The notes under the pieces are model-generated. The model made no database searches. It saw only the letters and a list, made by a program, of their open reading frames with translations, and had not been told where the DNA came from. The position numbers and the translations under genes are program-made. A stretch of 64,000 bases of DNA from Idiomarina rhizosphaerae (GTDB taxonomy: Bacteria > Pseudomonadota > Gammaproteobacteria > Enterobacterales > Alteromonadaceae), in assembly GCF_024159085.1 (NCBI RefSeq), contig NZ_JAMZDE010000008.1:1-64000 (forward strand). The letters are read 5' to 3'. Shown piece after piece: positions 1 through 64,000 of this stretch; position 1 is the stretch's first letter, and each line of letters opens with the position of its first letter.

Positions 1-24
1 TGACCCGTCCTGAAATAAGTTGAC
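1..24 (+). repeat. Left terminal inverted repeat of the IS3 element
   Basis: Starts TGACCCGTCCT and ends GTTGAC. It matches the reverse complement of 1275-1298 at most positions, with mismatches in the middle. Confidence 0.9.
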
Positions 25-40
25 AGATCGGAGACTTATT

Positions 41-433
41 ATGGGAAATCCAACCAAATCAATCTCTAAGCGTACTCAACGAGATTACACAATAGCCTTT
101 AAATTAGCCGTTGTAGAGCAGGTAGAAAAAGGCGAGTTGACCTACAAGCAAGCACAAGCTAAATATGGAATACAAGGCAGAAGCACTGTTTTAGTGTGGC
201 TTCGCAAGCATGGGCGGCAAGACTGGTATCGCCCGAGGTTAACACTTATGACTATTTCGAACCCCACCCCAGAGCAACAAATCAAAGAGCTAGAGCGTAA
301 GCTTGAAGACGAGAAAGTTCGTAACCTGGTACTCAATGAAATGATTGATTACATCGATACGACACAAGGAACCCAACTGCGAAAAAAGCTTGTCGACATG
401 GGGTTAGGAAACTCCAGAGCCAAGCTCAAATAA
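41..433 (+). CDS. IS3-family transposase OrfA (helix-turn-helix subunit)
   Basis: Encodes about 130 residues and supplies the DNA-binding part of the transposase. The N-terminal half (YTIAFKLAVVEQVEKG onward) is a helix-turn-helix of the transposase-8 type, followed by a stretch rich in E and K (about residues 80-105) that fits the leucine-zipper/coiled-coil region of IS3 OrfA proteins. I chose ATG 41 because a GGAG at 30-33 stands 7 bases upstream; a TTG at 20 inside the terminal repeat is also in frame. Translation can leave this frame at 382-388 to make OrfAB. Confidence 0.9.
   Translation: MGNPTKSISKRTQRDYTIAFKLAVVEQVEKGELTYKQAQAKYGIQGRSTVLVWLRKHGRQDWYRPRLTLMTISNPTPEQQIKELERKLEDEKVRNLVLNEMIDYIDTTQGTQLRKKLVDMGLGNSRAKLK
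382..388 (+). promoter_or_regulatory. A AAA AAG -1 ribosomal frameshift site
   Basis: The heptamer AAAAAAG lies in register with the orfA codons (A 382, AAA 383-385, AAG 386-388), the classical slippery site of IS3-family elements. A -1 slip enters the orfB frame at 388, and that frame is open from there through the nominal orfB ATG at 457 to the stop at 1266. Frame and position are seen directly; use of the site is inferred from the family. Confidence 0.85.
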
Positions 434-456
434 GCTTATCGCAGCTGTGCCGTGTA

Positions 457-1266
457 ATGGGAATATCCCGGCAGTCTGTTTATCAAGCTGAAAGCCGCTA
501 CCAGGGAAGAGCAGCGGCATTGATGCCAGTTCTCAGGCTGGTTCAAGAGATACGACGCTTTATGCCGAGGCTAGGCACTCGTAAACTGTATTATTTACTT
601 AAGCCTAAGCTAGAAGCAGCCGGCATTAAACTTGGCCGGGATGGCCTTTTTGACTACCTGCGCAATCATAACTTGCTGGTAAAGAAGCCGCGAAATTACC
701 ATAAAACTACGGATAGTAAACACTGGATGAAGAAGCATCCTAACCTGCTAAAGGAGCTGGTTGTAAGCCGACCTGAGCAGGTCTTTGTTAGCGACATAAC
801 CTATGTCGAAACCGATGCGGGAGTCCATTACTTATCGCTGGTAACAGATGCTTATAGCCGGAAAATCATGGGGCATGACGTCTCCCAAAGCATGACAGCG
901 GCAGATATCGGGCGCGCGCTAAAGCAAGCGACTACAGGACGACTTAGCCAGGACCCGTTAATTCACCACTCCGATAGGGGCAGTCAGTACTGTTCACAGG
1001 CGTATCAAACCCAGCTCGCATCCAGCTCGATTACGCCCTCCATGACCGATGGTTATGATTGTTACCAGAATGCGCTTGCGGAACGCATTAACGGAATCCT
1101 TAAGCACGAGTTTTTACTAACGAAGTGCAAAACGGGTGAGGAGTTGAAGCGCGCGGTAAGGCAATCGATTGCAATCTATAATGAATACAGGCCGCACCTT
1201 AGTTTGGGCATGAAAACCCCAAATGAGGTGCATAAAAAAGCCAGTTGCAAGGTGCAACTGGCTTAG
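457..1266 (+). CDS. IS3-family transposase OrfB (DDE integrase domain)
   Basis: Catalytic part of the transposase, 269 residues if started at ATG 457, but probably made mainly as an OrfAB fusion. It has the HTH_21-like N-terminal region and an rve integrase core. The catalytic triad is visible as D113 (in VSDITY), D173 (in HHSDRGSQY) and E209 (in LAERINGIL), giving the family's D-35-E spacing. The C-terminal NEYRPHLSLGMKTP motif is typical of IS3 proteins. The gene ends just inside the right terminal repeat. Confidence 0.95.
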   Translation: MGISRQSVYQAESRYQGRAAALMPVLRLVQEIRRFMPRLGTRKLYYLLKPKLEAAGIKLGRDGLFDYLRNHNLLVKKPRNYHKTTDSKHWMKKHPNLLKELVVSRPEQVFVSDITYVETDAGVHYLSLVTDAYSRKIMGHDVSQSMTAADIGRALKQATTGRLSQDPLIHHSDRGSQYCSQAYQTQLASSSITPSMTDGYDCYQNALAERINGILKHEFLLTKCKTGEELKRAVRQSIAIYNEYRPHLSLGMKTPNEVHKKASCKVQLA

Positions 1267-1274
1267 TTAAAACC

Positions 1275-1298
1275 GTCAACATAATTTAGGACGGGTCA
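1275..1298 (-). repeat. Right terminal inverted repeat of the IS3 element
   Basis: Read on the minus strand it starts TGACCCGTCCT and ends GTTGAC, matching the left end with a few central mismatches. Confidence 0.9.
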
Positions 1299-1371
1299 CC
1301 GCAGCTTTTTGTTTTAGCCGATAGCGCAACTTTAAACCTCCTGTTATATTAAGCAAAAATGGAATTTTGCC

Positions 1372-2280
1372 ATGGAATCGACCGTCAGTAATTGTAAGAA
1401 CTGTAATACACCTCTTACCGGTGAATATTGCCATCAATGCGGCCAACAGGATAAACAAAGCATACGTAGCGTTTCCGCTGTTGTCGGTGATCTTTTTGGT
1501 GAGTTAGGACACTGGGATTCTAGATTCTACCGTACTCTCAGAGGACTATTTCTAAAACCGGGTTTTTTATCATCTGAGTTTATGAAAGGTCGCCACGCCT
1601 CTTATGTACCTCCGCTCAGGCTCTATTTCTTTATCTCGTTGATATCTTTTATGGTGCTGACATCACAGATAACCTTTAATGATTCAGGGGCAAAGAGCGA
1701 GGCAAGACAGTCCGAAACAGAAGTATCTGAAAGTGACTCTAACGAAAGTACCGTACGGCGCGGATTTGAGTTGGAGTTTGGTGATATCCCCTGGTTGAAT
1801 GAAGAGCAAACGCGGATGCTTGAACAGAAACTTCAGCATTTAAAGCAAAACCCCCAGCTGTTTACGCAAAAACTGATTTCAATGACTCCGCAGATGATGC
1901 TTTTGATGCTGCCTTTTTGGGCTCTGTATTTAAAAGTCCTTTATTTATTCAGTAACCGTTACTACTTAGAGCACTTAACTGTAGCTTTGCATACACATGC
2001 TTTTTTACTGCTTTCCCTGATGTTGTTGTCGACATTAAGCTATATAACTAACCCGCTGATTGATAACTTTGGCTGGACCTGGTTAACCTTACCATCCGAT
2101 TGGTTAGGTTATATTATTATTGGATGGATGTTCACTTATCTGCTATTAACGCAAAAGCGTTTCTATCAGCAGAGTTGGACATTAACTGTATTCAAGTTTT
2201 TAGCCTGTATTTTTGGTTATTTTCTTTTATTAAGCGCTTCTTTTGTATTAATGGTGATAATTGGTATTCTTAATGCCTAA
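1372..2280 (+). CDS. DUF3667 membrane protein with N-terminal zinc ribbon
   Basis: 302 residues. The N-terminus carries two cysteine pairs, CKNC and CHQC, that would make a small zinc ribbon. The conserved DUF3667 segment follows (FYRTLRGLFLKPGFLSSEF ... YVPPLRLYFF). After a first membrane segment comes a charged loop of about 90 residues, then roughly four more membrane segments ending at the C-terminus, so it is an inner-membrane protein. The family has no established function. The IS3 right end is 73 bp upstream and may have replaced the native promoter. A TetR-type palindrome follows immediately after the stop. Confidence 0.85.
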   Translation: MESTVSNCKNCNTPLTGEYCHQCGQQDKQSIRSVSAVVGDLFGELGHWDSRFYRTLRGLFLKPGFLSSEFMKGRHASYVPPLRLYFFISLISFMVLTSQITFNDSGAKSEARQSETEVSESDSNESTVRRGFELEFGDIPWLNEEQTRMLEQKLQHLKQNPQLFTQKLISMTPQMMLLMLPFWALYLKVLYLFSNRYYLEHLTVALHTHAFLLLSLMLLSTLSYITNPLIDNFGWTWLTLPSDWLGYIIIGWMFTYLLLTQKRFYQQSWTLTVFKFLACIFGYFLLLSASFVLMVIIGILNA

Positions 2281-2281
2281 A

Positions 2282-2297
2282 TTAAACGGTCGTTTAA
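2282..2297. promoter_or_regulatory. Inverted repeat, candidate TetR-family operator
   Basis: TTAAACGGTCGTTTAA has 7-base arms (TTAAACG/CGTTTAA) around a 2-base centre. It lies between the DUF3667 stop and the thioesterase ATG at 2310. This size and the AAACG...CGTTT core are common in operators of TetR-family repressors, several of which control acyl-CoA metabolism. No TetR gene is in the window. Confidence 0.5.
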
Positions 2298-2309
2298 ATA
2301 GGGAATAGT

Positions 2310-3104
2310 ATGAACTTCCACACAGCAGTAGAGCAAATCGTCGCGAATAAGAACAATCAAGTCATTGAACTACCTTCCGGCTGGGCTCAGGGACGTGCTT
2401 TTTTCGGTGGCTTCAGCGCAGCATTGGCTGCTCAGTTTTTGTTGAAGCAATTTCCGATTGAATATCATCTTCGTTCCATGAGTATCTCTTTTGTTGCTCC
2501 TGCCGAACCGGGTGAAGCAGAGTTAAGTTACCGAATTTTGCGCGAGGGAAAATCGGTTATTCAGGTAGCCGTCGAATTGCAGCAGCAAGGGCAGATTATG
2601 TTGTCTTGTCTGGCGAGCCTGGGCAAAGCCCGAAGTTCAACGGTTAAAGTGGCAAGTGAAACGCCACCCGATCTTAAAACCATAAAAGACGGACCAGGTT
2701 TACCTGAAACGGATATTGTTCCTGAGTTTGCGAAAAACTTTGATTACCGTATTACGTCAGGTGGCATGCCGTTTAGCGGACAACCGGGAAGAACTTTTGG
2801 TGGCTGGATACGTTTCCGTGAAGAGCAACAGCAGCTGACAACGGCAACTATTCTGGCTTTAGTTGACGCCTGGCCTCCGGCAGTTTTGCCTCATCTGGAT
2901 AGCCCTGCGCCGGCCTCATCTTTAACCTGGACTATTGAGTTTCCCGATATTCCTCTAAAAAGTTTCAGTAGCCACGACTGGTTTCAGTACGAAGCTTTTA
3001 TTGAGCATGCCGAACATGGTTATGGGCACAGTCGTGCGGGTCTGTGGAGTGAGCAGGGCGAGTTATTAGCTATAAGTCGACAGACTTTTACGGTATTTGC
3101 GTAA
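2310..3104 (+). CDS. Acyl-CoA thioesterase-like protein (hotdog fold)
   Basis: 264 residues. It resembles the TesB/4HBT_3 double-hotdog thioesterases, which hydrolyse acyl-CoA to free acid and CoA. Seen are the N-terminal QGRAFFGGFSAALAAQ segment, the strand SMSISFVAPAEPGEAELSY (about 60-80), and a second hotdog with FGGWIRFRE and a C-terminal HAEHGYGHSRAGLWSEQGELLA strand pair typical of the fold. The substrate cannot be read from the sequence. It starts at ATG 2310 just after a TetR-type palindrome, which suggests regulation by acyl-CoA or lipid state. The next gene begins 7 bases after its stop. Confidence 0.8.
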   Translation: MNFHTAVEQIVANKNNQVIELPSGWAQGRAFFGGFSAALAAQFLLKQFPIEYHLRSMSISFVAPAEPGEAELSYRILREGKSVIQVAVELQQQGQIMLSCLASLGKARSSTVKVASETPPDLKTIKDGPGLPETDIVPEFAKNFDYRITSGGMPFSGQPGRTFGGWIRFREEQQQLTTATILALVDAWPPAVLPHLDSPAPASSLTWTIEFPDIPLKSFSSHDWFQYEAFIEHAEHGYGHSRAGLWSEQGELLAISRQTFTVFA

Positions 3105-3111
3105 TAATTGT

Positions 3112-3705
3112 ATGAAAACGACACCAGCAATCGTCAGACAACACCTAATCGATACCCAGCCGGGTATCGACTTGTTGCTGCTCCAGTTGCCCGAGCGGGG
3201 CTTATTGGCGGCATCTGAAACACCTGTTATCGAGGCTCTGCCACGAATTATTATTCGTCAGATGCTGTCTTTAAAAGCCTCCGCAACCATTATTGAAAGA
3301 GCTGAACAAAAGGCAAAAGCGTTGGGAGTAGGTTGCATTGCTTACCTCCCTGCAGAGGAATTAACCGGGTGCGGTGTCAGTCGTTCCAAAGCTTCAGCCA
3401 TTAACAGCGTTGCTCACTGTCATCAAACTCAGCCGGAGAGAATAGATGCCTGGTCACAGATGAGTTCAGCTGAGCTGATTAAGGATGTGACTCAGCTTAA
3501 AGGTATTGGCCCCTGGACGGCGTCTATTTTAGCTATGTTTCATTTTGCCCACGAAGATCTTTTCCCCATTCAGGACAGCTCGCTGCGTAAGGCCATGAGT
3601 TTGCTGAAAGATCAAGACATTCTGATCATTCCCGAACGGGCTCAGCCTTATCGCAGCTATTTAGCCTGCTATTTGTGGGACATGCTGGATCAGGCACGTC
3701 TGTAG
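3112..3705 (+). CDS. AlkA-like DNA-3-methyladenine glycosylase (HhH-GPD family)
   Basis: 197 residues from ATG 3112; a TTG at 3097 overlapping the previous gene is in frame but less likely. The protein would remove alkylated bases in base-excision repair. The helix-hairpin-helix is visible as LKGIGPWTASILAMF, followed by the aspartate of IQDSSLRKAM at the position of the catalytic Asp of AlkA. It has the glycosylase core only, without the N-terminal domain of E. coli AlkA. It follows the thioesterase gene closely and may share its transcript. An alkB gene lies elsewhere in the window (13021-13674). Confidence 0.85.
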   Translation: MKTTPAIVRQHLIDTQPGIDLLLLQLPERGLLAASETPVIEALPRIIIRQMLSLKASATIIERAEQKAKALGVGCIAYLPAEELTGCGVSRSKASAINSVAHCHQTQPERIDAWSQMSSAELIKDVTQLKGIGPWTASILAMFHFAHEDLFPIQDSSLRKAMSLLKDQDILIIPERAQPYRSYLACYLWDMLDQARL

Positions 3706-3781
3706 CCGGTATAAAATTCACCTGGAAGATAGCCTTCAAATGTTATTTTCACACCTTTGAATTGGCTTTTTCAGAGTTTTT

Positions 3782-3796
3782 GTAAAGTTCTGTAAA
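3782..3796 (+). promoter_or_regulatory. Candidate CpxR box upstream of the UvrY-like gene
   Basis: GTAAA-GTTCT-GTAAA matches the CpxR consensus GTAAA-N5-GTAAA exactly. A -10-like TATTAT follows at 3807-3812, so the box would cover the -35 region. A near copy stands upstream of the gene at 11705. Binding by CpxR is inferred; the cognate cpxRA genes are not in the window. Confidence 0.5.
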
Positions 3797-3911
3797 AGCC
3801 GCTTGTTATTATCCATGAAAGCTCAGAAGATTCTATCCGAATTCGGGCAGGGTGGTACGGATTTAACCTAATCAGGAAGACTAACAAGGTATACAAATAA
3901 GGAATGTGAAA

Positions 3912-4562
3912 ATGAACCGTATTATTTTAGCGATCCCCAATCCCATTATTAGCGCCGGCATGGCCGCCGTTCTGCAGCAACACTTCAGTGACCAAATATT
4001 GACCGTAACCGGTATTGCCGATTTACGCCGTGCTTGCTACGAATATGAAGACGCTGTGGTTGTTTTGTGCAGCCGACTTGGCGGTGCTGCAACAGTGGAA
4101 CACTGGCGTCGCTTGAAGCGCCGTCACTGCGATCTAAAGCTTATTGTCTGGGGTAGCAGCCAACAAGATATACTTGATTTTCAGTGCGGTATTAGCGTTG
4201 TCGACGGATACTTACTGGACTCGTGTGACAGTGCCGATTTAGTTCAGGCTATTCGTTCGTTGAAGCAGGGCAATGTTTTTGTTGCTGCGCCAGTCGCTGC
4301 TTACCTTGCACAGAATCCGCGTTCGCAGCAGCAAAAAACAATGGTTGATATGCTGAGCGAGCGTGAGCTTCAGGTGGCACAAATGCTCAGTCGGGGTATT
4401 CGGGTAAGAGAAATATCCCGGCATTTATGCATTAGCAGTAAAACAATAAATACCTTCCGTTACCGGATTTTCTCTAAACTCGGTATCGATGGTGATGTAC
4501 AATTGTCTCATCTTGCAATTCAGTCGGGTCTTGTCGACTTAATTCAGTTTGAAGGTAGATGA
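3912..4562 (+). CDS. LuxR-type response regulator, GacA/UvrY-like, with degenerate receiver
   Basis: 216 residues. The C-terminal LuxR helix-turn-helix is intact (LSERELQVAQMLSRGI ... ISSKTINTFRYRIFSKL). The receiver keeps the length and several framework residues of GacA/UvrY but lacks the phosphorylation chemistry. The paired acidic residues are replaced (I8-P9), the phospho-acceptor Asp is Cys53, and the lysine of GYLTKG is Asp (GYLLDS). ATG 3912 is chosen over GTG 3906 because AAGGA at 3899-3903 is 8 bases away. The gene overlaps uvrC by four bases (ATGA), the conserved uvrY-uvrC arrangement. GacA/UvrY normally activates small CsrB-type RNAs; here control by a kinase is doubtful. Confidence 0.88.
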   Translation: MNRIILAIPNPIISAGMAAVLQQHFSDQILTVTGIADLRRACYEYEDAVVVLCSRLGGAATVEHWRRLKRRHCDLKLIVWGSSQQDILDFQCGISVVDGYLLDSCDSADLVQAIRSLKQGNVFVAAPVAAYLAQNPRSQQQKTMVDMLSERELQVAQMLSRGIRVREISRHLCISSKTINTFRYRIFSKLGIDGDVQLSHLAIQSGLVDLIQFEGR

Positions 4563-6397
4563 CAGAAGGTAATCAACAAAAGCAGTTTGACAGCGACAAC
4601 TTTCTTCGTCACCTGACTCACCAGCCCGGTGTTTACCGGATGTACGATGAGTCGGGTGACGTGATTTATGTTGGTAAAGCAAAAGATTTGAGAAAACGTG
4701 TGTCCAGTTACTTTCGGGAGAAGGTAGACCGGATGAAAACACAGGTGTTGGTTAAACAAATAGCGTCTATGGACGTTACTGTTACCAACACCGAAGCCGA
4801 AGCGTTAATATTAGAAAACACCTTTATAAAAAAATATCGGCCACGCTACAACGTCTTGTTGCGTGACGATAAATCGTACCCCTATATTATTTTAACCGCT
4901 CACCAGCACCCTAAGCTGGGTTTTCACCGGGGCGCCCGGCGCGCGAAAGGCGACTATTTTGGTCCATTTCCTAATGGTTCAGCTGTGCGCGAGAGCTTAA
5001 ACCTGCTGCAAAAGCTGTTTCCGATCCGTCAGTGCGATGACTCGTATTATCGAGCCCGCACCAGGCCTTGTTTGCAGTATCAGTTAAAACGTTGCCTCGC
5101 GCCTTGCGTTAATGTGTGCACTGACGATGAATATAATGAGCAGGTGGGGTTGGCAAAACAGTTCCTGCAGGGTAAAAATCAGCAAGTTATTGATGAGCTG
5201 ATGAATAAAATGGAGCAGGCGAGTAAAGATCTCGATTTTGAACGAGCCGCTAGGTTTCGTGACCAGATAGCGGCACTGCGAAAAACTCAGGAACGTAACT
5301 CGGTTACCGGAAGTCAACAAGAACTGGATGTTATTGGTTTAGCGCGCGGTAATGGCATGACTACAGTGCAAATGCTGTTTATCCGGGATAATCATTTGCA
5401 GGGGAGTCGTAGCTACTTTCCTAAGGTACCGACAGATACCCCTGACGATGAAGTGCTCAGAGCTTTTCTGCTGCAGTTTTATTTATCGGATACAGCCGGA
5501 CGGAAAATTCCAAGAGAAGTGGTGCTTCCTGTCGATATTCAGCCTGATAACGTGCTTGCTGAAGTCATGAGTGACGCGTTGTCACAGCCAGTTAAGTTGC
5601 AGAGCTCGGTGCGCGGAGACAAGCGTCAGTACCAGTCATTGGCTCAAAAGAATGCGGTTAATGCGCTAGAGAGTCGCCTGAATCAGCAAAGTACGATGAA
5701 CCGCCGGACTCAAGCATTACAGCAAGTGCTGGAATTTGGGGTACCCATTCAGCGCATGGAGTGCTTTGATATTAGCCATACAATGGGTCAACAAACGGTG
5801 GCATCCTGCGTAGTGTTTGATCAAAACGGGCCTAAAAAGTCAGACTACCGCCGTTATAATATTACCGGTATAACGCCGGGCGACGATTACGCTGCCATGT
5901 CTAAAGCCCTGGCTAAGCGTTACGATAATGCCAAAGAGCAGGGCAACATACCAGATATTCTGTTTATCGACGGTGGTAAAGGCCAGCTAGCCCAGGCGGA
6001 GAACTACTTTAATGACTGGGGAAAAGAAGCGCCGGTATTAATTGGTGTTGCCAAAGGTGAGTCGCGCAAACCGGGCCTGGAAACTTTGATCATGGCGGGG
6101 AGCCATGAAACCATTCCGCTGAGTAAAGACGCCAGTGCGCTGCATTTGATTCAGCACATACGTGATGAGTCGCACCGTTTTGCCATAACCGGGCACCGGC
6201 AGAAGCGGGCTAAAGTTAAGAAAACCTCAACGTTAGAACAGATTGACGGGGTAGGAGCCAAGCGCAGACAGGCCATTTTGAAAAATCTAGGTGGATTACA
6301 GGAGGTAAAAAACGCTAGTATTGATAAGTTGGCCAGCGTACCTGGCATTAGCCGAGCATTGGCAGAGAAAATCTATTACTCATTTCGTGATGAGTAA
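4559..6397 (+). CDS. uvrC: Excinuclease ABC subunit C
   Basis: 612 residues, the usual UvrC length. UvrC makes both incisions in nucleotide excision repair with UvrA and UvrB. An N-terminal GIY-YIG nuclease domain is visible (GVYRMYD...VIYVGKAKDLRKR, about residues 20-45). The UVR motif (DLDFERAARFRDQIAAL) lies near residue 230. The central RNase H-like nuclease region includes ECFDISHTMG and FIDGGKGQL. A C-terminal double helix-hairpin-helix follows (IDGVGAKRRQAIL ... VPGISRALAEKIY). It overlaps the upstream regulator gene by ATGA, implying translational coupling. Confidence 0.98.
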   Translation: MTEGNQQKQFDSDNFLRHLTHQPGVYRMYDESGDVIYVGKAKDLRKRVSSYFREKVDRMKTQVLVKQIASMDVTVTNTEAEALILENTFIKKYRPRYNVLLRDDKSYPYIILTAHQHPKLGFHRGARRAKGDYFGPFPNGSAVRESLNLLQKLFPIRQCDDSYYRARTRPCLQYQLKRCLAPCVNVCTDDEYNEQVGLAKQFLQGKNQQVIDELMNKMEQASKDLDFERAARFRDQIAALRKTQERNSVTGSQQELDVIGLARGNGMTTVQMLFIRDNHLQGSRSYFPKVPTDTPDDEVLRAFLLQFYLSDTAGRKIPREVVLPVDIQPDNVLAEVMSDALSQPVKLQSSVRGDKRQYQSLAQKNAVNALESRLNQQSTMNRRTQALQQVLEFGVPIQRMECFDISHTMGQQTVASCVVFDQNGPKKSDYRRYNITGITPGDDYAAMSKALAKRYDNAKEQGNIPDILFIDGGKGQLAQAENYFNDWGKEAPVLIGVAKGESRKPGLETLIMAGSHETIPLSKDASALHLIQHIRDESHRFAITGHRQKRAKVKKTSTLEQIDGVGAKRRQAILKNLGGLQEVKNASIDKLASVPGISRALAEKIYYSFRDE

Positions 6398-6420
6398 AAA
6401 CAATAAGGAATCAGCGGATA

Positions 6421-6969
6421 ATGAAGTGGAATATCCCTAATATTTTGACCAGCTTCCGGATAGTACTCATTCCGGTATTTCTGGTGGTTTTCTATTTACC
6501 AATGGAAGATGCACGTTTCTGGGCTGCTTTTATCTTTTGGTTAGCTGCAATCACAGACGCTCTGGATGGCTATATTGCCCGTCGTTTTAACCAGTTTACT
6601 AAGTTCGGCGAGTTTCTTGACCCGGTAGCTGATAAAGCGATGGTGGTCGCTGCACTGGTTGTCATTGTAGAAGATTATAATTCTGCTTTTATTACCATTC
6701 CGGCGCTGACCATGATTTGCCGTGAGCTTATAGTCAGTGCGCTACGCGAATGGATGGCACAAAGCGGCCACAGAGCAAAAGTTGCTGTTTCGAATTTAGG
6801 TAAATGGAAAACAGTGGCACAGATGCTGGCCTTAATTGGACTGCTTTGGAATGCAAACGTCTATATTTATTGGTTATCGATGTTCTTATTCTATTCGGCT
6901 TTTGTTTTGACTGTGTGGTCCATGTGGGAATATTTACGCGGCGCCAAGAGCGAATTGACCAGAAATTAA
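6421..6969 (+). CDS. pgsA: CDP-diacylglycerol-glycerol-3-phosphate 3-phosphatidyltransferase
   Basis: 182 residues, an integral inner-membrane enzyme that commits CDP-diacylglycerol to phosphatidylglycerol and cardiolipin synthesis. The CDP-alcohol phosphatidyltransferase signature D-x2-DG-x2-AR-x8-G-x3-D-x3-D is complete (DALDGYIARRF ... GEFLDPVADK). Four or more membrane helices are seen. It starts 23 bases after uvrC and precedes the tRNA cluster, the order found in many gammaproteobacteria. Confidence 0.97.
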   Translation: MKWNIPNILTSFRIVLIPVFLVVFYLPMEDARFWAAFIFWLAAITDALDGYIARRFNQFTKFGEFLDPVADKAMVVAALVVIVEDYNSAFITIPALTMICRELIVSALREWMAQSGHRAKVAVSNLGKWKTVAQMLALIGLLWNANVYIYWLSMFLFYSAFVLTVWSMWEYLRGAKSELTRN

Positions 6970-7019
6970 CTGCTTTGCCGTAAATTTGTGCAAACAGTCA
7001 TTAAAATGATAAAAAGTCA

Positions 7020-7047
7020 TTGACTGAAAACGATTAAACAGTAGAAT
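7020..7047 (+). promoter_or_regulatory. Sigma-70 promoter of the tRNA Gly-Cys-Leu operon
   Basis: TTGACT (7020-7025) and TAGAAT (7042-7047) are separated by 16 bp. They are followed by a G+C-rich discriminator (GCCACGGC), as expected for a stringently controlled stable-RNA promoter. The first tRNA begins at 7066. Confidence 0.75.
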
Positions 7048-7065
7048 GCCACGGCAGATGACGGT

Positions 7066-7141
7066 GCGGGAATAGCTCAGCTGGTAGAGCACAACCTTGC
7101 CAAGGTTGGGGTCGCGAGTTCGAATCTCGTTTCCCGCTCCA
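7066..7141 (+). tRNA. glyW: tRNA-Gly (GCC)
   Basis: 76 nt including the encoded CCA. The acceptor stem GCGGGAA pairs with TTCCCGC, the anticodon stem is CAACC/GGTTG with anticodon GCC at 7099-7101, and TTCGAAT is in the T loop. First of three tandem tRNAs. Confidence 0.97.
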
Positions 7142-7147
7142 AATTCT

Positions 7148-7221
7148 GGCGGGTTGGCAGAATGGCTATGCAGCGGATTGCAAATCCGTGGATCTCGGTT
7201 CGACTCCGGGACCCGCCTCCA
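7148..7221 (+). tRNA. cysT: tRNA-Cys (GCA)
   Basis: 74 nt including the encoded CCA. The acceptor GGCGGGT pairs with ACCCGCC. The anticodon GCA is at 7180-7182 in the loop TTGCAAA. Second gene of the tandem. Confidence 0.97.
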
Positions 7222-7246
7222 TTATTCGAGAACACTTCTATGTAGT

Positions 7247-7333
7247 GCCCGGGTGGTGGAATTGGTAGACACAAGGGATTTAAAATCCCTCGAAGGTAAC
7301 TTCGTGCCGGTTCAAGTCCGGCCCCGGGCACCA
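7247..7333 (+). tRNA. leuZ: tRNA-Leu (TAA)
   Basis: 87 nt with the long variable arm of class II tRNAs and an encoded CCA. The acceptor GCCCGGG pairs with CCCGGGC. The anticodon TAA is at 7281-7283. Its 3' end is a frequent integration target in bacteria; see the repeats at 7446-7467. Confidence 0.97.
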
Positions 7334-7445
7334 ATTCCGAATTTACAGCAGTATCTGAAAGTCTACAAAGCCTTATAAGTAAAGCCTCTCAGGCGATTCC
7401 TTGATTCCCCTTGTCTATTAAAATCTATTGAAAAATACGACCACT

Positions 7446-7467
7446 TAGTGCTACTTCTAGTGCTACT
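7446..7467 (+). repeat. Tandem copies of TAGTGCTACT downstream of tRNA-Leu
   Basis: TAGTGCTACT occurs at 7446-7455 and again at 7458-7467, a 12-bp period. It lies in the 177-bp gene-free stretch after tRNA-Leu, where no integrase gene is present. The repeats could be integrase arm sites left by a lost element, but that is speculative. Confidence 0.4.
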
Positions 7468-7510
7468 CCAGTTCGGTGATCAGGATGTGCCACGATTTCT
7501 CCCTCGGGTA

Positions 7511-8317
7511 CTAATAAATATAGTTCTGAGATTCATAAAGCAGGTTAAGTAAATCGTAGGTGTTTTCGGAAATGAATCCAAAAGAGAATAACGTTTTTCT
7601 AATCTGCATGGGGTGGATTGAGAGGCTCGACAGAGAAATAAATTCCTGGGCTTTATAATCTTTCGTTAGTAACTTTAACGCCGCATATTTTACTGTGTCA
7701 TCGAAGCTATACCCCATGTCTTCCAGTGGTTTTACCAAGGATGTATTAACTACTTTTTTTTGTTCCGTTAAAAAAGTTGCATCTTCAAGCTGAGCACGAG
7801 AATAACTTGATGACTTCTTTTCTCTAATTTGAAGATAGTTCAGAATAAGATCTTGCTTTATAGGCATTGGGCTGCCTGAACCAGTGTCTAGATACTTTAT
7901 AGCCTGTTGAACTGCCGCGTTCTGACTGATGAGTTCTGCCGACTGCTGTTCTTGTTCATTCTGTATTTCTTTTCCTTGCGAAGTCTCTTTAACCGTCTTT
8001 TCAGGTTCTTTCTCTTCTAACGCCGCTGAACGCTCTTTAAATGTGCTAAGCAATTTACTGTAGGACTCTTGGATATCGTCATGACACTTTTTCTGCTGCT
8101 GATCAAGTTGCTTATATTCACTACTGCTTAAATTATGCCTATAGCGCTCGAGCTGCATGAATGCATCCAATAACTCTCCAGAGGAAGAGGCGTTGTCAAA
8201 TTCGGCTTTTGCTTTATGGAAATGAGAGACATTGTCACAAGTAATTTGAGCTACTGCAGATGTTGAAAACGCAAAAGAAAAAGGTACCAAAGCCAGAAAC
8301 ACTAAGGTGGGTTTCAT
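7511..8317 (-). CDS. Secreted hypothetical protein with coiled-coil region
   Basis: 268 residues; I recognise no family. An N-terminal signal peptide is clear (hydrophobic VFLALVPFSFAFSTSAVAQ, likely cut after AVA). The mature part is charged, with E/K/Q-rich helices that suit a coiled coil (about residues 80-150) and no membrane segments. Only two cysteines remain after the signal (CDN near residue 27 and KKC near residue 78) and could form a disulfide. It lies between tRNA-Leu and the ydbH operon and reads in the operon's direction. There is a 70-bp gap to ydbL, so it may be a separate or accessory gene. Confidence 0.7.
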   Translation of the reverse strand: MKPTLVFLALVPFSFAFSTSAVAQITCDNVSHFHKAKAEFDNASSSGELLDAFMQLERYRHNLSSSEYKQLDQQQKKCHDDIQESYSKLLSTFKERSAALEEKEPEKTVKETSQGKEIQNEQEQQSAELISQNAAVQQAIKYLDTGSGSPMPIKQDLILNYLQIREKKSSSYSRAQLEDATFLTEQKKVVNTSLVKPLEDMGYSFDDTVKYAALKLLTKDYKAQEFISLSSLSIHPMQIRKTLFSFGFISENTYDLLNLLYESQNYIY

Positions 8318-8387
8318 TAATTAGTTCCTTCTAAAAGTTACGACTGAAAATAGCTTCTTGCTCATGCCAATCCTTGGTAGAAGCCAA

Positions 8388-8741
8388 TTAAGGCTTCTGC
8401 TTCCATTCTCCGTCAATTTTTACATAGTGACCTGATTTGGTGCGCTCAATGGCGCGCTTGCCGGCTAACAGCTCGACATCTGCGACAGCAATGTCATTGT
8501 CGTTGGCAATGCGCGTATATTCCTGGCGGCGGGCTTCGTTAATGTTTTTAACGATTTGTTCGGCTGTTTCGGTAGACTTTACTACTCCCAGGTAGCCGTC
8601 GGGCTTTTCACCCACCAGACCCTGCTCTTTGGCGTCACTTAACTGTGCCATTGACTGCTCTAAATTTAGTTGCTGTGCTTGCGCCAGCGGGCTTGATAAG
8701 CCAATAAAAGCAATTAAAACTGCGGTTAGTAAATATTTCAT
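8388..8741 (-). CDS. ydbL: YdbL family (DUF1318) periplasmic protein
   Basis: 117 residues with an N-terminal signal peptide (MKYLLTAVLIAFIGLSSPLAQA). The mature part carries the DUF1318 pattern: GLVGEKPDGYLGVV, then NEARRQEYTRIA and AVADVELLAGKRAIERTKSGHYV. In E. coli YdbL is the third product of ydbH-ynbE-ydbL and acts with YdbH and YnbE in the envelope. The stop codon lies in a small hairpin (AGAAGCC/GGCTTCT) without a T run. There is an 18-bp gap to ynbE. Confidence 0.92.
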   Translation of the reverse strand: MKYLLTAVLIAFIGLSSPLAQAQQLNLEQSMAQLSDAKEQGLVGEKPDGYLGVVKSTETAEQIVKNINEARRQEYTRIANDNDIAVADVELLAGKRAIERTKSGHYVKIDGEWKQKP

Positions 8742-8759
8742 TGTTGCATTCCTTTGTCG

Positions 8760-8945
8760 TTAAAATAGGCCACTGGATTCAGAAATTACGTCGTCGAGCG
8801 CTTTATCAACTTTAACGTAAATTTCATGCTTTATTTTAACGTTTAAGTTAATAGTAATAGGCTCTTTAGGAGCGGCGACCTGTACCGTTGGGGTACATCC
8901 CAAAACGGCTAAGGGCACGCTTATTAGTAAAAAGAATTGCTTCAT
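8760..8945 (-). CDS. ynbE: YnbE family outer-membrane lipoprotein
   Basis: 61 residues. The lipobox LAVLGC marks a lipoprotein; the mature part reads TPTVQVAAPKEPITINLNVKIKHE, the signature of YnbE. In E. coli YnbE multimerises in the outer membrane and joins YdbH to make a periplasm-spanning bridge for phospholipid transport. It lies 12 bp after ydbH and 18 bp before ydbL. Confidence 0.92.
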   Translation of the reverse strand: MKQFFLLISVPLAVLGCTPTVQVAAPKEPITINLNVKIKHEIYVKVDKALDDVISESSGLF

Positions 8946-8957
8946 ATCATCCCCTGA

Positions 8958-11336
8958 TTAATTGATTTTCTGCTGTACTCGTTTACGGATTACATCGTTC
9001 AGACTATTGCTTATTTGCAGTCCTTTTATCAATGCGGGCAGGTCTTCCTCTAAGCTTACGTTAAGCTCTACCGGACGTCCATTTTCTAGCTCGGGGTTCG
9101 AGCCTTTTAGCTGTACTGCTAAGGTCAATTTACCATTGTCATTATAGTCAACGGTTGTAGACAGTTGATTATAATAGAAGTTACCCAATACGCCTGCCAA
9201 AGTTTGTAAGCTGGGGTTACTGCCCGCAAGTTGAACCAGGGCGGACGAATCTACCTGCAAGTGCCCGCCGGGCGCCAAGGCGTCCAAATAGCCTCTTTCT
9301 ACTGTTAGTTGGTTAGAGTCCCAGTGAACAGGGATGGTTCCTGAAACCTCACCATCTATGGATATTTTGTTGCTGGGATATTGACGCATGAGTTCACCCA
9401 GCGAAATTTCTTCGAATACAATGGGCAGTGCAAAGCTGTTGCTTAACGAGTAACTCTGGTTGGGAATGCTTATGCTGCCACCAAGAGCTTTAATGGTGTG
9501 ACTGGTTAAATTGAGAGTGGATTGCATCGGTTGTTGGAAGGGCAGTTGAGCCCCAAACTCAGCCCTAATTGGCCCCAGCGCAAAACCTTGTTGCACGCTA
9601 CCAATGTAGAGTTTTGCATTATTAATCTTAAGTTGTTCGTTATTGGCACTGAAACCAAAATCAATATTGCTATTAACCACAGATAAGGTATCAAAAACCC
9701 AGTCACCTTGTTGAATCTCTAATTGACCGTTGTCGAGGCCCCAGCGTTTACTCTTTATGGAATAAGTGACATCGGTTTGGCCACTAATAGCCGCTTTACT
9801 GACAACAAGTTGAGGCATCATAGTTGCCAGCAGGGCATCCAGCTGTGGAATTTGCTGCCAGTTGAATTTGGCAACTTCAATCTCGCTCTTTAACCGATCG
9901 GAATTAATTTGGCTATGGTGTGCCACTTTTATATGGTCACCGAGTACGAGTTCGCCGTCACCTGTCAGTTGCTGCTGTTGATATTGAAATTTACTGTCAA
10001 AAACGGCTTCAAGGTTCCGTATCGGTTCGAAATTAATCGCGTTGCTGTGAATGTTAAGGTCAAACTCTGCAAGCGCATTATGAGGTTCGGAGTACGGATA
10101 ATAAATTTGATTGAAGTTCAGTATGGCTAAGGCGTCGTTGTCGAAAGCATTAAGCTCAATGCGGGTTGGAGCAGTGCTATGGAGCTCAGTGGCCGTGCTT
10201 GTGACTGTTCCTGCAAATTTTGAGGTGAGTTTGTTTATCGCCATTAACTGCCCGGCAACAGGAAACTTAATGGTGTCCGCATTCAGCTGCACATAATCAA
10301 GTTCAAGCGAGTTAAATTGCCATTGTTTTTGTTGTATCGATAACTCAGACGCGAGGCGAATCGTCTCGTTTTTTTCACCTTTAGCTACAGCTGTCGCTGT
10401 TAAAGGCCAACGGGCTTTATTAACAGCCTGCTGAGCATTGAGCAATGAAACCCCCAAACTGTCGCGGCTGTTGAGCTCCCAGGACAACGACGACAATTGT
10501 AGTGGTAGATCGGACTCGATTAACGACGCTAAGTTTTCAGTATCGCCATTCAGCTCGAGCTGATAAGAGTTCATAATACCCTTATTCAAATTCAGCTGAA
10601 GCTCACCTGTTGCTGTCGTGGTACTGCTGGTAACCTCAATTAAAGTGGGTTGCGCAATTGACACGACAAGCTCGCCGGACAGTTCAGCTATAAGACTCTC
10701 CACTGTTGCTGACTCAATATTAGGTGAAAGACTACCGTTCCACTTCGCATCAACCGACACTGGTTCGGTCGTTATCTTGTCTGCAAACTGCTGTGCCGCT
10801 AATAGATAACTGCCACCGGCTTTAAGCTTCCCTGAGTTGTAGTCATAATTAGCTTGTAACAGGGCGTTGTCATAGCGAGCTTTTAGTTTTACCTGGTTAC
10901 CGCGCCGAATAACTCTCAGAGCAGCGACAAGTGGCTCCTGGCTATTGAGCTCTAATTGCAATTGCTGCTTGTTTATCAGTGAAAGACTTGCAGAGACGCT
11001 TTCAGGCAATAACCTGCCTTTCAGCTGTAGCGACTTAATATCGATACGCTCTGGTAATAAAGCCGGCATTTCCATGGAGAATATCTGCGTGAGGTTTACC
11101 GCTGCGGTGGAACTTGCTCCTGAAGATTCGGGTAAGGAATCAATTGTTATTTCCAGCCGCTTAATAACAATGTGGCTGGTAGTCAGTTTCTCAAATTCCA
11201 CTACCCAGTCAGTAACACCAGCCAATTTCAGTTGCTGGTTTAGATAGAAGTAGCCGAACAGTGCTATAGCAAACGCAATGAGCAGAAGTGTGAGAAGCAT
11301 GGAGCTGCCGAATGATATTACCCGCCATAGCTTCAT
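8958..11336 (-). CDS. ydbH: YdbH family AsmA-like intermembrane phospholipid transport protein
   Basis: 792 residues. It has one N-terminal membrane anchor (about residues 7-30: SFGSSMLLTLLLIAFAIALF) followed by a long beta-rich periplasmic body with repeated NGQLEIQQGDW-type strands. The C-terminal part holds the YdbH signature region (SLGELMRQYPSNKISIDGEVSGTIPV). E. coli YdbH is one of three AsmA-like proteins, partly redundant with TamB and YhdP, that move phospholipids to the outer membrane. First gene of the operon ydbH-ynbE-ydbL; the promoter should be in 11337-11704. Confidence 0.9.
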   Translation of the reverse strand: MKLWRVISFGSSMLLTLLLIAFAIALFGYFYLNQQLKLAGVTDWVVEFEKLTTSHIVIKRLEITIDSLPESSGASSTAAVNLTQIFSMEMPALLPERIDIKSLQLKGRLLPESVSASLSLINKQQLQLELNSQEPLVAALRVIRRGNQVKLKARYDNALLQANYDYNSGKLKAGGSYLLAAQQFADKITTEPVSVDAKWNGSLSPNIESATVESLIAELSGELVVSIAQPTLIEVTSSTTTATGELQLNLNKGIMNSYQLELNGDTENLASLIESDLPLQLSSLSWELNSRDSLGVSLLNAQQAVNKARWPLTATAVAKGEKNETIRLASELSIQQKQWQFNSLELDYVQLNADTIKFPVAGQLMAINKLTSKFAGTVTSTATELHSTAPTRIELNAFDNDALAILNFNQIYYPYSEPHNALAEFDLNIHSNAINFEPIRNLEAVFDSKFQYQQQQLTGDGELVLGDHIKVAHHSQINSDRLKSEIEVAKFNWQQIPQLDALLATMMPQLVVSKAAISGQTDVTYSIKSKRWGLDNGQLEIQQGDWVFDTLSVVNSNIDFGFSANNEQLKINNAKLYIGSVQQGFALGPIRAEFGAQLPFQQPMQSTLNLTSHTIKALGGSISIPNQSYSLSNSFALPIVFEEISLGELMRQYPSNKISIDGEVSGTIPVHWDSNQLTVERGYLDALAPGGHLQVDSSALVQLAGSNPSLQTLAGVLGNFYYNQLSTTVDYNDNGKLTLAVQLKGSNPELENGRPVELNVSLEEDLPALIKGLQISNSLNDVIRKRVQQKIN

Positions 11337-11505
11337 TTAGACATTATCCCTTTTAATAAACGATGCTCGTTAATTGCCATTTTGTCACTATAGTCAGCAC
11401 TGATAATCCCTTCAAGATAAAGACAATTCTACTGCTTTCTATTAAAGGTTTTTACTTTAATTGATTAAAAAACGAACAAAAACTTTACCTTCATTTAATT
11501 TCGTC

Positions 11506-11521
11506 TATGATAAGTATCATA
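11506..11521. promoter_or_regulatory. Inverted repeat in the ydbH / 11705 divergent region
   Basis: TATGATA-AG-TATCATA is a perfect 7-base inverted repeat in the 368-bp A+T-rich region between the divergent ydbH and 11705 genes. It recalls Fur-type half sites but is not a full match to the 19-bp Fur box. The rest of the region shows no open frame of note. Confidence 0.35.
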
Positions 11522-11595
11522 ATTATAAAAAGCGCTGACTGCAGGTATTTCTCATTTTTGGGCTTAGCTTCTAGTCAGAAATTTCACGTTGAAAG

Positions 11596-11610
11596 TTAAA
11601 GTTCTGTAAA
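11596..11610 (+). promoter_or_regulatory. Candidate CpxR-like box upstream of the 11705 gene
   Basis: TTAAA-GTTCT-GTAAA differs from the CpxR consensus by one base. It shares TAAAGTTCTGTAAA with the box at 3782-3796, and both are followed by GCC and a -10-like element (here TATAGG at 11619-11624). Confidence 0.45.
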
Positions 11611-11704
11611 GCCTCTTTTATAGGCTGAGTTACGCAGATAGTCTAAACGCTGTCTATTAATTCACCATTAATGGCTTTTGAATAACTTGCGACAGGAGCT
11701 ATCC

Positions 11705-13015
11705 GTGAGCACTATAACCAATGCAGCAGTCAATGTGACACCGGATACCCCGGTGTTTATGGGGTGTAGTAAACCTCTGGAAAGTGATGTTCAGTTTAGC
11801 TACTTTTTTAATGGCTGTTTTATCTATTCGTATAATCATACAACTGGGCATTGCACTTGTCTTACAGAGCTCGACGTCGCGACAGCTACGGTGAAGCCTT
11901 TCGGGCTGGTTGATAAACACTATGTCGTTATTGGCGATAAGCTCTTTCGCTCAAAAGAACAAGCTAAGAAAGCTCTCAGTATATTACCCCATATAGATGC
12001 TGCTAATGACAATAAAGCCGATGAACGACTGGAGCTCCCCGAAGTAGGGAATTTATCACCCATAAAGTCGTTAGCTTTAATTGAACATTGGTTTAGTGAA
12101 GATTTCGATTTGAAGTGGGAAACTTACCAGGAAAGTCCTGAGTTCTATAATCTCATTCAATACTATCTGGCATTGTGCTGTGATGCTTATAAACAGAAGC
12201 CAGATCAGGCATTTCTGGATGCAGGAGTTCAGGTTTATTTAAGTATGGCGCAATTCAGTTGGCTAAACCCATCTATTTTGCACAATGCCGCTTGTGTTTA
12301 TTGGTTAGCTGGAGAGCAAGACAGTGCGCTTGACTGTATTGAGCTTGCTTTGGATTTTCGTTATACCGGCATGGAAAGCCTGTTAAATGATGAAGATCTC
12401 GATGGTCTTAAAAAGCATCCGAGATTTCGTTGTTTGTCGAATAAGTATCAGGCATTAAAGCCTAAATTTAACTATGTTACACCGGAGCTTTTCGAAGCCT
12501 TTGAGAATTTCGCGGTGCAGCAGTCAGACTCCTTCGTGCGGTTTATGCGTGGCCATTTATTAAAAAACTTTCGGTTCTATGATATCTCTGAATTGAGTGC
12601 TCGAATTGATAGCAGTGAAAACGATGATGAGCGTGAGTACTGGCAACGGCTGGCATCATTCAATAATAACTATTTATACAATTATATGCTGATGGACGAG
12701 CCTATGGATCTTTTAACAGAGCAGGGTAAGGCCAATTATCAATTGTTTCAGCAATACCGGCATTACCGGGTACTTAATCCGTTAGTTTTTGCCAAGGTAG
12801 CGGAGCAGTTGTTTCATCATGCTCATTATTGGGGCAGTCAGCACCACGGCTTTTTTAATCAGCGCGATAGCGCTTTGTTGCAACAAAGCTTTCAGCTATT
12901 TCAGGAGTTTCACGTTGCGACAGAGAGTCTCTGTAGTGAAAAGCGCAATGAACTTATGGCAAAAGCAAAAGAGTACGATATTTTCAATTACATGGAAAAG
13001 TTAGGGAGCTGCTGA
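11705..13015 (+). CDS. Uncharacterised 436-residue protein with a TPR-like segment
   Basis: No family recognised. GTG 11705 is chosen because AGGAG at 11694-11698 stands six bases upstream; a longer TTG start at 11678 lacks a ribosome site. No signal peptide or membrane segment, so probably cytoplasmic. The N-terminal third is compact and rich in cysteine and aromatic residues (MGCSKPL, HTTGHCTCLTEL). Around residues 185-250 a helical repeat resembles tetratricopeptides (NPSILHNAACVYWLAGEQD, then SALDCIELALDF and DEDLDGLKKHPRFRCL). The C-terminal half is helical and rich in F, Y, H and Q. A CpxR-like box upstream suggests envelope-stress control. Confidence 0.75.
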   Translation: MSTITNAAVNVTPDTPVFMGCSKPLESDVQFSYFFNGCFIYSYNHTTGHCTCLTELDVATATVKPFGLVDKHYVVIGDKLFRSKEQAKKALSILPHIDAANDNKADERLELPEVGNLSPIKSLALIEHWFSEDFDLKWETYQESPEFYNLIQYYLALCCDAYKQKPDQAFLDAGVQVYLSMAQFSWLNPSILHNAACVYWLAGEQDSALDCIELALDFRYTGMESLLNDEDLDGLKKHPRFRCLSNKYQALKPKFNYVTPELFEAFENFAVQQSDSFVRFMRGHLLKNFRFYDISELSARIDSSENDDEREYWQRLASFNNNYLYNYMLMDEPMDLLTEQGKANYQLFQQYRHYRVLNPLVFAKVAEQLFHHAHYWGSQHHGFFNQRDSALLQQSFQLFQEFHVATESLCSEKRNELMAKAKEYDIFNYMEKLGSC

Positions 13016-13020
13016 TTGGT

Positions 13021-13674
13021 TTAGCCCGCCTGACGTATAGTTAAATTCACTCTACAGCGTCCAGTTAATGGGTGCATAGCCTCCTTAAGCTGCTGAACTC
13101 CATGATATCTCAAGCGATCCTTTCCTCCCCAGACAAGCGCATCGGCGTGCTGAAGACTGAACTTCTGATACTTGTCAGAACGTTTAAAACCGCCCCACAT
13201 AAAGGTTATAGGTAACCCAAAAGAAAAGGAGACGATGGGCTTGGAAAAGTCCGTTTCATTTTTATCCTGATGAAGTCCCATTTTTGCGCCTGGCGTGTAA
13301 ACGTTGATGAGACAAGAGTCTGGCTGAAAATTCTCAAAACCGGCTAAGCGTGAGACCTCCGTTGCTTTTACTAAAATACGGTGGGGAATGTCGGGCCATG
13401 GCTGACCAGTGACAGGGTCGGTATTCTGATAACGATAACCGTGCTTATCGCTGAGCCAGCCGTAGCTTCCGCAACTGCTACTTTTCACCGACATTTTATG
13501 GCCTGAAGGAGTCGTTAAGTGGCGCAGTGGTGATAGCTTTAAAACCCCACGGATATCATTGATCAAAGCTTCATCATCGGCCAGCAAAAACTGGTGAAAC
13601 AGGGTGGCTTGCTCACTTATTTGGGTGCTTAATGGCTCTGCACCATCGTTGGCAAAGAGATCAAGAGACGACAT
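13021..13674 (-). CDS. alkB: AlkB, 2-oxoglutarate/Fe(II) DNA dealkylase
   Basis: 217 residues, aligning along its length with E. coli AlkB, which oxidatively removes methyl groups from 1-methyladenine and 3-methylcytosine. The iron site is visible as HQD (in GLHQDKNE) and the distal His of RYHGVQ. The 2-oxoglutarate-binding arginines are in GRCRVNLTIRQAG. MSVKSSSCGSYGW and QPDACLINVY-like segments also match. It starts directly after the GNAT stop, so it is the last gene of the PepSY-cytochrome-GNAT-alkB operon. Confidence 0.97.
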   Translation of the reverse strand: MSSLDLFANDGAEPLSTQISEQATLFHQFLLADDEALINDIRGVLKLSPLRHLTTPSGHKMSVKSSSCGSYGWLSDKHGYRYQNTDPVTGQPWPDIPHRILVKATEVSRLAGFENFQPDSCLINVYTPGAKMGLHQDKNETDFSKPIVSFSFGLPITFMWGGFKRSDKYQKFSLQHADALVWGGKDRLRYHGVQQLKEAMHPLTGRCRVNLTIRQAG

Positions 13675-14283
13675 TCAGCTTTCCATTAGTGAAAGGGTCA
13701 TTAGCAAGCGGTCCTGGCCGGGCCCTAAATAGTCACGCACCGTTTGAATGGTTTCAAAACCAAAGCTCTGGTAGAGCGAAACTGCTGAGGTGTTGTCGGG
13801 CGCGACACTAAGTTCCATTTGTTTATAACCAAGGCTGCGCGCAAGCGCTATGGAATCGCTTAATAGCTGCTTGCCCAGTCCCTTGCCCTGGAACATTTTT
13901 CCTACCAATAATGACATAAGAGATAAACCAGAGTCTGAAACCGGAACCATCAGACTATAACCCGCCGTTTTTTCTCCCGTCTTTAGAGTTAGAAAGGTGT
14001 GTGGCCATTGTCTTAATGCCTGATAGAAAAAGGCAGCAGAATAAGCGTCGTTTGAATAAAACTGCTTTTCTAAAAATGCAATTTTGGAAATGTCGTTATA
14101 GTTGGTATTAGCTACTATAAAATCGCTAGACTGCGCATCTGTTGTTGCAAGGGAACCTACGCATAAACGACAATCGTCATCCTGAGGCGCAGATGCCTCA
14201 ACGTAACGCAGCTTATGAGAGGATTTCTCCCTGTTACTGGAGACCTGATAAACGCGTTCTCGCTTTTTATTTTGCTCGGTCAT
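13675..14283 (-). CDS. GNAT-family N-acetyltransferase
   Basis: 202 residues. The C-terminal 140 residues form a GNAT domain, with the acetyl-CoA motif A as GKMFQGKGLGKQLLSDSI and motif B as NTSAVSLYQSFGFE, as in RimI-like enzymes. The substrate is unknown. The first 50 residues are polar and unlike the family core. The start at 14283 overlaps the upstream cytochrome gene by 17 bases without a strong ribosome site, consistent with coupled translation; alkB follows with no gap. Confidence 0.85.
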   Translation of the reverse strand: MTEQNKKRERVYQVSSNREKSSHKLRYVEASAPQDDDCRLCVGSLATTDAQSSDFIVANTNYNDISKIAFLEKQFYSNDAYSAAFFYQALRQWPHTFLTLKTGEKTAGYSLMVPVSDSGLSLMSLLVGKMFQGKGLGKQLLSDSIALARSLGYKQMELSVAPDNTSAVSLYQSFGFETIQTVRDYLGPGQDRLLMTLSLMES

Positions 14284-14797
14284 GGTGTTTTGTTCGGCGT
14301 CTGCCGGTGATCATAGGACGAATAAGCTCTATTTTACCAATATATGCGGTAACAACTACCGCAACGATATGAATAATTACCAGAGTAAAAATGATGTTGG
14401 CCGAAATAGAATGAACGGAGGTTAGAAAACTGTCTCCATAGAGTGCGTTAATTTCTTCGCGGAGGAAGCCAGTAATAGCTTGCAGTAAGAATAAAGCCAA
14501 CAAAGAGAACACCATAAGACCACCGAGCGGGTTATGCCCCTGAGCCTGGTTTACTTTTCTATGGCGAAGTTCTGAGACGTGCTCTTTAATTCCGGCAACA
14601 GAAGGTAGGAAGTTATGGAAGCGTGCATTTGGTGGCCCCGTAAAGCCCCAGATAATTCTTATAATAATTAAGGTGGCGGCAGTGTAACCCACAGCCTGAT
14701 GAAAGCTATCTCCGGGTTCAAGCCAAAAATAATTGAGACAAAAACACAGTACCAATAACCAATGGAAAATTCTGATAAGTTTATCCCAAATGATCAT
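14267..14797 (-). CDS. Cytochrome b561-type membrane protein
   Basis: 176 residues from ATG 14797, chosen because AAGGAA precedes it and because the longer start at 14851 would overlap the PepSY gene. Four membrane helices are seen, with haem-ligand histidines in the first (IRIFHWLLVLCF), second (SFHQAVGY) and last helices (SVHSISANIIFTLVIIHI). These proteins carry electrons from the quinone pool to periplasmic acceptors. The adjacent PepSY lipoprotein gene may encode a partner. Confidence 0.88.
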   Translation of the reverse strand: MIIWDKLIRIFHWLLVLCFCLNYFWLEPGDSFHQAVGYTAATLIIIRIIWGFTGPPNARFHNFLPSVAGIKEHVSELRHRKVNQAQGHNPLGGLMVFSLLALFLLQAITGFLREEINALYGDSFLTSVHSISANIIFTLVIIHIVAVVVTAYIGKIELIRPMITGRRRTKHHDRAK

Positions 14798-14819
14798 TGA
14801 TACTGCTTTCCTTACTGAG

Positions 14820-15110
14820 TTACTCGGTTTCTTGCTTAACGATACTGCCATCTACAGGATTAAAGTAGATTTCAACTTTCTGCTTATTTTTATCAAAACC
14901 ATAAATTTCGTAGCAATTTCCGTCGGTCACCTTAAACTCATTTATTTCATAACCTTGTTCTTTCAACGACTGTTGGAATTGATCCTGAGCCAACCAGTTT
15001 TCTTTTGGTTCCATAGTACATTGTGTGGTACCTGACTCAGGGGCTCCGCAAGCGGTGACAAATAAAGCACTGGCTGCAATTGCAGATAATTTAATAAGTT
15101 GGCTTTTCAT
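14820..15110 (-). CDS. PepSY-domain lipoprotein
   Basis: 96 residues. The signal peptide ends in a lipobox (LFVTAC then GAPES). The mature part holds one PepSY-like unit: LKEQGYEINEFKVTDGNCYEIYGFDK then KVEIYFNPVDGSIV. Such small PepSY proteins often accompany cytochrome b561 or metal redox genes. It is first in the minus-strand operon with the cytochrome, GNAT and alkB genes. Confidence 0.82.
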   Translation of the reverse strand: MKSQLIKLSAIAASALFVTACGAPESGTTQCTMEPKENWLAQDQFQQSLKEQGYEINEFKVTDGNCYEIYGFDKNKQKVEIYFNPVDGSIVKQETE

Positions 15111-15185
15111 AAGATCTCCATTTTAAATAAAACTTAGAATCAAATGTAGCAACTCCAACGGAATAACGCTAACGCTCTTCAAACA

Positions 15186-15704
15186 TTAAAATGGCAAAAC
15201 CCAGCTCATCCATAAAAAGTCCAGTCCGTCATTTGGACGTTTGATGTCGGCATTTGAGTAATGAGTGTATCCTAAAGCAACGCGTGCCTCGGAGCTTTGA
15301 CTGTATTGCCACGAAAGTGATACCCGGTCTTCAAACTGAAACTGAGTTGATAAGCGTCGGTTAGCTATCTGGGTCTTATCGAAGTAGCTGCCGCCAATAC
15401 CTGCTTCAACGTACAATGGTCGCTGTGTTCCGGCTATTTGCCAGGAGAAGACTGGGCTAATGGTAAAAGCGGTAATATTGTCCGCGGTATTATCTGAATT
15501 TTGCCAGTGGTTTAAAGCGACTTCTAAATGAACGTCGGGCGAGCCTAGCCAAGTGGGCATTTCAATCGGCAGGTTGGTTATCCGATAACCCGCTCTTACG
15601 CCGCGTAACTGGTCTGTGGAATAGGCTCCGGCAACGTGAACCTCGTCTGCGAAGGATGAAAAACTCGATATTATTAGTACAACCAGTGATGCTCTTAACC
15701 ACAT
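15186..15704 (-). CDS. PagL-like lipid A 3-O-deacylase (acyloxyacyl hydrolase)
   Basis: 172 residues from ATG 15704, which has GGAGAG upstream. A signal peptide (SLVVLIISSFSSFADE) is followed by alternating beta strands of a small outer-membrane barrel, ending in aromatic F. The PagL active-site motif is present near the C-terminus: H and S in YTHYSNADIKRPNDGLD, with a downstream acidic residue. PagL removes the 3-O acyl chain of lipid A. It is a stand-alone gene on the minus strand. Confidence 0.88.
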   Translation of the reverse strand: MWLRASLVVLIISSFSSFADEVHVAGAYSTDQLRGVRAGYRITNLPIEMPTWLGSPDVHLEVALNHWQNSDNTADNITAFTISPVFSWQIAGTQRPLYVEAGIGGSYFDKTQIANRRLSTQFQFEDRVSLSWQYSQSSEARVALGYTHYSNADIKRPNDGLDFLWMSWVLPF

Positions 15705-15812
15705 ATCACTCTCCAATAACCAAAAAGGGGTGATATTTTACATACAAACATGAATGTATGTAAATTGAAAAATGAGCTTTGGCTAACTGACTGCGCGTTT
15801 TTTAGTCTTTAT

Positions 15813-16697
15813 TCAAGAAATAATCATTTGCAGCCACTTTATAAACGCGACCAGGGCTACTGGTTGCCTCTGTCGTTTGCGATAATAGATGCTTAGCGGA
15901 TACTGACAGGGCTGTGCGGAGTCATTATAGACTTTTAAATTAGACAACCCGGGCGTAATAAGACTACTGTCAATTAATGCGATGGCTTGTTCGGCGGACG
16001 ATAAGTCCAGTGACATTTGTACATCATTGCAATGAATAATACGTGTGGATTTCAATTGTTGACTGTAGGCCTTTAACATTGCCTGATGATCGGGGTTTTC
16101 AGGGTTTATTAACCAGGGCAGCTGGAAAGGTGAGTCATTGGTTTTAATGGCTGAAACCGGAACCATTTGATTTTTCTTTAACACAAGGGACTGAATGTGC
16201 TTATCCGTGATTTTTCCATAACCAATGGCTAGATCCCAACTTTGATGCTGTATTGCTGAAGCCATTTCTGCGGCGCTTTCATTAATAAAGTACTCATTGC
16301 AACGGCTGAAGCTAAGTTGAATGTGCGGATACAGAGAATGAAAATCGGCAAGCTTTGCCGCTAACCAAAAGCGCAGTCGCTCAGAACTGATTGCGACGGT
16401 TAACTGGGTTGTTGTATTGTCACTGAGGTTTCGAGTGCGCTCAATGGTACGCTCCAGTTGCTCAAATATTTGCTCAATTTGAGGGGCTAGTTCCAGACCG
16501 ACAGGAGTGAGCGAATGAACCCGGTTGTCTCGCTGGAATAAACGAACTTCTAGCTGTTCTTCCAGGGTTTGTATTTGTCGGGTGACGGCAGATTGAGTTA
16601 CTCCAAGCTCTTGCGAGGCTTGTTTAAAAGAGCCACTTCGGGCGGCGACATCAAACACTCTCAATGCATTTAATGAGGGGAGTTTAGTGTTTTTCAT
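15813..16697 (-). CDS. LysR-family transcriptional regulator (GcvA-like)
   Basis: 294 residues from ATG 16697. The N-terminal helix-turn-helix is typical (LNALRVFDVAARSGSFKQA ... GVTQSAVTRQIQTLEEQL), followed by a substrate-binding domain. The opening PSLNALRVFDVAAR is like GcvA-type regulators. It is divergent from the LysE-type exporter at 16781, about 80 bp apart, so it probably controls that gene. Confidence 0.92.
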   Translation of the reverse strand: MKNTKLPSLNALRVFDVAARSGSFKQASQELGVTQSAVTRQIQTLEEQLEVRLFQRDNRVHSLTPVGLELAPQIEQIFEQLERTIERTRNLSDNTTTQLTVAISSERLRFWLAAKLADFHSLYPHIQLSFSRCNEYFINESAAEMASAIQHQSWDLAIGYGKITDKHIQSLVLKKNQMVPVSAIKTNDSPFQLPWLINPENPDHQAMLKAYSQQLKSTRIIHCNDVQMSLDLSSAEQAIALIDSSLITPGLSNLKVYNDSAQPCQYPLSIYYRKRQRQPVALVAFIKWLQMIIS

Positions 16698-16780
16698 GTT
16701 GATTAATAGTAATCTGTAATTAATAAAAAGTAACTTTGATTCTGGCATCTAAAGTTGAATTGCGCAATAAGGAGTTTGTG

Positions 16781-17425
16781 TTGTCTTACTGGAGTGAGTT
16801 TTTAACTATCGCTTTGATCCATCTGTTTGCGGTCGCGAGCCCGGGACCTGATTTTGCGGTTGTTTCACGCTATAGCCTGAGCTTTGGTCGCAAAGCTGGT
16901 TATTGGGTGAGTTTAGGTGTGGCATCAGGAATCATTATTCATGTTACTTATTCTCTTATTGGTGTGGCGCTGATTATCCACCAGACCGACTGGCTCTATC
17001 AGACTTTACTTTGTGCCGGCGCATTGTATTTAGGCTTCATTGGAACTCAGGCCATTAAAGCTAAACCCAGAAAGGACATGTCCGACAGTGAACTGGCCGC
17101 TACCCAGCCGCGTAAGCGGAAAGCTTTTATTGTTGGTTTTATTACTAATGGCTTAAATGTAAAAGCGACAATTTTCTTTTTGACCTTATTTACCACTATT
17201 ATTGCTCCGGAAACCCCTTTTGCTATCCAGTTTGGTTACGGTATTTATCTAATTGTTGCGACCGGTCTGTGGTTCATATTTCTCACCTGGTTGCTGACTC
17301 AACCGCGCATTTTTAAAACACTCTGGCATTACAGTCATTGGGTTGACCGTACCATGGGAGTCGCTCTTATTTTATTGTCGCTAAAATTATTATGGGAATG
17401 GGCAAACCTGATAGAGCTTATCTGA
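16781..17425 (+). CDS. LysE/RhtB-family amino-acid exporter
   Basis: 214 residues from TTG 16781, with AAGGAG at 16769-16774 six bases upstream; GTG 16778 is the alternative. The family signature HLFAVASPGPDFAVV begins near residue 12. About six membrane helices are seen, with the conserved GxxxG-rich third helix and FxxGFITNGLNVKA before helix 4. These proteins export amino acids such as threonine, homoserine or lysine; the substrate cannot be told. Paired with the divergent LysR gene. Confidence 0.92.
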   Translation: MSYWSEFLTIALIHLFAVASPGPDFAVVSRYSLSFGRKAGYWVSLGVASGIIIHVTYSLIGVALIIHQTDWLYQTLLCAGALYLGFIGTQAIKAKPRKDMSDSELAATQPRKRKAFIVGFITNGLNVKATIFFLTLFTTIIAPETPFAIQFGYGIYLIVATGLWFIFLTWLLTQPRIFKTLWHYSHWVDRTMGVALILLSLKLLWEWANLIELI

Positions 17426-17484
17426 TAAGGCGTTTCAGGTTATACTGGTTACAGTTATCGAAGAAGAGATGAGAAAAGCTCACT

Positions 17485-18369
17485 ATGCAGTTATTTGTGA
17501 ATGATTTGACCGTTATTGATTGCTCCTACTTATGCCCGGAAAGGGGGATAGTTGGTGAGAGCTGGATTGTTGATATCGTACTTGATGGCGCGTTAAATGA
17601 GCAATCTATGGTGCTCGACTTTGGTCGGGTGAAAAAGCAAGTTAAAGCCATTATCGATAACTCGGTTGATCACAAATTGGTTGTACCGGCAGAGCATTCG
17701 TATACAAAAGTAACGCACAACTCTGATGACAGCGCTAACTGGGTCGATTTTCTGCGCCCGGAACAGGGTTCTATTCATCTGTTCTGCCCAGCCGATGCCT
17801 TTGCTTTTATCGATGCCGATGTCGTTTCCGTGGAAACGGTAACGGACTACCTGAAAGCCGTTATAAAGCGCGAGTTACCGGTTAATGTCGAAGGTCTGCA
17901 GCTGTTTCTGAGACCAGAAAATATCGACGGTTTTTACTATCACTACACACATGGTTTGAAAAAGCACGACGGTAATTGCCAACGTATTGCGCATGGTCAT
18001 CGTTCAAAAATTCAAATTCGACTGGATAACATTCGCCAACCGGTGTTGGAAAAAGAATGGTCAGATAAGTGGGAAGACATTTATTTAGGCACTACCGAAG
18101 ATGTTCGTTCGAAAAAGGAACTGACACTGTCTGAAGCTGCAACGTCTGCAACCAACGACTCAACTCACACCTATTACAGCTATGTTGCCGACCAGGGACT
18201 GTTTGAGCTTATTGTTCCGAACGCAGAGAACTTTGTTATAGAGACAGACTCAACAGTTGAGTGCATTGCAGATTTTCTCGCTGCAGAAATTAAATCTAAG
18301 CATGCGGGTCAGACTGTAGAAGTTCGCGCCTTCGAAGGGGTAGGAAAAGGAGCAATAGCCTATGCGTAA
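17485..18369 (+). CDS. Tandem QueD/6-pyruvoyl-tetrahydropterin synthase-like protein
   Basis: 294 residues, about twice the usual QueD length, and readable as two homologous halves. The second half has the zinc and catalytic residues (H156, C165, H170, H172 in NCQRIAHGHRS) and the terminal glutamate E284. The first half has lost the HGH zinc motif (VGES instead) but keeps the Asp-His pair D62-H63 (SVDHKLVV) that the second half lacks. The active site may be shared between halves. QueD makes 6-carboxytetrahydropterin for queuosine synthesis. It overlaps the M23 peptidase gene by 8 bases. Confidence 0.8.
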   Translation: MQLFVNDLTVIDCSYLCPERGIVGESWIVDIVLDGALNEQSMVLDFGRVKKQVKAIIDNSVDHKLVVPAEHSYTKVTHNSDDSANWVDFLRPEQGSIHLFCPADAFAFIDADVVSVETVTDYLKAVIKRELPVNVEGLQLFLRPENIDGFYYHYTHGLKKHDGNCQRIAHGHRSKIQIRLDNIRQPVLEKEWSDKWEDIYLGTTEDVRSKKELTLSEAATSATNDSTHTYYSYVADQGLFELIVPNAENFVIETDSTVECIADFLAAEIKSKHAGQTVEVRAFEGVGKGAIAYA

Positions 18370-19183
18370 AATGATTGTTACCGCGGCTTTAGCGCTGTGT
18401 TTGACGAATGTGGCCTTGGCGGATGAGTCTTTGCCCCTGGAAATAAAGGGCTCCTTGACTCAGGGAGCTTTAATTTTAGCTAAGTCTGAGCCTGGTGTTA
18501 CCGCAACACTGAACGGCGAAGCTCTGCAGGTAACCGAGCAGGGTTACATTGTTTTTGGTTTTCCGCGCAAGGCTAAGTTAGAAAACACCTTAGTTGTCAG
18601 TAAAGGCGAGAAAACTATCACTAAAGAGCTCAAGCTAGAGCCTCGTGAATACAAGATTGACCGTGTCGATGGTGTCCCGCAGAAAACCGTTACACCAGAC
18701 CCGGAGCAAGTAAAACGAGCCAGAAAAGAAGCGGAAAAAGTTTGGCTGGCCAGACAAAAAGAAACGACACGAACAGACTTCTTGACTGCAATTACGAAAC
18801 CGGCCGAAGGCCGCATTAGTGGTGTTTACGGCAGTCAGCGAATTTTTAACGGAGAGCCCCGAAACCCGCACTATGGGCAAGATATAGCCGGGCCAACAGG
18901 AACTCCGGTTAGAGCGCCGTGGCCGGGCGAAGTTGTTCTGGCTGAACCTGATTTATTTTACTCAGGCGGTACCATCATTATTGAACATGGCTATAAAGTG
19001 AACACAACCTATTTGCACTTGAGTGAACTGCATGTAGAAGTTGGTGACAAAGTGGAGCAGGGCGATTCAATTGGTGCTATAGGTGCCACAGGCCGTGCTA
19101 CGGGACCTCACCTGGACTGGCGGGTTAACTGGGGAAATGAACGGTTAGATCCGGCCTTACTTCCCCAGCTTTATCAGGATTAA
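18362..19183 (+). CDS. M23 metallopeptidase, LytM-type, periplasmic
   Basis: 273 residues with a signal peptide (MIVTAALALCLTNVALA). After an N-terminal beta domain and a charged linker (about 100-145) comes a LytM peptidase domain with complete zinc ligands: HYGQD (H and D), YLHL and HLDW. Such enzymes cut peptidoglycan cross-links or regulate amidases. It overlaps the preceding QueD-like gene by 8 bases and converges on the M61 gene with a 4-base overlap of ends. Confidence 0.93.
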   Translation: MRKMIVTAALALCLTNVALADESLPLEIKGSLTQGALILAKSEPGVTATLNGEALQVTEQGYIVFGFPRKAKLENTLVVSKGEKTITKELKLEPREYKIDRVDGVPQKTVTPDPEQVKRARKEAEKVWLARQKETTRTDFLTAITKPAEGRISGVYGSQRIFNGEPRNPHYGQDIAGPTGTPVRAPWPGEVVLAEPDLFYSGGTIIIEHGYKVNTTYLHLSELHVEVGDKVEQGDSIGAIGATGRATGPHLDWRVNWGNERLDPALLPQLYQD

Positions 19184-20949
19184 TCGGAAGGCGTTAACCA
19201 GCCTTTCAGCTTATCTGGCTGTTCTACGCTTAAAACGTAGCTGCTTTTAGCGGGCTCTTGCCAGGTAAGCTCCAGTGTCATTAGTTCGTCGCGGCGAAAC
19301 GCATGAATCGTCACCGTATCTCCGGGAATATAACGCTCCAGAATTCGTTTAACCGACTGCTCAGTTACCTGCAAATGATCAATTGCGATGACTTTGTCGC
19401 CAGCCGATAAACCTGCGTGATAAGCGCTTTCATCATGATACACGTTAAGAACGTCCAGCCCTTGTGCTGAGGCTTTGTATTTGGCTCCGAAGTTTATGCG
19501 CGCAGGCTGATCCGAAGTTTTTCCACCGACGCTGTTATCATCAACGGGCACCTGTTTTTGAACCATAACGCCAAAGTTTTGCAATAACTCCACAAGCGAC
19601 AGCGACTCCTTGTTGTATAAGGCGTCTTTCAAAAAGTCGGAAACATCAATGCCGGGATACTGATTTAGCCAATTAATGACCGTGTCGTCAGCAGTGCCAA
19701 TGGATGTTTTACCAAACTCATGCCAAAGCTCTTTCATAACTCTTGCCAGCGTCAGTTTATGCTCGGATTGCAGGCGCAACATGAGGTCGAGGCTAAGCGC
19801 TATTAAAGCCCCCTTAGCGTAATAGCTGACAATACTGTTCGGCGCATTCTCATTTTGCTGATAAAACTTAGTCCAGGCCAGAAAGCTCGACTCTGTCACA
19901 CTTTGTTGATATTGACCGGCACCACGCTCAACCCGCGATAGAGTATCGCCTAAAAGCTTTAAATAACGCTTTTCGTCAATAATGCCGCTGGTGTGCAAAA
20001 GGTAGTCGTCAAAATAGGACGTCATACCTTCGTAGAACCAGAGTTGCTCAGTGTACGACTCTTTCTCCAACTGATAAGGAAGAAAAGCCTGTGGCTTCAG
20101 AGTTTTAATATTCCAGCTGTGGAAGTATTCATGACAACACAGGCTCAAAAAGGTCTGATAGTTGTCATTCATTTCGTATTGGTGAGCGCTGATTAAATCT
20201 TTACGGCTGCAAAGCAGTGCGGTTGAGTTTCTGTGCTCCAGCCCGCCAAAGCCATTTCCTACCACCATGGTCAGGAAGGTATAAGATTGAAAAGGTGCTT
20301 CTTCGAACAGACTAATCTGAGTTTCGCAAATTTTGGCTAAATCGGCGGTTATACGCGGGGTATCAGCATAATGGCGGCCGCTTAAGACCAGAGAGTGCTT
20401 AATGCCGTGAGCAATAAACTCTTCGATGGTTAAGTCACCCATTAAAAAAGGATAGTCAATTAACGCATCATAATTATCGGCCCGGAAGCATCCCCAGGAA
20501 TGGGCTTGTCCATTTTTCCGGGGCATTCCGGTTGCAACCTTCCACAGTGGTGCTTCTGGCGGTGCGTGCAAATGGAGTTCACAGGGAAGGTCAGTTTGTC
20601 CCTCAACGGCAAGACACAGGCTGGTATTGTTAAAGAAGCCCTGAAACTGGTCCAGATAAGCTGAACGAACCGATAAATCCCAGGCGTATACCTGATAGTG
20701 CACAGTAACAGGATGCTTCGAGCGAGCCAGTTGCCAGCGGTTCTTACTTATTTGTTTAACTGCCAGAGAATGGCCGTTACTTTCGGCGTGCAAGCCAATA
20801 ATGTGCTTACTAAAATCCCGTATTAAATAACTGCCCGGAATCCAGTTAGGTAACCAGAGTTCCTGCTCATCGTTCGTTTGCTCAATAGTGAGAGAGACAT
20901 TAAATAAATGCCCATGTAAATCGATGGGTGTTATATCGTAAGCGATCAA
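19180..20949 (-). CDS. M61-family peptidase with PDZ domain
   Basis: 589 residues. The N-terminal beta domain (to about residue 170) is typical of glycyl aminopeptidase-like M61 proteins. The zinc motif HEYFHSWN with the downstream EGMTSYFDDY glutamate forms the active site. A PDZ domain occupies about residues 480-580 (LDVLNVYHDESAYHAGLSAGDKVIAIDHLQV). No signal peptide is visible, so it is probably cytoplasmic and helps degrade peptides. Confidence 0.93.
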   Translation of the reverse strand: MIAYDITPIDLHGHLFNVSLTIEQTNDEQELWLPNWIPGSYLIRDFSKHIIGLHAESNGHSLAVKQISKNRWQLARSKHPVTVHYQVYAWDLSVRSAYLDQFQGFFNNTSLCLAVEGQTDLPCELHLHAPPEAPLWKVATGMPRKNGQAHSWGCFRADNYDALIDYPFLMGDLTIEEFIAHGIKHSLVLSGRHYADTPRITADLAKICETQISLFEEAPFQSYTFLTMVVGNGFGGLEHRNSTALLCSRKDLISAHQYEMNDNYQTFLSLCCHEYFHSWNIKTLKPQAFLPYQLEKESYTEQLWFYEGMTSYFDDYLLHTSGIIDEKRYLKLLGDTLSRVERGAGQYQQSVTESSFLAWTKFYQQNENAPNSIVSYYAKGALIALSLDLMLRLQSEHKLTLARVMKELWHEFGKTSIGTADDTVINWLNQYPGIDVSDFLKDALYNKESLSLVELLQNFGVMVQKQVPVDDNSVGGKTSDQPARINFGAKYKASAQGLDVLNVYHDESAYHAGLSAGDKVIAIDHLQVTEQSVKRILERYIPGDTVTIHAFRRDELMTLELTWQEPAKSSYVLSVEQPDKLKGWLTPSD

Positions 20950-21025
20950 GAGACTCTCCTTTGCTTGACACAGCCTGACAACTAGCGATCATAGTAACAT
21001 ATTGATTCATCGCAAAGAGACCCCT

Positions 21026-21715
21026 ATGCCAAGCAAAATTTCGCAGCTCGTCACAGGTCAGAAAATAGAAGTTCAGCTGTCTAATTCGAACGTTCCTGCT
21101 CGGTTTTACTCGGAGTTTATTGGCGCGGTTAACGAGCGCTGGGTTATCGTTAATATGCCCGACGCGCGTAAATACAATGATATGCGTGATCTTTTGCAGG
21201 AGAAAACCCCGGTCATTGTCCGCTTTGTTCTGGAAAACGAAAGTGGTGAAATTTGTGCGTTTCGTAGTGAAATAAGCTATGTCATCTCGCACCCAACGAA
21301 AATGCTTTTTATTATGTGGCCAAATCAGATTGAGCATCGGGTTATTAGAAAAGGGCGCCGGTTTGACGCCTTTTTGCCTGCTTCAGTCTCAGGCCAGTCA
21401 ATAAAAGGTGAGGAGAAGACTTTCAGAGGACATGTTCTGGATGTATCTGAAAGTGGATGTCGCCTTAAGCATGAAAAGCCAGAAGGAAAAATAGACGAGC
21501 TTTGGGAAAATGGCAGCAAAATTGTTCTAAAAATAGAACAGAAAAATAACGGTGACTTAACCCTTAAAGCTATAGTCCGGCAAGTAAAGCAAGTGGATGA
21601 CCAGCTTGAGTTGGGTGTGCAGTTTATGGGGAACCAGAAAGACGAGGTTAACTCTCTTTTCTCCGGAAGTTTGGTGGATATTGACGAGTTATCGCGTTTA
21701 GAGTCCTCAGTATAA
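21026..21715 (+). CDS. PilZ-domain (YcgR-like) c-di-GMP effector
   Basis: 229 residues from ATG 21026; a TTG at 21002 is less likely. The N-terminal half resembles the YcgR-type flagellar-brake domain. The C-terminal PilZ domain has the c-di-GMP motif RKGRR near residue 107 and the DVSESGCRL box near residue 140, so binding of cyclic di-GMP is expected. The stop overlaps the kinase start by one base (TAATG), tying it to the LytS/LytTR operon. Confidence 0.9.
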   Translation: MPSKISQLVTGQKIEVQLSNSNVPARFYSEFIGAVNERWVIVNMPDARKYNDMRDLLQEKTPVIVRFVLENESGEICAFRSEISYVISHPTKMLFIMWPNQIEHRVIRKGRRFDAFLPASVSGQSIKGEEKTFRGHVLDVSESGCRLKHEKPEGKIDELWENGSKIVLKIEQKNNGDLTLKAIVRQVKQVDDQLELGVQFMGNQKDEVNSLFSGSLVDIDELSRLESSV

Positions 21716-22809
21716 TGGAAAAACCGATAAAAACGCAGTGGCAATTATTGATGGATAACCGTAACCGGTTCTTCTGGTTGCTGCAGGCGGGAGGCTGGAT
21801 AGGTTATGCGTTGGTGAACTACATAGGGTCACTAATGCATGAAATGCGGGATATCTATACCCTCATTATTATTTTGGGGGCTTATGCCGGCTTTTTGATG
21901 ACCATTCCGCTCCGCTATTTGTATCGGCGTATATGGGAGTTCCCACCGGCGCTTATGGTCTTAATTGCCATTGTGGTTTCTTATGTTACCGCTGTGGCCT
22001 GGGCCATTGTTGATAACGCCACTTACTGGGAAATTTATAAATTTGGTTTTCGGCCGGACAGCCCTTTTTTCTATTTGAAAAACAGTTTGGCTAAGTTCTA
22101 CATCATTCTTAGCTGGAGCGGGCTTTATTTTGGTATTAAGTATTATCAAATGCTGCAGGAGGAGAAGCAAAAAGCCTTACTGGCTTCATCTATGGCGCAT
22201 CAGGCGCAGTTGAAAATGCTGCGATACCAACTCAACCCGCATTTTTTATTTAATACCTTAAATGCAATTTCTACGCTTATTTTGCTAAAAGAGAATGAAA
22301 AAGCCAATTTGATGGTGAATAAGCTAAGCCACTTCCTGCGTTTTTCGTTAGATAATGAACCGATTAAAAAAGTGACTTTGGAAAAAGAAGTGGATGCGCT
22401 GCTTTTGTATCTGGACATCGAAAAAGTACGTTTTGACGAGCAGCTTGAAATTGATATTCATTTGTCAGATGAAACCAAGAATGCCCTGGTTCCTAGTTTA
22501 ATTTGCCAGCCTTTAATCGAGAACTCAATTAAGTACGCCATTTCAAATGTAGAAGGGGTGGGGAAAATCAGAGTTCGTTCCTGGTCAGAAAACGAAAACC
22601 TGATTCTGGAGGTGTGTGATAATGGGCCGAAAATCGACACAGACCCGGAAAAACTATTTCGTAAAGACGGCGTCGGACTTAATAATACCCGTCAAAGGCT
22701 TAAATCCTTATATGGTAAGCAGTATCGGTTTGAAATGCTAAAAGGTGCTGAGAGCGGTCTTTGTGTTCGTATTACCATTCCGATGGAAATGTTGGAGAGT
22801 CAAAGATGA
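21715..22809 (+). CDS. LytS-type sensor histidine kinase (His_kinase family)
   Basis: 364 residues. Four N-terminal membrane helices (about 15-140) form the sensor. The kinase part has the phospho-accepting histidine H176 in QLNPHFLFNTLNAIS, and the ATPase N and G boxes as NSIKYAISN and DNGPKI...GVGLNNTRQRL. Such kinases work with LytTR regulators, here the next gene, whose ATG overlaps its stop (ATGA). There is no extracellular domain, so it may sense membrane state. Confidence 0.93.
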   Translation: MEKPIKTQWQLLMDNRNRFFWLLQAGGWIGYALVNYIGSLMHEMRDIYTLIIILGAYAGFLMTIPLRYLYRRIWEFPPALMVLIAIVVSYVTAVAWAIVDNATYWEIYKFGFRPDSPFFYLKNSLAKFYIILSWSGLYFGIKYYQMLQEEKQKALLASSMAHQAQLKMLRYQLNPHFLFNTLNAISTLILLKENEKANLMVNKLSHFLRFSLDNEPIKKVTLEKEVDALLLYLDIEKVRFDEQLEIDIHLSDETKNALVPSLICQPLIENSIKYAISNVEGVGKIRVRSWSENENLILEVCDNGPKIDTDPEKLFRKDGVGLNNTRQRLKSLYGKQYRFEMLKGAESGLCVRITIPMEMLESQR

Positions 22810-23624
22810 ATCGATTGAAAACCCTGGTTGTTGACGATGAACCTCTTGCCAGAAAGGGCTTGGTTATTCGTTTGCAGGAGTTTGAGCAGCTGCAGTTAAT
22901 GTCTGAGTGTAAAAGCAGCCGAGAAGCGGTCGATGCCATCATCGAAAATAAACCTGATTTGATTTTTCTCGATATACAAATGCCGGGGCTTAATGGCTTT
23001 GAAGTATTAAAAGCCGTTCAGGAGAAGGGACATGAGTTGCCAATTGTGGTGTTTGTCACCGCTTACGACACTTACGCTATCAAAGCTTTTGAAGTCAGGG
23101 CGTTAGATTATTTGCTGAAGCCCGTTGATGACGACCGCTTGGCAGAATGCGTTAACCGCGTTATAAGTGAGCATCAGGCGGTTAACGACGAACACCAGGA
23201 AAAACTCATTAGTTTAGTTGCGGAGGTAACCGGGCAAGATACTCACACGCTATTAGAGAAGCTGGCTTCAGGCGAAAATATCACCGCAGACCAATACCCG
23301 GACTATATCGCCATAAAGGACAGCGGTGAGATAACCCGGGTTGCCGTCAAAGATATTAAGTGGATTGATGCCGCCGGAGATTACATGTGCATACATGCCG
23401 GTGACGATACCCATATTCTGCGACGCACAATGAAAGAACTGGAGCAGGACTTAAATCCTAAATTGTTTCAGCGGGTTCATCGCTCCGCCATTGTTAATAT
23501 CAAACAGGTTGAGAAACTCTGTAATCAGCAAAATGGTGAATATCATTTACAATTAAAAAATGGTCAAAAACTGAAAGTAAGCCGTAGTTATAAAGACCGA
23601 ATTAAACAACTTATTCTGAGCTAA
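22806..23624 (+). CDS. LytTR-family response regulator
   Basis: 272 residues from ATG 22806, with GGAGAG upstream and a four-base overlap with the kinase gene. The receiver is complete: D10-D11, phospho-acceptor D56 (IFLDIQMPG), and the lysine of YLLKPVDD. The C-terminal LytTR DNA-binding domain is visible (IKWIDAAGDYMCIH ... RVHRSAIVNIKQVEKL). It is the partner of the upstream kinase. Confidence 0.95.
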   Translation: MNRLKTLVVDDEPLARKGLVIRLQEFEQLQLMSECKSSREAVDAIIENKPDLIFLDIQMPGLNGFEVLKAVQEKGHELPIVVFVTAYDTYAIKAFEVRALDYLLKPVDDDRLAECVNRVISEHQAVNDEHQEKLISLVAEVTGQDTHTLLEKLASGENITADQYPDYIAIKDSGEITRVAVKDIKWIDAAGDYMCIHAGDDTHILRRTMKELEQDLNPKLFQRVHRSAIVNIKQVEKLCNQQNGEYHLQLKNGQKLKVSRSYKDRIKQLILS

Positions 23625-23626
23625 TC

Positions 23627-24472
23627 ATGTATCGACTGCTGGCAGTAACAACCTTTCTAATCCTGATAGCAGGGTGTACAGCGAATCTTGGCTACAAGTT
23701 CGCTGACACTCTGGTTGAGTGGAAAATTAAAGATTACGTTGATTTAACCGGTGAGCAGGAAGAGCTGCTAGCAGCGAAAGTTGATGAAATGCACCTTTGG
23801 CATGCACAAACTCAGCTGCCGTTGTACAGAAATGAACTAAAAAACCTGAGAGATAAGGTCGATAAGCAGACGCTGAACAAAAAAGATATCAGCGACTTTG
23901 AAGATAAGCTCTGGACGTTCTGGGATAATGTTTTAGTGCGAGCAGAAACAGAAGCGGGTTTACTAGCGACTCTTTCACTTAAGCAGCGCCAACAGCTCAT
24001 TAGTCGCTTAGAAGAAGCGCAGGAAGAGCGCTACCAGCGTTTTCAGGACGACCAGGAAGAAAACCCGATATTAAGAAGGTTGGATCGCATTTCGGAAGTG
24101 GAAGAGGACTTAGAAGATATTATTGGTTCTCTCACTAAAGAGCAGGATAAGTTATTGCGCAGCTGGGTGGCTGATTCCCCTGAGTTACGAGAGCAATGGT
24201 TAAGTTATCGCTCAAATTGGTTAGGTGAATTTGAGAAAGCGTTGTTGAAGCAACCGGTAGACGAAGAGCGATTATCAGCATTAATTCTTGACCCACAACA
24301 ATTAATAAGCGAAGAGCTTCAGCAAAAAGCGGATGAAAATAGCCAGCTTCGTAAAGAGTTCTTATGGGGTATGTATCAGAGCCTGACTGGGGAACAACGC
24401 AAAAAAGTGATAGAAAAGGCCGATGAATACATCGACCTTCTAGACTCTTTAATTGATGATTTTAACGATTAA
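23627..24472 (+). CDS. DUF6279-type lipoprotein
   Basis: 281 residues, starting two bases after the LytTR gene. The signal peptide ends in a lipobox (LILIAGC). The mature part begins with [40 protein letters not shown], the pattern of DUF6279 lipoproteins, and is otherwise helical and very rich in E, Q and L. The function is unknown. It converges on pyruvate kinase with a 4-base overlap of stop regions. Confidence 0.82.
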
Positions 24473-25899
24473 CGGACTTCTATCATCTTACAGGTGTTAC
24501 TTGAACCCACGGTTTCCATTACGTCTCCGTGGGTTAATATGATTAAATCACCGGCTTTTATATGCCCACTTTTTTTCACTACCTCAATAGCTTCAGTTAT
24601 CGGATTACTGACACTGGTAGAATCAAAATCTATAGGGTAAACACCGCGGTACAAAGCCGATTTGTCGCGACTTTGCGGATGGCGGGATAATGCAAATATG
24701 GGCAAGTGAGAAGTAATTCTCGACATAAGCTTAGCGGTAAAACCAGATTCAGTTAGCGCTATAATGGCTTTGACGCCATTCAAGTGGGTGGCTGCGTACA
24801 TTGCAGACATAGCTGTCGCCTCGGTAATACTGGAGAACATTTCTTCCAGATCCTGATGGCGCAGCTGAGCGGTTGGATGTGTTTCTGCACCCAGACAAAT
24901 TTCAGCCATAGCTTTTACCGTTGCTACCGGATGTTTACCGGCAGCAGTCTCTGCCGATAGCATTACGGCATCTGTGCCATCCAGCACGGCGTTAGCAACA
25001 TCCATCACTTCGGCGCGGGTCGGCATTGGGTTTTCAATCATCGACTCCATCATTTGAGTCGCAGTAATAACTACTCGATTCAACTGGCGTGCACGCGAAA
25101 TAATCTGCTTTTGCTTACCCACTAATTGAGCATCGCCAATTTCGACGCCTAAATCACCGCGGGCAACCATAACGGCATCGGATGCTCTAATGATGTCATC
25201 TAATGCATGCTCGCTGGCAACGGCTTCAGCGCGTTCAATCTTAGCGCATAATACGCCTTGTCCACCGGCTTCGCGGAGCAAGTGACGAGCCTGATTAATG
25301 TCATCGCCAGAACGGGGAAATGAAACCGCGAGGTAATCTACGTTTATTTCCGCCGCCAGTTTAATGTCTGCTAAATCTTTTTCTGTTAATGCGGCAGCTG
25401 ACAAGCCACCACCTTGACGGTTAATGCCTTTGTTATTAGAAAGCACGCCGCCAACGGTAACTTCTGTTTTAACCTGGCTGCCATCAATTTGTTCAACTTT
25501 TAACTGGATACGACCATCATCCAGTAACAAAAGGTCTCCGGGACTGACGTCTGTTGGTAAGTCTTTATAGTCGAGGCCGACACGTTCCTGATCGCCGCTG
25601 TCTTTTCCAAGTTCAGCGTCTAAAATGAACTTATCACCAACAGCCAACGTAATTTGTTTTTGTTGAAAGCGGGCAACGCGAATTTTTGGTCCCTGCAAGT
25701 CGCCTAAAATGGCAATATGGGCGTTTAATTCCCGGGCAATTTTTCTGACCATGGAAGCGCGCTGCTTGTGATCGTCACCATTGCCGTGAGAAAAGTTTAA
25801 ACGAACAACATTGGCACCCGCTTTTATTAGCTCTCTGAGCGTTTCCTCAGAGTCAGTAGCCGGTCCGAGAGTAGTCACAATTTTGGTACGACGAAGCAT
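24469..25899 (-). CDS. pyk: Pyruvate kinase
   Basis: 476 residues from ATG 25899, with GAGG upstream; an upstream in-frame start at 25947 adds 16 unconserved residues. It converts phosphoenolpyruvate and ADP to pyruvate and ATP. Seen are [20 protein letters not shown], the PK active-site lysine region CAKIERAEA and the magnesium site [12 protein letters not shown], then TQMMESMI. C-terminal domain typical of type II bacterial enzymes. There is no neighbouring glycolytic gene on this strand. Confidence 0.97.
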
Positions 25900-26002
25900 G
25901 CAAAACCTCAGCAAATTTACCCGTGAATTTAAGCTTAAGTTTAGCACATGGACTGTTACAGTAGTACGAAATTTAATTGAAAGATAAAGGAGTTAAGTAA
26001 AT

Positions 26003-26404
26003 ATGAGTGAACACGACTGGAGTAATAAAAGTGAACAGGAGTGGCGCGAAATATTAGGCGATGAAGCTTATTATGTATTAAGAGAAAAGGGCACTGAGCG
26101 GCCTTTTTCCGGAAAGTATCTAAGCTGTGATAAAGACGGCGTTTACCGTTGTGCCGGTTGCGGCCAGAAACTTTTTGAAGCCGGGCATCAGTTTGATGCG
26201 CATTGCGGCTGGCCCAGCTTTGATAAAGCCATACAAGGCTCAATTGACTACGTAAAAGATTCAAGCCATGGCATGACTCGTACTGAAATACTCTGTAGTC
26301 AATGTGGTGGGCATTTGGGCCACGTATTTGATGATGGCCCAACAGAAACTGGACAACGGTATTGCGTTAACTCACTGGCGATGCGTCACGAAGACGATGA
26401 GTAG
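26003..26404 (+). CDS. msrB: Peptide-methionine (R)-S-oxide reductase
   Basis: 133 residues with AAGGAG upstream. MsrB repairs methionine-R-sulfoxide in proteins. The zinc-binding pairs are CAGC and CSQC, the substrate pocket is HCGWPSF, and the catalytic cysteine is in RYCVNSLAMR at the C-terminus. Its 3' end overlaps the convergent DUF2989 gene by 19 bases. A free-methionine sulfoxide reductase (msrC) lies at 32454-32927. Confidence 0.97.
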   Translation: MSEHDWSNKSEQEWREILGDEAYYVLREKGTERPFSGKYLSCDKDGVYRCAGCGQKLFEAGHQFDAHCGWPSFDKAIQGSIDYVKDSSHGMTRTEILCSQCGGHLGHVFDDGPTETGQRYCVNSLAMRHEDDE

Positions 26405-27192
26405 TAGCCACGAAATTTACCATCTTCAATTTTATCGACAATCGTTTCAGCGCGATCATCCCAGTCGTCGTATTGGTCTTCGCTGGCATTAACAATTGAT
26501 TTCATACTGTTTTTATCCAGGTTTTTCTGGCCGAACTGCCAGGCAACCTGGGACCAGACATAAGCTTCAGGGCCATTGCCTTCTTTTAAATACATGGAAA
26601 CTAAAGTTGAGGGTATTTCAGGATTTACTTTGTCATCGGGACGATACAGCCGTAGCGCGCTGTAAAGAAGCTCAAAGGTTTTTTCCGAGTCTTTCTTGGT
26701 ATAATAGGTGGCTAGCGCTAGTTTAAGCTCAGGCGTTTCCATTTTTTTGGTGCCTTCTAACGCCAGAAGTTTATCCAGCGCACCCTGGTCGCTTCGGTTA
26801 GCCCAATGCCAGTATAGCCATAGAGGGTGTTCAGAGTCGGCGGTTTCGTCAGCCAGTTTCTCTATATTTTTTCGTGAGTTAATAAAGGCTTCTAAACGAT
26901 CCGACTGTTTCTGTTTTGATTTTGTCATTTCAAGTGTTGCAGCCAGTTCGATACATTTTGAATACTCTTCCAGATCTCGCATGACGAAATACTGGTTTTC
27001 GCTCGTATCGCTTAGGCTACGTTCATAACGACTGTAAATGAGTTCGCTACGCTCTACGTTGCACCAGTTATCGGTATTTAAATCGCTACAAATACCAGGC
27101 GTAGACTCGCAAATTTCACTGACTGACGGCTTTCCTTCCATACATCCGGTTAAAGCGAGAGCAGCACTTGTAATAACAATTTTTTTAAACAT
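26386..27192 (-). CDS. DUF2989-type lipoprotein
   Basis: 268 residues from ATG 27192. The short signal peptide ends in a lipobox (ALALTGC). Mature features match the DUF2989 pattern: CESTPGICSDL, C-x4-ELIYSRY, EYSKCIELA, then helical TPR-like repeats (LALATYYTKKDSEKTFELLYSAL). The function is unknown. No strong ribosome site is seen, so starts at 27204 or 27222 remain possible. It converges on msrB. Confidence 0.78.
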   Translation of the reverse strand: MFKKIVITSAALALTGCMEGKPSVSEICESTPGICSDLNTDNWCNVERSELIYSRYERSLSDTSENQYFVMRDLEEYSKCIELAATLEMTKSKQKQSDRLEAFINSRKNIEKLADETADSEHPLWLYWHWANRSDQGALDKLLALEGTKKMETPELKLALATYYTKKDSEKTFELLYSALRLYRPDDKVNPEIPSTLVSMYLKEGNGPEAYVWSQVAWQFGQKNLDKNSMKSIVNASEDQYDDWDDRAETIVDKIEDGKFRGYYSSSS

Positions 27193-27330
27193 AGATATCA
27201 ACATTTTTTTAGTGAAATACAATTGTTCCGTAAAATTGGCTTCATGCCAAGCTTTTCAGTACAATATCGCGGTTTTTAAGCGTAGCACTTTATAAGCTCA
27301 CAGACATTACCATAGAGGACAGGGCTCACT

Positions 27331-28776
27331 ATGAACTCTAACCAGCAAGATCCAACCTTATCAAGTTGGCAGGAACGTCAGGAATTCGCCGAGCAGATGC
27401 AACCTTTGCTTGGGAAGTTGTACCGGAACTTCGGTGTTGAAATTTTGGTTTATGGCCGTTCATTACTGAACGTATCAACCATTAATATTATTAAGGCACA
27501 CCGTCTTATTCTTCGCCACGAAGGGCAAAAAGTTCGTTTACGCGAAAGTTTTCCGTTCTTGCAGGCTATGGCAGAGCTGAAACTGTCCCCGGCTCGCGTT
27601 GATTTAGGCAAACTCGCCTATGGCTACTTGTTTGGTGATAAAGCTGATGGTTTGTCGGTTACAGATTACGTCAAACGTGAGTTAGCGGATATCATTGACT
27701 CGGAAGATAATATTGAGCCTCGCGACGTGGTTTTATATGGCTTTGGACGGATAGGGCGCTTATTGGCTCGTCAGCTAATTGAACGCAATGGCGGCAACAA
27801 CAAAATGCGCTTACGTGCCATTGTTGTTCGTGGCGGTCGCGATGGTGACTTAGAAAAGCGGGCAAGTTTGCTGCGCCGTGACTCAATCCATGGTTTATTC
27901 AACGGTTCAATAACTGTTGATCATGATAGCCAGAGCATAAAAGCTAACGGTACCAGTATTAAAGTGATTTACTCTAATGGACCGGATCAAGTGGATTATA
28001 CCCAGTACGGTATTAATAACGCGATTGTTATCGATAATACCGGTATCTGGAAAGATGAAGATGGTCTGGGTCTGCACCTGAAATCAAAAGGTGTCGATAA
28101 AGTGCTGCTGACAGCTCCGTCAAAAGGCGACATCAAAAATATCGTATTTGGCGTGAACGATAAGATGATCGAAGACAGCGACAAAATCGTTTCTGCAGCA
28201 AGCTGCACAACCAATGCAATTACGCCTGTGCTCAAAGCGATAAATGACGAGTTTGGTATTCGCAATGGTCACGTAGAAACGGTTCACTCGTACACTAACG
28301 ATCAGAACCTGATTGATAACTATCATACCGCCGAACGTCGCGGTCGCTCAGCGCCGCTGAACATGGTTATTACTTCGACAGGCGCAGCTAAAGCCGTCGC
28401 TAAAGCACTTCCTGAAATGGCCGGTAAACTGACCGGTAATGCCATTCGCGTACCGACCCCGAATGTGTCAATGGCAATAATGAATCTGAACTTTGAAAAG
28501 TCGACAAGTCGCGATGAATTAAACGATTATCTGCGTCAGGTTTCTTTGCATTCAGAATTGGCTAACCAAATTGATTATACTGCTTCGACTGAAATCGTTT
28601 CTTCAGATTTAGTGGGTTCACGTCATGCTGGTGTAGTTGACTCTCAGGCAACGATAGTTGAAGACGACAGAGCCGTACTGTACGTTTGGTATGACAACGA
28701 ATTTGGTTATAGTTGCCAGGTTATTCGTGTGGCTGAAGCTATGGCCGGACTTAAGGTTCCTAATTTACCTAAATAA
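27331..28776 (+). CDS. gap: Glyceraldehyde-3-phosphate dehydrogenase, long form
   Basis: 481 residues, about 140 longer at the N-terminus than classical GAPDH. It oxidises glyceraldehyde-3-phosphate with NAD or runs in reverse. The Rossmann motif GFGRIGR starts at residue 137. The catalytic cysteine is C292 in AASCTTNAITP, and WYDNEFGYS is at the C-terminus. Long forms of this kind occur in Vibrio and Shewanella. The N-terminal helical region of about 130 residues has no known role. A strong terminator follows. Confidence 0.93.
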   Translation: MNSNQQDPTLSSWQERQEFAEQMQPLLGKLYRNFGVEILVYGRSLLNVSTINIIKAHRLILRHEGQKVRLRESFPFLQAMAELKLSPARVDLGKLAYGYLFGDKADGLSVTDYVKRELADIIDSEDNIEPRDVVLYGFGRIGRLLARQLIERNGGNNKMRLRAIVVRGGRDGDLEKRASLLRRDSIHGLFNGSITVDHDSQSIKANGTSIKVIYSNGPDQVDYTQYGINNAIVIDNTGIWKDEDGLGLHLKSKGVDKVLLTAPSKGDIKNIVFGVNDKMIEDSDKIVSAASCTTNAITPVLKAINDEFGIRNGHVETVHSYTNDQNLIDNYHTAERRGRSAPLNMVITSTGAAKAVAKALPEMAGKLTGNAIRVPTPNVSMAIMNLNFEKSTSRDELNDYLRQVSLHSELANQIDYTASTEIVSSDLVGSRHAGVVDSQATIVEDDRAVLYVWYDNEFGYSCQVIRVAEAMAGLKVPNLPK

Positions 28777-28780
28777 TTGA

Positions 28781-28806
28781 AAAAGCGCCTGCGGGCGCTT
28801 TTTTTC
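28781..28806 (+). terminator. Intrinsic terminator of gap
   Basis: Stem GCGCC/GGCGC (28785-28789 with 28794-28798), extended by A/T pairs, with a TGCG loop, followed by a run of T. Confidence 0.9.
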
Positions 28807-28843
28807 TACTCACTTTCTCAGAAACAACACATAAAGGTGAAGT

Positions 28844-29971
28844 ATGCATATCACTGCAAACTTTGACAGTGGCAATATTCAAGTTATCAGCTCAGACAAT
28901 GCCGATAACATTCGTTTGGCTATCAAAAAAGATCATCAGTCTGATTTTTACCAATGGTTCCATTTTAAGCTGTTTGCTGAAGCCGGTGAAGAGCACGTGA
29001 TGACGATTGAAAATGCATCTGATTCTGCTTACCCCGATGGTTGGAAAGAATACCAGGCACTAGCCTCATACGATCGTGAAACCTGGTTCCGGGTTCCGAC
29101 GGAGTACAATGGCAAAGAACTGACTATTCGTCATACACCAGAGCAGGAAAGCGTTTATTATGCGTATTTCATTCCTTATTCGTATGAGCGTCATCAAGAC
29201 CTGGTTCAATCAGCTCAACAGTCAATTGACTGTTATCACGAGCTATTAGGTGAAACGATAGACGGTCGCGAATTAAATCTATTGGTTATAGGCGAACCCG
29301 CTGAGCACAAAAATACCATTTGGGTGACTGCACGCCAGCATCCGGGTGAGTCAATGGCGGAATGGTTTATGGAAGGCTTAATTACACGTTTACTGGACGA
29401 CGAAGATGGCGTTGCCCGTAAGTTGTTAGACGAAAACGTCTTTTATGTCGTACCAAACATGAACCCGGATGGCAGTGTTCGTGGCCACCTTAGGACCAAC
29501 GCCGTTGGCACGAACCTGAACCGTGAATGGGCAGAGCCAAGCCTGGAAAAAAGCCCGGAAGTTTTTTATGTGCTGAAACGCATGCAGGAAACCGGTGTTG
29601 ATATGTTTCTTGATGTGCACGGTGATGAAGCATTGCCTTATAACTTTGTGGCAGGCTGCGAAGGCATACCTTCGTACGACGAGCGCCATAAAGACTTAGA
29701 AGACACTTTCAAGTCAGCCTTTTTGGCTGCAACTCCGGAGTTTCAGACTCAATACGGTTATGAACTGGATGAGCCGGGTAAAGCGAATATGACAGTCGCA
29801 AACTCTGCGGTAGGCGAACGCTTCAAGTGTTTATCCTACACTCTGGAAATGCCGTTTAAAGACAATGCAGACTTACCTGACGAAGATTTCGGCTGGTCAG
29901 TAGCCCGTTGTCAGCGTTTAGGAGAAGATGTTTTAACCGCAATATTGGCAGTCTCACCAAAATTGCGTTAA
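28844..29971 (+). CDS. M14-family zinc carboxypeptidase, cytosolic CCP-like
   Basis: 375 residues. The N-terminal beta domain (about 1-120) and the M14 catalytic domain match the cytosolic carboxypeptidase (Nna1/CCP) group. The zinc site is HPGES in [13 protein letters not shown], with a second histidine in [13 protein letters not shown]. The catalytic glutamate is in [31 protein letters not shown] is the substrate-binding arginine/asparagine region. There is no signal peptide. It is a stand-alone gene after the gap terminator. Confidence 0.92.
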
Positions 29972-30017
29972 AACTAGAGTTGGATCACAAAATAATAACA
30001 ACAAAAGGGGGTCTTCC

Positions 30018-31694
30018 TTGGAAGCGCTCAACAATTTTTTGCTTTGGATTGACGGGTTTTTAGGCTCTGCAGCCTATTTCCCGTTTCTTTTGCTCGGTGT
30101 GGGCTTATTTTTCTCACTCTATCTTGGTTTTCCTCAGGTACGCTATTTCAGACATGCCTGGAGAGTACTCGCCGGCAAATTTGATAAAAAAGACTCACAA
30201 GGTGATACCAGTCACTTCCAGGCGTTATCGACCGCGTTATCAGGTACTGTGGGCACCGGTAACATTGGTGGCGTTGCACTTGCCATATTCTTGGGTGGCC
30301 CGGCGGCTATTTTCTGGATGTGGATGACGGCATTCCTTGGTATGACCACGAAGTTTGTCGAAGTTACCTTGTCGCACAAATATCGTGTCAAAACCGAAGA
30401 TGGCACCATGGCTGGTGGACCAATGTATTACATGGATCGCCGCCTCAATATGAAATGGTTGGCGGTTATCTTTGCAATTGCGACTATTGTTAGTTCTTTT
30501 GGCACCGGAAATATGCCGCAAATTAATAACATTGCGCAGTCAATGGAGCAGACTTTTTCAATTGATCCTGTCTGGACCGGTGCAGTACTGTCCATTTTGC
30601 TAGCGATGGTTATCATTGGTGGCATTAAACGGATAGCGGCGGTTACCTCAAAAATCGTTCCTATTATGGGAATTGTTTATGTCATTGGTTCTTTAAGCGT
30701 TATTTTATTCAATATCGATAATATCGGCTCATCTTTTGCTTCTATTTTCAGCGATGCCTTCACCGGTTCAGCTGCTGCCGGGGGCTTTCTGGGAGCCAGC
30801 TTTGCCTATGCGTTTAACCGTGGTGTAAACCGTGGTTTATTCTCTAACGAAGCGGGTCAGGGTTCGGCTCCTATTGCTCACGCATCAGCTAAAGCGAAAG
30901 ATCCTGTTGCTGAAGGTTTGGTTTCAATTCTTGAGCCTTTTTTGGATACCATCTTGATTTGTACCTTAACCGGTCTGGTCATTTTGTCTTCCGGAGTTTG
31001 GACTGAGAAGTTTGAAAATAACTTTGCCAGAAGCGATCTGGACTTCGTTGTTGGTGAGTACAATGATGTTGACAAGGAAGACCGTCAAGAGCTTTACAGA
31101 TACCTGAACGACTACGACGATACTGAAATTAAACGATATTCAGGTACGCTAAATGTTGTAGATGGTAAGGCGCAGACTAATGGTGAAATTACTATTTTGC
31201 ATGCGCGCTCGGTGGCTGAAGACGTGCGTTTCATTATTGCCGGAGAAGATGCTTACAATGGTCAGGTAAAAATTGAAAATGGCAACTTGATTAAAGAGGA
31301 CATTGAAGTTGTCGGGAAATCACTAGTACATTCTGCGGCTCTAACCTCACTGGCTTTTGCTAATGGGTATTTCGGAGACTATGGGCAGTACATTATTCCT
31401 ATTACCTTATTGATGTTTGCCTTTTCAACGGCTATTGCCTGGTCTTATTACGGTGACAGGGCGGTTGTTTATCTGGTCGGCCAAAAGGGTGTCATGCCTT
31501 ACCGTATACTTTATGTCGCAGGCTTTTTCTGGGCGTCATTTGCAGATACCACTTTAGTTTGGACAGCCTCTGCTGTCGCTATTGTCCTAATGACATTACC
31601 CAACTTACTGGGTATGATTTTGCTTCACCGGGAAATGAAATCAACGGTTAAGTCTTATTGGAAAGACTTTGGTGATGCCGACAAGAAAAAGTAA
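30018..31694 (+). CDS. Alanine/glycine:cation symporter (AgcS family) with large insertion
   Basis: 558 residues, longer than the usual 450-480. The start is TTG 30018, with AAAGGGGG upstream. AgcS proteins import alanine or glycine with Na+. Seen are [54 protein letters not shown] and about 10-11 membrane helices. A hydrophilic acidic insertion of about 105 residues occupies 328-434 ([20 protein letters not shown] and beyond), between two membrane helices. A terminator follows. Confidence 0.93.
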
Positions 31695-31716
31695 TAGAAT
31701 AAGCGCCAATTAAAGC

Positions 31717-31751
31717 AAAACGGTCAACCTAAAGTTGGCCGTTTTATTTTT
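31717..31751 (+). terminator. Intrinsic terminator of the AgcS gene
   Basis: AAAACGGTCAAC pairs with GTTGGCCGTTTT around a CTAAA loop, followed by a T-rich tract. Confidence 0.88.
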
Positions 31752-31767
31752 TATTCCCTCGCAATGC

Positions 31768-31795
31768 TTGAAATTGAGAGCAAAAGCCTTATATT
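31768..31795 (+). promoter_or_regulatory. Sigma-70 promoter of the zinc-ribbon to prc operon
   Basis: TTGAAA (31768-31773) and TATATT (31790-31795), 16 bp apart. The start codon of the first gene is at 31825. Confidence 0.65.
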
Positions 31796-31824
31796 GCAAG
31801 GACTGCATAAGAGATAGGTAGTTT

Positions 31825-32154
31825 ATGGCGTTAACACAATGTCCTTCGTGTAATAAGCGAATTTCAAGCAAAGTAAAAGAGTGCCCGCATTGCCAGTTTG
31901 TTCTGGCTGGTCAGTCTAAAGATGATATAGAACGTGAAGCCATACGGATAAAACAAGAAAAATCCGATAAGCTGGTTTCCCGTTCAATGCTCGCCTTACT
32001 GATATCGATTGCCGCTTTTACTTATTTATTCCTTCAGCAACCTATGCCTAAAACGTGGCAATACAGCGTTGCCGTTGGCTTAATGGTCGGGGGATTAGTT
32101 TGGTTTATAATCAACCGCGTGCAGCTTGTCTTTTTAAAAAAGAAAAAGCGATAA
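31825..32154 (+). CDS. Zinc-ribbon membrane protein of unknown function
   Basis: 109 residues. An N-terminal zinc ribbon (CPSC ... CPHC) is followed by a charged helix and two membrane helices (about 55-70 and 82-98), then a K-rich tail. It is the first gene of a run of closely spaced genes: yeaC 3 bases later, then msrC, an unknown gene, proQ and prc. Confidence 0.78.
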   Translation: MALTQCPSCNKRISSKVKECPHCQFVLAGQSKDDIEREAIRIKQEKSDKLVSRSMLALLISIAAFTYLFLQQPMPKTWQYSVAVGLMVGGLVWFIINRVQLVFLKKKKR

Positions 32155-32157
32155 ACT

Positions 32158-32457
32158 ATGCAATTCGACGACTTAATTAAAAGTATGAATCAGGACATAT
32201 ACGAGCGTCTGGTTCAGGCGGTTGAAACCGGTAAATGGCCAGATGGCAATCGTTTAACTGATGAGCAACGTGAAAACTCCATTCAATTGGTTATGGCTTA
32301 TCAGGCTCGATACGCCAGCACTGAGGAGGCTTTTACTATTGGTGCTAATGGCGAAATAATTACGAAAACCAAACGGCAATTAAAAGAGCAGTTCAAGACT
32401 GACTCTGGCGAACAAATTGCTCGTTTCAAACTCGACCAACAAGAAGGCGAATTATGA
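32158..32457 (+). CDS. yeaC: YeaC-like DUF1315 protein
   Basis: 99 residues. It carries MNQDIYERLVQAVETGKWPDGNRLTDEQRENSIQLVMAY, the DUF1315 pattern of E. coli YeaC. No function is established. It overlaps the msrC start by four bases (ATGA). Confidence 0.85.
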   Translation: MQFDDLIKSMNQDIYERLVQAVETGKWPDGNRLTDEQRENSIQLVMAYQARYASTEEAFTIGANGEIITKTKRQLKEQFKTDSGEQIARFKLDQQEGEL

Positions 32458-32927
32458 GCTCTCAGCCGTATTCTGACTTATTAGCCCAAAGCCGGGCCTT
32501 GACAGAAGGTGAGCCTGATTTAATTGCAAATCTTGCGAATATCTCTGCGCTACTCTATGAGTACATTGACGACATTAATTGGGTAGGTTTTTATTTGGCT
32601 CGTTCTGAAAAGGAATTGGTGTTAGGTCCTTTTCAAGGGCGTGTCGCTTGTGTTCATATTCCTTTTGGGAAGGGCGTTTGCGGCGTTGCTGCAGAAACCC
32701 AAACCTGCCAAAGAGTTGAAGACGTTCACCAATTTGCCGGACACATAGCTTGTGACTCGGCATCAAACAGTGAAGTTGTTGCACCTATAGTCGTTAATGG
32801 TAAAACCGTTGCGGTACTGGATGTCGACAGTCCGTCTGTGGGGCGTTTTAGTGAAGAAGACGCAAAAGCCATTCAGGCTATTGCTGACTACTGTCAAACT
32901 CTGAATTGGCAAGGGTTGCAGTCATAG
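32454..32927 (+). CDS. msrC: Free methionine-(R)-sulfoxide reductase (GAF family)
   Basis: 157 residues. One GAF domain; reduces free methionine-R-sulfoxide with thioredoxin. The three active-region cysteines are visible in RVACVHIPFGKGVCGVA and HIACDSASNSE, and NWVGFYL and VLDVDSP are also family features. Placed between yeaC and the 96-residue gene. Confidence 0.95.
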   Translation: MSSQPYSDLLAQSRALTEGEPDLIANLANISALLYEYIDDINWVGFYLARSEKELVLGPFQGRVACVHIPFGKGVCGVAAETQTCQRVEDVHQFAGHIACDSASNSEVVAPIVVNGKTVAVLDVDSPSVGRFSEEDAKAIQAIADYCQTLNWQGLQS

Positions 32928-32928
32928 T

Positions 32929-33219
32929 ATGTTTGTTGAATTTGATATTCACAGTTATTTAGTAACCAAACAAGATGTTATTTTCTTTGAAGAGCATGAA
33001 GAAGAAGCCGCTGATAAAATAAATGAAATGCTGCATCTTATTAATGCATTACGAGAGGATGACGATACAACAGAGCAGCTTGAAGAAATGGTTCGCCGTA
33101 CTTTGTACGACTGGATTGAAGAGCCTGCATTGCTAGATTTGTCATTTGATGAAATGGACGACTATGTTCGAAACTTAATGAAAGTTGTCCGCGAACAGGA
33201 AGAAGAATGGAATGAGTGA
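32929..33219 (+). CDS. Small acidic hypothetical protein before proQ
   Basis: 96 residues, no family recognised. It is strongly acidic (EEHEEEAADK, REDDDTTEQLEE, EQEEEW), helical, with no signal or membrane segment. It starts one base after the msrC stop and overlaps the proQ start by 8 bases, so its expression is probably coupled to proQ. It has no cysteines. Confidence 0.78.
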   Translation: MFVEFDIHSYLVTKQDVIFFEEHEEEAADKINEMLHLINALREDDDTTEQLEEMVRRTLYDWIEEPALLDLSFDEMDDYVRNLMKVVREQEEEWNE

Positions 33220-33838
33220 ACCTGAAAAGCTGACGAAAAGTAAAGATGTCATTGCCTACTTGGCCGAACAGTTTCCTGACTGTTTTACTATTAAAGGCGA
33301 TGCCAAACCTTTGAAAATTGGTATTTTTGAAGATTTGGCAAAACGCCTTGAGGGCGATGACAAAGTAAGTAAGACACGTTTAAGAACAGCCTTGCGTCAT
33401 TACACCAATAGCTGGCGGTATCTGTACAGTGTAAAAACGGGTACTCAGCGAGTGAATTTAGATGGCGAGCAGGTTGAGGCTGTTACAGAAGAACATCAGC
33501 AGCATGCGCAAGAGACTCTAAAAGAATCTAAAGCTAAAGTTGCAGAGAAAAATAAAACAACCAACAAGGCTGCCGCTAAAAAAGCTCCGGCTAAAGATAA
33601 ACCTGAAAATACAGCAAAAACTAAACCGAAAACCGCAAAAAAACCGGCCAAACCAAAAGTTAAATTGGCTGACGTGGAACTCAACAAGCTTTCTGTTGGT
33701 CAACAGGTTCAGGTAAAGGCGGGGAATACCCCCATGTCAGCAACAGTTTTAGAGCTGGACAAGGACGACGTTCAAGTTCAGTTGCAAAACGGTTTAATTA
33801 TGAAAGTAAAAGCAGATAAGATTTTTCTGCGCGCTTAG
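33212..33838 (+). CDS. proQ: RNA chaperone ProQ
   Basis: 208 residues from ATG 33212. The N-terminal FinO-type RNA-binding domain is seen (about 8-105: DVIAYLAEQFPDCFTIKGDAKPLKIG, LRTALRHYTNSWRYL). A K/A/P-rich linker (about 115-155) and a C-terminal Tudor-like domain (VGQQVQVKAGNTPM ... VQVQLQNGLIMKVKADKIF) follow. ProQ binds structured RNAs. It is followed by prc 9 bases later, the conserved proQ-prc pair. Confidence 0.95.
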   Translation: MSEPEKLTKSKDVIAYLAEQFPDCFTIKGDAKPLKIGIFEDLAKRLEGDDKVSKTRLRTALRHYTNSWRYLYSVKTGTQRVNLDGEQVEAVTEEHQQHAQETLKESKAKVAEKNKTTNKAAAKKAPAKDKPENTAKTKPKTAKKPAKPKVKLADVELNKLSVGQQVQVKAGNTPMSATVLELDKDDVQVQLQNGLIMKVKADKIFLRA

Positions 33839-33847
33839 GAGTAGTCA

Positions 33848-35905
33848 ATGAAACACTGGGCTGTAAAGAAATGTGCATTGGCACTGATGTGTGTTGTTCC
33901 TGCCGCGGTTGCAATACCGCCAGAGCACAAGATCAGTGAATTACCAGAGTTAGAGCAGGAAGCTCAGCATGATACAGCCAGTGAGCGTATTGCGTCCTAT
34001 TTTACCCGTTATCATTTCAGTAGTTTGACACTGAATAACGAGTTATCAGAGCAAATTCATGAGCGCTACTTTGACTTGCTCGATTACAGTAAAATGTTTC
34101 TTCTGAAAGAGGATATAGAAGCTGCCCAGGAGTATCGTCATTTATTTGATGACATGCTGAAACGGGGCGAGCTTGATGTTGCTTACGACATTTATCAGAA
34201 AAGTCTTGAACGACGTTTCCAGCGTTACGAATATGCGCTATCTATACTGGATGAAGACAAGCCCATGGATTTTTCGGTTGAGGGCGACAAGTACTATTAT
34301 GATCGAGAAGATGCAGAGTGGGCGGAGTCCAAAGAGGAGTTGAATGATCTTTGGCAAAGCCGAGTTAAATACGATGCGCTTAATTTGAAACTGGCCGGTA
34401 AAGAGTGGCCTGAGATAGTTGAAACACTGGGTAAGCGTTATAACAGTGCATTAAATCGACTGACAAAATCGAAAAGCGAAGATGTTTTTCAAACGGTTAT
34501 GAACGCGTTTGCCCGTTCAGTTGAGCCGCATACAAGTTACCTTTCGCCTTCCAACTCAGAGCGATTCCAGCAAAATATGAATCTCGAACTGGAAGGAATT
34601 GGCGCTGTACTTCAGTCAGAATACGATTACACAATTATTCGCAGTTTAGTTCCTGGTGGTCCTGCGGATAAAACCGATGAACTTTCTCCAGAAGATAAGA
34701 TCATTGCTGTAGGCCAAGGCTCCGGCGAAGATGAAGAGGAGTTTGTTGACATCATTGGCATGCGTCTGGACGATGTTGTTGAGTTAATTAAAGGACCTAA
34801 AGGAACAACCGTTCGCTTGCAGGTTTTAAAAGCCAGCCAAGGTGCCGGCGGCACCCCAAGTGAAGTTGAAATTGTCCGAGACAAGGTCAAACTGGAGGAT
34901 CGTGCAGCAAAAGCCGAAGTCAAAGAGTTCGAAGAGGGGCCTTATAAAGGTCGTCGTCTTGGTGTTATCGAAATTCCGGGGTTCTACAATAACCTAACAG
35001 CGGATGTCAAAAAGCTGATTGAGGATTTAGAAAGCCAGAAAGTAGAAGGTTTGGTGATTGATTTGCGTGGTAATGGTGGCGGTGCTTTGACCGAAGCTAT
35101 TGGTTTGACCGGGCTATTTATTGATAAAGGCCCAGTAGTTCAGGTTAGTGACGGTCGCGGGCGTGTCGATGTCAGTGAAGACAAAGACGGTAAAACCTAC
35201 TATGACGGACCATTGTTCGTTATGGTTGACCGTTACAGTGCTTCAGCATCTGAAATTTTTGCCGCGGCTATGCAGGACTATGAACGTGCCTTGATAATAG
35301 GTGAAAATACCTTTGGGAAAGGTACTGTGCAACAACATCGCGGACTTGCCCGGCGCTTCGATTTCTACGATAAGCCACTAGGCAGCGTTCAATATACCAT
35401 TGCGAAATTCTACCGCATAGATGGTGGCAGTACGCAGTTAAGGGGTGTTCAGCCAGACGTTGTTTTCCCTTCGTTTGTTGAAGCTTCAGACTGGGGGGAA
35501 AGCAAAGAAGATAACGCGTTACCCTGGGATAAAATCGATAAGGCAAGTTATAGCCCCGTTGGTGAAATTAACAGTGCCGAAGTAAAAGATTTGCAACAGC
35601 AGTTAAATCAGAGAATTGAAGATGACCCAGAATTTTCTTACATATTTGAAGAAATAGAACGTTATAGAGAAGAGAAAGATAAAACGTGGGTCAGTCTGGT
35701 GTTAACTGAGCGCGAAAAGAAACAAGAGCAGCAAAAAGCCAAGCAACTTGAGCGAGTTAACGAACGCTTGAAACGTGCGGGCAAAGAGCCAATCGAGAAC
35801 GTTGAAGATGCTCCCGAAGAATTTACCGAGGTAGATCCCTTCCTCGATCAAGCCGCTTTGGTCGCATTTGATTTTATTGATAAAAATCAACTTGCCTCGA
35901 ATTAA
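33848..35905 (+). CDS. prc: Tail-specific protease Prc
   Basis: 685 residues with a signal peptide (CALALMCVVPAAVA). A periplasmic C-terminal processing protease that acts on PBP3 and other proteins. It contains a PDZ domain (about 245-335) and the S41 domain, with the catalytic serine in YSASASEIFAAAM and the lysine in FGKGTVQQ. A Prc-type C-terminal domain follows (to 685). It is followed by a terminator. Confidence 0.97.
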   Translation: MKHWAVKKCALALMCVVPAAVAIPPEHKISELPELEQEAQHDTASERIASYFTRYHFSSLTLNNELSEQIHERYFDLLDYSKMFLLKEDIEAAQEYRHLFDDMLKRGELDVAYDIYQKSLERRFQRYEYALSILDEDKPMDFSVEGDKYYYDREDAEWAESKEELNDLWQSRVKYDALNLKLAGKEWPEIVETLGKRYNSALNRLTKSKSEDVFQTVMNAFARSVEPHTSYLSPSNSERFQQNMNLELEGIGAVLQSEYDYTIIRSLVPGGPADKTDELSPEDKIIAVGQGSGEDEEEFVDIIGMRLDDVVELIKGPKGTTVRLQVLKASQGAGGTPSEVEIVRDKVKLEDRAAKAEVKEFEEGPYKGRRLGVIEIPGFYNNLTADVKKLIEDLESQKVEGLVIDLRGNGGGALTEAIGLTGLFIDKGPVVQVSDGRGRVDVSEDKDGKTYYDGPLFVMVDRYSASASEIFAAAMQDYERALIIGENTFGKGTVQQHRGLARRFDFYDKPLGSVQYTIAKFYRIDGGSTQLRGVQPDVVFPSFVEASDWGESKEDNALPWDKIDKASYSPVGEINSAEVKDLQQQLNQRIEDDPEFSYIFEEIERYREEKDKTWVSLVLTEREKKQEQQKAKQLERVNERLKRAGKEPIENVEDAPEEFTEVDPFLDQAALVAFDFIDKNQLASN

Positions 35906-35918
35906 ATTGACCTTTTAA

Positions 35919-35947
35919 AAATACCGCCTTTACGGCGGTATTTTTTT
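35919..35947 (+). terminator. Intrinsic terminator of the proQ-prc operon
   Basis: AAATACCGCC (35919-35928) pairs with GGCGGTATTT (35934-35943) around a TTTAC loop, with a T run to 35947. Confidence 0.92.
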
Positions 35948-36015
35948 GTGCGCTTGTCATAGACCCCAGTTTTGTGGTCATATAGCGCGTTAATGAACAC
36001 AAACGATTAATAATA

Positions 36016-37401
36016 ATGACAACAAATAATCAGGCGATATCAAGCCGATGGTCAAGTCGGTTAAGTTTTATACTGGCCTCTTCAGCAGCCGCTGTTGGTT
36101 TAGGCAATATTTGGAAGTTTCCCTACGTAATGGGCGAGAACGGAGGCGGTGCCTTTGTTCTGGTGTACCTCCTTTGTATTTTAGCCATTGGCATTCCAAT
36201 TATGATGGCCGAGGTGATTATTGGTCGCCGTGGCCGACACTCACCAGGCTATGCAGCCAAATCGGTAGCTTTAGAGTCGGGTAAGCATCCCGCATGGCAA
36301 GTTGCAGGCTGGCTGGGAATGTTAACCGGTTATCTGGTGTTAAGTTTCTATGCGGTTATAGCCGGTTGGGCGCTGGCTTATGTCTTTAAAGCCGCCCAAG
36401 GGGTGTTTACCAATGCTTCAGCCGAAGCCGTAGGAAAAACCTTTGATGCTCTGCAAGCGTCGCCCGGGGAATTGATGATCTGGCACAGCTTGATTGTTAT
36501 CGCTACCGTTTTAGTGGTTGGCAACGGGGTAAAAAATGGTCTGGAAAGATCAGTACGCTTCTTACTTCCCTGTATGATTGTGTTGCTGGTTTGTATTGCT
36601 CTTTATTCCGGTAGTATCGGGGATTTTTCCACAGCTGTTAGCTTTATGTTTGAACCTGACTTCAGCAAGTTGACAGTTAACGGCGTAATGGTCGCGCTAG
36701 GTCACTCGTTTTTCACTCTGGGGTTAGCTTCTGGCGTTGTGATTATGTACGGCGCTTACTTACCGCGAGAAACCTCTATAGTACAAACCAGTGTCTGGAT
36801 TGCTGTTATTGATACTTTTGTCGCGCTGTTGGCGGGGCTGGCAATATTTCCTCTGGTGTTCGGTTATGGCTTAACGCCAAGTGAAGGCCCGGGTCTTATC
36901 TTTACTACGTTACCTTTAGCTTTCAGTGAGATGCCTGCCGGAGGCTTTGTTGGAACCGTATTCTTCATTATGCTGGTCATTGCGGCGTTTACCTCCGCTA
37001 TCGCCATGATTGAATCATCGGTTGCCTTTGTTTCAGAAAAATTTTCCTTAAGCCGTTGGCCGGCAACCTTAATTTCTGCCGGAGTACTATGGCTTCTGGG
37101 GCAGTTGACCATCCATTCATTTGCCGGCTCCGGCTGGGCTCAGTTAGACTCCGAGTGGTTAGGTAAGCCAATTAAGTCACTCTTTGATATTATTGACGTT
37201 TTAACGTCGAGCTTCCTGTTACCGCTAGGCGGCTTGCTGCTCGCTTTATTAGCGGGCTGGGTAATGCGTTCGGAATTCACGAAAGACGAACTGGATACAA
37301 AAAAGGGCATCTTCGATGTCTGGCTACTGTGCGTTAAATATATTTCTCCAGTCGCTATCATTATTATTTTTTTACAGCTGATCGGCTTTATAAAACTTTA
37401 G
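36016..37401 (+). CDS. Neurotransmitter:sodium symporter-family (NSS) transporter
   Basis: 461 residues with about 11-12 membrane helices. The first helix has the Na+/substrate site AVGLGNIWKFPYVMGENGGGAF. Imports amino acids or related amines with Na+; substrate not readable. It is followed 12 bases later by an nhaC gene, so Na+ entry and exit may be paired. Confidence 0.95.
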   Translation: MTTNNQAISSRWSSRLSFILASSAAAVGLGNIWKFPYVMGENGGGAFVLVYLLCILAIGIPIMMAEVIIGRRGRHSPGYAAKSVALESGKHPAWQVAGWLGMLTGYLVLSFYAVIAGWALAYVFKAAQGVFTNASAEAVGKTFDALQASPGELMIWHSLIVIATVLVVGNGVKNGLERSVRFLLPCMIVLLVCIALYSGSIGDFSTAVSFMFEPDFSKLTVNGVMVALGHSFFTLGLASGVVIMYGAYLPRETSIVQTSVWIAVIDTFVALLAGLAIFPLVFGYGLTPSEGPGLIFTTLPLAFSEMPAGGFVGTVFFIMLVIAAFTSAIAMIESSVAFVSEKFSLSRWPATLISAGVLWLLGQLTIHSFAGSGWAQLDSEWLGKPIKSLFDIIDVLTSSFLLPLGGLLLALLAGWVMRSEFTKDELDTKKGIFDVWLLCVKYISPVAIIIIFLQLIGFIKL

Positions 37402-37413
37402 GTTGAATAATTA

Positions 37414-38868
37414 ATGAGTCATAAAACAAAAGCACCCAGTTTATTGCAGGCGCTGATTCCTTTACTTGCGCTAATCGGAATGTTGTCTTCGTCGGTTTAT
37501 TTATTTGGCGAAGACTCCTCTTATGGACCCAATCAGATAGCCTTGTTAGTGGCTGCCGGTATTGCTGTCATCATCGGTTTTAAAAACGGCTTTAGCTGGG
37601 AACAAATAGAAGAGGGCATAACCGAGGGGATTTCTGTCGCCCTGGGCGCAATGTTAATCATTCTTGCCGTCGGTTCGTTAATCGGTACCTGGTTACTGTC
37701 AGGTACGGTTCCAACATTAATTTACTTTGGCCTGGAACTGTTAAATCCAAGTTTATTCTATGCGGCAAGTTGCATTATTTGTGGCGTGGTAGCGCTGTCT
37801 ATCGGAAGTTCGTGGACAACCGCAGCAACCATTGGTGTGGCATTAATGGGGGTGGCTTCCGGTATGGGGTTAGAGCCTGGTATCGCCGCCGGTGCAATTG
37901 TTTCCGGAGCGTACTTCGGTGATAAAATGTCACCCTTGTCTGACACCACTAACCTGGCGCCAGCCGTTGCAGGAACTGAGTTGTTCGCTCACATCCGTTA
38001 TATGGGGTATACCGCAGGGCCTGCTTTTGCTATCTCAATAGCCCTGTTCTTAATTCTTGGTCTTAACTCCGATACCAACGTTAGTTTACAGCGTCTGGAA
38101 CTAATGCAGGAACAACTAAACGCGACCTTTAACGTTGGTTGGGAAATGCTGGTTCCTTTGGCGGTTTTGCTATATTTGGCCGCAACACGCAAACCCGCGC
38201 TACCCACGGTATTTTTCGGAGCCTTGCTCGGCGGCGTGTGGGCGTTAATTTTTCAACCTGAAATGGTCAGTCAAATAGCCGGAGAAGCGGGGTGGATTGC
38301 CGCGTTAAAAGTGGTTTGGTTGGCGTTATCAGATGGCGTAGCGGTGAGTACAGGCAGTGCCAATCTTGATTCATTGTTAAGCGGCGGCGGTATGTCATCA
38401 ATGTTAAATACCGTCTGGCTCATTTTAAGCGCCATGACCTTTGGCGCCATTATGGAAAAAGTTGGCCTGCTGGAACGCTTTATCCGCGGCATGCTGAAGT
38501 CAGCTAAGAGTGTCGGTTCGCTGGTTACCGGAACCATTTTTACCTGTTTTGGTGCGAACGTACTAACCGCCGACCAATATATGGCGATTGTACTGCCAGG
38601 GCGTATGTTCAAAGAAGAATATGAACGTCGCAATCTGGATCCCAGAGTGCTTTCCCGTACTCTGGAAGATAGTGGTACCATCACATCGGCCCTCATTCCC
38701 TGGAATACATGCGGAGCTTATATGTTTTCAGTACTTGCGGTTAGTCCGTTCGAATATGGTATTTATGCGTTCTTTAATTACCTGACTCCGCTAATAGCCA
38801 TAATTCTTGCTTATACCGGCTGGACTATCTTGTATTTGAATCCAAAAGATAAAACGGCTGAAGCCTAA
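37414..38868 (+). CDS. nhaC: Na+/H+ antiporter NhaC
   Basis: 484 residues with about 11 membrane helices. The NhaC pattern is seen: GSSWTTAATIGVALMGVASGMG, SGAYFGDKMSPLSDTTNLAPAVAGT, and ALIPWNTCGAYM. It exports Na+ in exchange for H+. It sits in one operon with the Na+-driven NSS gene upstream. Confidence 0.94.
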   Translation: MSHKTKAPSLLQALIPLLALIGMLSSSVYLFGEDSSYGPNQIALLVAAGIAVIIGFKNGFSWEQIEEGITEGISVALGAMLIILAVGSLIGTWLLSGTVPTLIYFGLELLNPSLFYAASCIICGVVALSIGSSWTTAATIGVALMGVASGMGLEPGIAAGAIVSGAYFGDKMSPLSDTTNLAPAVAGTELFAHIRYMGYTAGPAFAISIALFLILGLNSDTNVSLQRLELMQEQLNATFNVGWEMLVPLAVLLYLAATRKPALPTVFFGALLGGVWALIFQPEMVSQIAGEAGWIAALKVVWLALSDGVAVSTGSANLDSLLSGGGMSSMLNTVWLILSAMTFGAIMEKVGLLERFIRGMLKSAKSVGSLVTGTIFTCFGANVLTADQYMAIVLPGRMFKEEYERRNLDPRVLSRTLEDSGTITSALIPWNTCGAYMFSVLAVSPFEYGIYAFFNYLTPLIAIILAYTGWTILYLNPKDKTAEA

Positions 38869-38926
38869 TTAGAGCGAACAGCCGTACGCAAGAGAGCTAC
38901 TTAAGAACTAAATACAGAAGGAAGCT

Positions 38927-41518
38927 ATGACACAGTTACCAAAGGCTAAATATCGTAAAGATTATCAAGAACCTGAATTCACAATAACGGATGTCGATTT
39001 AACTTTTAATCTTCATCCAACCGAAACTCGGGTAACGAGCGTCTTAAAAGTTGTACGACAAGGCGATCATGCAGAGCCTTTGGTACTCGACGGGGAACAA
39101 CTCACCTTATTGAGCTTGAAAGTCGATGGTGAAGACGTTGCTGAGGATGCATATCAATGCAATGAGCACAGTCTGATACTCAATACTTCGCTCAAGTCGT
39201 TTACCCTTGAAATTGAAAATAGCGTTAACCCAACGGCTAATGAGGCGCTTGAAGGGCTGTACCTGGCTGAAAACACCTTCTGTACGCAGTGCGAAGCAGA
39301 AGGCTTTAGGCGCATCACTTATTACCCCGACCGGCCTGATGTTCTGGCAAAATTTACAACCACAATTATTGCCGATAAGGCAGAGTTTCCATACTTATTA
39401 TCAAATGGTAACCGCATAAAACAGCTGGATCTTGATAACGGAAAGCACATGGCAACCTGGCAGGACCCTTTTCCTAAGCCTTGTTATCTGTTTGCTCTTG
39501 TCGCGGGTAATTTCGATGTATTACGTGACGAATTTACTACCAGGGAAGGGCGTACCGTCGATTTAGAGCTCTTTGTCGATAAAGGCAACCTGGACAGAGC
39601 TGACCACGCCATGTTGTCGCTTAAGAACGCGATGAAGTGGGACGAGGAGCGTTTCGACCTGGTTTACGATCTGGATATTTATATGATTGTAGCCGTCGAC
39701 TTCTTCAATATGGGCGCCATGGAAAACAAAGGGCTGAACGTTTTCAATGCGAAGTACGTTTTAGCTAATCCCGCGACGGCAACCGATCAGGACTTTCTCA
39801 ACGTTGAGTCCGTTATTGGTCACGAATACTTCCACAACTGGACAGGCAACCGCGTGACCTGCCGTGACTGGTTCCAATTGAGCTTAAAAGAAGGACTGAC
39901 TGTTTTTCGCGATCAGGAGTTCAGTTCAGATCTTGGCTCCAGAGCTGTAAACCGCATTCAGGATGTCCGGGTTATTCGCAGCCACCAGTTCGCTGAAGAT
40001 GCCGGGCCCATGGCGCATCCGATTCGACCGGATAAAGTGGTTCAAATGAATAACTTTTATACGGTGACGGTCTATAACAAAGGCGCTGAAGTTATTCGGA
40101 TGATCCATACTTTATTGGGAGAGTCGGGTTTTCAGAAAGGCATGAAGCTTTATTTTGAGCGTCATGATGGTAAGGCTGTAACCTGTGAAGATTTCGTTCA
40201 GGCCATGGAAGACGCAAATGGCGAAGACTTCAGTCGGTTCCGTCATTGGTACTCGCAGGCAGGAACACCGGTTGTAACCGCGGAGCAGTCTTACGATAAA
40301 GATGCGAAGCGACTGACTTTGGTGCTCAAACAGGAAACCGCGTCTACCCCCGGACAAGAGCAAAAGGCACCTTTTCATATTCCGGTTAAATGGTCAGCCT
40401 ATAGCGAACAGGGCGAAGAACTGTCATTAAGTGATAATAACTTATTGCACTTAAAAGAGAATGAAACGACTTTTACCTTTGATAATGTTGCCGAGAAACC
40501 CATTTTATCTTTATTCGATAATTTCTCTGCTCCAGTTAAAGTGAAGCGCACCATAAGCGATGACGAGTTACGGGTACTGCTGGCTCATAGCAAAGATGAC
40601 TTTAGTCGGTGGGATGCGGCACAGTCGTTGTTTACCCGAATGATTGAAAAGGGAATTAATGATAATTCTGCTATCGAATTATCAGCACAAACTACTGATG
40701 CATGTCGGAACCTGCTTCAGGCCAATACAGATCCGGCACTAAAAGCTCTGGCCTTAACACTGCCTTCAGCCTCAACGATTGCTGATAATTATGAAACCAT
40801 TCCGGTAGAAGCAATTAATACTCAGTTAAAATCACTGAAAACACAACTGGCAGTTGCGCTGGAGAATGATTTCAGCCAGCTTCTGAGTTCGTGTAAGTCA
40901 GAAAAAGCCTACCAGTTAGTGGGTGATGAAATAGCCAAACGGCAGCTGAAACAGGTTTGCTTGAGTTACTTAGCCGAGCTAGGTGACGTTGCGACCGATA
41001 AGTTGACAGAACAGTTTGACCAGGCCGATAACCTGACTGATCAACTGGGTGCAATGCAGGCCGGAGTGTGGGCCAATCATTCTGCAGCCGAGTCTTTACT
41101 TAATAAGTTTGAGCAGCAATGGCGTGGCGAAAAACTGGTAATGGACAAGTGGTTCAGCACTCAGGCTCTTGCTAATAACGAAGCTACGGTGGAGCGCGTT
41201 AAAGATTTAATGACGCACCCCGACTTTTCGTTAAAAAACCCAAACCGGGTGTATTCACTGCTTGCCGCGTTCACTCAGAATCAACCTCAGTTTCATAAAG
41301 CTGACGGGGCAGGGTATGAACTGATAGGCTCAGTCATTCAACAATTGAATACCAGTAACCCTCAGGTTGCTTCAAGACTGCTATCTGCTTTTGTCAGTTG
41401 GCGCCGGTACGATGAGAATCGCCAGCAATTAATGCACAATCAGCTTGAATCTTTACGTCAATTGCCAAACCTGGCCAGTGACTTATTTGAAAAAATAGAA
41501 AGTTGTCTAACTGAATAA
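38927..41518 (+). CDS. pepN: Aminopeptidase N
   Basis: 863 residues, M1 family of the gammaproteobacterial PepN type. It removes N-terminal amino acids from peptides in the cytoplasm. Seen are the exopeptidase motif GAMENKGLNVFN and the zinc site H299-EYFH with the third ligand in LKEGLTVFRDQEF. The long helical C-terminal domain runs to the end. There is a ribosome site AAGGAAG upstream of ATG 38927. Confidence 0.97.
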   Translation: MTQLPKAKYRKDYQEPEFTITDVDLTFNLHPTETRVTSVLKVVRQGDHAEPLVLDGEQLTLLSLKVDGEDVAEDAYQCNEHSLILNTSLKSFTLEIENSVNPTANEALEGLYLAENTFCTQCEAEGFRRITYYPDRPDVLAKFTTTIIADKAEFPYLLSNGNRIKQLDLDNGKHMATWQDPFPKPCYLFALVAGNFDVLRDEFTTREGRTVDLELFVDKGNLDRADHAMLSLKNAMKWDEERFDLVYDLDIYMIVAVDFFNMGAMENKGLNVFNAKYVLANPATATDQDFLNVESVIGHEYFHNWTGNRVTCRDWFQLSLKEGLTVFRDQEFSSDLGSRAVNRIQDVRVIRSHQFAEDAGPMAHPIRPDKVVQMNNFYTVTVYNKGAEVIRMIHTLLGESGFQKGMKLYFERHDGKAVTCEDFVQAMEDANGEDFSRFRHWYSQAGTPVVTAEQSYDKDAKRLTLVLKQETASTPGQEQKAPFHIPVKWSAYSEQGEELSLSDNNLLHLKENETTFTFDNVAEKPILSLFDNFSAPVKVKRTISDDELRVLLAHSKDDFSRWDAAQSLFTRMIEKGINDNSAIELSAQTTDACRNLLQANTDPALKALALTLPSASTIADNYETIPVEAINTQLKSLKTQLAVALENDFSQLLSSCKSEKAYQLVGDEIAKRQLKQVCLSYLAELGDVATDKLTEQFDQADNLTDQLGAMQAGVWANHSAAESLLNKFEQQWRGEKLVMDKWFSTQALANNEATVERVKDLMTHPDFSLKNPNRVYSLLAAFTQNQPQFHKADGAGYELIGSVIQQLNTSNPQVASRLLSAFVSWRRYDENRQQLMHNQLESLRQLPNLASDLFEKIESCLTE

Positions 41519-41541
41519 TTATTTAAAGGTATTAAGAAACG

Positions 41542-41769
41542 GTGATAATTGAGTATGTTTTTAACCTAAGTATGAGCTATCAGGAGTTTTGTGATGTTTA
41601 TTACAGCAAGGGTTATCAACAAATTGTAGTAACGACCGTTAACGGCACGCGGGTAGCATTGCCCGCGGGGCGTTTAATCCCTTTTATCGATAATCAGGGA
41701 GTGCGCGGACGCTTCCTTTTACAGGTTGATGAGCAGCAAAAGTTCGTGGGATTAAAACGACTGGCTTAG
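41542..41769 (+). CDS. DUF2835 family protein
   Basis: 75 residues, starting with GTG 41542. The family pattern is MSYQEFCDVYY, then VVTTVNGTRVALPAGRLIPFIDNQGVRGRFLLQVDEQQKFVGLKRL. The function is unknown. It lies 23 bases after pepN and 196 bases before the gdh start. Confidence 0.82.
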   Translation: MIIEYVFNLSMSYQEFCDVYYSKGYQQIVVTTVNGTRVALPAGRLIPFIDNQGVRGRFLLQVDEQQKFVGLKRLA

Positions 41770-41965
41770 AGTCCATTCATTTAAACTAAATAGTTATATT
41801 ATTTTACTTACCATATCTGGTCTAAACACCTGTTTTTAGCGCGAATAAGCGTTGAAACCCCAGCGTAAATGTTCGACAATAACATCAATCATATATTCTC
41901 TGGCCGTGGGCCGCATTTGGGCTTGCCTACGACGTTTCACCAACAACCTCAAGGACTCTGCAATT

Positions 41966-44900
41966 ATGTCGTTGGTCGATAGTCAATCTCCGGTTTTACT
42001 GGAAAAAGTCGTTGAATTGATAAATAAGAAAGTTCCCGCCTCTCAAGCGCACTTAGTAGCAGATTTTGCCAAGCGCTTATATCGCAATATTGCCAGTGAT
42101 GATTTAACTAACCGCCACGATAGTGATATGTACGGTGCGGTTTTGGGTTTATGGCACAGCTTTAATGAGTATAAGCCCGGTGATAAAGCACTGATAAAAG
42201 TATATAACCCGGAAGTTCCTACGGACGGCTGGGAATCTCCTCATACCATTATCGAAATTATTCAAAATGATATGCCGTTTATGGTCGACTCAGTGCGAAT
42301 GGCGCTAGCTCGTCTGGGCATTACATCGCATTTATTACTGCATATGCCGTTGAGTCATAAGCGGGATAAAAACAGCCAGGTTACCGAACTACAGAAACCG
42401 GGCACCCGTAGCGATGATAATTATGTCGACACGGTTTTTCTTATTGAAATAGACCGCCAAACCAGCAAAGAAGAAATAAAAACGTTAAAAACTGAGTTGG
42501 TGTCGGTAATGGAAGAAATCAGTCTTGCGGTCGAAGACTGGCAGGCTATGCGCCAACGTCTGCAGGCGGTTTCAGAGCAACTGGATCAAGAGTTTTATCC
42601 GGGCTCAAAAAAAGAAAAGAAAGAAATTAAGCAATTTTTGCAGTGGCTGGCCAACGATAACTTCACGTTAACCGGTTACCGTTCCTATGAGCTAACTCCG
42701 GTGAAAGGGGACTACGAACTCAAACAGGTTAAAGACTCCAGTCTGGGGTTAATGAAAAACTCCGTTAGTGATAAAGGACGTTTGGTTTCCAGCTTACCGG
42801 AAGATGCGCGCGAAATAACGCACAACGAACGTCTGTTGCTGTTGACCAAAACCAACTCAAAATCGCGGGTTCATCGTCCGGCGTACTCCGACTACATTGG
42901 CGTTAAACGCTTTAATGAAGATGGCGAAGTCATAGGCGAAGACCGTTTTATTGGTTTGTATTCGGCAAACTTCTATAACAACAGTGCACGTGATATCCCG
43001 TTGGTGAGTGAGAAAATATCGCGCGTATTAGACATGTCAGGCTTTGCTCCGCAGTCTCACGCGGCTAAAGCACTGTTGAATATTTTAGAGACCTATCCGC
43101 GTGATGAAATTGTGCAGGCAGAAGAAGACGATCTGCTAACTGTGGGTCTGGGTGTGTTGCAAATGCAAGAACGCGATATGACCCGCGCTTTTCTGCGCCG
43201 TGATATTTTCGGCCGTTTTATGTCGTGCATGGTTTATGTGCCAAAAGAGCGCTACAACACCTTGTTACGTCAACGTACTCAAAGTGTGTTGGCTCGTACA
43301 TTGAAAACCGAATACGACGTCGACTTTACCACCTATTTTTCAGAGTCTTCGTTAGCAAGAACACATTATACCGTGCGTTTGAGCGAAGACCATCAGGATG
43401 TGAACGTGAAAGAATTAGAACAGAACTTAATTGAAGCGGCCCGCACGTGGGAAGACAACTTCGAACGTATTTTGCAGTCCACTTTCGGCGAAGCAAATGC
43501 CACCCGTTTAAATAAACGATACGCCACGGCATTTCCCCGTGCGTATAAAGAAGACGTTTTACCATCAGTGGCAATTTCAGACATAAAACAACTGGAATCG
43601 CTAAACGACGAACATAAGCTGGGTATGGTGTTATACCGTGCTCAGGAAGAAAAAGACGACAGTAAGCATCTGCATTTGAAGTTGTTCCATAAAGATGAAC
43701 CGATTCATCTGTCTGACGTATTGCCGATGCTCGAGAACTTCGGGTTACGAGTTATTGGCGAAAGCCCTTACCAGATTAAAACGGGCGACGGTGATGTCTA
43801 CTGGGTTCTTGATTTCCACATGCTTCACACGGCAGGTTCGTTGAATCTTGAAGAGAGTCGTGAAACCTTCCAGGAAGCCTTTGCGTTAGTCTGGAACGGT
43901 AAACTGGAAGACGATGGCTTTAACCGCCTGGTACTAGGTGCCGGCATGAACGGCCGTCAGGCAACTATTTTGCGTATGTTTGCGAAGTATATGCGCCAAA
44001 TTGGTACCACATTCAGCCAAAGCTACATAGAGAGTACGTTCAGTAAGTATCCTCTACTGGCCAAGCTGGTTGTGAAAATGTTTTACAGCAAATTTGAACC
44101 GGGTACAAAAGGTGTCGAGAAAAAGCTCGAAGCCCTTCATACCCGCATTAATACCGAGCTGGATAACGTTGCCAACCTCGACGACGACCGTATTATTCGT
44201 CGTTATGTCGAACTGATTGATGCGGCTTTACGTACCAACTTCTTCCAGGAAGACGAGCAGGGCAACGACAAACCTTATATTTCGGTTAAGTTCTTGCCTG
44301 AACTGGTACCGGAAATGCCGTTACCGTTACCTAAGTTTGAAATTTTTGTTTACTCACCGAGAGTCGAAGGTGTGCATCTTCGTGGCGGCAAAGTGGCCCG
44401 TGGCGGCTTGCGCTGGTCAGACCGTCGTGAAGACTTCCGTACAGAAGTACTTGGTCTGGTAAAAGCTCAGCAAGTGAAGAACACCGTTATTGTACCTGTG
44501 GGTGCAAAAGGCGGCTTTATTTGTAAAGCCTTACCGGAAGACAGAGAAGGCATGATGGCCGAGGGTAAAGAGTGCTATAAAACCTTTATCCGTGCGTTAC
44601 TGGATATTACCGATAACATTGTTGAAGGCGAAATTGTTCCGCCGGAAAGTGTTGTTCGTCGCGACGAAGACGACCCATACCTGGTTGTTGCCGCCGATAA
44701 AGGTACTGCAACTTTCTCTGATATCGCTAACGGTATTTCAGCTGAATATAACTTCTGGTTGGGTGATGCCTTTGCATCGGGCGGCTCCGTTGGCTATGAC
44801 CACAAGAAAATGGGTATTACCGCTCGTGGTGCCTGGGAATCAGTTAAACGCCATTTCCGCGAAATGGGTATCGATTGTCAAACCACCGACTTTACCTGTG

Positions 44901-46813
44901 TTGGTATTGGTGACATGGGCGGCGATGTGTTTGGTAACGGCATGCTACTGTCCAAGCATACGCGCTTACAAGCGGCATTTAACCACTTGCATATCTTTAT
45001 TGACCCGGAACCAGACGCTGCGAAATCCTGGGAAGAGCGTGATCGTTTATTCAAAATGCCTCGTTCAAGCTGGGATGATTACAACCGCGAACTGATTTCA
45101 AAAGGTGGTGGTATTTTCTCAAGAAGTGCAAAAGCTATTGAGCTAACACCTGAAATTAAGAAAATGCTGGGTACCCAGAAAAAATCAATGACCCCGAATG
45201 ATTTGATCAAAGCCTGCTTAACTATGGAAGTTGATCTTATCTGGAATGGTGGTATCGGTACTTACGTTAAAGGCAAAGCCGAAACCGACAGCGATGTTGG
45301 TGACCGCGCTAACGATGCCTTGCGCGTGAATGGTCGTGAACTGAACGCAAAAATTATCGGTGAGGGCGGCAACTTAGGCTTTACCCAGTTAGGGCGTATT
45401 GAATTTGCGCAAAATGGTGGGCGAGTCAACACCGACTTTGTCGATAACGTGGGTGGCGTGGACTGCTCAGATAACGAAGTTAATATTAAAATCTTACTTA
45501 ACGGTTTAGTTAACAGCGGCGATCTGACGAAGAAGCAACGCGATAAACTGCTTTACGATATGACCGATGATGTCGCGAAAATTGTACTGGATGACTGTAA
45601 CAGACAGACACAGTCAATTTCGGTAACAGCATTGCGTGGCACCGATCAAGTTAAAGAATACACTCGGTTTATTCATCACCTAGAGCGCGAGCATTCGTTG
45701 AATCGTCAGCTTGAGTTTTTGCCAGATGATGATGAATTAGTTGAGCGTCAGGCAACGAACCAGGGCTTAACACGTCCGGAACTGTCAATTATTACAGCTT
45801 ACGGAAAGATGGTTCTTAAAGAGCAGCTGATAACGGATGAAATTACGGAAGACCCGTACCACATGCGTGAACTTTTTGACTCTTTCCCGGAGGCTTTACG
45901 TGAGCGTTTTGCTGACAGCATGGTATCTCATCCGCTGAAAGGTCAGATTATTGCAACTAAGCTTGCCAATAATATCGTTAACGATATGGGGCCAAACTTT
46001 GTTTTCCGCAAGCAGGAGGCAACCGGCTCGACAGTTGCTGAAATTGCTTCTGCTTATGTGGTAGCCCGCGAGTGTTTTAAAGTTGAAGAACTGTGGGGAC
46101 AGATTGAAGCGCTGAATAATAAAGTGCCTGCAGAAGTTCAGAATGAGGTTTTATTCCAGCTTCGTCGTATGGTTCGCCGCGCAACTCGTTGGTTCTTGCG
46201 TCACCGCAACCCAGCGCTGAGTGGCATTCAGGAACACTTAGATTTCTACATGGGTGCATTTGACGACTTACGCGAGAACAGCCTCAAGTATATGGTTGAA
46301 GATGAAGCTAAAGTCATTGAAGAAACGATAGAGAAGTACAAAGAACATGGCTTCCCGGCCAAGTTGGCCAAACAAGTTGCAAGCCTGAGCACGGTATTTT
46401 CTGCCATGGATCTTGCTGAAGTTGCTAATGAAACAGGACAGTCGTTCAAGACGGTTGGTACGCTTTACTTCCGCCTGGGTGCGGAAATAAACTTACATTG
46501 GTTCTTAATACAAATTAATAACCAACCTGTGGCGAACCACTGGCAAGCCCTTGCAAGAGCGGCATTCCGCGAAGAGCTCGACTGGCAGCAACGTTCGTTA
46601 ACTCAAGTTGTACTGCGTTCAACACCAGACGTGAGCGACCCGGAGAAGATGATCAGCGAGTGGATAGAGCAAAACGAAGTACTGTTATCGCGCTGGCAGC
46701 AAATGCTATCCGATTTCCGTACAACGAAGAGCCACGAGTTTGCTAAGTTCTCGGTTGCTTTGCGCGAGCTTATGCTGTTAAGCCACAACTGTGCACCTAA
46801 AGTGATCAGTTAA
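41966..46813 (+). CDS. gdhB: NAD-specific glutamate dehydrogenase, large form
   Basis: 1615 residues from ATG 41966, with AAGGA upstream; an in-frame start at 41852 adds 38 non-conserved residues. The large NAD-GDH (about 180 kDa) deaminates glutamate to 2-oxoglutarate in amino-acid catabolism. Seen are an N-terminal ACT-like regulatory region and the catalytic domain with [28 protein letters not shown] and VGAKGGF (substrate lysine region), then [17 protein letters not shown] and [13 protein letters not shown]. The stop overlaps the pyrD start by one base (TAATG). Confidence 0.96.
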
Positions 46814-47817
46814 TGTACAACCTTATAAAGCCATTGTTGTTCCGTCAGGATCCTGAGAAAACGCACGAATTAATGCTCGGGATCCTGAGTAAATGGCATC
46901 GCACACCGTTGTCGCTGTTCTGGAAACAAAACGTACCCAGCAAACCGGTCCGGGTTATGGGAATTGATTTCCCTAACCCGGTCGGTTTAGCCGCGGGGCT
47001 TGATAAAAATGCCGAGTGTATAGACGCATTTTCTCAGATGGGTTTTGGCTTTATTGAAGTGGGTACAGTGACACCTGTAGCTCAGCCGGGTAATGATAAG
47101 CCTCGTTTATTCCGCTTGACCGAAGACGAAGCAATTATTAACCGCATGGGTTTTAATAACCATGGGGTTGATGAGCTTGTTAAAAATGTCAAAGCGTCTT
47201 CTTATAAAGGTGTGTTAGGCATTAATATCGGTAAAAACAAAAACACGCCGGAAGAGCAGGCCATTGATGACTACCTTGCCTGTCTGAATAAGGTTTATCC
47301 TTACGCAGACTACGTCACGATTAACATTTCGTCTCCTAATACTCCGGGTTTAAGAAACCTTCAGCACGGCTCCAGTCTTGATGGCTTATTGTCCAGCCTT
47401 AAAACGGCTCAGCTGACTTTGGCAAAAGAGCATGATCGCTACGTGCCGCTGGTGGTTAAAATAGCTCCGGATCTTGAAGATCATGAAGTTGAAGTCATGG
47501 CGCAGTCATTGTTAAAAAATGAAATGGACGGCGTAATAGCAACCAATACAACTTTGTCGCGTGACGGATTGCAAAGCAGTCAGGCCGGCGAAGCAGGGGG
47601 CTTAAGTGGTAAACCACTTCAGGATAAAAGTACTCGAGTGATAGAGCTGTTGTGTAAAACTTTGCAAAGAAAAATACCGATAATTGGCGTTGGTGGTATC
47701 GATTCAGTTGAGTCAGCAGAGGCCAAACTCAAGGCTGGAGCGAGCCTGGTGCAAGTTTACACTGGGTTTATCTATCAAGGCTCAGGGCTAATTCGCTCAA
47801 TTGTTAGTCACTTGTAA
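46813..47817 (+). CDS. pyrD: Dihydroorotate dehydrogenase (quinone), class 2
   Basis: 334 residues. Class 2 enzyme at the inner membrane that oxidises dihydroorotate and passes electrons to quinone in pyrimidine synthesis. Seen are the N-terminal membrane-associated helices, [10 protein letters not shown], the catalytic serine region [14 protein letters not shown], and the FMN loop IIGVGGIDS. It overlaps the gdh stop by one base. pyrD-zapC order as in E. coli. Confidence 0.97.
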
Positions 47818-47881
47818 TGCTTAAGTGACTTTAGTATCTTATCGCAAAGCTTAAATTCTTCTAATAATAAAGGCTAACATC

Positions 47882-48436
47882 GTGGAATCGGAATCCCATT
47901 GGTTATGGTTATTCAATACAGAAAGCGGCAAGCTTAGCGTTAAGCTAAGTGATACCGACGTATTTGATACGCCTTACAAACCGAGTCAGCTAGTCAATAT
48001 TCACTTTAATGAACAAATGATGGATATTGAAGACGCGACAAACTTCCAGAACGTTAGTGAAACATTAGAGGCTTACCCTGCCGATAAAATGCCTTGCGCA
48101 CCGCAAAATGCTGCTCTTAATGCAACTGCCTGGTGTCGCTTTGGTCGTCCTCAAATGCCACAAAGTTGGCATTTTCAAAAATCTGATATTAGTGAATGGC
48201 CGGTAGAGCGGCGTTTATGCGAATTGAACTCAGGTTTTGATCAGGGGCTGTTCTTAATTCTTGATACCGATGATGAATTTGCGACTTGCTTACTATTAAG
48301 TGAGGGCATGCAGCTTTCTGCGATTAAATCGCTGCGTCAGTACCATGTCATTAAGGTCACCTTAAACCGCTTGTTACCAGCAACAGTTGATTTAGCTTTG
48401 TCAGCTCAGTCTAACTGGGGACAACAACTGGCGTAA
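47882..48436 (+). CDS. zapC: Cell division protein ZapC
   Basis: 184 residues, GTG start at 47882. It resembles ZapC (E. coli YcbW), which binds and stabilises FtsZ filaments. WLWLFNTESGKLSVKL at the start and WPVERRLCELNSGFDQGLFL near residue 110 support this. The call rests on position after pyrD and before rlmL as well as on sequence. Confidence 0.85.
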   Translation: MESESHWLWLFNTESGKLSVKLSDTDVFDTPYKPSQLVNIHFNEQMMDIEDATNFQNVSETLEAYPADKMPCAPQNAALNATAWCRFGRPQMPQSWHFQKSDISEWPVERRLCELNSGFDQGLFLILDTDDEFATCLLLSEGMQLSAIKSLRQYHVIKVTLNRLLPATVDLALSAQSNWGQQLA

Positions 48437-48549
48437 TTGCTTTAAGTGTAAAGCTTAAGATTTAAGTGTATTTTCAGGCTTATTTGGGTAATTTACTCAA
48501 AGAAAGAGTGCTTAGCAGGAAGGTATTACTGAATTCTAGTTCCGGACGT

Positions 48550-48626
<77 letters not shown>

Positions 48627-48643
48627 TCCGATTGAGAGCGCAT

Positions 48644-48670
48644 AGTATAGTCATAATTCGTGCCGCGCAA
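48644..48670 (-). promoter_or_regulatory. Likely promoter of tRNA-fMet
   Basis: On the minus strand, TTGCGC (48670-48665) and TATACT (48649-48644) are 15 bp apart, with a GC-containing discriminator before the tRNA. The spacing is short, so this is tentative. Confidence 0.4.
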
Positions 48671-48828
48671 GCTTTATTTAAACCAACCGCATAGTATTTA
48701 TACAAATACGGTTTAACTGCTGTTTTATTAGCCATTCTCTTTGTAATTCCCTTATTTCAGCTGGAATTACAGACAGCCACTGAGCTCTCCGTTATAATTG
48801 TTCCCTTAATTTTTTAGGCGAAGTTTCT

Positions 48829-50943
48829 ATGTATCGTTTTTTTATTGCGTGCTCCAAAGGTCTTGAAGGGCTTTTGTTTGATGAGTTGCAAGAGTTCAAT
48901 TTAAGTCATGTTAAGCAAACCCTTGCGGGCTGCTATATTGAGGCCGATTTACAGCAGGCTTATACCGTGGCTATGTGGTCCAGGTTAGCAAGCCGTATGC
49001 TGCTTCAGCTCGGTGAAAAAGAGATAACCAGTCTGGATGATATAAAGCAGGCGCTGACTGAGTTTTCATGGAGTGATGTATTCGATGCCAAAAGAACCTT
49101 TGTTGTCGATTTTTCCGGTGGTAATGACGATATTCGTCATACCCAGTTTGGCGCGCAATTAGTAAAAGACTGCATTGTCGACAACTTCCGCGATAGCGGA
49201 TTTGAACGCCCCAGTATCGATAAGCAGGATCCCGACATTCGTATTGCCGTGCGAGTACATAAAGACAAGCTCACCTGGTCTTTAGACTTTACCGGTGATG
49301 GTATGCACAAAAGGGGATATCGCTTGCAGCAGGGCGAAGCACCGCTACGGGAGACCTTAGCTGCCGCCATATTGGTCCGCGCAGGCATCAAAAACGAATT
49401 GGAAAAAGACGAACCGGTTATTTTTGACCCATTTTGTGGCTCGGGTACCTTAGTCATTGAAGCCGCCATGATGGCAATGGATCACGCGCCAGGCTTGAGC
49501 CGCGCGCATTGGGGCTTTTTGTTTTGGCATGAACATTCGCCGCAATTATGGCACGACGTGCTAGAGCAGGCTGAGCAGCGCTTTAAAGAGGGTAAGAAAA
49601 ACTTTAAAGGTCAGTTGAAAGGCTCTGACAACAACCCGCACCTGGTGGCTAAAGCCAAAGATAACGCCAGGCGTGTGCTATTGCATGAAGTTATAGAGTT
49701 TGAAGTTGCGGATGCAACAAACTGCGAAGCACCGGCGGAAAGTGGCCTGTTAGTCTGTAATCCTCCTTACGGTGAACGTCTGGGTGAGGCCGTTGAAACT
49801 TTGCTGTTGTATCGTCGTTTTGGCCGTCAATTAAAAGACACTTTCCACAATTGGCATATAGCGGTACTGGCGGGAGACGAGCAGCTACTAAAACGCTTGA
49901 AACTGCGCAGCCATAAGAAATACCCGCTGTTAAACGGTGCAATTCCAGTTAATTTGGCACTTTACGACTTAACTAAAGAGCAACCTGACTTCGCAGAGAG
50001 TCAAGCTGATGACCTGGTTAACAGGGTTAAAAAGAATTACGCGAAATTAAGCAAGTGGGCAAATAAAGAAGGACTGGATTGCTGGCGTGTTTATGATGCC
50101 GACATTCCTGAGTACAACGCCGCTATCGATATTTACCAGGATTACGTGGTTGTACAGGAATACGCAGCTCCAAAAGACATTCCTGAAGGCGTTGCCAATG
50201 ACCGTTTGTGGTTCATGCTCGAGTCTTTGAGTTCAGCCTTACCGGTGTCAGAAGATAAAATTATTCTAAAACGCCGCCAGCGCCAAAGCGGTAAGCAGCA
50301 ATACGAAAAGCAATCGCAGGACAGCACGGTGTTAACGGTTAATGAATACGGCGCCAAGTTCGAGGTGAATTTAACTGATTACCTTGATACCGGCTTATTT
50401 ATGGACCACAGATTGGTACGTAAAGAGCTACTGGATAAATGCGAAGAATTGGATGTGCTGAATTTATTCGCCTATACCTGCACAGCCTCTGTTCAGGCTG
50501 CCAGAGCCGGAGCCGCACGAGTAGTTTCTGTTGATATGTCGAAAACTTACCTGAAGTGGGGCGAGCGTAACTTTGCCTTAAACCGCTTACGGGGCGACTA
50601 CCAGTTTATTCAGGCTGACTGCTTTAGCTGGATGCGGGAACAACGTGGCAAACAACTGTTCGACGTTATTTTCCTTGATCCGCCCACCTTTAGTAACTCA
50701 AAACGGATGAGCGGAACTCTGGACATACAGCGTGACCACGTTGGTTTGATAAAAACCGCCACGGGAATGTTGAAAGAGGATGGCGTGATTTTATTTTCTA
50801 ACAATAGAAAGAAATTCCGCATCGACACCGAAGGCCTGGATAAAGCCGGTCTTGAAGTAAATGATCAGACCCAGGCCTCAATACCCGAGGACTTCAAACG
50901 CCATAAAGGTATTCATCATTATTATATTATTTCACGGGCTTAA
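48829..50943 (+). CDS. rlmL: 23S rRNA (guanine-2445-N2)/(guanine-2069-N7) methyltransferase RlmKL
   Basis: 704 residues, a two-domain enzyme. It has an N-terminal THUMP domain, the RlmL methyltransferase with [15 protein letters not shown] and NPPYGERLG, and the RlmK methyltransferase with [13 protein letters not shown]. It makes m2G2445 and m7G2069 of 23S rRNA. Upstream of glutaredoxin-like and uup genes, close to the E. coli order. Confidence 0.97.
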
Positions 50944-50946
50944 TTA

Positions 50947-51186
50947 ATGTCTGCGTTTTATTTGCTTACGAAACCAAACTGTCCGCTTTGTACTCAGGCT
51001 ATTCAGTTACTGCATTCGCTTGACCTGGAAGAGCCGGTTGAACTTGGAGTAGTTGACATTGCCGAACAGCAGGAGCTGCAAGAAGAGTATGGCTGGTTAG
51101 TACCAGTATTTATTCGGGGAAAAGACGACGCAGAGTTGCGTTGGCCTTTCGATGCTAATCAATTGCTGGAGTTTGTAGAGCAATGA
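50947..51186 (+). CDS. Glutaredoxin-like DUF836 protein
   Basis: 79 residues. It has a thioredoxin-like fold start LLTKPNCPLCTQAIQLL with the CPLC redox motif, and the cis-proline in WLVPVFIRG. It starts three bases after rlmL and overlaps uup by four bases (ATGA). The substrate is unknown. Confidence 0.88.
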   Translation: MSAFYLLTKPNCPLCTQAIQLLHSLDLEEPVELGVVDIAEQQELQEEYGWLVPVFIRGKDDAELRWPFDANQLLEFVEQ

Positions 51187-53129
51187 GTTTATTACGTGTA
51201 CAGGATGCACACCTGGCCTTTGGCGCTGATGCCATTTTAGACGGTGTTGATTTTACCATTGAAGCCGGTGAAAGAGTTTGCTTAGTCGGCCGCAACGGTG
51301 CGGGTAAGTCGACTTTCTTAAAAGCCATAGATAATGAAGTGGTTTTAGATTCAGGACAAATACAGTGGGTGGGTGATACTAAAGTCACTCGTTTGCCACA
51401 GGATCCGCCCAAGCAGTCCGAGCAGAGAGTATTTGACTACGTAGCAGAAGCTCTTGCTGAATCGGGCAAGGCGTTGGCTCGTTATCATGAATTGTCTGCA
51501 AGTCTTACCGACTCGCCCAGCAGCGCAACGCTTGACGAAATGGACAAACTGCAGAATCAACTGGATACCATTAACGGCTGGCAAGTGAATACCCGTATTG
51601 AGCAGGTTTTAACCCAGCTGCAATTACCCGCAGATGAAACCATGGCAGCACTTTCCGGCGGTTGGTTGCGTCGCGTGGCGCTTGCTCGAGCTCTGGTTGT
51701 TGATCCGGACATTTTACTGTTAGACGAACCGACCAACCACTTGGATATTGAAATGGTGCGTTGGTTAGAAGAGCAAGTCGTCAACTTTTCCGGCGCCGTG
51801 TTATTTATTAGTCACGACCGGGCATTTATCCGTCGTTTGGCCACACGAATTATTGATTTAGACCGCGGACATTTAACCAGTTACCCAGGCAGCTACGATA
51901 CCTACTTGCAGAAAAAGCAGGAAGCACTGGAAGTTGAAGCAAGCCATAACGCCGAATTCGATAAAAAGCTGGCAGCTGAAGAGACCTGGATACGCCAGGG
52001 CGTTAAAGCGCGTCGTACTCGTAACGAAGGGCGGGTACGCGCATTGCAGGATTTACGTAAGCAACGTCAGCAAAGACGCGAACTTCAGGGTAAGGCAAAT
52101 CTGGCAGTGAACGAGTCTTCACGTTCCGGTAAGAAAGTCTTTGAAGGCGAAAATATGGCTTTACGCTTCGGTGACAAGCCCATTATTAACGACCTGGATC
52201 TCTTGTTGATGCGTGGCGACAAAGTGGCCTTTGTCGGACCTAATGGTTGCGGTAAGAGTACGCTGATTAAAGTTATTCTCGGTATGCAGGAAGTGGACAG
52301 TGGTAAGGTTCAGCTAGGCACTAATCTGGAAGTCGCTTACTTTGATCAACACCGGGCGCAGCTGGACCCTGAACAAACCGTTATGGACAACGTTGGTGAC
52401 GGCAAGCAGGACATAGAGTTTCAGGGGCGTAGCCGCCATATTCTAAGCTATTTGCAGGACTTCCTGTTTTCACCAAAACAGTCACGAACCCCCGTTCGCG
52501 CGCTTTCCGGCGGTGAAAGGAACCGGGCGTTGTTAGCGAAAATACTGCTTAAACCCAGTAATATTCTGGTACTGGATGAACCAACCAACGATCTTGATAT
52601 TGAAACCTTAGAGTTGCTTGAACAAATTGTTGCGAATTATCAGGGCACGGTTCTATTGGTCAGTCACGACAGGGAATTTGTCGATAATACGGCGACCAGT
52701 GTGCTGTATTTTGAAGGTGAGGGTGTTATTACGGAAATTATTGGTGGTTTTACCGAGTTAAACCACTATTTAGCGGCAAAAGCTGAAAATTCATTTCATA
52801 GCAATGGAACCAAAGCGGCAGCTAAAGAGTCTGACAGCAACAAAAGTTCGCAAAATAAAGGAAAAACCGCAGACAAAGGTTCAGACAAACCGCGGAAGAA
52901 GTTATCCTATAAATTGCAACGCGAATTAGAGCAGTTACCCAAAGTTATTGCAGAAAAAGAAGCAAAACTTGAAGAATTACAACAGTTAATGAATGAACCG
53001 GGGTTCTTCGAACAGCCATTAGAAAAAACCGAACCAGTAATGACTCAAATTGCCGAAATTGAAGGGCAGTTGATGCAGGATCTGGAGCGCTGGGAAGAAC
53101 TGGAAAACTTATCAGAACAGAGTAGTTAG
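51183..53129 (+). CDS. uup: ABC-F ATPase Uup
   Basis: 648 residues. Two ABC ATPase domains: Walker A GRNGAGKST and GPNGCGKST; signatures LSGGWLRRVALARAL and LSGGERNRALLAK; Walker B/DEPTN at DEPTNHLDIE and DEPTNDLDIE. The inter-domain linker and a C-terminal coiled coil (about 565-640) mark Uup. ABC-F proteins act on ribosomes; Uup affects precise excision of transposons. There are no membrane segments. Confidence 0.96.
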   Translation: MSLLRVQDAHLAFGADAILDGVDFTIEAGERVCLVGRNGAGKSTFLKAIDNEVVLDSGQIQWVGDTKVTRLPQDPPKQSEQRVFDYVAEALAESGKALARYHELSASLTDSPSSATLDEMDKLQNQLDTINGWQVNTRIEQVLTQLQLPADETMAALSGGWLRRVALARALVVDPDILLLDEPTNHLDIEMVRWLEEQVVNFSGAVLFISHDRAFIRRLATRIIDLDRGHLTSYPGSYDTYLQKKQEALEVEASHNAEFDKKLAAEETWIRQGVKARRTRNEGRVRALQDLRKQRQQRRELQGKANLAVNESSRSGKKVFEGENMALRFGDKPIINDLDLLLMRGDKVAFVGPNGCGKSTLIKVILGMQEVDSGKVQLGTNLEVAYFDQHRAQLDPEQTVMDNVGDGKQDIEFQGRSRHILSYLQDFLFSPKQSRTPVRALSGGERNRALLAKILLKPSNILVLDEPTNDLDIETLELLEQIVANYQGTVLLVSHDREFVDNTATSVLYFEGEGVITEIIGGFTELNHYLAAKAENSFHSNGTKAAAKESDSNKSSQNKGKTADKGSDKPRKKLSYKLQRELEQLPKVIAEKEAKLEELQQLMNEPGFFEQPLEKTEPVMTQIAEIEGQLMQDLERWEELENLSEQSS

Positions 53130-53132
53130 TTA

Positions 53133-54878
53133 ATGAAATCATTTACGTTGAAGTCACTTACCATAGCAATTGTTTCAACAGTTTCTTTTGCATCTGCAGC
53201 AGACACTTATAACATTGAAACAATTGAAACTTTGAATAATTACCGAAGCAGTATCCCGCAAAGTATTAACGCGAGTGGGCAAATTGTTGGTGTTGCGCGT
53301 TTTCCCGAAAATGTCGAAATTGATTTCTCTAAAGTTCCCACTCGACTACTCACGCAGATAGGTTTTGACCCTGAAGATGGCGAAGAACTGACAATTGCTC
53401 AGTATCAGGCAATTGTAGAAAACCTGGGAAACTATGCAAATAGTAGCCTTCAGACTCAACGTATTGGATTGAACCAGGCCTTCATCTACAACGGAACCAG
53501 CAGCGCCGTTAACGCAGTGCCAGCAACTGCGGATCAACTCGCTAATAGCGTCGACAGCTTCTTATACTCAATTAATAATGCCAATACAGCCGTGGGTGTC
53601 ACTAGTGCACCGTTTGAGCTTATTGAACATGAATATACCAACTCTGAAGATGAAACTGAGACTGCAGAGTACTTTGTATCAGACTTTTTAAGTCGCGGAA
53701 TGTGGTACAACAACGGCATATCTAATGTGGTTGAACCACAAGCCCAGGATTACCTGGGTGGTGAAAGTGCTATTTTTGATATAAACGACAGCGGGCTCGC
53801 TGCCGGTTATGAAAGCGTTGCTTTAAGCCCTGCCGCAACGACTCGAATTGAAGAAAGCTGTGAAGATCCCGAAGTTGCCAGTGCATCACAACCTTTAGAA
53901 GTTTGTGTATGGGGCATCTGGAGAGGCCTGCAAAACGCCGATGCGTCGAATATAGCTGCCTTTACTAACAGCCGTTATCGCTATAGCCGTCCCCGTTCAG
54001 GTTACAATGCGGGCCGTTCTATCTATGACATTCGCGGAAAGTTATGGCAGTTTGATGCTAGTGGTGAGGTCATTGAAGAAGTTGAATTACCAACTTTGGT
54101 AGAAAGAAGAAGCGACGACGAAAATGACTTCTCGAGTTATGCTTACGCCGTTAATAACAACGATATCGCAGTAGGGCAAAGCTGGACTTATCACCCCGCT
54201 CGCGGCGCTATTCGTATGCCTGCAATTTTCCAGAATCAAGAGGCGCTGCCTGTCACTGAAGACCCTGTTTATTTGTGGGGAGCTGCAACAGACATCAATG
54301 ATTCGAATATTGCTGTCGGCCATTTGACCAAGCGTCCTGCAGGAACGTTGCGAAGCTACGGTTTCTATTATGATGTTGATGCGGGCGAGCTGACAATTCT
54401 TGACAGTTTCTTTAATGGCGCGTCGACCATCGTTCGCAGTATCAATGATAACGGAGAAATGGTGGGAACAGCAGAGGTTGACCCTACATTGTCTCAAGTT
54501 CGTGCCCGTGCTGGTTTTTACTATGATATGAGTGAGGAAGCACCGCAAATTATCAACCTGAACAATACCATTAGCTGTGACAGCGAATACAATATTGTTG
54601 ATGCCAATGATATTACCGAAAACGGTGAAATTATTGCTACGGCGCTTAAAACTGAAGAATATACAGATGAAGAAGGGGAAACCCAAACCCGTGAAATTCT
54701 GGTCAATATAAAGCTCGATCCTATTGAAGGCGAACTTAATAACTGTACTGACAACGAAGAACCGGTAGAGCGTCAGGGCGCTGCAGTTGGGCTTGGCTCG
54801 CTACTTGGATTTGGCACCTTAGGTTTGCTTATTACCGGAATAAGAAGAAGAGCCTTCCTTAAGACCAAAAAATCATAA
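53133..54878 (+). CDS. DUF3466 secreted protein with C-terminal sorting-like tail
   Basis: 581 residues, starting 3 bases after uup. A signal peptide (LTIAIVSTVSFASAAD) is followed by repeats of the HAF type (SINASGQIVGVA, DINDSGLAAGYES, VNNNDIAVGQSW, DINDSNIAVGHL, SINDNGEMVGTA). The tail has a small/Gly-rich segment, a hydrophobic helix and a basic cluster (GLGSLLGFGTLGLLITGIRRR), a shape like GlyGly-CTERM sorting signals. It is probably surface-associated. A terminator follows. Confidence 0.85.
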   Translation: MKSFTLKSLTIAIVSTVSFASAADTYNIETIETLNNYRSSIPQSINASGQIVGVARFPENVEIDFSKVPTRLLTQIGFDPEDGEELTIAQYQAIVENLGNYANSSLQTQRIGLNQAFIYNGTSSAVNAVPATADQLANSVDSFLYSINNANTAVGVTSAPFELIEHEYTNSEDETETAEYFVSDFLSRGMWYNNGISNVVEPQAQDYLGGESAIFDINDSGLAAGYESVALSPAATTRIEESCEDPEVASASQPLEVCVWGIWRGLQNADASNIAAFTNSRYRYSRPRSGYNAGRSIYDIRGKLWQFDASGEVIEEVELPTLVERRSDDENDFSSYAYAVNNNDIAVGQSWTYHPARGAIRMPAIFQNQEALPVTEDPVYLWGAATDINDSNIAVGHLTKRPAGTLRSYGFYYDVDAGELTILDSFFNGASTIVRSINDNGEMVGTAEVDPTLSQVRARAGFYYDMSEEAPQIINLNNTISCDSEYNIVDANDITENGEIIATALKTEEYTDEEGETQTREILVNIKLDPIEGELNNCTDNEEPVERQGAAVGLGSLLGFGTLGLLITGIRRRAFLKTKKS

Positions 54879-54892
54879 TAGGTCTTGAAATA

Positions 54893-54948
54893 AAAAGTAG
54901 CACAGTTTCAATCCGTTAAAAAAAGTCAATGGATACTGTGCTGCTTTT
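54893..54948 (+). terminator. Long hairpin terminator after the DUF3466 gene
   Basis: AAAAGTAGCACAGT (54893-54906) pairs with ACTGTGCTGCTTTT (54935-54948), with one G-T pair; an inner ATCC/GGAT stem lies in the loop. Confidence 0.75.
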
Positions 54949-55052
54949 ACAATTGAACTCTCACCAAATAAGTCTATCAATAGTAATGAGGCAGCAAAAA
55001 TGTCTCAACTCTCTAAATAATAATCTGTGAATAACAGGCGAGGGATAGATCT

Positions 55053-55229
55053 ATGAAAAGACAAAAGCGCGATCGCTTTGAAAGAGCACATACTCAAGGC
55101 TTTAAAGCTGGTTTGCATGGTCGCTCAAAAGACAACTGTCCTTATCAGACCCAGGATGATTTTCGTTCCCACTGGCTGGGAGGTTGGCGAGATGCAATGG
55201 AAGCCCGAAATACCGGCTTATTCCGCTGA
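55053..55229 (+). CDS. rmf: Ribosome modulation factor
   Basis: 58 residues. The product begins MKRQKRDRFERAHTQGFKAG and ends WRDAMEARNTGLFR, clearly Rmf. It binds the 30S platform in stationary phase and drives 100S ribosome dimers. A GAGGGA lies 10 bases before ATG 55053. Position before fabA matches E. coli rmf-fabA. A hairpin terminator follows. Confidence 0.96.
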   Translation: MKRQKRDRFERAHTQGFKAGLHGRSKDNCPYQTQDDFRSHWLGGWRDAMEARNTGLFR

Positions 55230-55253
55230 TTGTCAGAGATATTAAAGACTAAA

Positions 55254-55284
55254 AAAACGCCGATAGCGAAAGCATCGGCGTTTT
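55254..55284. terminator. Bidirectional terminator between rmf and fabA
   Basis: AAAACGCCGAT pairs with ATCGGCGTTTT around AGCGAAAGC. A and T flanks allow function for both convergent genes. Confidence 0.9.
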
Positions 55285-55304
55285 CTGCATTTAAAGAGGT
55301 ATTA

Positions 55305-55817
55305 TTAGAAAGTAGAAGTATCGGTGAACAAGCCAACTTTTAAGTCTTTGGCTGTGTAAATTTCGCGACCGTCCACTTCAACACGACCATTACCCACGCC
55401 CATAAATAGTTTACGTTTGATAACTCGTGTCATATCAATAAAGTAACTGACTTTTTTGTGTTCCGGCAGAATTTGCCCGGTGAACTTAACTTCACCAACA
55501 CCTAATGCACGACCGCGCCCCGGGCCACCAGACCACGCCAGGTGAAAGCCAAGCAGCTGCCACATAGCATCAAGACCCAAACAGCCAGGCATTACCGGGT
55601 CACCTTTAAAGTGACAATCAAAAAACCAAAGGTCAGGATTAATATCGAGCTCGGCATGAATAAAACCTTTCCCGGCCGATCCGCCGTCTTCGTTAATTTC
55701 AATGATGCGATCCATCATCAACATATTAGGTGCCGGCAACTTACTGTTACCAGGACCAAACATTTCCCCGCGACTGCAGGCGAGAAGTTCTTCACGAGTA
55801 AAGCTCGATTGATTCAT
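55305..55817 (-). CDS. fabA: 3-hydroxydecanoyl-ACP dehydratase/isomerase FabA
   Basis: 170 residues. FabA dehydrates 3-hydroxydecanoyl-ACP and isomerises to cis-3-decenoyl-ACP, the branch to unsaturated fatty acids. The active-site histidine is in [13 protein letters not shown] and the aspartate in [13 protein letters not shown]. It is preceded by a FabR-type operator at 55855-55880. Confidence 0.97.
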
Positions 55818-55854
55818 AAATACCCTAATTAATTGTTCAAAAAGCTAGGCAGCA

Positions 55855-55880
55855 GTCTAGCGTACAACTGTACGCTAGAC
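55855..55880. promoter_or_regulatory. FabR-type operator upstream of fabA
   Basis: A perfect inverted repeat with 12-base arms (GTCTAGCGTACA at 55855-55866 and TGTACGCTAGAC at 55869-55880) around AC. The core AGCGTACA-N2-TGTACGCT matches the FabR site known for fabA and fabB. It is 38-63 bases upstream of the fabA ATG and likely overlaps the promoter. FabR senses the ratio of unsaturated to saturated acyl chains. No fabR gene lies in the window. Confidence 0.85.
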
Positions 55881-55899
55881 AAATCCGACAAGTGATTTC

Positions 55900-57816
55900 T
55901 CAACTAAAAAGTCTTTGCCAAAAACCCCGGGGTTGATCATTATCAGAACTATCAAGTGTTCGTTCCCGAACTTTCTGAAAGAGTTCTTTAACCGGCGTGT
56001 CCGTCAGTAACTCTAATGCTTCCTCAACGTGCTCTACCGTGTACACATGAAATTTACCGGCTTTAACCGCGTCAATGATATCGTCATTGAGGTTAAGCTG
56101 ATGTCTATTCGACTGAGGAATAATAACGCCTTGCTCGCCATTTAAGCCCCTGTGAGCACAAAGCGCATAATAACCTTCAATTTTTTCATTCACTGCACCA
56201 ATAGACTGAACGTTACCAAACTGATCTATCGCGCCAGTAATAGCCAGTGACTGCTTCAGCGGCTGCTCAGCCAGAGCTGAAATCAAGCAGCAAAGCTCGC
56301 CAAGTGATGCGCTGTCGCCATCTACCTCATAGTAAGACTGCTCAAATACTACGGTAGCTGATACTGATAACGGTTCATGGCGGGCAAATTGGTTGGCCAA
56401 ATAGGCGCTTAAAATCATAACCCCTTTAGTGTGAATATTACCGGAAAGGTCAGATTTACGTTCAATATCAATAATATCGCCATCACCATAGTGAATGGTC
56501 GCGGTAATTCGAGATGGCTCACCGAACTCACTGCCGCCCATAGTCACTACCGTCAGACCGTTCAACTGGCCAACTGCAGAGCCATGAGTGTCTATTCGAA
56601 CCTGCTGTTCGAGTATGCTGCGGCGACTCAGTTCAGCAAGATTACCTTCACGATCCCGTTGTTGCTGCAGCGCTAAATCGATTGCCGCTTTATCTATCTT
56701 CGCGTGTTGATTCTGCAGCGCACAGTCGTTGGCTTCGCGAAGCAGTTGCAGTAATTGTATTGTGTTTAACGTAAGTTCCTGCTGGTAATCCGTATATCGG
56801 GCACAAACTCGCAGTAAGGCAGAATAACCATCTGTGCTTAACGGCAGCACATCGGCTAGTTGCCACACATACTGTAAGTAATTGAAGTAGGGCGCCACCG
56901 GTTCATTCTGAGTTGCATAATGGCCATGAAAGTCCGCCAAAAACGGGAAGAAGTTATCAAAGTCTTCGTCATACTCGCGCAGCTGTGCGTATTCGTTACG
57001 TGAACCCAGTAAAATAATCTTGATATTAATGGGCACAGACTCGGGTCGATAAAAGAAAGCTGCACCGGAAGTCGGCGACTGACGCGGCCACTCAAATTCT
57101 CCACCTTCGATAACATCCTTCAGGCGCTTCCAGAGCGTGATGTTTTCAAGCAACTGCGCAACTTCAATAGCCAAAACGCCACCGTTTGCTTTATGCAAAA
57201 GGCCGGCCTCAATCAAATGCAGCTCTGAACTGACTGTTCCTTCAACCGATTGCACACCAATGTGACCAAAGAGACGTTCCTCGGTAACACGGTCGCAATA
57301 GTAGTAAGGGGCAGGGTGCTGATGTCCCACTAAAACAGAGGCCAGGCTCTCGCCCTGGATGTCCTCAGCTTTTTTATCCCGTATTTGTTGCATGTAGTCA
57401 CGCAGCTTGTGGGTATCAAACTGTTCAATAATGGTGTTGTAAGCTTCTTCGCGCTGATCTAACGGCCGCTGCAGAAAGCCCCAAATAGCTTTAATTGCAG
57501 CGTCGGCGGTTCCTGAAGGCAAATTGACACACAGAGGACGTAGAGGATCGGACGGATTCGCCAGATACAGCCAGTCATACCAATTAGTGAATTCCCAACG
57601 GCTATCAGTAAAGTAGGCATCGAGGATGTCCCTTTTTAAAAGACCACCAGGAAATAAAGCATAAATATTAGAGTATGTGCCATGTTGGCGTAACGCGTTA
57701 TCTAAGGCTGTAACAGCTCGTTTTTGTCCAACTAAGGCATCTTCTTTAAGTTCCGCAGGCAGCTCTTTGAGCCACTCGTCGGTTTGTGGCTGTAGCGCCA
57801 GGCAGTCTAATTTCAT
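55900..57816 (-). CDS. lonH: Lon-like protease LonH (YcbZ)
   Basis: 638 residues. The N-terminal two-thirds is a degenerate AAA-like domain of the YcbZ type, without a clear Walker A. The C-terminal Lon protease domain has the Ser-Lys dyad: serine in GDSASLGELC and lysine in NEKIEGYYALC. Neighbour fabA matches E. coli, where ycbZ is followed by matP. It starts at ATG 57816, with the island on the far side. Confidence 0.94.
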   Translation of the reverse strand: MKLDCLALQPQTDEWLKELPAELKEDALVGQKRAVTALDNALRQHGTYSNIYALFPGGLLKRDILDAYFTDSRWEFTNWYDWLYLANPSDPLRPLCVNLPSGTADAAIKAIWGFLQRPLDQREEAYNTIIEQFDTHKLRDYMQQIRDKKAEDIQGESLASVLVGHQHPAPYYYCDRVTEERLFGHIGVQSVEGTVSSELHLIEAGLLHKANGGVLAIEVAQLLENITLWKRLKDVIEGGEFEWPRQSPTSGAAFFYRPESVPINIKIILLGSRNEYAQLREYDEDFDNFFPFLADFHGHYATQNEPVAPYFNYLQYVWQLADVLPLSTDGYSALLRVCARYTDYQQELTLNTIQLLQLLREANDCALQNQHAKIDKAAIDLALQQQRDREGNLAELSRRSILEQQVRIDTHGSAVGQLNGLTVVTMGGSEFGEPSRITATIHYGDGDIIDIERKSDLSGNIHTKGVMILSAYLANQFARHEPLSVSATVVFEQSYYEVDGDSASLGELCCLISALAEQPLKQSLAITGAIDQFGNVQSIGAVNEKIEGYYALCAHRGLNGEQGVIIPQSNRHQLNLNDDIIDAVKAGKFHVYTVEHVEEALELLTDTPVKELFQKVRERTLDSSDNDQPRGFWQRLFS

Positions 57817-58205
57817 TAAATTGTTCTTCTCTTAACTAGCAATAAAGACATGATAACAGAAATGCTGAATTGAGAGAGTTTTGCTGTGGGAAATAACTGC
57901 GGCCTGAGGGATCTTTGTCATTTTGTTACTGGGGAGAAACTTTTGTTTGAAGCTGAATCTCGGTAATCAGCGACTATATTTTTTCTTAAATACTTAACGT
58001 TAAATATGAAAGAAATATCCTCGAAAATTTAGTAACTTAAGTTTTCAATATTCCCTTAAACTACGTTTAAATACTTGCACCTTCTTAGATAGCTAATTAC
58101 TGTAAACAAGATAAAGCCAAGCGAACGAAGAAGTCGTCGAATGAAGCAACTAATACAGAATGCAAAAATCTCATTTTCCTTAAGTGAATTAACGGGGAAG
58201 ATTGA
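57817..58205. other. A+T-rich intergenic stretch at the backbone/island boundary
   Basis: 389 bp between divergent lonH and the 58206 gene. No RNA gene, clear promoter or repeat is seen. A 22-codon frame (ATG 58141) overlaps the 58206 ATG by ATGA, without a strong ribosome site. Confidence 0.6.
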
Positions 58206-58838
58206 ATGAAGTTTCATCAAACAACGGGAAAAGCAATAGTAGACAGCTCTTTTTCTCTCAATCAGCTACTGGTTTCTGCCGAACCATATTTATCAATATT
58301 AGATTCTCTATTCAGCTTAGCGACAATTATGGTAGCTGTCTTTGTCTATATTCGTTGGAAAAACGATGAATCAATAAAGCTCCTTTTAGGGGACTCTCAG
58401 AAATTAAAAAGAGAAGCGTACATTCTTGCAGCAATGCTGATCGAGACCATACATAAAACAACATCATTTTATGAGAGACAACACAGGGATGTAGAACATA
58501 ATCCTTTTCTTGATGGCGTAGAGGGCGGTAAGGTTCTTCAAGAAGTAACAAGGAAATACTTAACTGAGTTATTTCTATATAGAAGTAAAAAAATGGCGAT
58601 AATGGATGAGATTAGAAGTCTCAGCAGAAAAGAAATTACAGACATGGAAGATTTGGAAAAAGGTTATGAGGATATAGCTAACTTACTTAGTGAAATTGAA
58701 GAGCAAGAGAAAGATGAGAACTTTCCAGATTTCCTTAAAATGAAAAGAGAGCAATTATCGGAGAAAACTGTAAGAAATCGAGAAAAAGAGCTTTTGTTTA
58801 TAATTGAACTAGACCGAAGGATAAAAAAGCTTAAATAA
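58206..58838 (+). CDS. Unknown membrane-anchored coiled-coil protein
   Basis: 210 residues, no family recognised. One membrane segment (about residues 31-50, LDSLFSLATIMVAVFVYI) follows a short N-terminus. The remainder is helical and charged, with coiled-coil heptads (EDLEKGYEDIANLLSEIEEQEKDEN and the C-terminal REKELLFIIELDRRIKKLK). GGGGAAG upstream gives a good ribosome site. It overlaps the convergent DUF3653 gene by 8 bases at its end. It lies at the start of the accessory island. Confidence 0.7.
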   Translation: MKFHQTTGKAIVDSSFSLNQLLVSAEPYLSILDSLFSLATIMVAVFVYIRWKNDESIKLLLGDSQKLKREAYILAAMLIETIHKTTSFYERQHRDVEHNPFLDGVEGGKVLQEVTRKYLTELFLYRSKKMAIMDEIRSLSRKEITDMEDLEKGYEDIANLLSEIEEQEKDENFPDFLKMKREQLSEKTVRNREKELLFIIELDRRIKKLK

Positions 58839-59229
58839 CTTTACCCAGCCTTAATCTCAAACACTCTGATTCCTCCAAAATTCTCTCAACCGATTCAAGC
58901 ATCTCTTTCTGGTTAAGCTGACGGTTCTTAAACCGCTCCGTCAGCGTTCTCTGACTCCATTTGTACTGCTCGATGAACTCAACATCAAAAGCCGACACTT
59001 TACCTGTAGGAAAGTGAATATTGGTACCATCAATACGCCAGTTGCTAAAAGGCTCGTATTGAGGAAGCCAGCCGCGAGCCATAACATCCACATAACGCTT
59101 TATGACGAGCGGCGGGTTACCGTCAAACCAACGGTAAATCGTTTGTAGACTTACGCCAAAATGGTCAGCAGCAGCCTTATAGTTAAAGGCGAAAACGCGC
59201 ACAAAGTTTGTCTGAAATTCAGTTGCCAC
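58831..59229 (-). CDS. DUF3653-like phage-type helix-turn-helix protein
   Basis: 132 residues from GTG 59229, with GGAGG upstream. The N-terminal FVRVFAFNYKAAADHFGVSLQTIYRWFDG is a helix-turn-helix of the phage DUF3653 pattern, followed by NWRIDGTNIHFPTGKVSAFDVEF, also family-like. DUF3653 proteins occur in filamentous phages and islands of vibrios and relatives. The protein could regulate nearby promoters. Converges on the 58206 gene. Confidence 0.7.
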   Translation of the reverse strand: MATEFQTNFVRVFAFNYKAAADHFGVSLQTIYRWFDGNPPLVIKRYVDVMARGWLPQYEPFSNWRIDGTNIHFPTGKVSAFDVEFIEQYKWSQRTLTERFKNRQLNQKEMLESVERILEESECLRLRLGKVI

Positions 59230-59312
59230 GGTAAAACTTCCTCCTAAATACTAGAAATCATCTCAGGTTACTCGAGAGAACTAAAGACAGGCCTGGAAAG
59301 CACCTAAAACTT

Positions 59313-59372
59313 AGTATAACTTAATTGCGTATAATGTATATTATGTTAAATCATAACTATATCAGTATAACT
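59313..59372. promoter_or_regulatory. Repeats upstream of the DUF3653-like gene
   Basis: AGTATAACT occurs at 59313-59321 and 59364-59372, with an imperfect palindrome ATAATGTATATTAT at 59331-59344 between them. These could be operator sites of the DUF3653-like protein. The 269-bp gap to the frameshifted gene holds nothing else of note. Confidence 0.4.
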
Positions 59373-59498
59373 CTAGTACGAAGCACTTACTTTTGTAGTT
59401 CGCACATGTCATTGTCATTTTTCGCACACCATGTCATTAAGTTTGAGCCTACTCTATTATTGAATCAACGATATGTGAGTAAAGGTACGAAATTTTGA

Positions 59499-60223
59499 CT
59501 ATCCTGGAGGCTTTACAAAGAACTCTAGCGGCTTGCTGCTTCTCTCTGTATCCGCAGTGATTTTTATTTCTGGGCAATCTTGAACGATATCTCTTAGGCC
59601 TCCGGGTATATTAAAACATCGATGCGTTAGTTCTGATGAATCGCATTCCCCCAGAAGTATTCTAAACTCTCTTTGATAAGAGTATTGCTCTGCTTTATGA
59701 AAGACCGAGTGGCCGTAATAACCGCCTCGATAATAAGTAACAGCTTTTGAAGTCGTTGATGGCTCAACGGCCTGTATTCGGTTTATCAACTGATAAGACT
59801 GTTCAGGGCTAACGTAGGCATAGTAGGAACCAAATTCTTCACGTATACGCTCGAAATTGTGCTTCAACTTATCAAATTCCCGAACATCGCTTGGTAATAT
59901 CAAACTAGCCCAACAATGAAGCCAACCGTCTTTACGCCCCATTCGTAAGAGAAAATCACTTGCTTCACCGGCGAAGCGTCCATCAACTTCAACAGTAAGT
60001 GGGTTATCTCCCCGTATTGAGCGAACACTAAGCAAACAGGATTCTTCCTTATCACCAATCCCCTTTTCAGCCGTTTGCCGGTAATACTCGGGTGTATTGC
60101 AATATAAACAACCATCTAGAAATTGCTCAAGATGCGCTCTTTGCCGGAAAACTTGAAAAGTCCAAGGTACTGCCCCGCTTTCGGCGAATTTTCAACAGTA
60201 CTGTCGGTTAATGCGTTGCTCAT
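59499..60223 (-). pseudogene. Frameshifted gene, unknown conserved protein
   Basis: A start at ATG 60223 gives MSNALTDSTVENSPKAGQYL, then GLFKFSGKERILSNF, and a TAG at 60118-60116. Shifting one base back near 60119 gives a frame open to 59499, starting LDGCLYCNTPEYYRQTAEKG. That frame has no ATG/GTG/TTG before TTG 60035, although it is open back to 60191. The two halves join well, so a single-base deletion (or sequencing error) is likely. The intact product would be about 240 residues; family unknown. The alternative is a short protein from TTG 60035. Confidence 0.6.
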
Positions 60224-60241
60224 GTAATTTTCCGCTTAAGG

Positions 60242-60814
60242 TTACCGTTTGGGTGATACTTCTCCCCCAACAATCTTCCGACCAACATGCACCGCCGAAT
60301 CGAGTATTTCATGCAGCTCCTCTAAAGTTTCTAGATCGCCACCGGCACCTGCAACAAAGCCGTCAGTCGAGATGTCTTGAACAACTGAATCGATCAACTG
60401 ATGAAATCGGATTATTCTTGCGGATAGTTCTGGATGAAGAAGACCAATCTTAGAAATGTGCTCTTGATAAACCTGTGAGTAGTGCGCCGGGACTTGTGCA
60501 GCGAACTGAATCTTGTCATCCGGATTCTGTTTGAGATAGTCTATGTCTTCCTTTAAATCATGAACGTATTTCCTACGCTCTATGACCTCTAACAAAGCGG
60601 ATATTTCAGAAACAATTGCGATCTCTACAGACCGCTTCTCCTGCCTTAATTTTCTCTTCTCTAGAAGGAAACTAGGAAAGAAGGTAGAAACACCGCCAAC
60701 GAAAGCTCCACCAATAGCAGCTATAACCGGCAACCATTCGTTTTTCTCATCGGCGAACATCGACCGTAGAATGTCGATTGTCTGCGCAGCTTCCAGTAAT
60801 TGTTGTGTGTCCAT
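60242..60814 (-). CDS. Unknown membrane protein in the island operon
   Basis: 190 residues. One membrane segment (about 27-51, WLPVIAAIGGAFVGGVSTFF) is followed by a cytoplasmic helical region (KRKLRQEKRSVEIAIVSEISALLEVIERRKYV). No family recognised. GGGAG stands upstream of ATG 60814. It is 40 bp downstream of the HEPN-like gene and 18 bp upstream of the frameshifted gene, so they probably form an operon. Confidence 0.7.
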   Translation of the reverse strand: MDTQQLLEAAQTIDILRSMFADEKNEWLPVIAAIGGAFVGGVSTFFPSFLLEKRKLRQEKRSVEIAIVSEISALLEVIERRKYVHDLKEDIDYLKQNPDDKIQFAAQVPAHYSQVYQEHISKIGLLHPELSARIIRFHQLIDSVVQDISTDGFVAGAGGDLETLEELHEILDSAVHVGRKIVGGEVSPKR

Positions 60815-60854
60815 TCATACTCCCTATGAAATATAACGCTAAGACGACTCGATT

Positions 60855-61676
60855 TTAGAAGTCGGGAGCATCGTCTTGTTGTAAGTTTTCCGAAGTTTCA
60901 GACGTGATGCTCCTGATGATGAAGGTACCGCTGTCGATCGCGTGCCTGATCAATTCCGGTGGGCATGCCGACACACCATGTACATCGCTAGCGTTTCGTC
61001 GAAATGATCCCATAACGTAAGCGGCTTGATTGATCGCGCCTCGATAGTTTTGCCATAGCCTATTAACTTCATTGCTATCATCAGTCATCTGGTTAAACTT
61101 GTCCCGGTAGGCGGGCTCTAAGACAGCAAATGAACGCGACACCCTCTGCTGATATGAGTCGTCATTAGGGTTTCCAAGATCGTGTACTCTGTAGAGGTTG
61201 TTTGTGACTGCGTCTAATGCGCTACATACGGCGGTCATTGCACCCGAATAATCTCCTTCGCCAAACCGACGGTATGCTGTACGAAGAAGGTTCTTCACCT
61301 CTTCCGAAAAATCTTTGACGGCATCATCGATTTGAAAGTCCAGCGGACGAAGCTGTCCATCAACTAATTTCCACCCAAACCTCTGTGCGCAATCTGAGAT
61401 ACGCGTTTCAAGGTGACTGTTTTGTTCAAGCATCGCGGCTACAAGATTCTGTATCGCTTTGTCAGGATCAGGCTCTCTTGAAATTAGGCCGTCCAACGCA
61501 TCAAGGAGCTCTCCTTTTGATGCACCTTTGGCTGGTAATGACTTCTGTTGGAGGTGACCCAACTCTTCCACCGGTAACGCAGCCGCTGCTACAGCATCCT
61601 TTATCTCATTAAAGGTAAAACCATCTTTGACTGTTGGTCGAAGCGCCCGCCAAACCTTTTTTATTTCTACTTTCAT
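60855..61676 (-). CDS. Abi_C/HEPN-like protein, candidate abortive-infection RNase
   Basis: 273 residues from ATG 61676, with AAAGG upstream. The C-terminal half resembles the Abi_C region of abortive-infection proteins: YSGAMTAVCSALDAVTNNLY, then a conserved RNASDVHG with R227-N228 and H233. R-x5-H is the HEPN RNase motif. The N-terminal half is helical and unknown. It follows the gajB-like gene after 143 bp and leads the 60242/59499 genes, suggesting a defence cassette. Confidence 0.72.
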   Translation of the reverse strand: MKVEIKKVWRALRPTVKDGFTFNEIKDAVAAAALPVEELGHLQQKSLPAKGASKGELLDALDGLISREPDPDKAIQNLVAAMLEQNSHLETRISDCAQRFGWKLVDGQLRPLDFQIDDAVKDFSEEVKNLLRTAYRRFGEGDYSGAMTAVCSALDAVTNNLYRVHDLGNPNDDSYQQRVSRSFAVLEPAYRDKFNQMTDDSNEVNRLWQNYRGAINQAAYVMGSFRRNASDVHGVSACPPELIRHAIDSGTFIIRSITSETSENLQQDDAPDF

Positions 61677-61819
61677 TGTTTACCTTTGCGTAATGCCGCG
61701 CACTGGGGACGTTTTGAAGCCCAGCGGAAAAGTTATCCTACAGCATCGTCCTGCTAGTGTTAATTTACGAACGCAATATAATTCATGCTTGAGTGGCTGC
61801 ATGATAACTTAATGGACCT

Positions 61820-63580
61820 TTAATCATATTGATAGTTATATGTATTCAACATGTCAGAGGTTTCATACGGATCTCCACGTCGGGTTCTACGGCCATTTTC
61901 AGCAAATAAAAAAAGCTTTTCTTTTGCTCTTGACGCTATTACGTAAAGCATTTTGGATTGGGCATCAAGTCCCACTTGGATTGGCTGTTTATAGATGTCA
62001 TTCCAATGCGGGACAAAACCTTTCAGTAAACCGAATGCGATCACAGTCTTATATTCTTCCCCCTTTACCCCATGACAAGAGTTTATAACTATTCCAGTAG
62101 ACCTCTTAAAAAAACTCTTAAGAGCTACTACCGTATCCTCATATTGACCGTCGTTGTTTTCTATATTTGAAGTGGCTTTCTCAAAGAACAGATCAAGTTG
62201 TTCCTTTAGCAACAAATCATAAGCTAAATCTATGTCTAATTCGGACAGTATAAACTCAAAGCACTCTTTAAGGTATTTAGTGCCTACACCAGTATCACTG
62301 TGAAAAGAGTTAATTACTTTAAGCAGTTTTTTAGCAGTTAAATCACGAGTGTGATGATGTTTCTCTACGAGATTATTTAACAACTCATTTGCCCATCTAA
62401 CACGAGAGCTGAACAACTTTTCTGATGGTTCAGTCAATACCAACTTGGAAACTATCAACCAAAAATTGTCTTGTTGACCATGAAACGGCGACAAAGCTGG
62501 GGCATCAAACTTCACATTCGGTAATAAAGTTATGAGCTTCTTTGTCATTGACCTTATTGGTGCCCATTGAGGAGCGATAACACATATATCATTTTCACTT
62601 GTACCGCTATTGAGCTCTGTTTGAATTAACTCTGATATGGCTTCAGCAAGATGCTCTTTGTCAACTGATTGATTGAAAAAGCTTATGATCCCTTGCTCAT
62701 TTCTATGCGCCGCTTTTGATACTCCTCCTTGAACGCCTCTAAAAGCCGAGAAATAGTCAACCAGTCTTTGCGTAGAGCGGTAATTGTCGCTAAACGTAAA
62801 TTGGTTGATATTGCTACCCACAAATTCAGCGTTCAACTCTGCTAAGGTAAGAGATTTACCTCCAATGCCTCCATAAATTGCTTGATTTTCGTCGCCTACG
62901 ATAAACAAGGAAGGTTTTATATGTGACTCGTTAAATATTTTGGCTAAAATTGCATACTGTAAATCTTGAGTATCTTGCACTTCATCAACACAAATATGAG
63001 TGAATATATTGCTTAAATTCTGGGCGATTTCTGGCCGCGTTTCCATTAACTGAAATGCAAAATAGAGTGACTGGTCAAAATCAATTTTCTTTCTTGAAGA
63101 TAGTATCTGACGGTATTCTTGCTCCACTGCTTCTGCTCGAGCATTTTGGTTTTCAACCACACCCTGCCTATTAAAGGTTGTATTTACGTCATCGAAAAAA
63201 CCTAAACCTTTATCAGATTTTAATTTGCTAAGTATTTTTCTTGTCTCAAACTCATCCGCAACGGAGTATCCCGAGTTAAGTGTTGCAGAGTATGAGGCAT
63301 AAGGCTTTATTAACCACTCAAGGGCAAAGGAGTGAATCGTCCCAGCCCAAACGCGACCATTTTCTATGGTGAAACTTTCAGCTAATCTAGCCTTTATTTC
63401 ATCAGCAGCTCGGTTTGTGAAGGTTACAGCGAGCACTTTGTTGTTTTTATGCTTTAACTCCTCAACAGCTTTCGCTATCCAGGCCGTAAGTGCTCTAGTT
63501 TTTCCGCTCCCGGGACAAGCCGCAACGTATGCATTACCATTGTAGTTTACAGCTGCATGCTGTTCATTGCTTAACTTCAT
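61820..63580 (-). CDS. gajB: UvrD-like helicase, GajB-type
   Basis: 586 residues. Superfamily 1 helicase motifs: Walker A ACPGSGKTRAL (K27), motif Ia VTFTNRAADEI, Walker B VDEVQDTQDLQY, motif III VGDENQAIYG, motif IV FSDNYRSTQRL, motif V INSCHGVKGEEYKTV, and motif VI VIASRAKEKLFLF. It starts two bases after the stop of an OLD-family gene. OLD nuclease plus UvrD helicase is the Gabija arrangement, in which GajB enhances GajA nicking of phage DNA. B. cereus GajB is about 494 residues, so this one is longer. Confidence 0.85.
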   Translation of the reverse strand: MKLSNEQHAAVNYNGNAYVAACPGSGKTRALTAWIAKAVEELKHKNNKVLAVTFTNRAADEIKARLAESFTIENGRVWAGTIHSFALEWLIKPYASYSATLNSGYSVADEFETRKILSKLKSDKGLGFFDDVNTTFNRQGVVENQNARAEAVEQEYRQILSSRKKIDFDQSLYFAFQLMETRPEIAQNLSNIFTHICVDEVQDTQDLQYAILAKIFNESHIKPSLFIVGDENQAIYGGIGGKSLTLAELNAEFVGSNINQFTFSDNYRSTQRLVDYFSAFRGVQGGVSKAAHRNEQGIISFFNQSVDKEHLAEAISELIQTELNSGTSENDICVIAPQWAPIRSMTKKLITLLPNVKFDAPALSPFHGQQDNFWLIVSKLVLTEPSEKLFSSRVRWANELLNNLVEKHHHTRDLTAKKLLKVINSFHSDTGVGTKYLKECFEFILSELDIDLAYDLLLKEQLDLFFEKATSNIENNDGQYEDTVVALKSFFKRSTGIVINSCHGVKGEEYKTVIAFGLLKGFVPHWNDIYKQPIQVGLDAQSKMLYVIASRAKEKLFLFAENGRRTRRGDPYETSDMLNTYNYQYD

Positions 63581-63582
63581 AC

Positions 63583-64000
63583 CTACCTGTCCAGCAGCTC
63601 AATCAGGTAAGACAAATCGTCATCAGCACATCTTTCTTTAAACTCGTCAATGCACGCATTCATATCTGTTTGATTATTGCTAAAGAATTGTAGTGGCTTT
63701 TCATCATCTTCTAATGCTGGCATGGGCTTAGAAAGCCTGTGCCAGCACATCTTATAAAGAATTTTAGGTGCAAGTTTGTAGCCACATGAAAATGCAATTG
63801 CATCTAATATGTAACTTGGGATGTAAGTTTGAGAGGTCACTTTTTCCGACAACAAAAGAGCTAGCCATCCTTTGCCAACCTTCTCCGCAAGACGAAGTAT
63901 TTCTTTTCCAAATACTTCTACAGCATGATTTTCAAGCAAATTTGATGATTTAGTTATGTTGGCTTGCTGTTGATAAATAGAGGAAAGCACTTCTTTTGCT
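63583..64000 (-). CDS. gajA: OLD-family ATPase/nuclease, GajA-like (3' end only)
   Basis: The frame is open to the window end (64000) and ends at TAG 63585-63583, so only the last 138 residues are seen. The segment EKVGKGWLALLLSEKV and the following YIPSYILDAIAF resemble the C-terminus of OLD/GajA nucleases. The ATPase and TOPRIM domains lie outside the window, so the call depends also on the adjacent GajB-like helicase, which is two bases downstream. Confidence 0.7.
   Translation of the reverse strand, partial: AKEVLSSIYQQQANITKSSNLLENHAVEVFGKEILRLAEKVGKGWLALLLSEKVTSQTYIPSYILDAIAFSCGYKLAPKILYKMCWHRLSKPMPALEDDEKPLQFFSNNQTDMNACIDEFKERCADDDLSYLIELLDR

Follow-up and report, generated by a model that had tools for sequence, protein, structure and literature searches.

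Three genes lying side by side in the same orientation next to a Gabija system raise the question of whether they form one defense system or are separate passengers that happen to sit together. The window, that is, the whole stretch of 64,000 nucleotides analyzed here, corresponds to positions 1-64000 of a 680-kb contig. On the minus strand of the contig, gajA, gajB, gene 1, gene 2, and gene 3 follow one another in this order, all codirectional, with gaps of 40 bp between genes 1 and 2 and of 18 bp between genes 2 and 3; rechecking the coordinates left this layout, as given in a first-pass annotation of the window, unchanged. Gene 1 (60855-61676) encodes a distant Abi_C-type HEPN protein of 273 amino acids with an R226-x6-H233 motif. 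The product of gene 2 (60242-60814) is 190 residues long and displays one N-terminal hydrophobic (transmembrane) segment by simple hydropathy, in agreement with its earlier description as a single-pass membrane protein. Gene 3 (about 59499-60223) is interrupted by a frame shift early in its reading frame and shows a sub-threshold likeness to DUF2971. The Gabija neighbor was also correctly named, as PADLOC models match both of its proteins: gajB, a UvrD-like helicase gene (61820-63580, PDLC00127, E 8.6e-201), adjoins gajA, encoding an OLD-type ATPase/TOPRIM protein, whose C-terminal part occupies 63583-64000 (PDLC00072, E 2.9e-24) and whose ORF is complete on the contig, running on to position 65682. 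Rfam gives no match at gathering score in the region, and promoter and terminator scans of it return the chance level only.

Codirectional genes in a defense island can mimic one system although they are separate passengers. The first-pass annotation had proposed a single three-gene defense system, in which genes 2 and 3 could be sensor or immunity partners of an RNase, and had named co-occurrence in other genomes as the check, neighbors not conserved together counting against it. ORFs of at least 50 amino acids from 80 loci outside the genome itself were compared with the three proteins. Once repeat fetches are merged (L043 and L044 repeat the contigs of L042 and L041; L003, L004, L020-L023, and L045-L048 are shorter versions of places also covered at length), 32 distinct places remain: 12 for gene 1, L005 and L006 included, 10 for gene 2, and 10 for gene 3. 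The flanks covered extend over 1.5 kb for L005, L006, and L050; in most of the remaining places they reach about 5-7 kb and are shorter at contig ends. None of the 32 places holds relatives of two of the three genes; in particular, genes 1 and 2, the pair looked for in a HEPN-TM system, which was judged by gene pairing alone, are found together at no locus. In Marinobacter salexigens, a gene 1 relative of 89% identity stands without genes 2, 3, and Gabija nearby: the DNA match (87%) is confined to 60853-61692, which extends only 16 bp beyond the start of the ORF, and other genes surround it. Conversely, the sole near DNA match to the region in the plasmid collection, on a Pseudoalteromonas shioyasakiensis megaplasmid, is Gabija (82%, gajB and part of gajA), and none of genes 1-3 occurs in the 32 kb read around it. 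G+C content also varies, from 0.438 in gene 3, 0.449 in gene 2, and 0.478 in gene 1 to 0.389 in gajB and 0.396 in gajA. The neighbors are hence not conserved together in the places compared, and neither the single system nor the partner roles of genes 2 and 3 are supported: genes 1-3 and Gabija are probably separate passengers of one mobile-looking element and not a new three-part system.

Ends and an empty site provide a simple test to tell one system from separate passengers. The element is 6,822 bp long (contig 59394-66215, of which 59394-64000 falls within the window) and holds genes 1-3 and Gabija; its ORFs above 300 nt are those of gene 3 (part), gene 2, gene 1, gajB, and gajA. It is bounded by 26-nt inverted repeats that are 88% complementary, the left one, starting with TGTAG, at 59394-59419 (plus strand) and its partner at contig 66190-66215, past the window end. 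Short subterminal repeats are present at both ends, and CATGTCATT recurs 25 nt inward of the left terminal repeat. The 680-kb contig contains no further end copy with fewer than 8 mismatches, the four 8-mismatch matches of the left repeat being at chance level (shuffled mean 4.2), and the ends were found neither in plasmids (left and right, distant blastn) nor in viral contigs (exact pattern). The left end is located 42 bp from an intact dif-type (XerCD) site at 59326-59351 (plus strand), an exact match with 0 expected by chance that we take to be dif from its consensus, while the other end abuts the 3' end of lysR. At dif, the two copies of the chromosome are resolved from each other.

The interval between a lon-like gene and lysR was compared in 14 congeners. 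A dif site with at most one mismatch is found in 12, of which 11 have an intact lysR next to it and one (L070) a lysR fragment; as for the remaining two, L079 is a contig end and in L082 neither dif nor lysR was found. In the genome studied here, dif and lysR are 6.9 kb apart. Joining the flanks of the element with a 4-bp duplication yields the empty site of congener L069 with 2 mismatches in 80, against at least 25 for eight other offsets; since the target has the same outermost T/A, the duplication may also be 5 or 6 bp long. To note, L069 carries, across dif and in the opposite orientation, a remnant of gene 3 (4320-4436) that comprises 117 bp of its 5' part at 82% DNA identity, from which it follows that the gene 3 family had visited this locus before. 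A second element, of 2,407 bp, is found in congener L080, also 42 bp from dif, with ends differing by 3 and 4 mismatches from the left repeat. Its two ORFs above 300 nt encode a LysR-type regulator and a Cons_hypoth698 protein, presumably YeiH-like. When its flanks are compared with the empty site found in L081, the 4-bp offset is again the best one, with a weaker fit of 14 mismatches in 80 against at least 27 at other offsets. The duplicated bases match the local sequence of each species, CTTT here and CATT in L080, as would be expected if each element had inserted on its own. In all, only these two such elements have been found.

No recognized transposase or integrase gene is present in either element, and tnsB and tnsC are absent from the 6.8-kb one, whereas its edges, terminal inverted repeats with a 4-bp target duplication (5 possible), are of the Tn7-like type. 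The target duplication of Tn7 is usually 5 bp, and the 4 bp seen here count against the reading favored below. On the Pseudoalteromonas megaplasmid, genes for TnsA and TniB are located about 5 kb from the matching Gabija; the protein encoded in the TnsB position matches no Pfam family. A tblastn search with this TnsA/TnsB-position/TniB set found no relative in the 680-kb contig (one of nine contigs) or in the congener intervals, and the Pseudoalteromonas region with these query genes contains no copy of the element ends. In this megaplasmid (L117, 7319-19945), Gabija, with gajB annotated in two pieces, lies with restriction and GIY-YIG genes near TnsA/TniB.

On the other side of dif, a second, separate segment (58206-59351 of the window) extends between the lon-like gene and dif. 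It harbors the gene of an HTH protein (58831-59229, minus strand) with a weak likeness to VC1465/Xer activation factors (NF040522, E 0.018, with a score of 15 bits where the cut-off is 70), which makes it a possible Xer activation factor. Five of the 14 congeners have homologues in the same interval, and six have, on the lon side, degraded copies of dif with 5-7 mismatches. The HTH gene is taken as part of this dif-associated segment and not of the 6.8-kb element. In congener L077 (3109-10397), a filamentous-phage-like set lies between a degraded dif copy and dif, its Zot-family gene being assigned by Pfam and the other members by size and order.

Three other explanations of the block have to be weighed against these observations. 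A true multi-gene system would have gene 1 as a HEPN toxin, gene 2 as a membrane sensor, and gene 3 as a third component, perhaps like the HEPN-transmembrane defense system that is mentioned in PMC11087260. The shared orientation, the short gaps, and the membrane-protein gene that precedes the gene 3 relative in four of nine other loci, as in the window, would fit such a system, and the rarity of the gene families keeps the sample small. It is nevertheless very unlikely, as no locus is common to any two families and gene 1 does without genes 2 and 3 at 89% identity in Marinobacter; moreover, gene 3 is broken, so that any system needing it would be dead. Integration at dif by a Xer-dependent element, either an IMEX or a relative of filamentous phages, draws on the 42-bp distance to an intact dif and on the congeners with dif-associated segments and degraded dif copies on the lon side, one of them with a Zot-family gene. 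The edges speak against it, since they consist of inverted repeats and a short target duplication and not of a dif crossover, and the second dif copy to be found at the edge of an IMEX is absent from the lysR end (up to 9 mismatches); this explanation, too, is very unlikely.

Alternatively, the block might descend from a complete Tn7- or Tn5053-like transposon and have become immobile through loss of the transposition genes; the insertion point would then be shared by old inheritance, with replacement of the cargo. TGT...ACA ends with subterminal repeats and the related Gabija near Tn7-like genes are compatible with this history. We hold it to be rather unlikely, though clearly ahead of the two former explanations, because the two elements differ in cargo and in their duplications, each of which matches the local sequence, and relatives of each genome have an empty site, all of which points to separate insertions. 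The reading that we favor, and regard as likely, is that a 6.8-kb transposon-like element devoid of recognized transposition genes, which would be mobilized in trans, carries genes 1-3 and Gabija as its cargo, and that gene 1 would be a lone abortive-infection effector.

Gene 1 has no convincing match in Pfam, NCBIfam, PHROG, or PADLOC. The name Abi_C-like, given in the first-pass annotation, is a fair one but weakly anchored: the Pfam Abi_C model (PF14355) does not match the gene 1 protein at its curated cut-off nor any protein of the genome, and it detects one of nine aligned proteins, gene 1 included, at E 0.002. A profile-profile comparison (hhalign) with three Abi_C-type proteins, however, reaches E 1.7e-4 over 127 columns, at a probability of only 50%, against E 0.46 and 0.31 for two control pairs. 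At the place of the gene 1 motif, LRNK/R..DAHG is found in L052 and L053, relatives' proteins that pass the Abi_C cut-off, and in L084, their relative from a viral contig. Homology of gene 1 to Abi_C-type proteins is therefore likely, as judged from these sequence comparisons. In an alignment of 11 proteins, from which the weak partial matches L005 and L006 (residues 72-154) were left out, R226, D231, V232, H233, and G234 are invariant. The motif had been read as R227-N228...H233, R-x5-H; these residues exist, but position 227 is R in 4 of the 11 proteins and S in 7, so that the conserved arginine is R226 and the spacing becomes R-x6-H. Conservation in homologues holds once the arginine is thus moved, and the spacing falls within the R-x4-6-H range of HEPN domains (PMC3710099). 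The earlier view of gene 1 as encoding a HEPN/Abi_C-type protein, located in a defense setting and carrying a conserved R...H motif, is thereby supported.

The structure model of gene 1 is poor (pLDDT 57.7, alignment of 4 rows). It places the motif at the end of helix 201-229 and before helix 240-267, with pLDDT below 50 for residues 224-239. A PDB fold search with it gives no match at E<=0.001; the top-ranked hit, a Csm6 chain, has an E of 0.72 and is not used as evidence. Searches of PDB chain sequences with the protein and three alignments returned nothing usable, the best match being a designed repeat protein (E 0.019). PADLOC REase_II, matched by one of nine proteins of the family at E 0.014, was considered too weak, and the N-terminal part matches no named domain.

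Relatives of gene 1 are rare. They occur in 5 of 394 genomes of the order, its own included (three full length, two partial), in 1 of 369 genomes of the class, its own alone, and in 7 of 72,556 plasmid records, the match covering at least 80% of the protein in 5 of these; two Burkholderia glumae plasmid matches (48% coverage) were left out of the locus set. GenBank phages have none (0 of 50,697), and viral contigs none with the first alignment (A1) and two with A4, the same two being found with A6. Among the plasmid relatives, L007 and L011 are near restriction-modification genes and L010 and L011 near trb genes, while L008 and L009 have no trb genes and no clear defense gene beside the relative. 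In L024 the gene lies upstream of the Septu genes PtuA/PtuB, about 2 kb from a tyrosine-integrase gene, and in L025 it overlaps the 3' end of a CI/S24-type repressor gene by four bases. In L041, a prophage-like contig, a distant relative (5746-6519) is inserted between DUF2460 and baseplate-hub genes, and in L042 (5746-6519) it occupies a like tail module, as judged by matching ORF order. L008 and L009 apart, the places named here are defense or moron-like settings, in line with the favored reading. The tail/baseplate surroundings of L041 and L042 are unusual for an Abi gene, and of interest given the tail-triggered protein Tha discussed below.

Gene 2 is found in 1 of 384 genomes of the order, its own alone, by a single-protein search; its relatives are located on plasmids and in prophages. 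Five of its ten places (L033-L037) are viral contigs that resemble one another and stop, on one side, a short distance from the gene, and two Vibrio plasmid matches were left out, their identity being equal to that of the fetched one. The relative of L013 belongs to a prophage packaging region, and that of L033 is beside portal and terminase genes. In L032 it precedes a TIR-effector-like gene by 4 bp, and in L012 a DarT-like gene is 1.8 kb away. On two Acinetobacter plasmids (L014, 3201-3877; L015, 4757-5438), it directly follows a conserved 63-residue gene, 62% identical, with which it perhaps forms a two-gene unit. The PADLOC LeoB match of gene 2 (E 0.0043, 14 bits) was too weak to be retained.

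The frame shift noted earlier in gene 3 is real in the assembly: the ATG frame stops after about 35 codons, a different frame resembling the relatives runs to 59499, and intact relatives exist. Barring a sequencing error or a programmed shift, gene 3 is, from its sequence, a pseudogene. Relatives occur in 5 of 384 genomes of the order, its own included, with the single protein and in 7 of 394 with a profile, amid varied neighbors; one Yersinia ruckeri plasmid match and L051, a profile match that the gene 3 protein itself does not find, were omitted. Membership in DUF2971 was rejected (2 of 7 rows, best E 0.2), and PHROG 26561 (E 0.0019) was too weak to be used. The structure model of a relative has a pLDDT of 50.8 (4 rows), and its PDB fold search gives no match at E<=0.001. 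The membrane-protein genes counted above, in four of the nine loci (L026, L029, L038, and L040; L050 omitted from the count), encode proteins without mutual BLAST match. A fixed membrane partner was not retained; gene 3 is possibly a conserved part with an exchangeable one, which serves as a lead only. A Yersinia ruckeri plasmid (L016, 260-1795 and 3903-5438) carries a duplicated three-gene set that includes a gene 3 relative.

Taken together, site-specific transposition of a cargo-only element in trans, with gene 1 as a single-gene abortive-infection RNase, is the most likely account of the sequence data. The congeners lack this block, which lies next to dif and lysR and has matching ends and a short flanking duplication. 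A transposase of the TGT...ACA class (Tn7/Tn5053/IS21-like) would move it in trans, aiming at the dif/lysR junction. Gene 1 is probably an RNA-cutting suicide protein that would act alone: its N-terminal part (about 1-120) may hold the HEPN domain in check and sense a phage cue, upon which the C-terminal HEPN domain (R226, D231, and H233) would, by analogy with its family, cut RNA and stop the cell. Genes 2 and 3 would be independent accessory genes and not partners of gene 1. More tentatively, with somewhat less than even confidence, the two elements might represent a family of ends-plus-cargo elements, moved in trans, that insert exactly 42 bp from dif and swap defense and other genes. Equally tentatively, the cargo of that family would be Gabija and a HEPN suicide RNase here, and a putative transporter with a LysR-type regulator in the congener. 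If true, transposase-anchored surveys would overlook such elements; if mobilized in trans, they would offer a light vehicle for defense genes, aimed at the replication terminus.

Several known systems resemble parts of this locus. Proteins of the Abi_C (PF14355)/AbiJ-type HEPN group have in common with gene 1 a C-terminal HEPN-like region, an LRNK.GDAHG-like motif, the R-x6-H spacing, and an occurrence as lone genes in defense settings, whereas the Abi_C model misses the gene 1 protein, whose N-terminal part has no named domain. Tha of Staphylococcus aureus is described as a stand-alone HEPN protein of a prophage, expressed from the cI promoter and activated by tail proteins (PMC11087260). Both Tha and the gene 1 protein are about 300 residues long, with no recognized N-terminal domain and a C-terminal HEPN domain (PMC11087260). 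The cI promoter of Tha (PMC11087260) can be compared with the repressor gene that the relative in L025 overlaps, while the motif spacing differs, being R-x4-H in Tha (PMC11087260) and R-x6-H here. As to Gabija (GajAB), both genes are present and adjacent, and genes 1-3 are no part of it.

The cargo of Tn7-like transposons is reported to include Gabija/OLD (338) and AbiC pfam14355 (48) (PMC8649781). These transposons share with the present element TGT...ACA ends, subterminal repeats, a fixed insertion point, and Gabija and Abi_C cargo (PMC8649781), but the element has no recognized tns genes. As described in its text, that survey scanned around tnsB, so that elements without it would be missed (PMC8649781). 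Literature searches combining dif, XerCD, and Gabija returned no paper, which is limited evidence; those on dif with Tn7-like elements or Gabija, IMEX with defense, Tn5053/res/dif, and nonautonomous Tn7-like elements, judged by titles and abstract openings, showed no cargo-only dif-adjacent element among the papers listed. Gabija and Abi_C are known as Tn7-like cargo, while cargo-only elements at a fixed point adjacent to dif appear, on this limited evidence, to be new in the literature searched.
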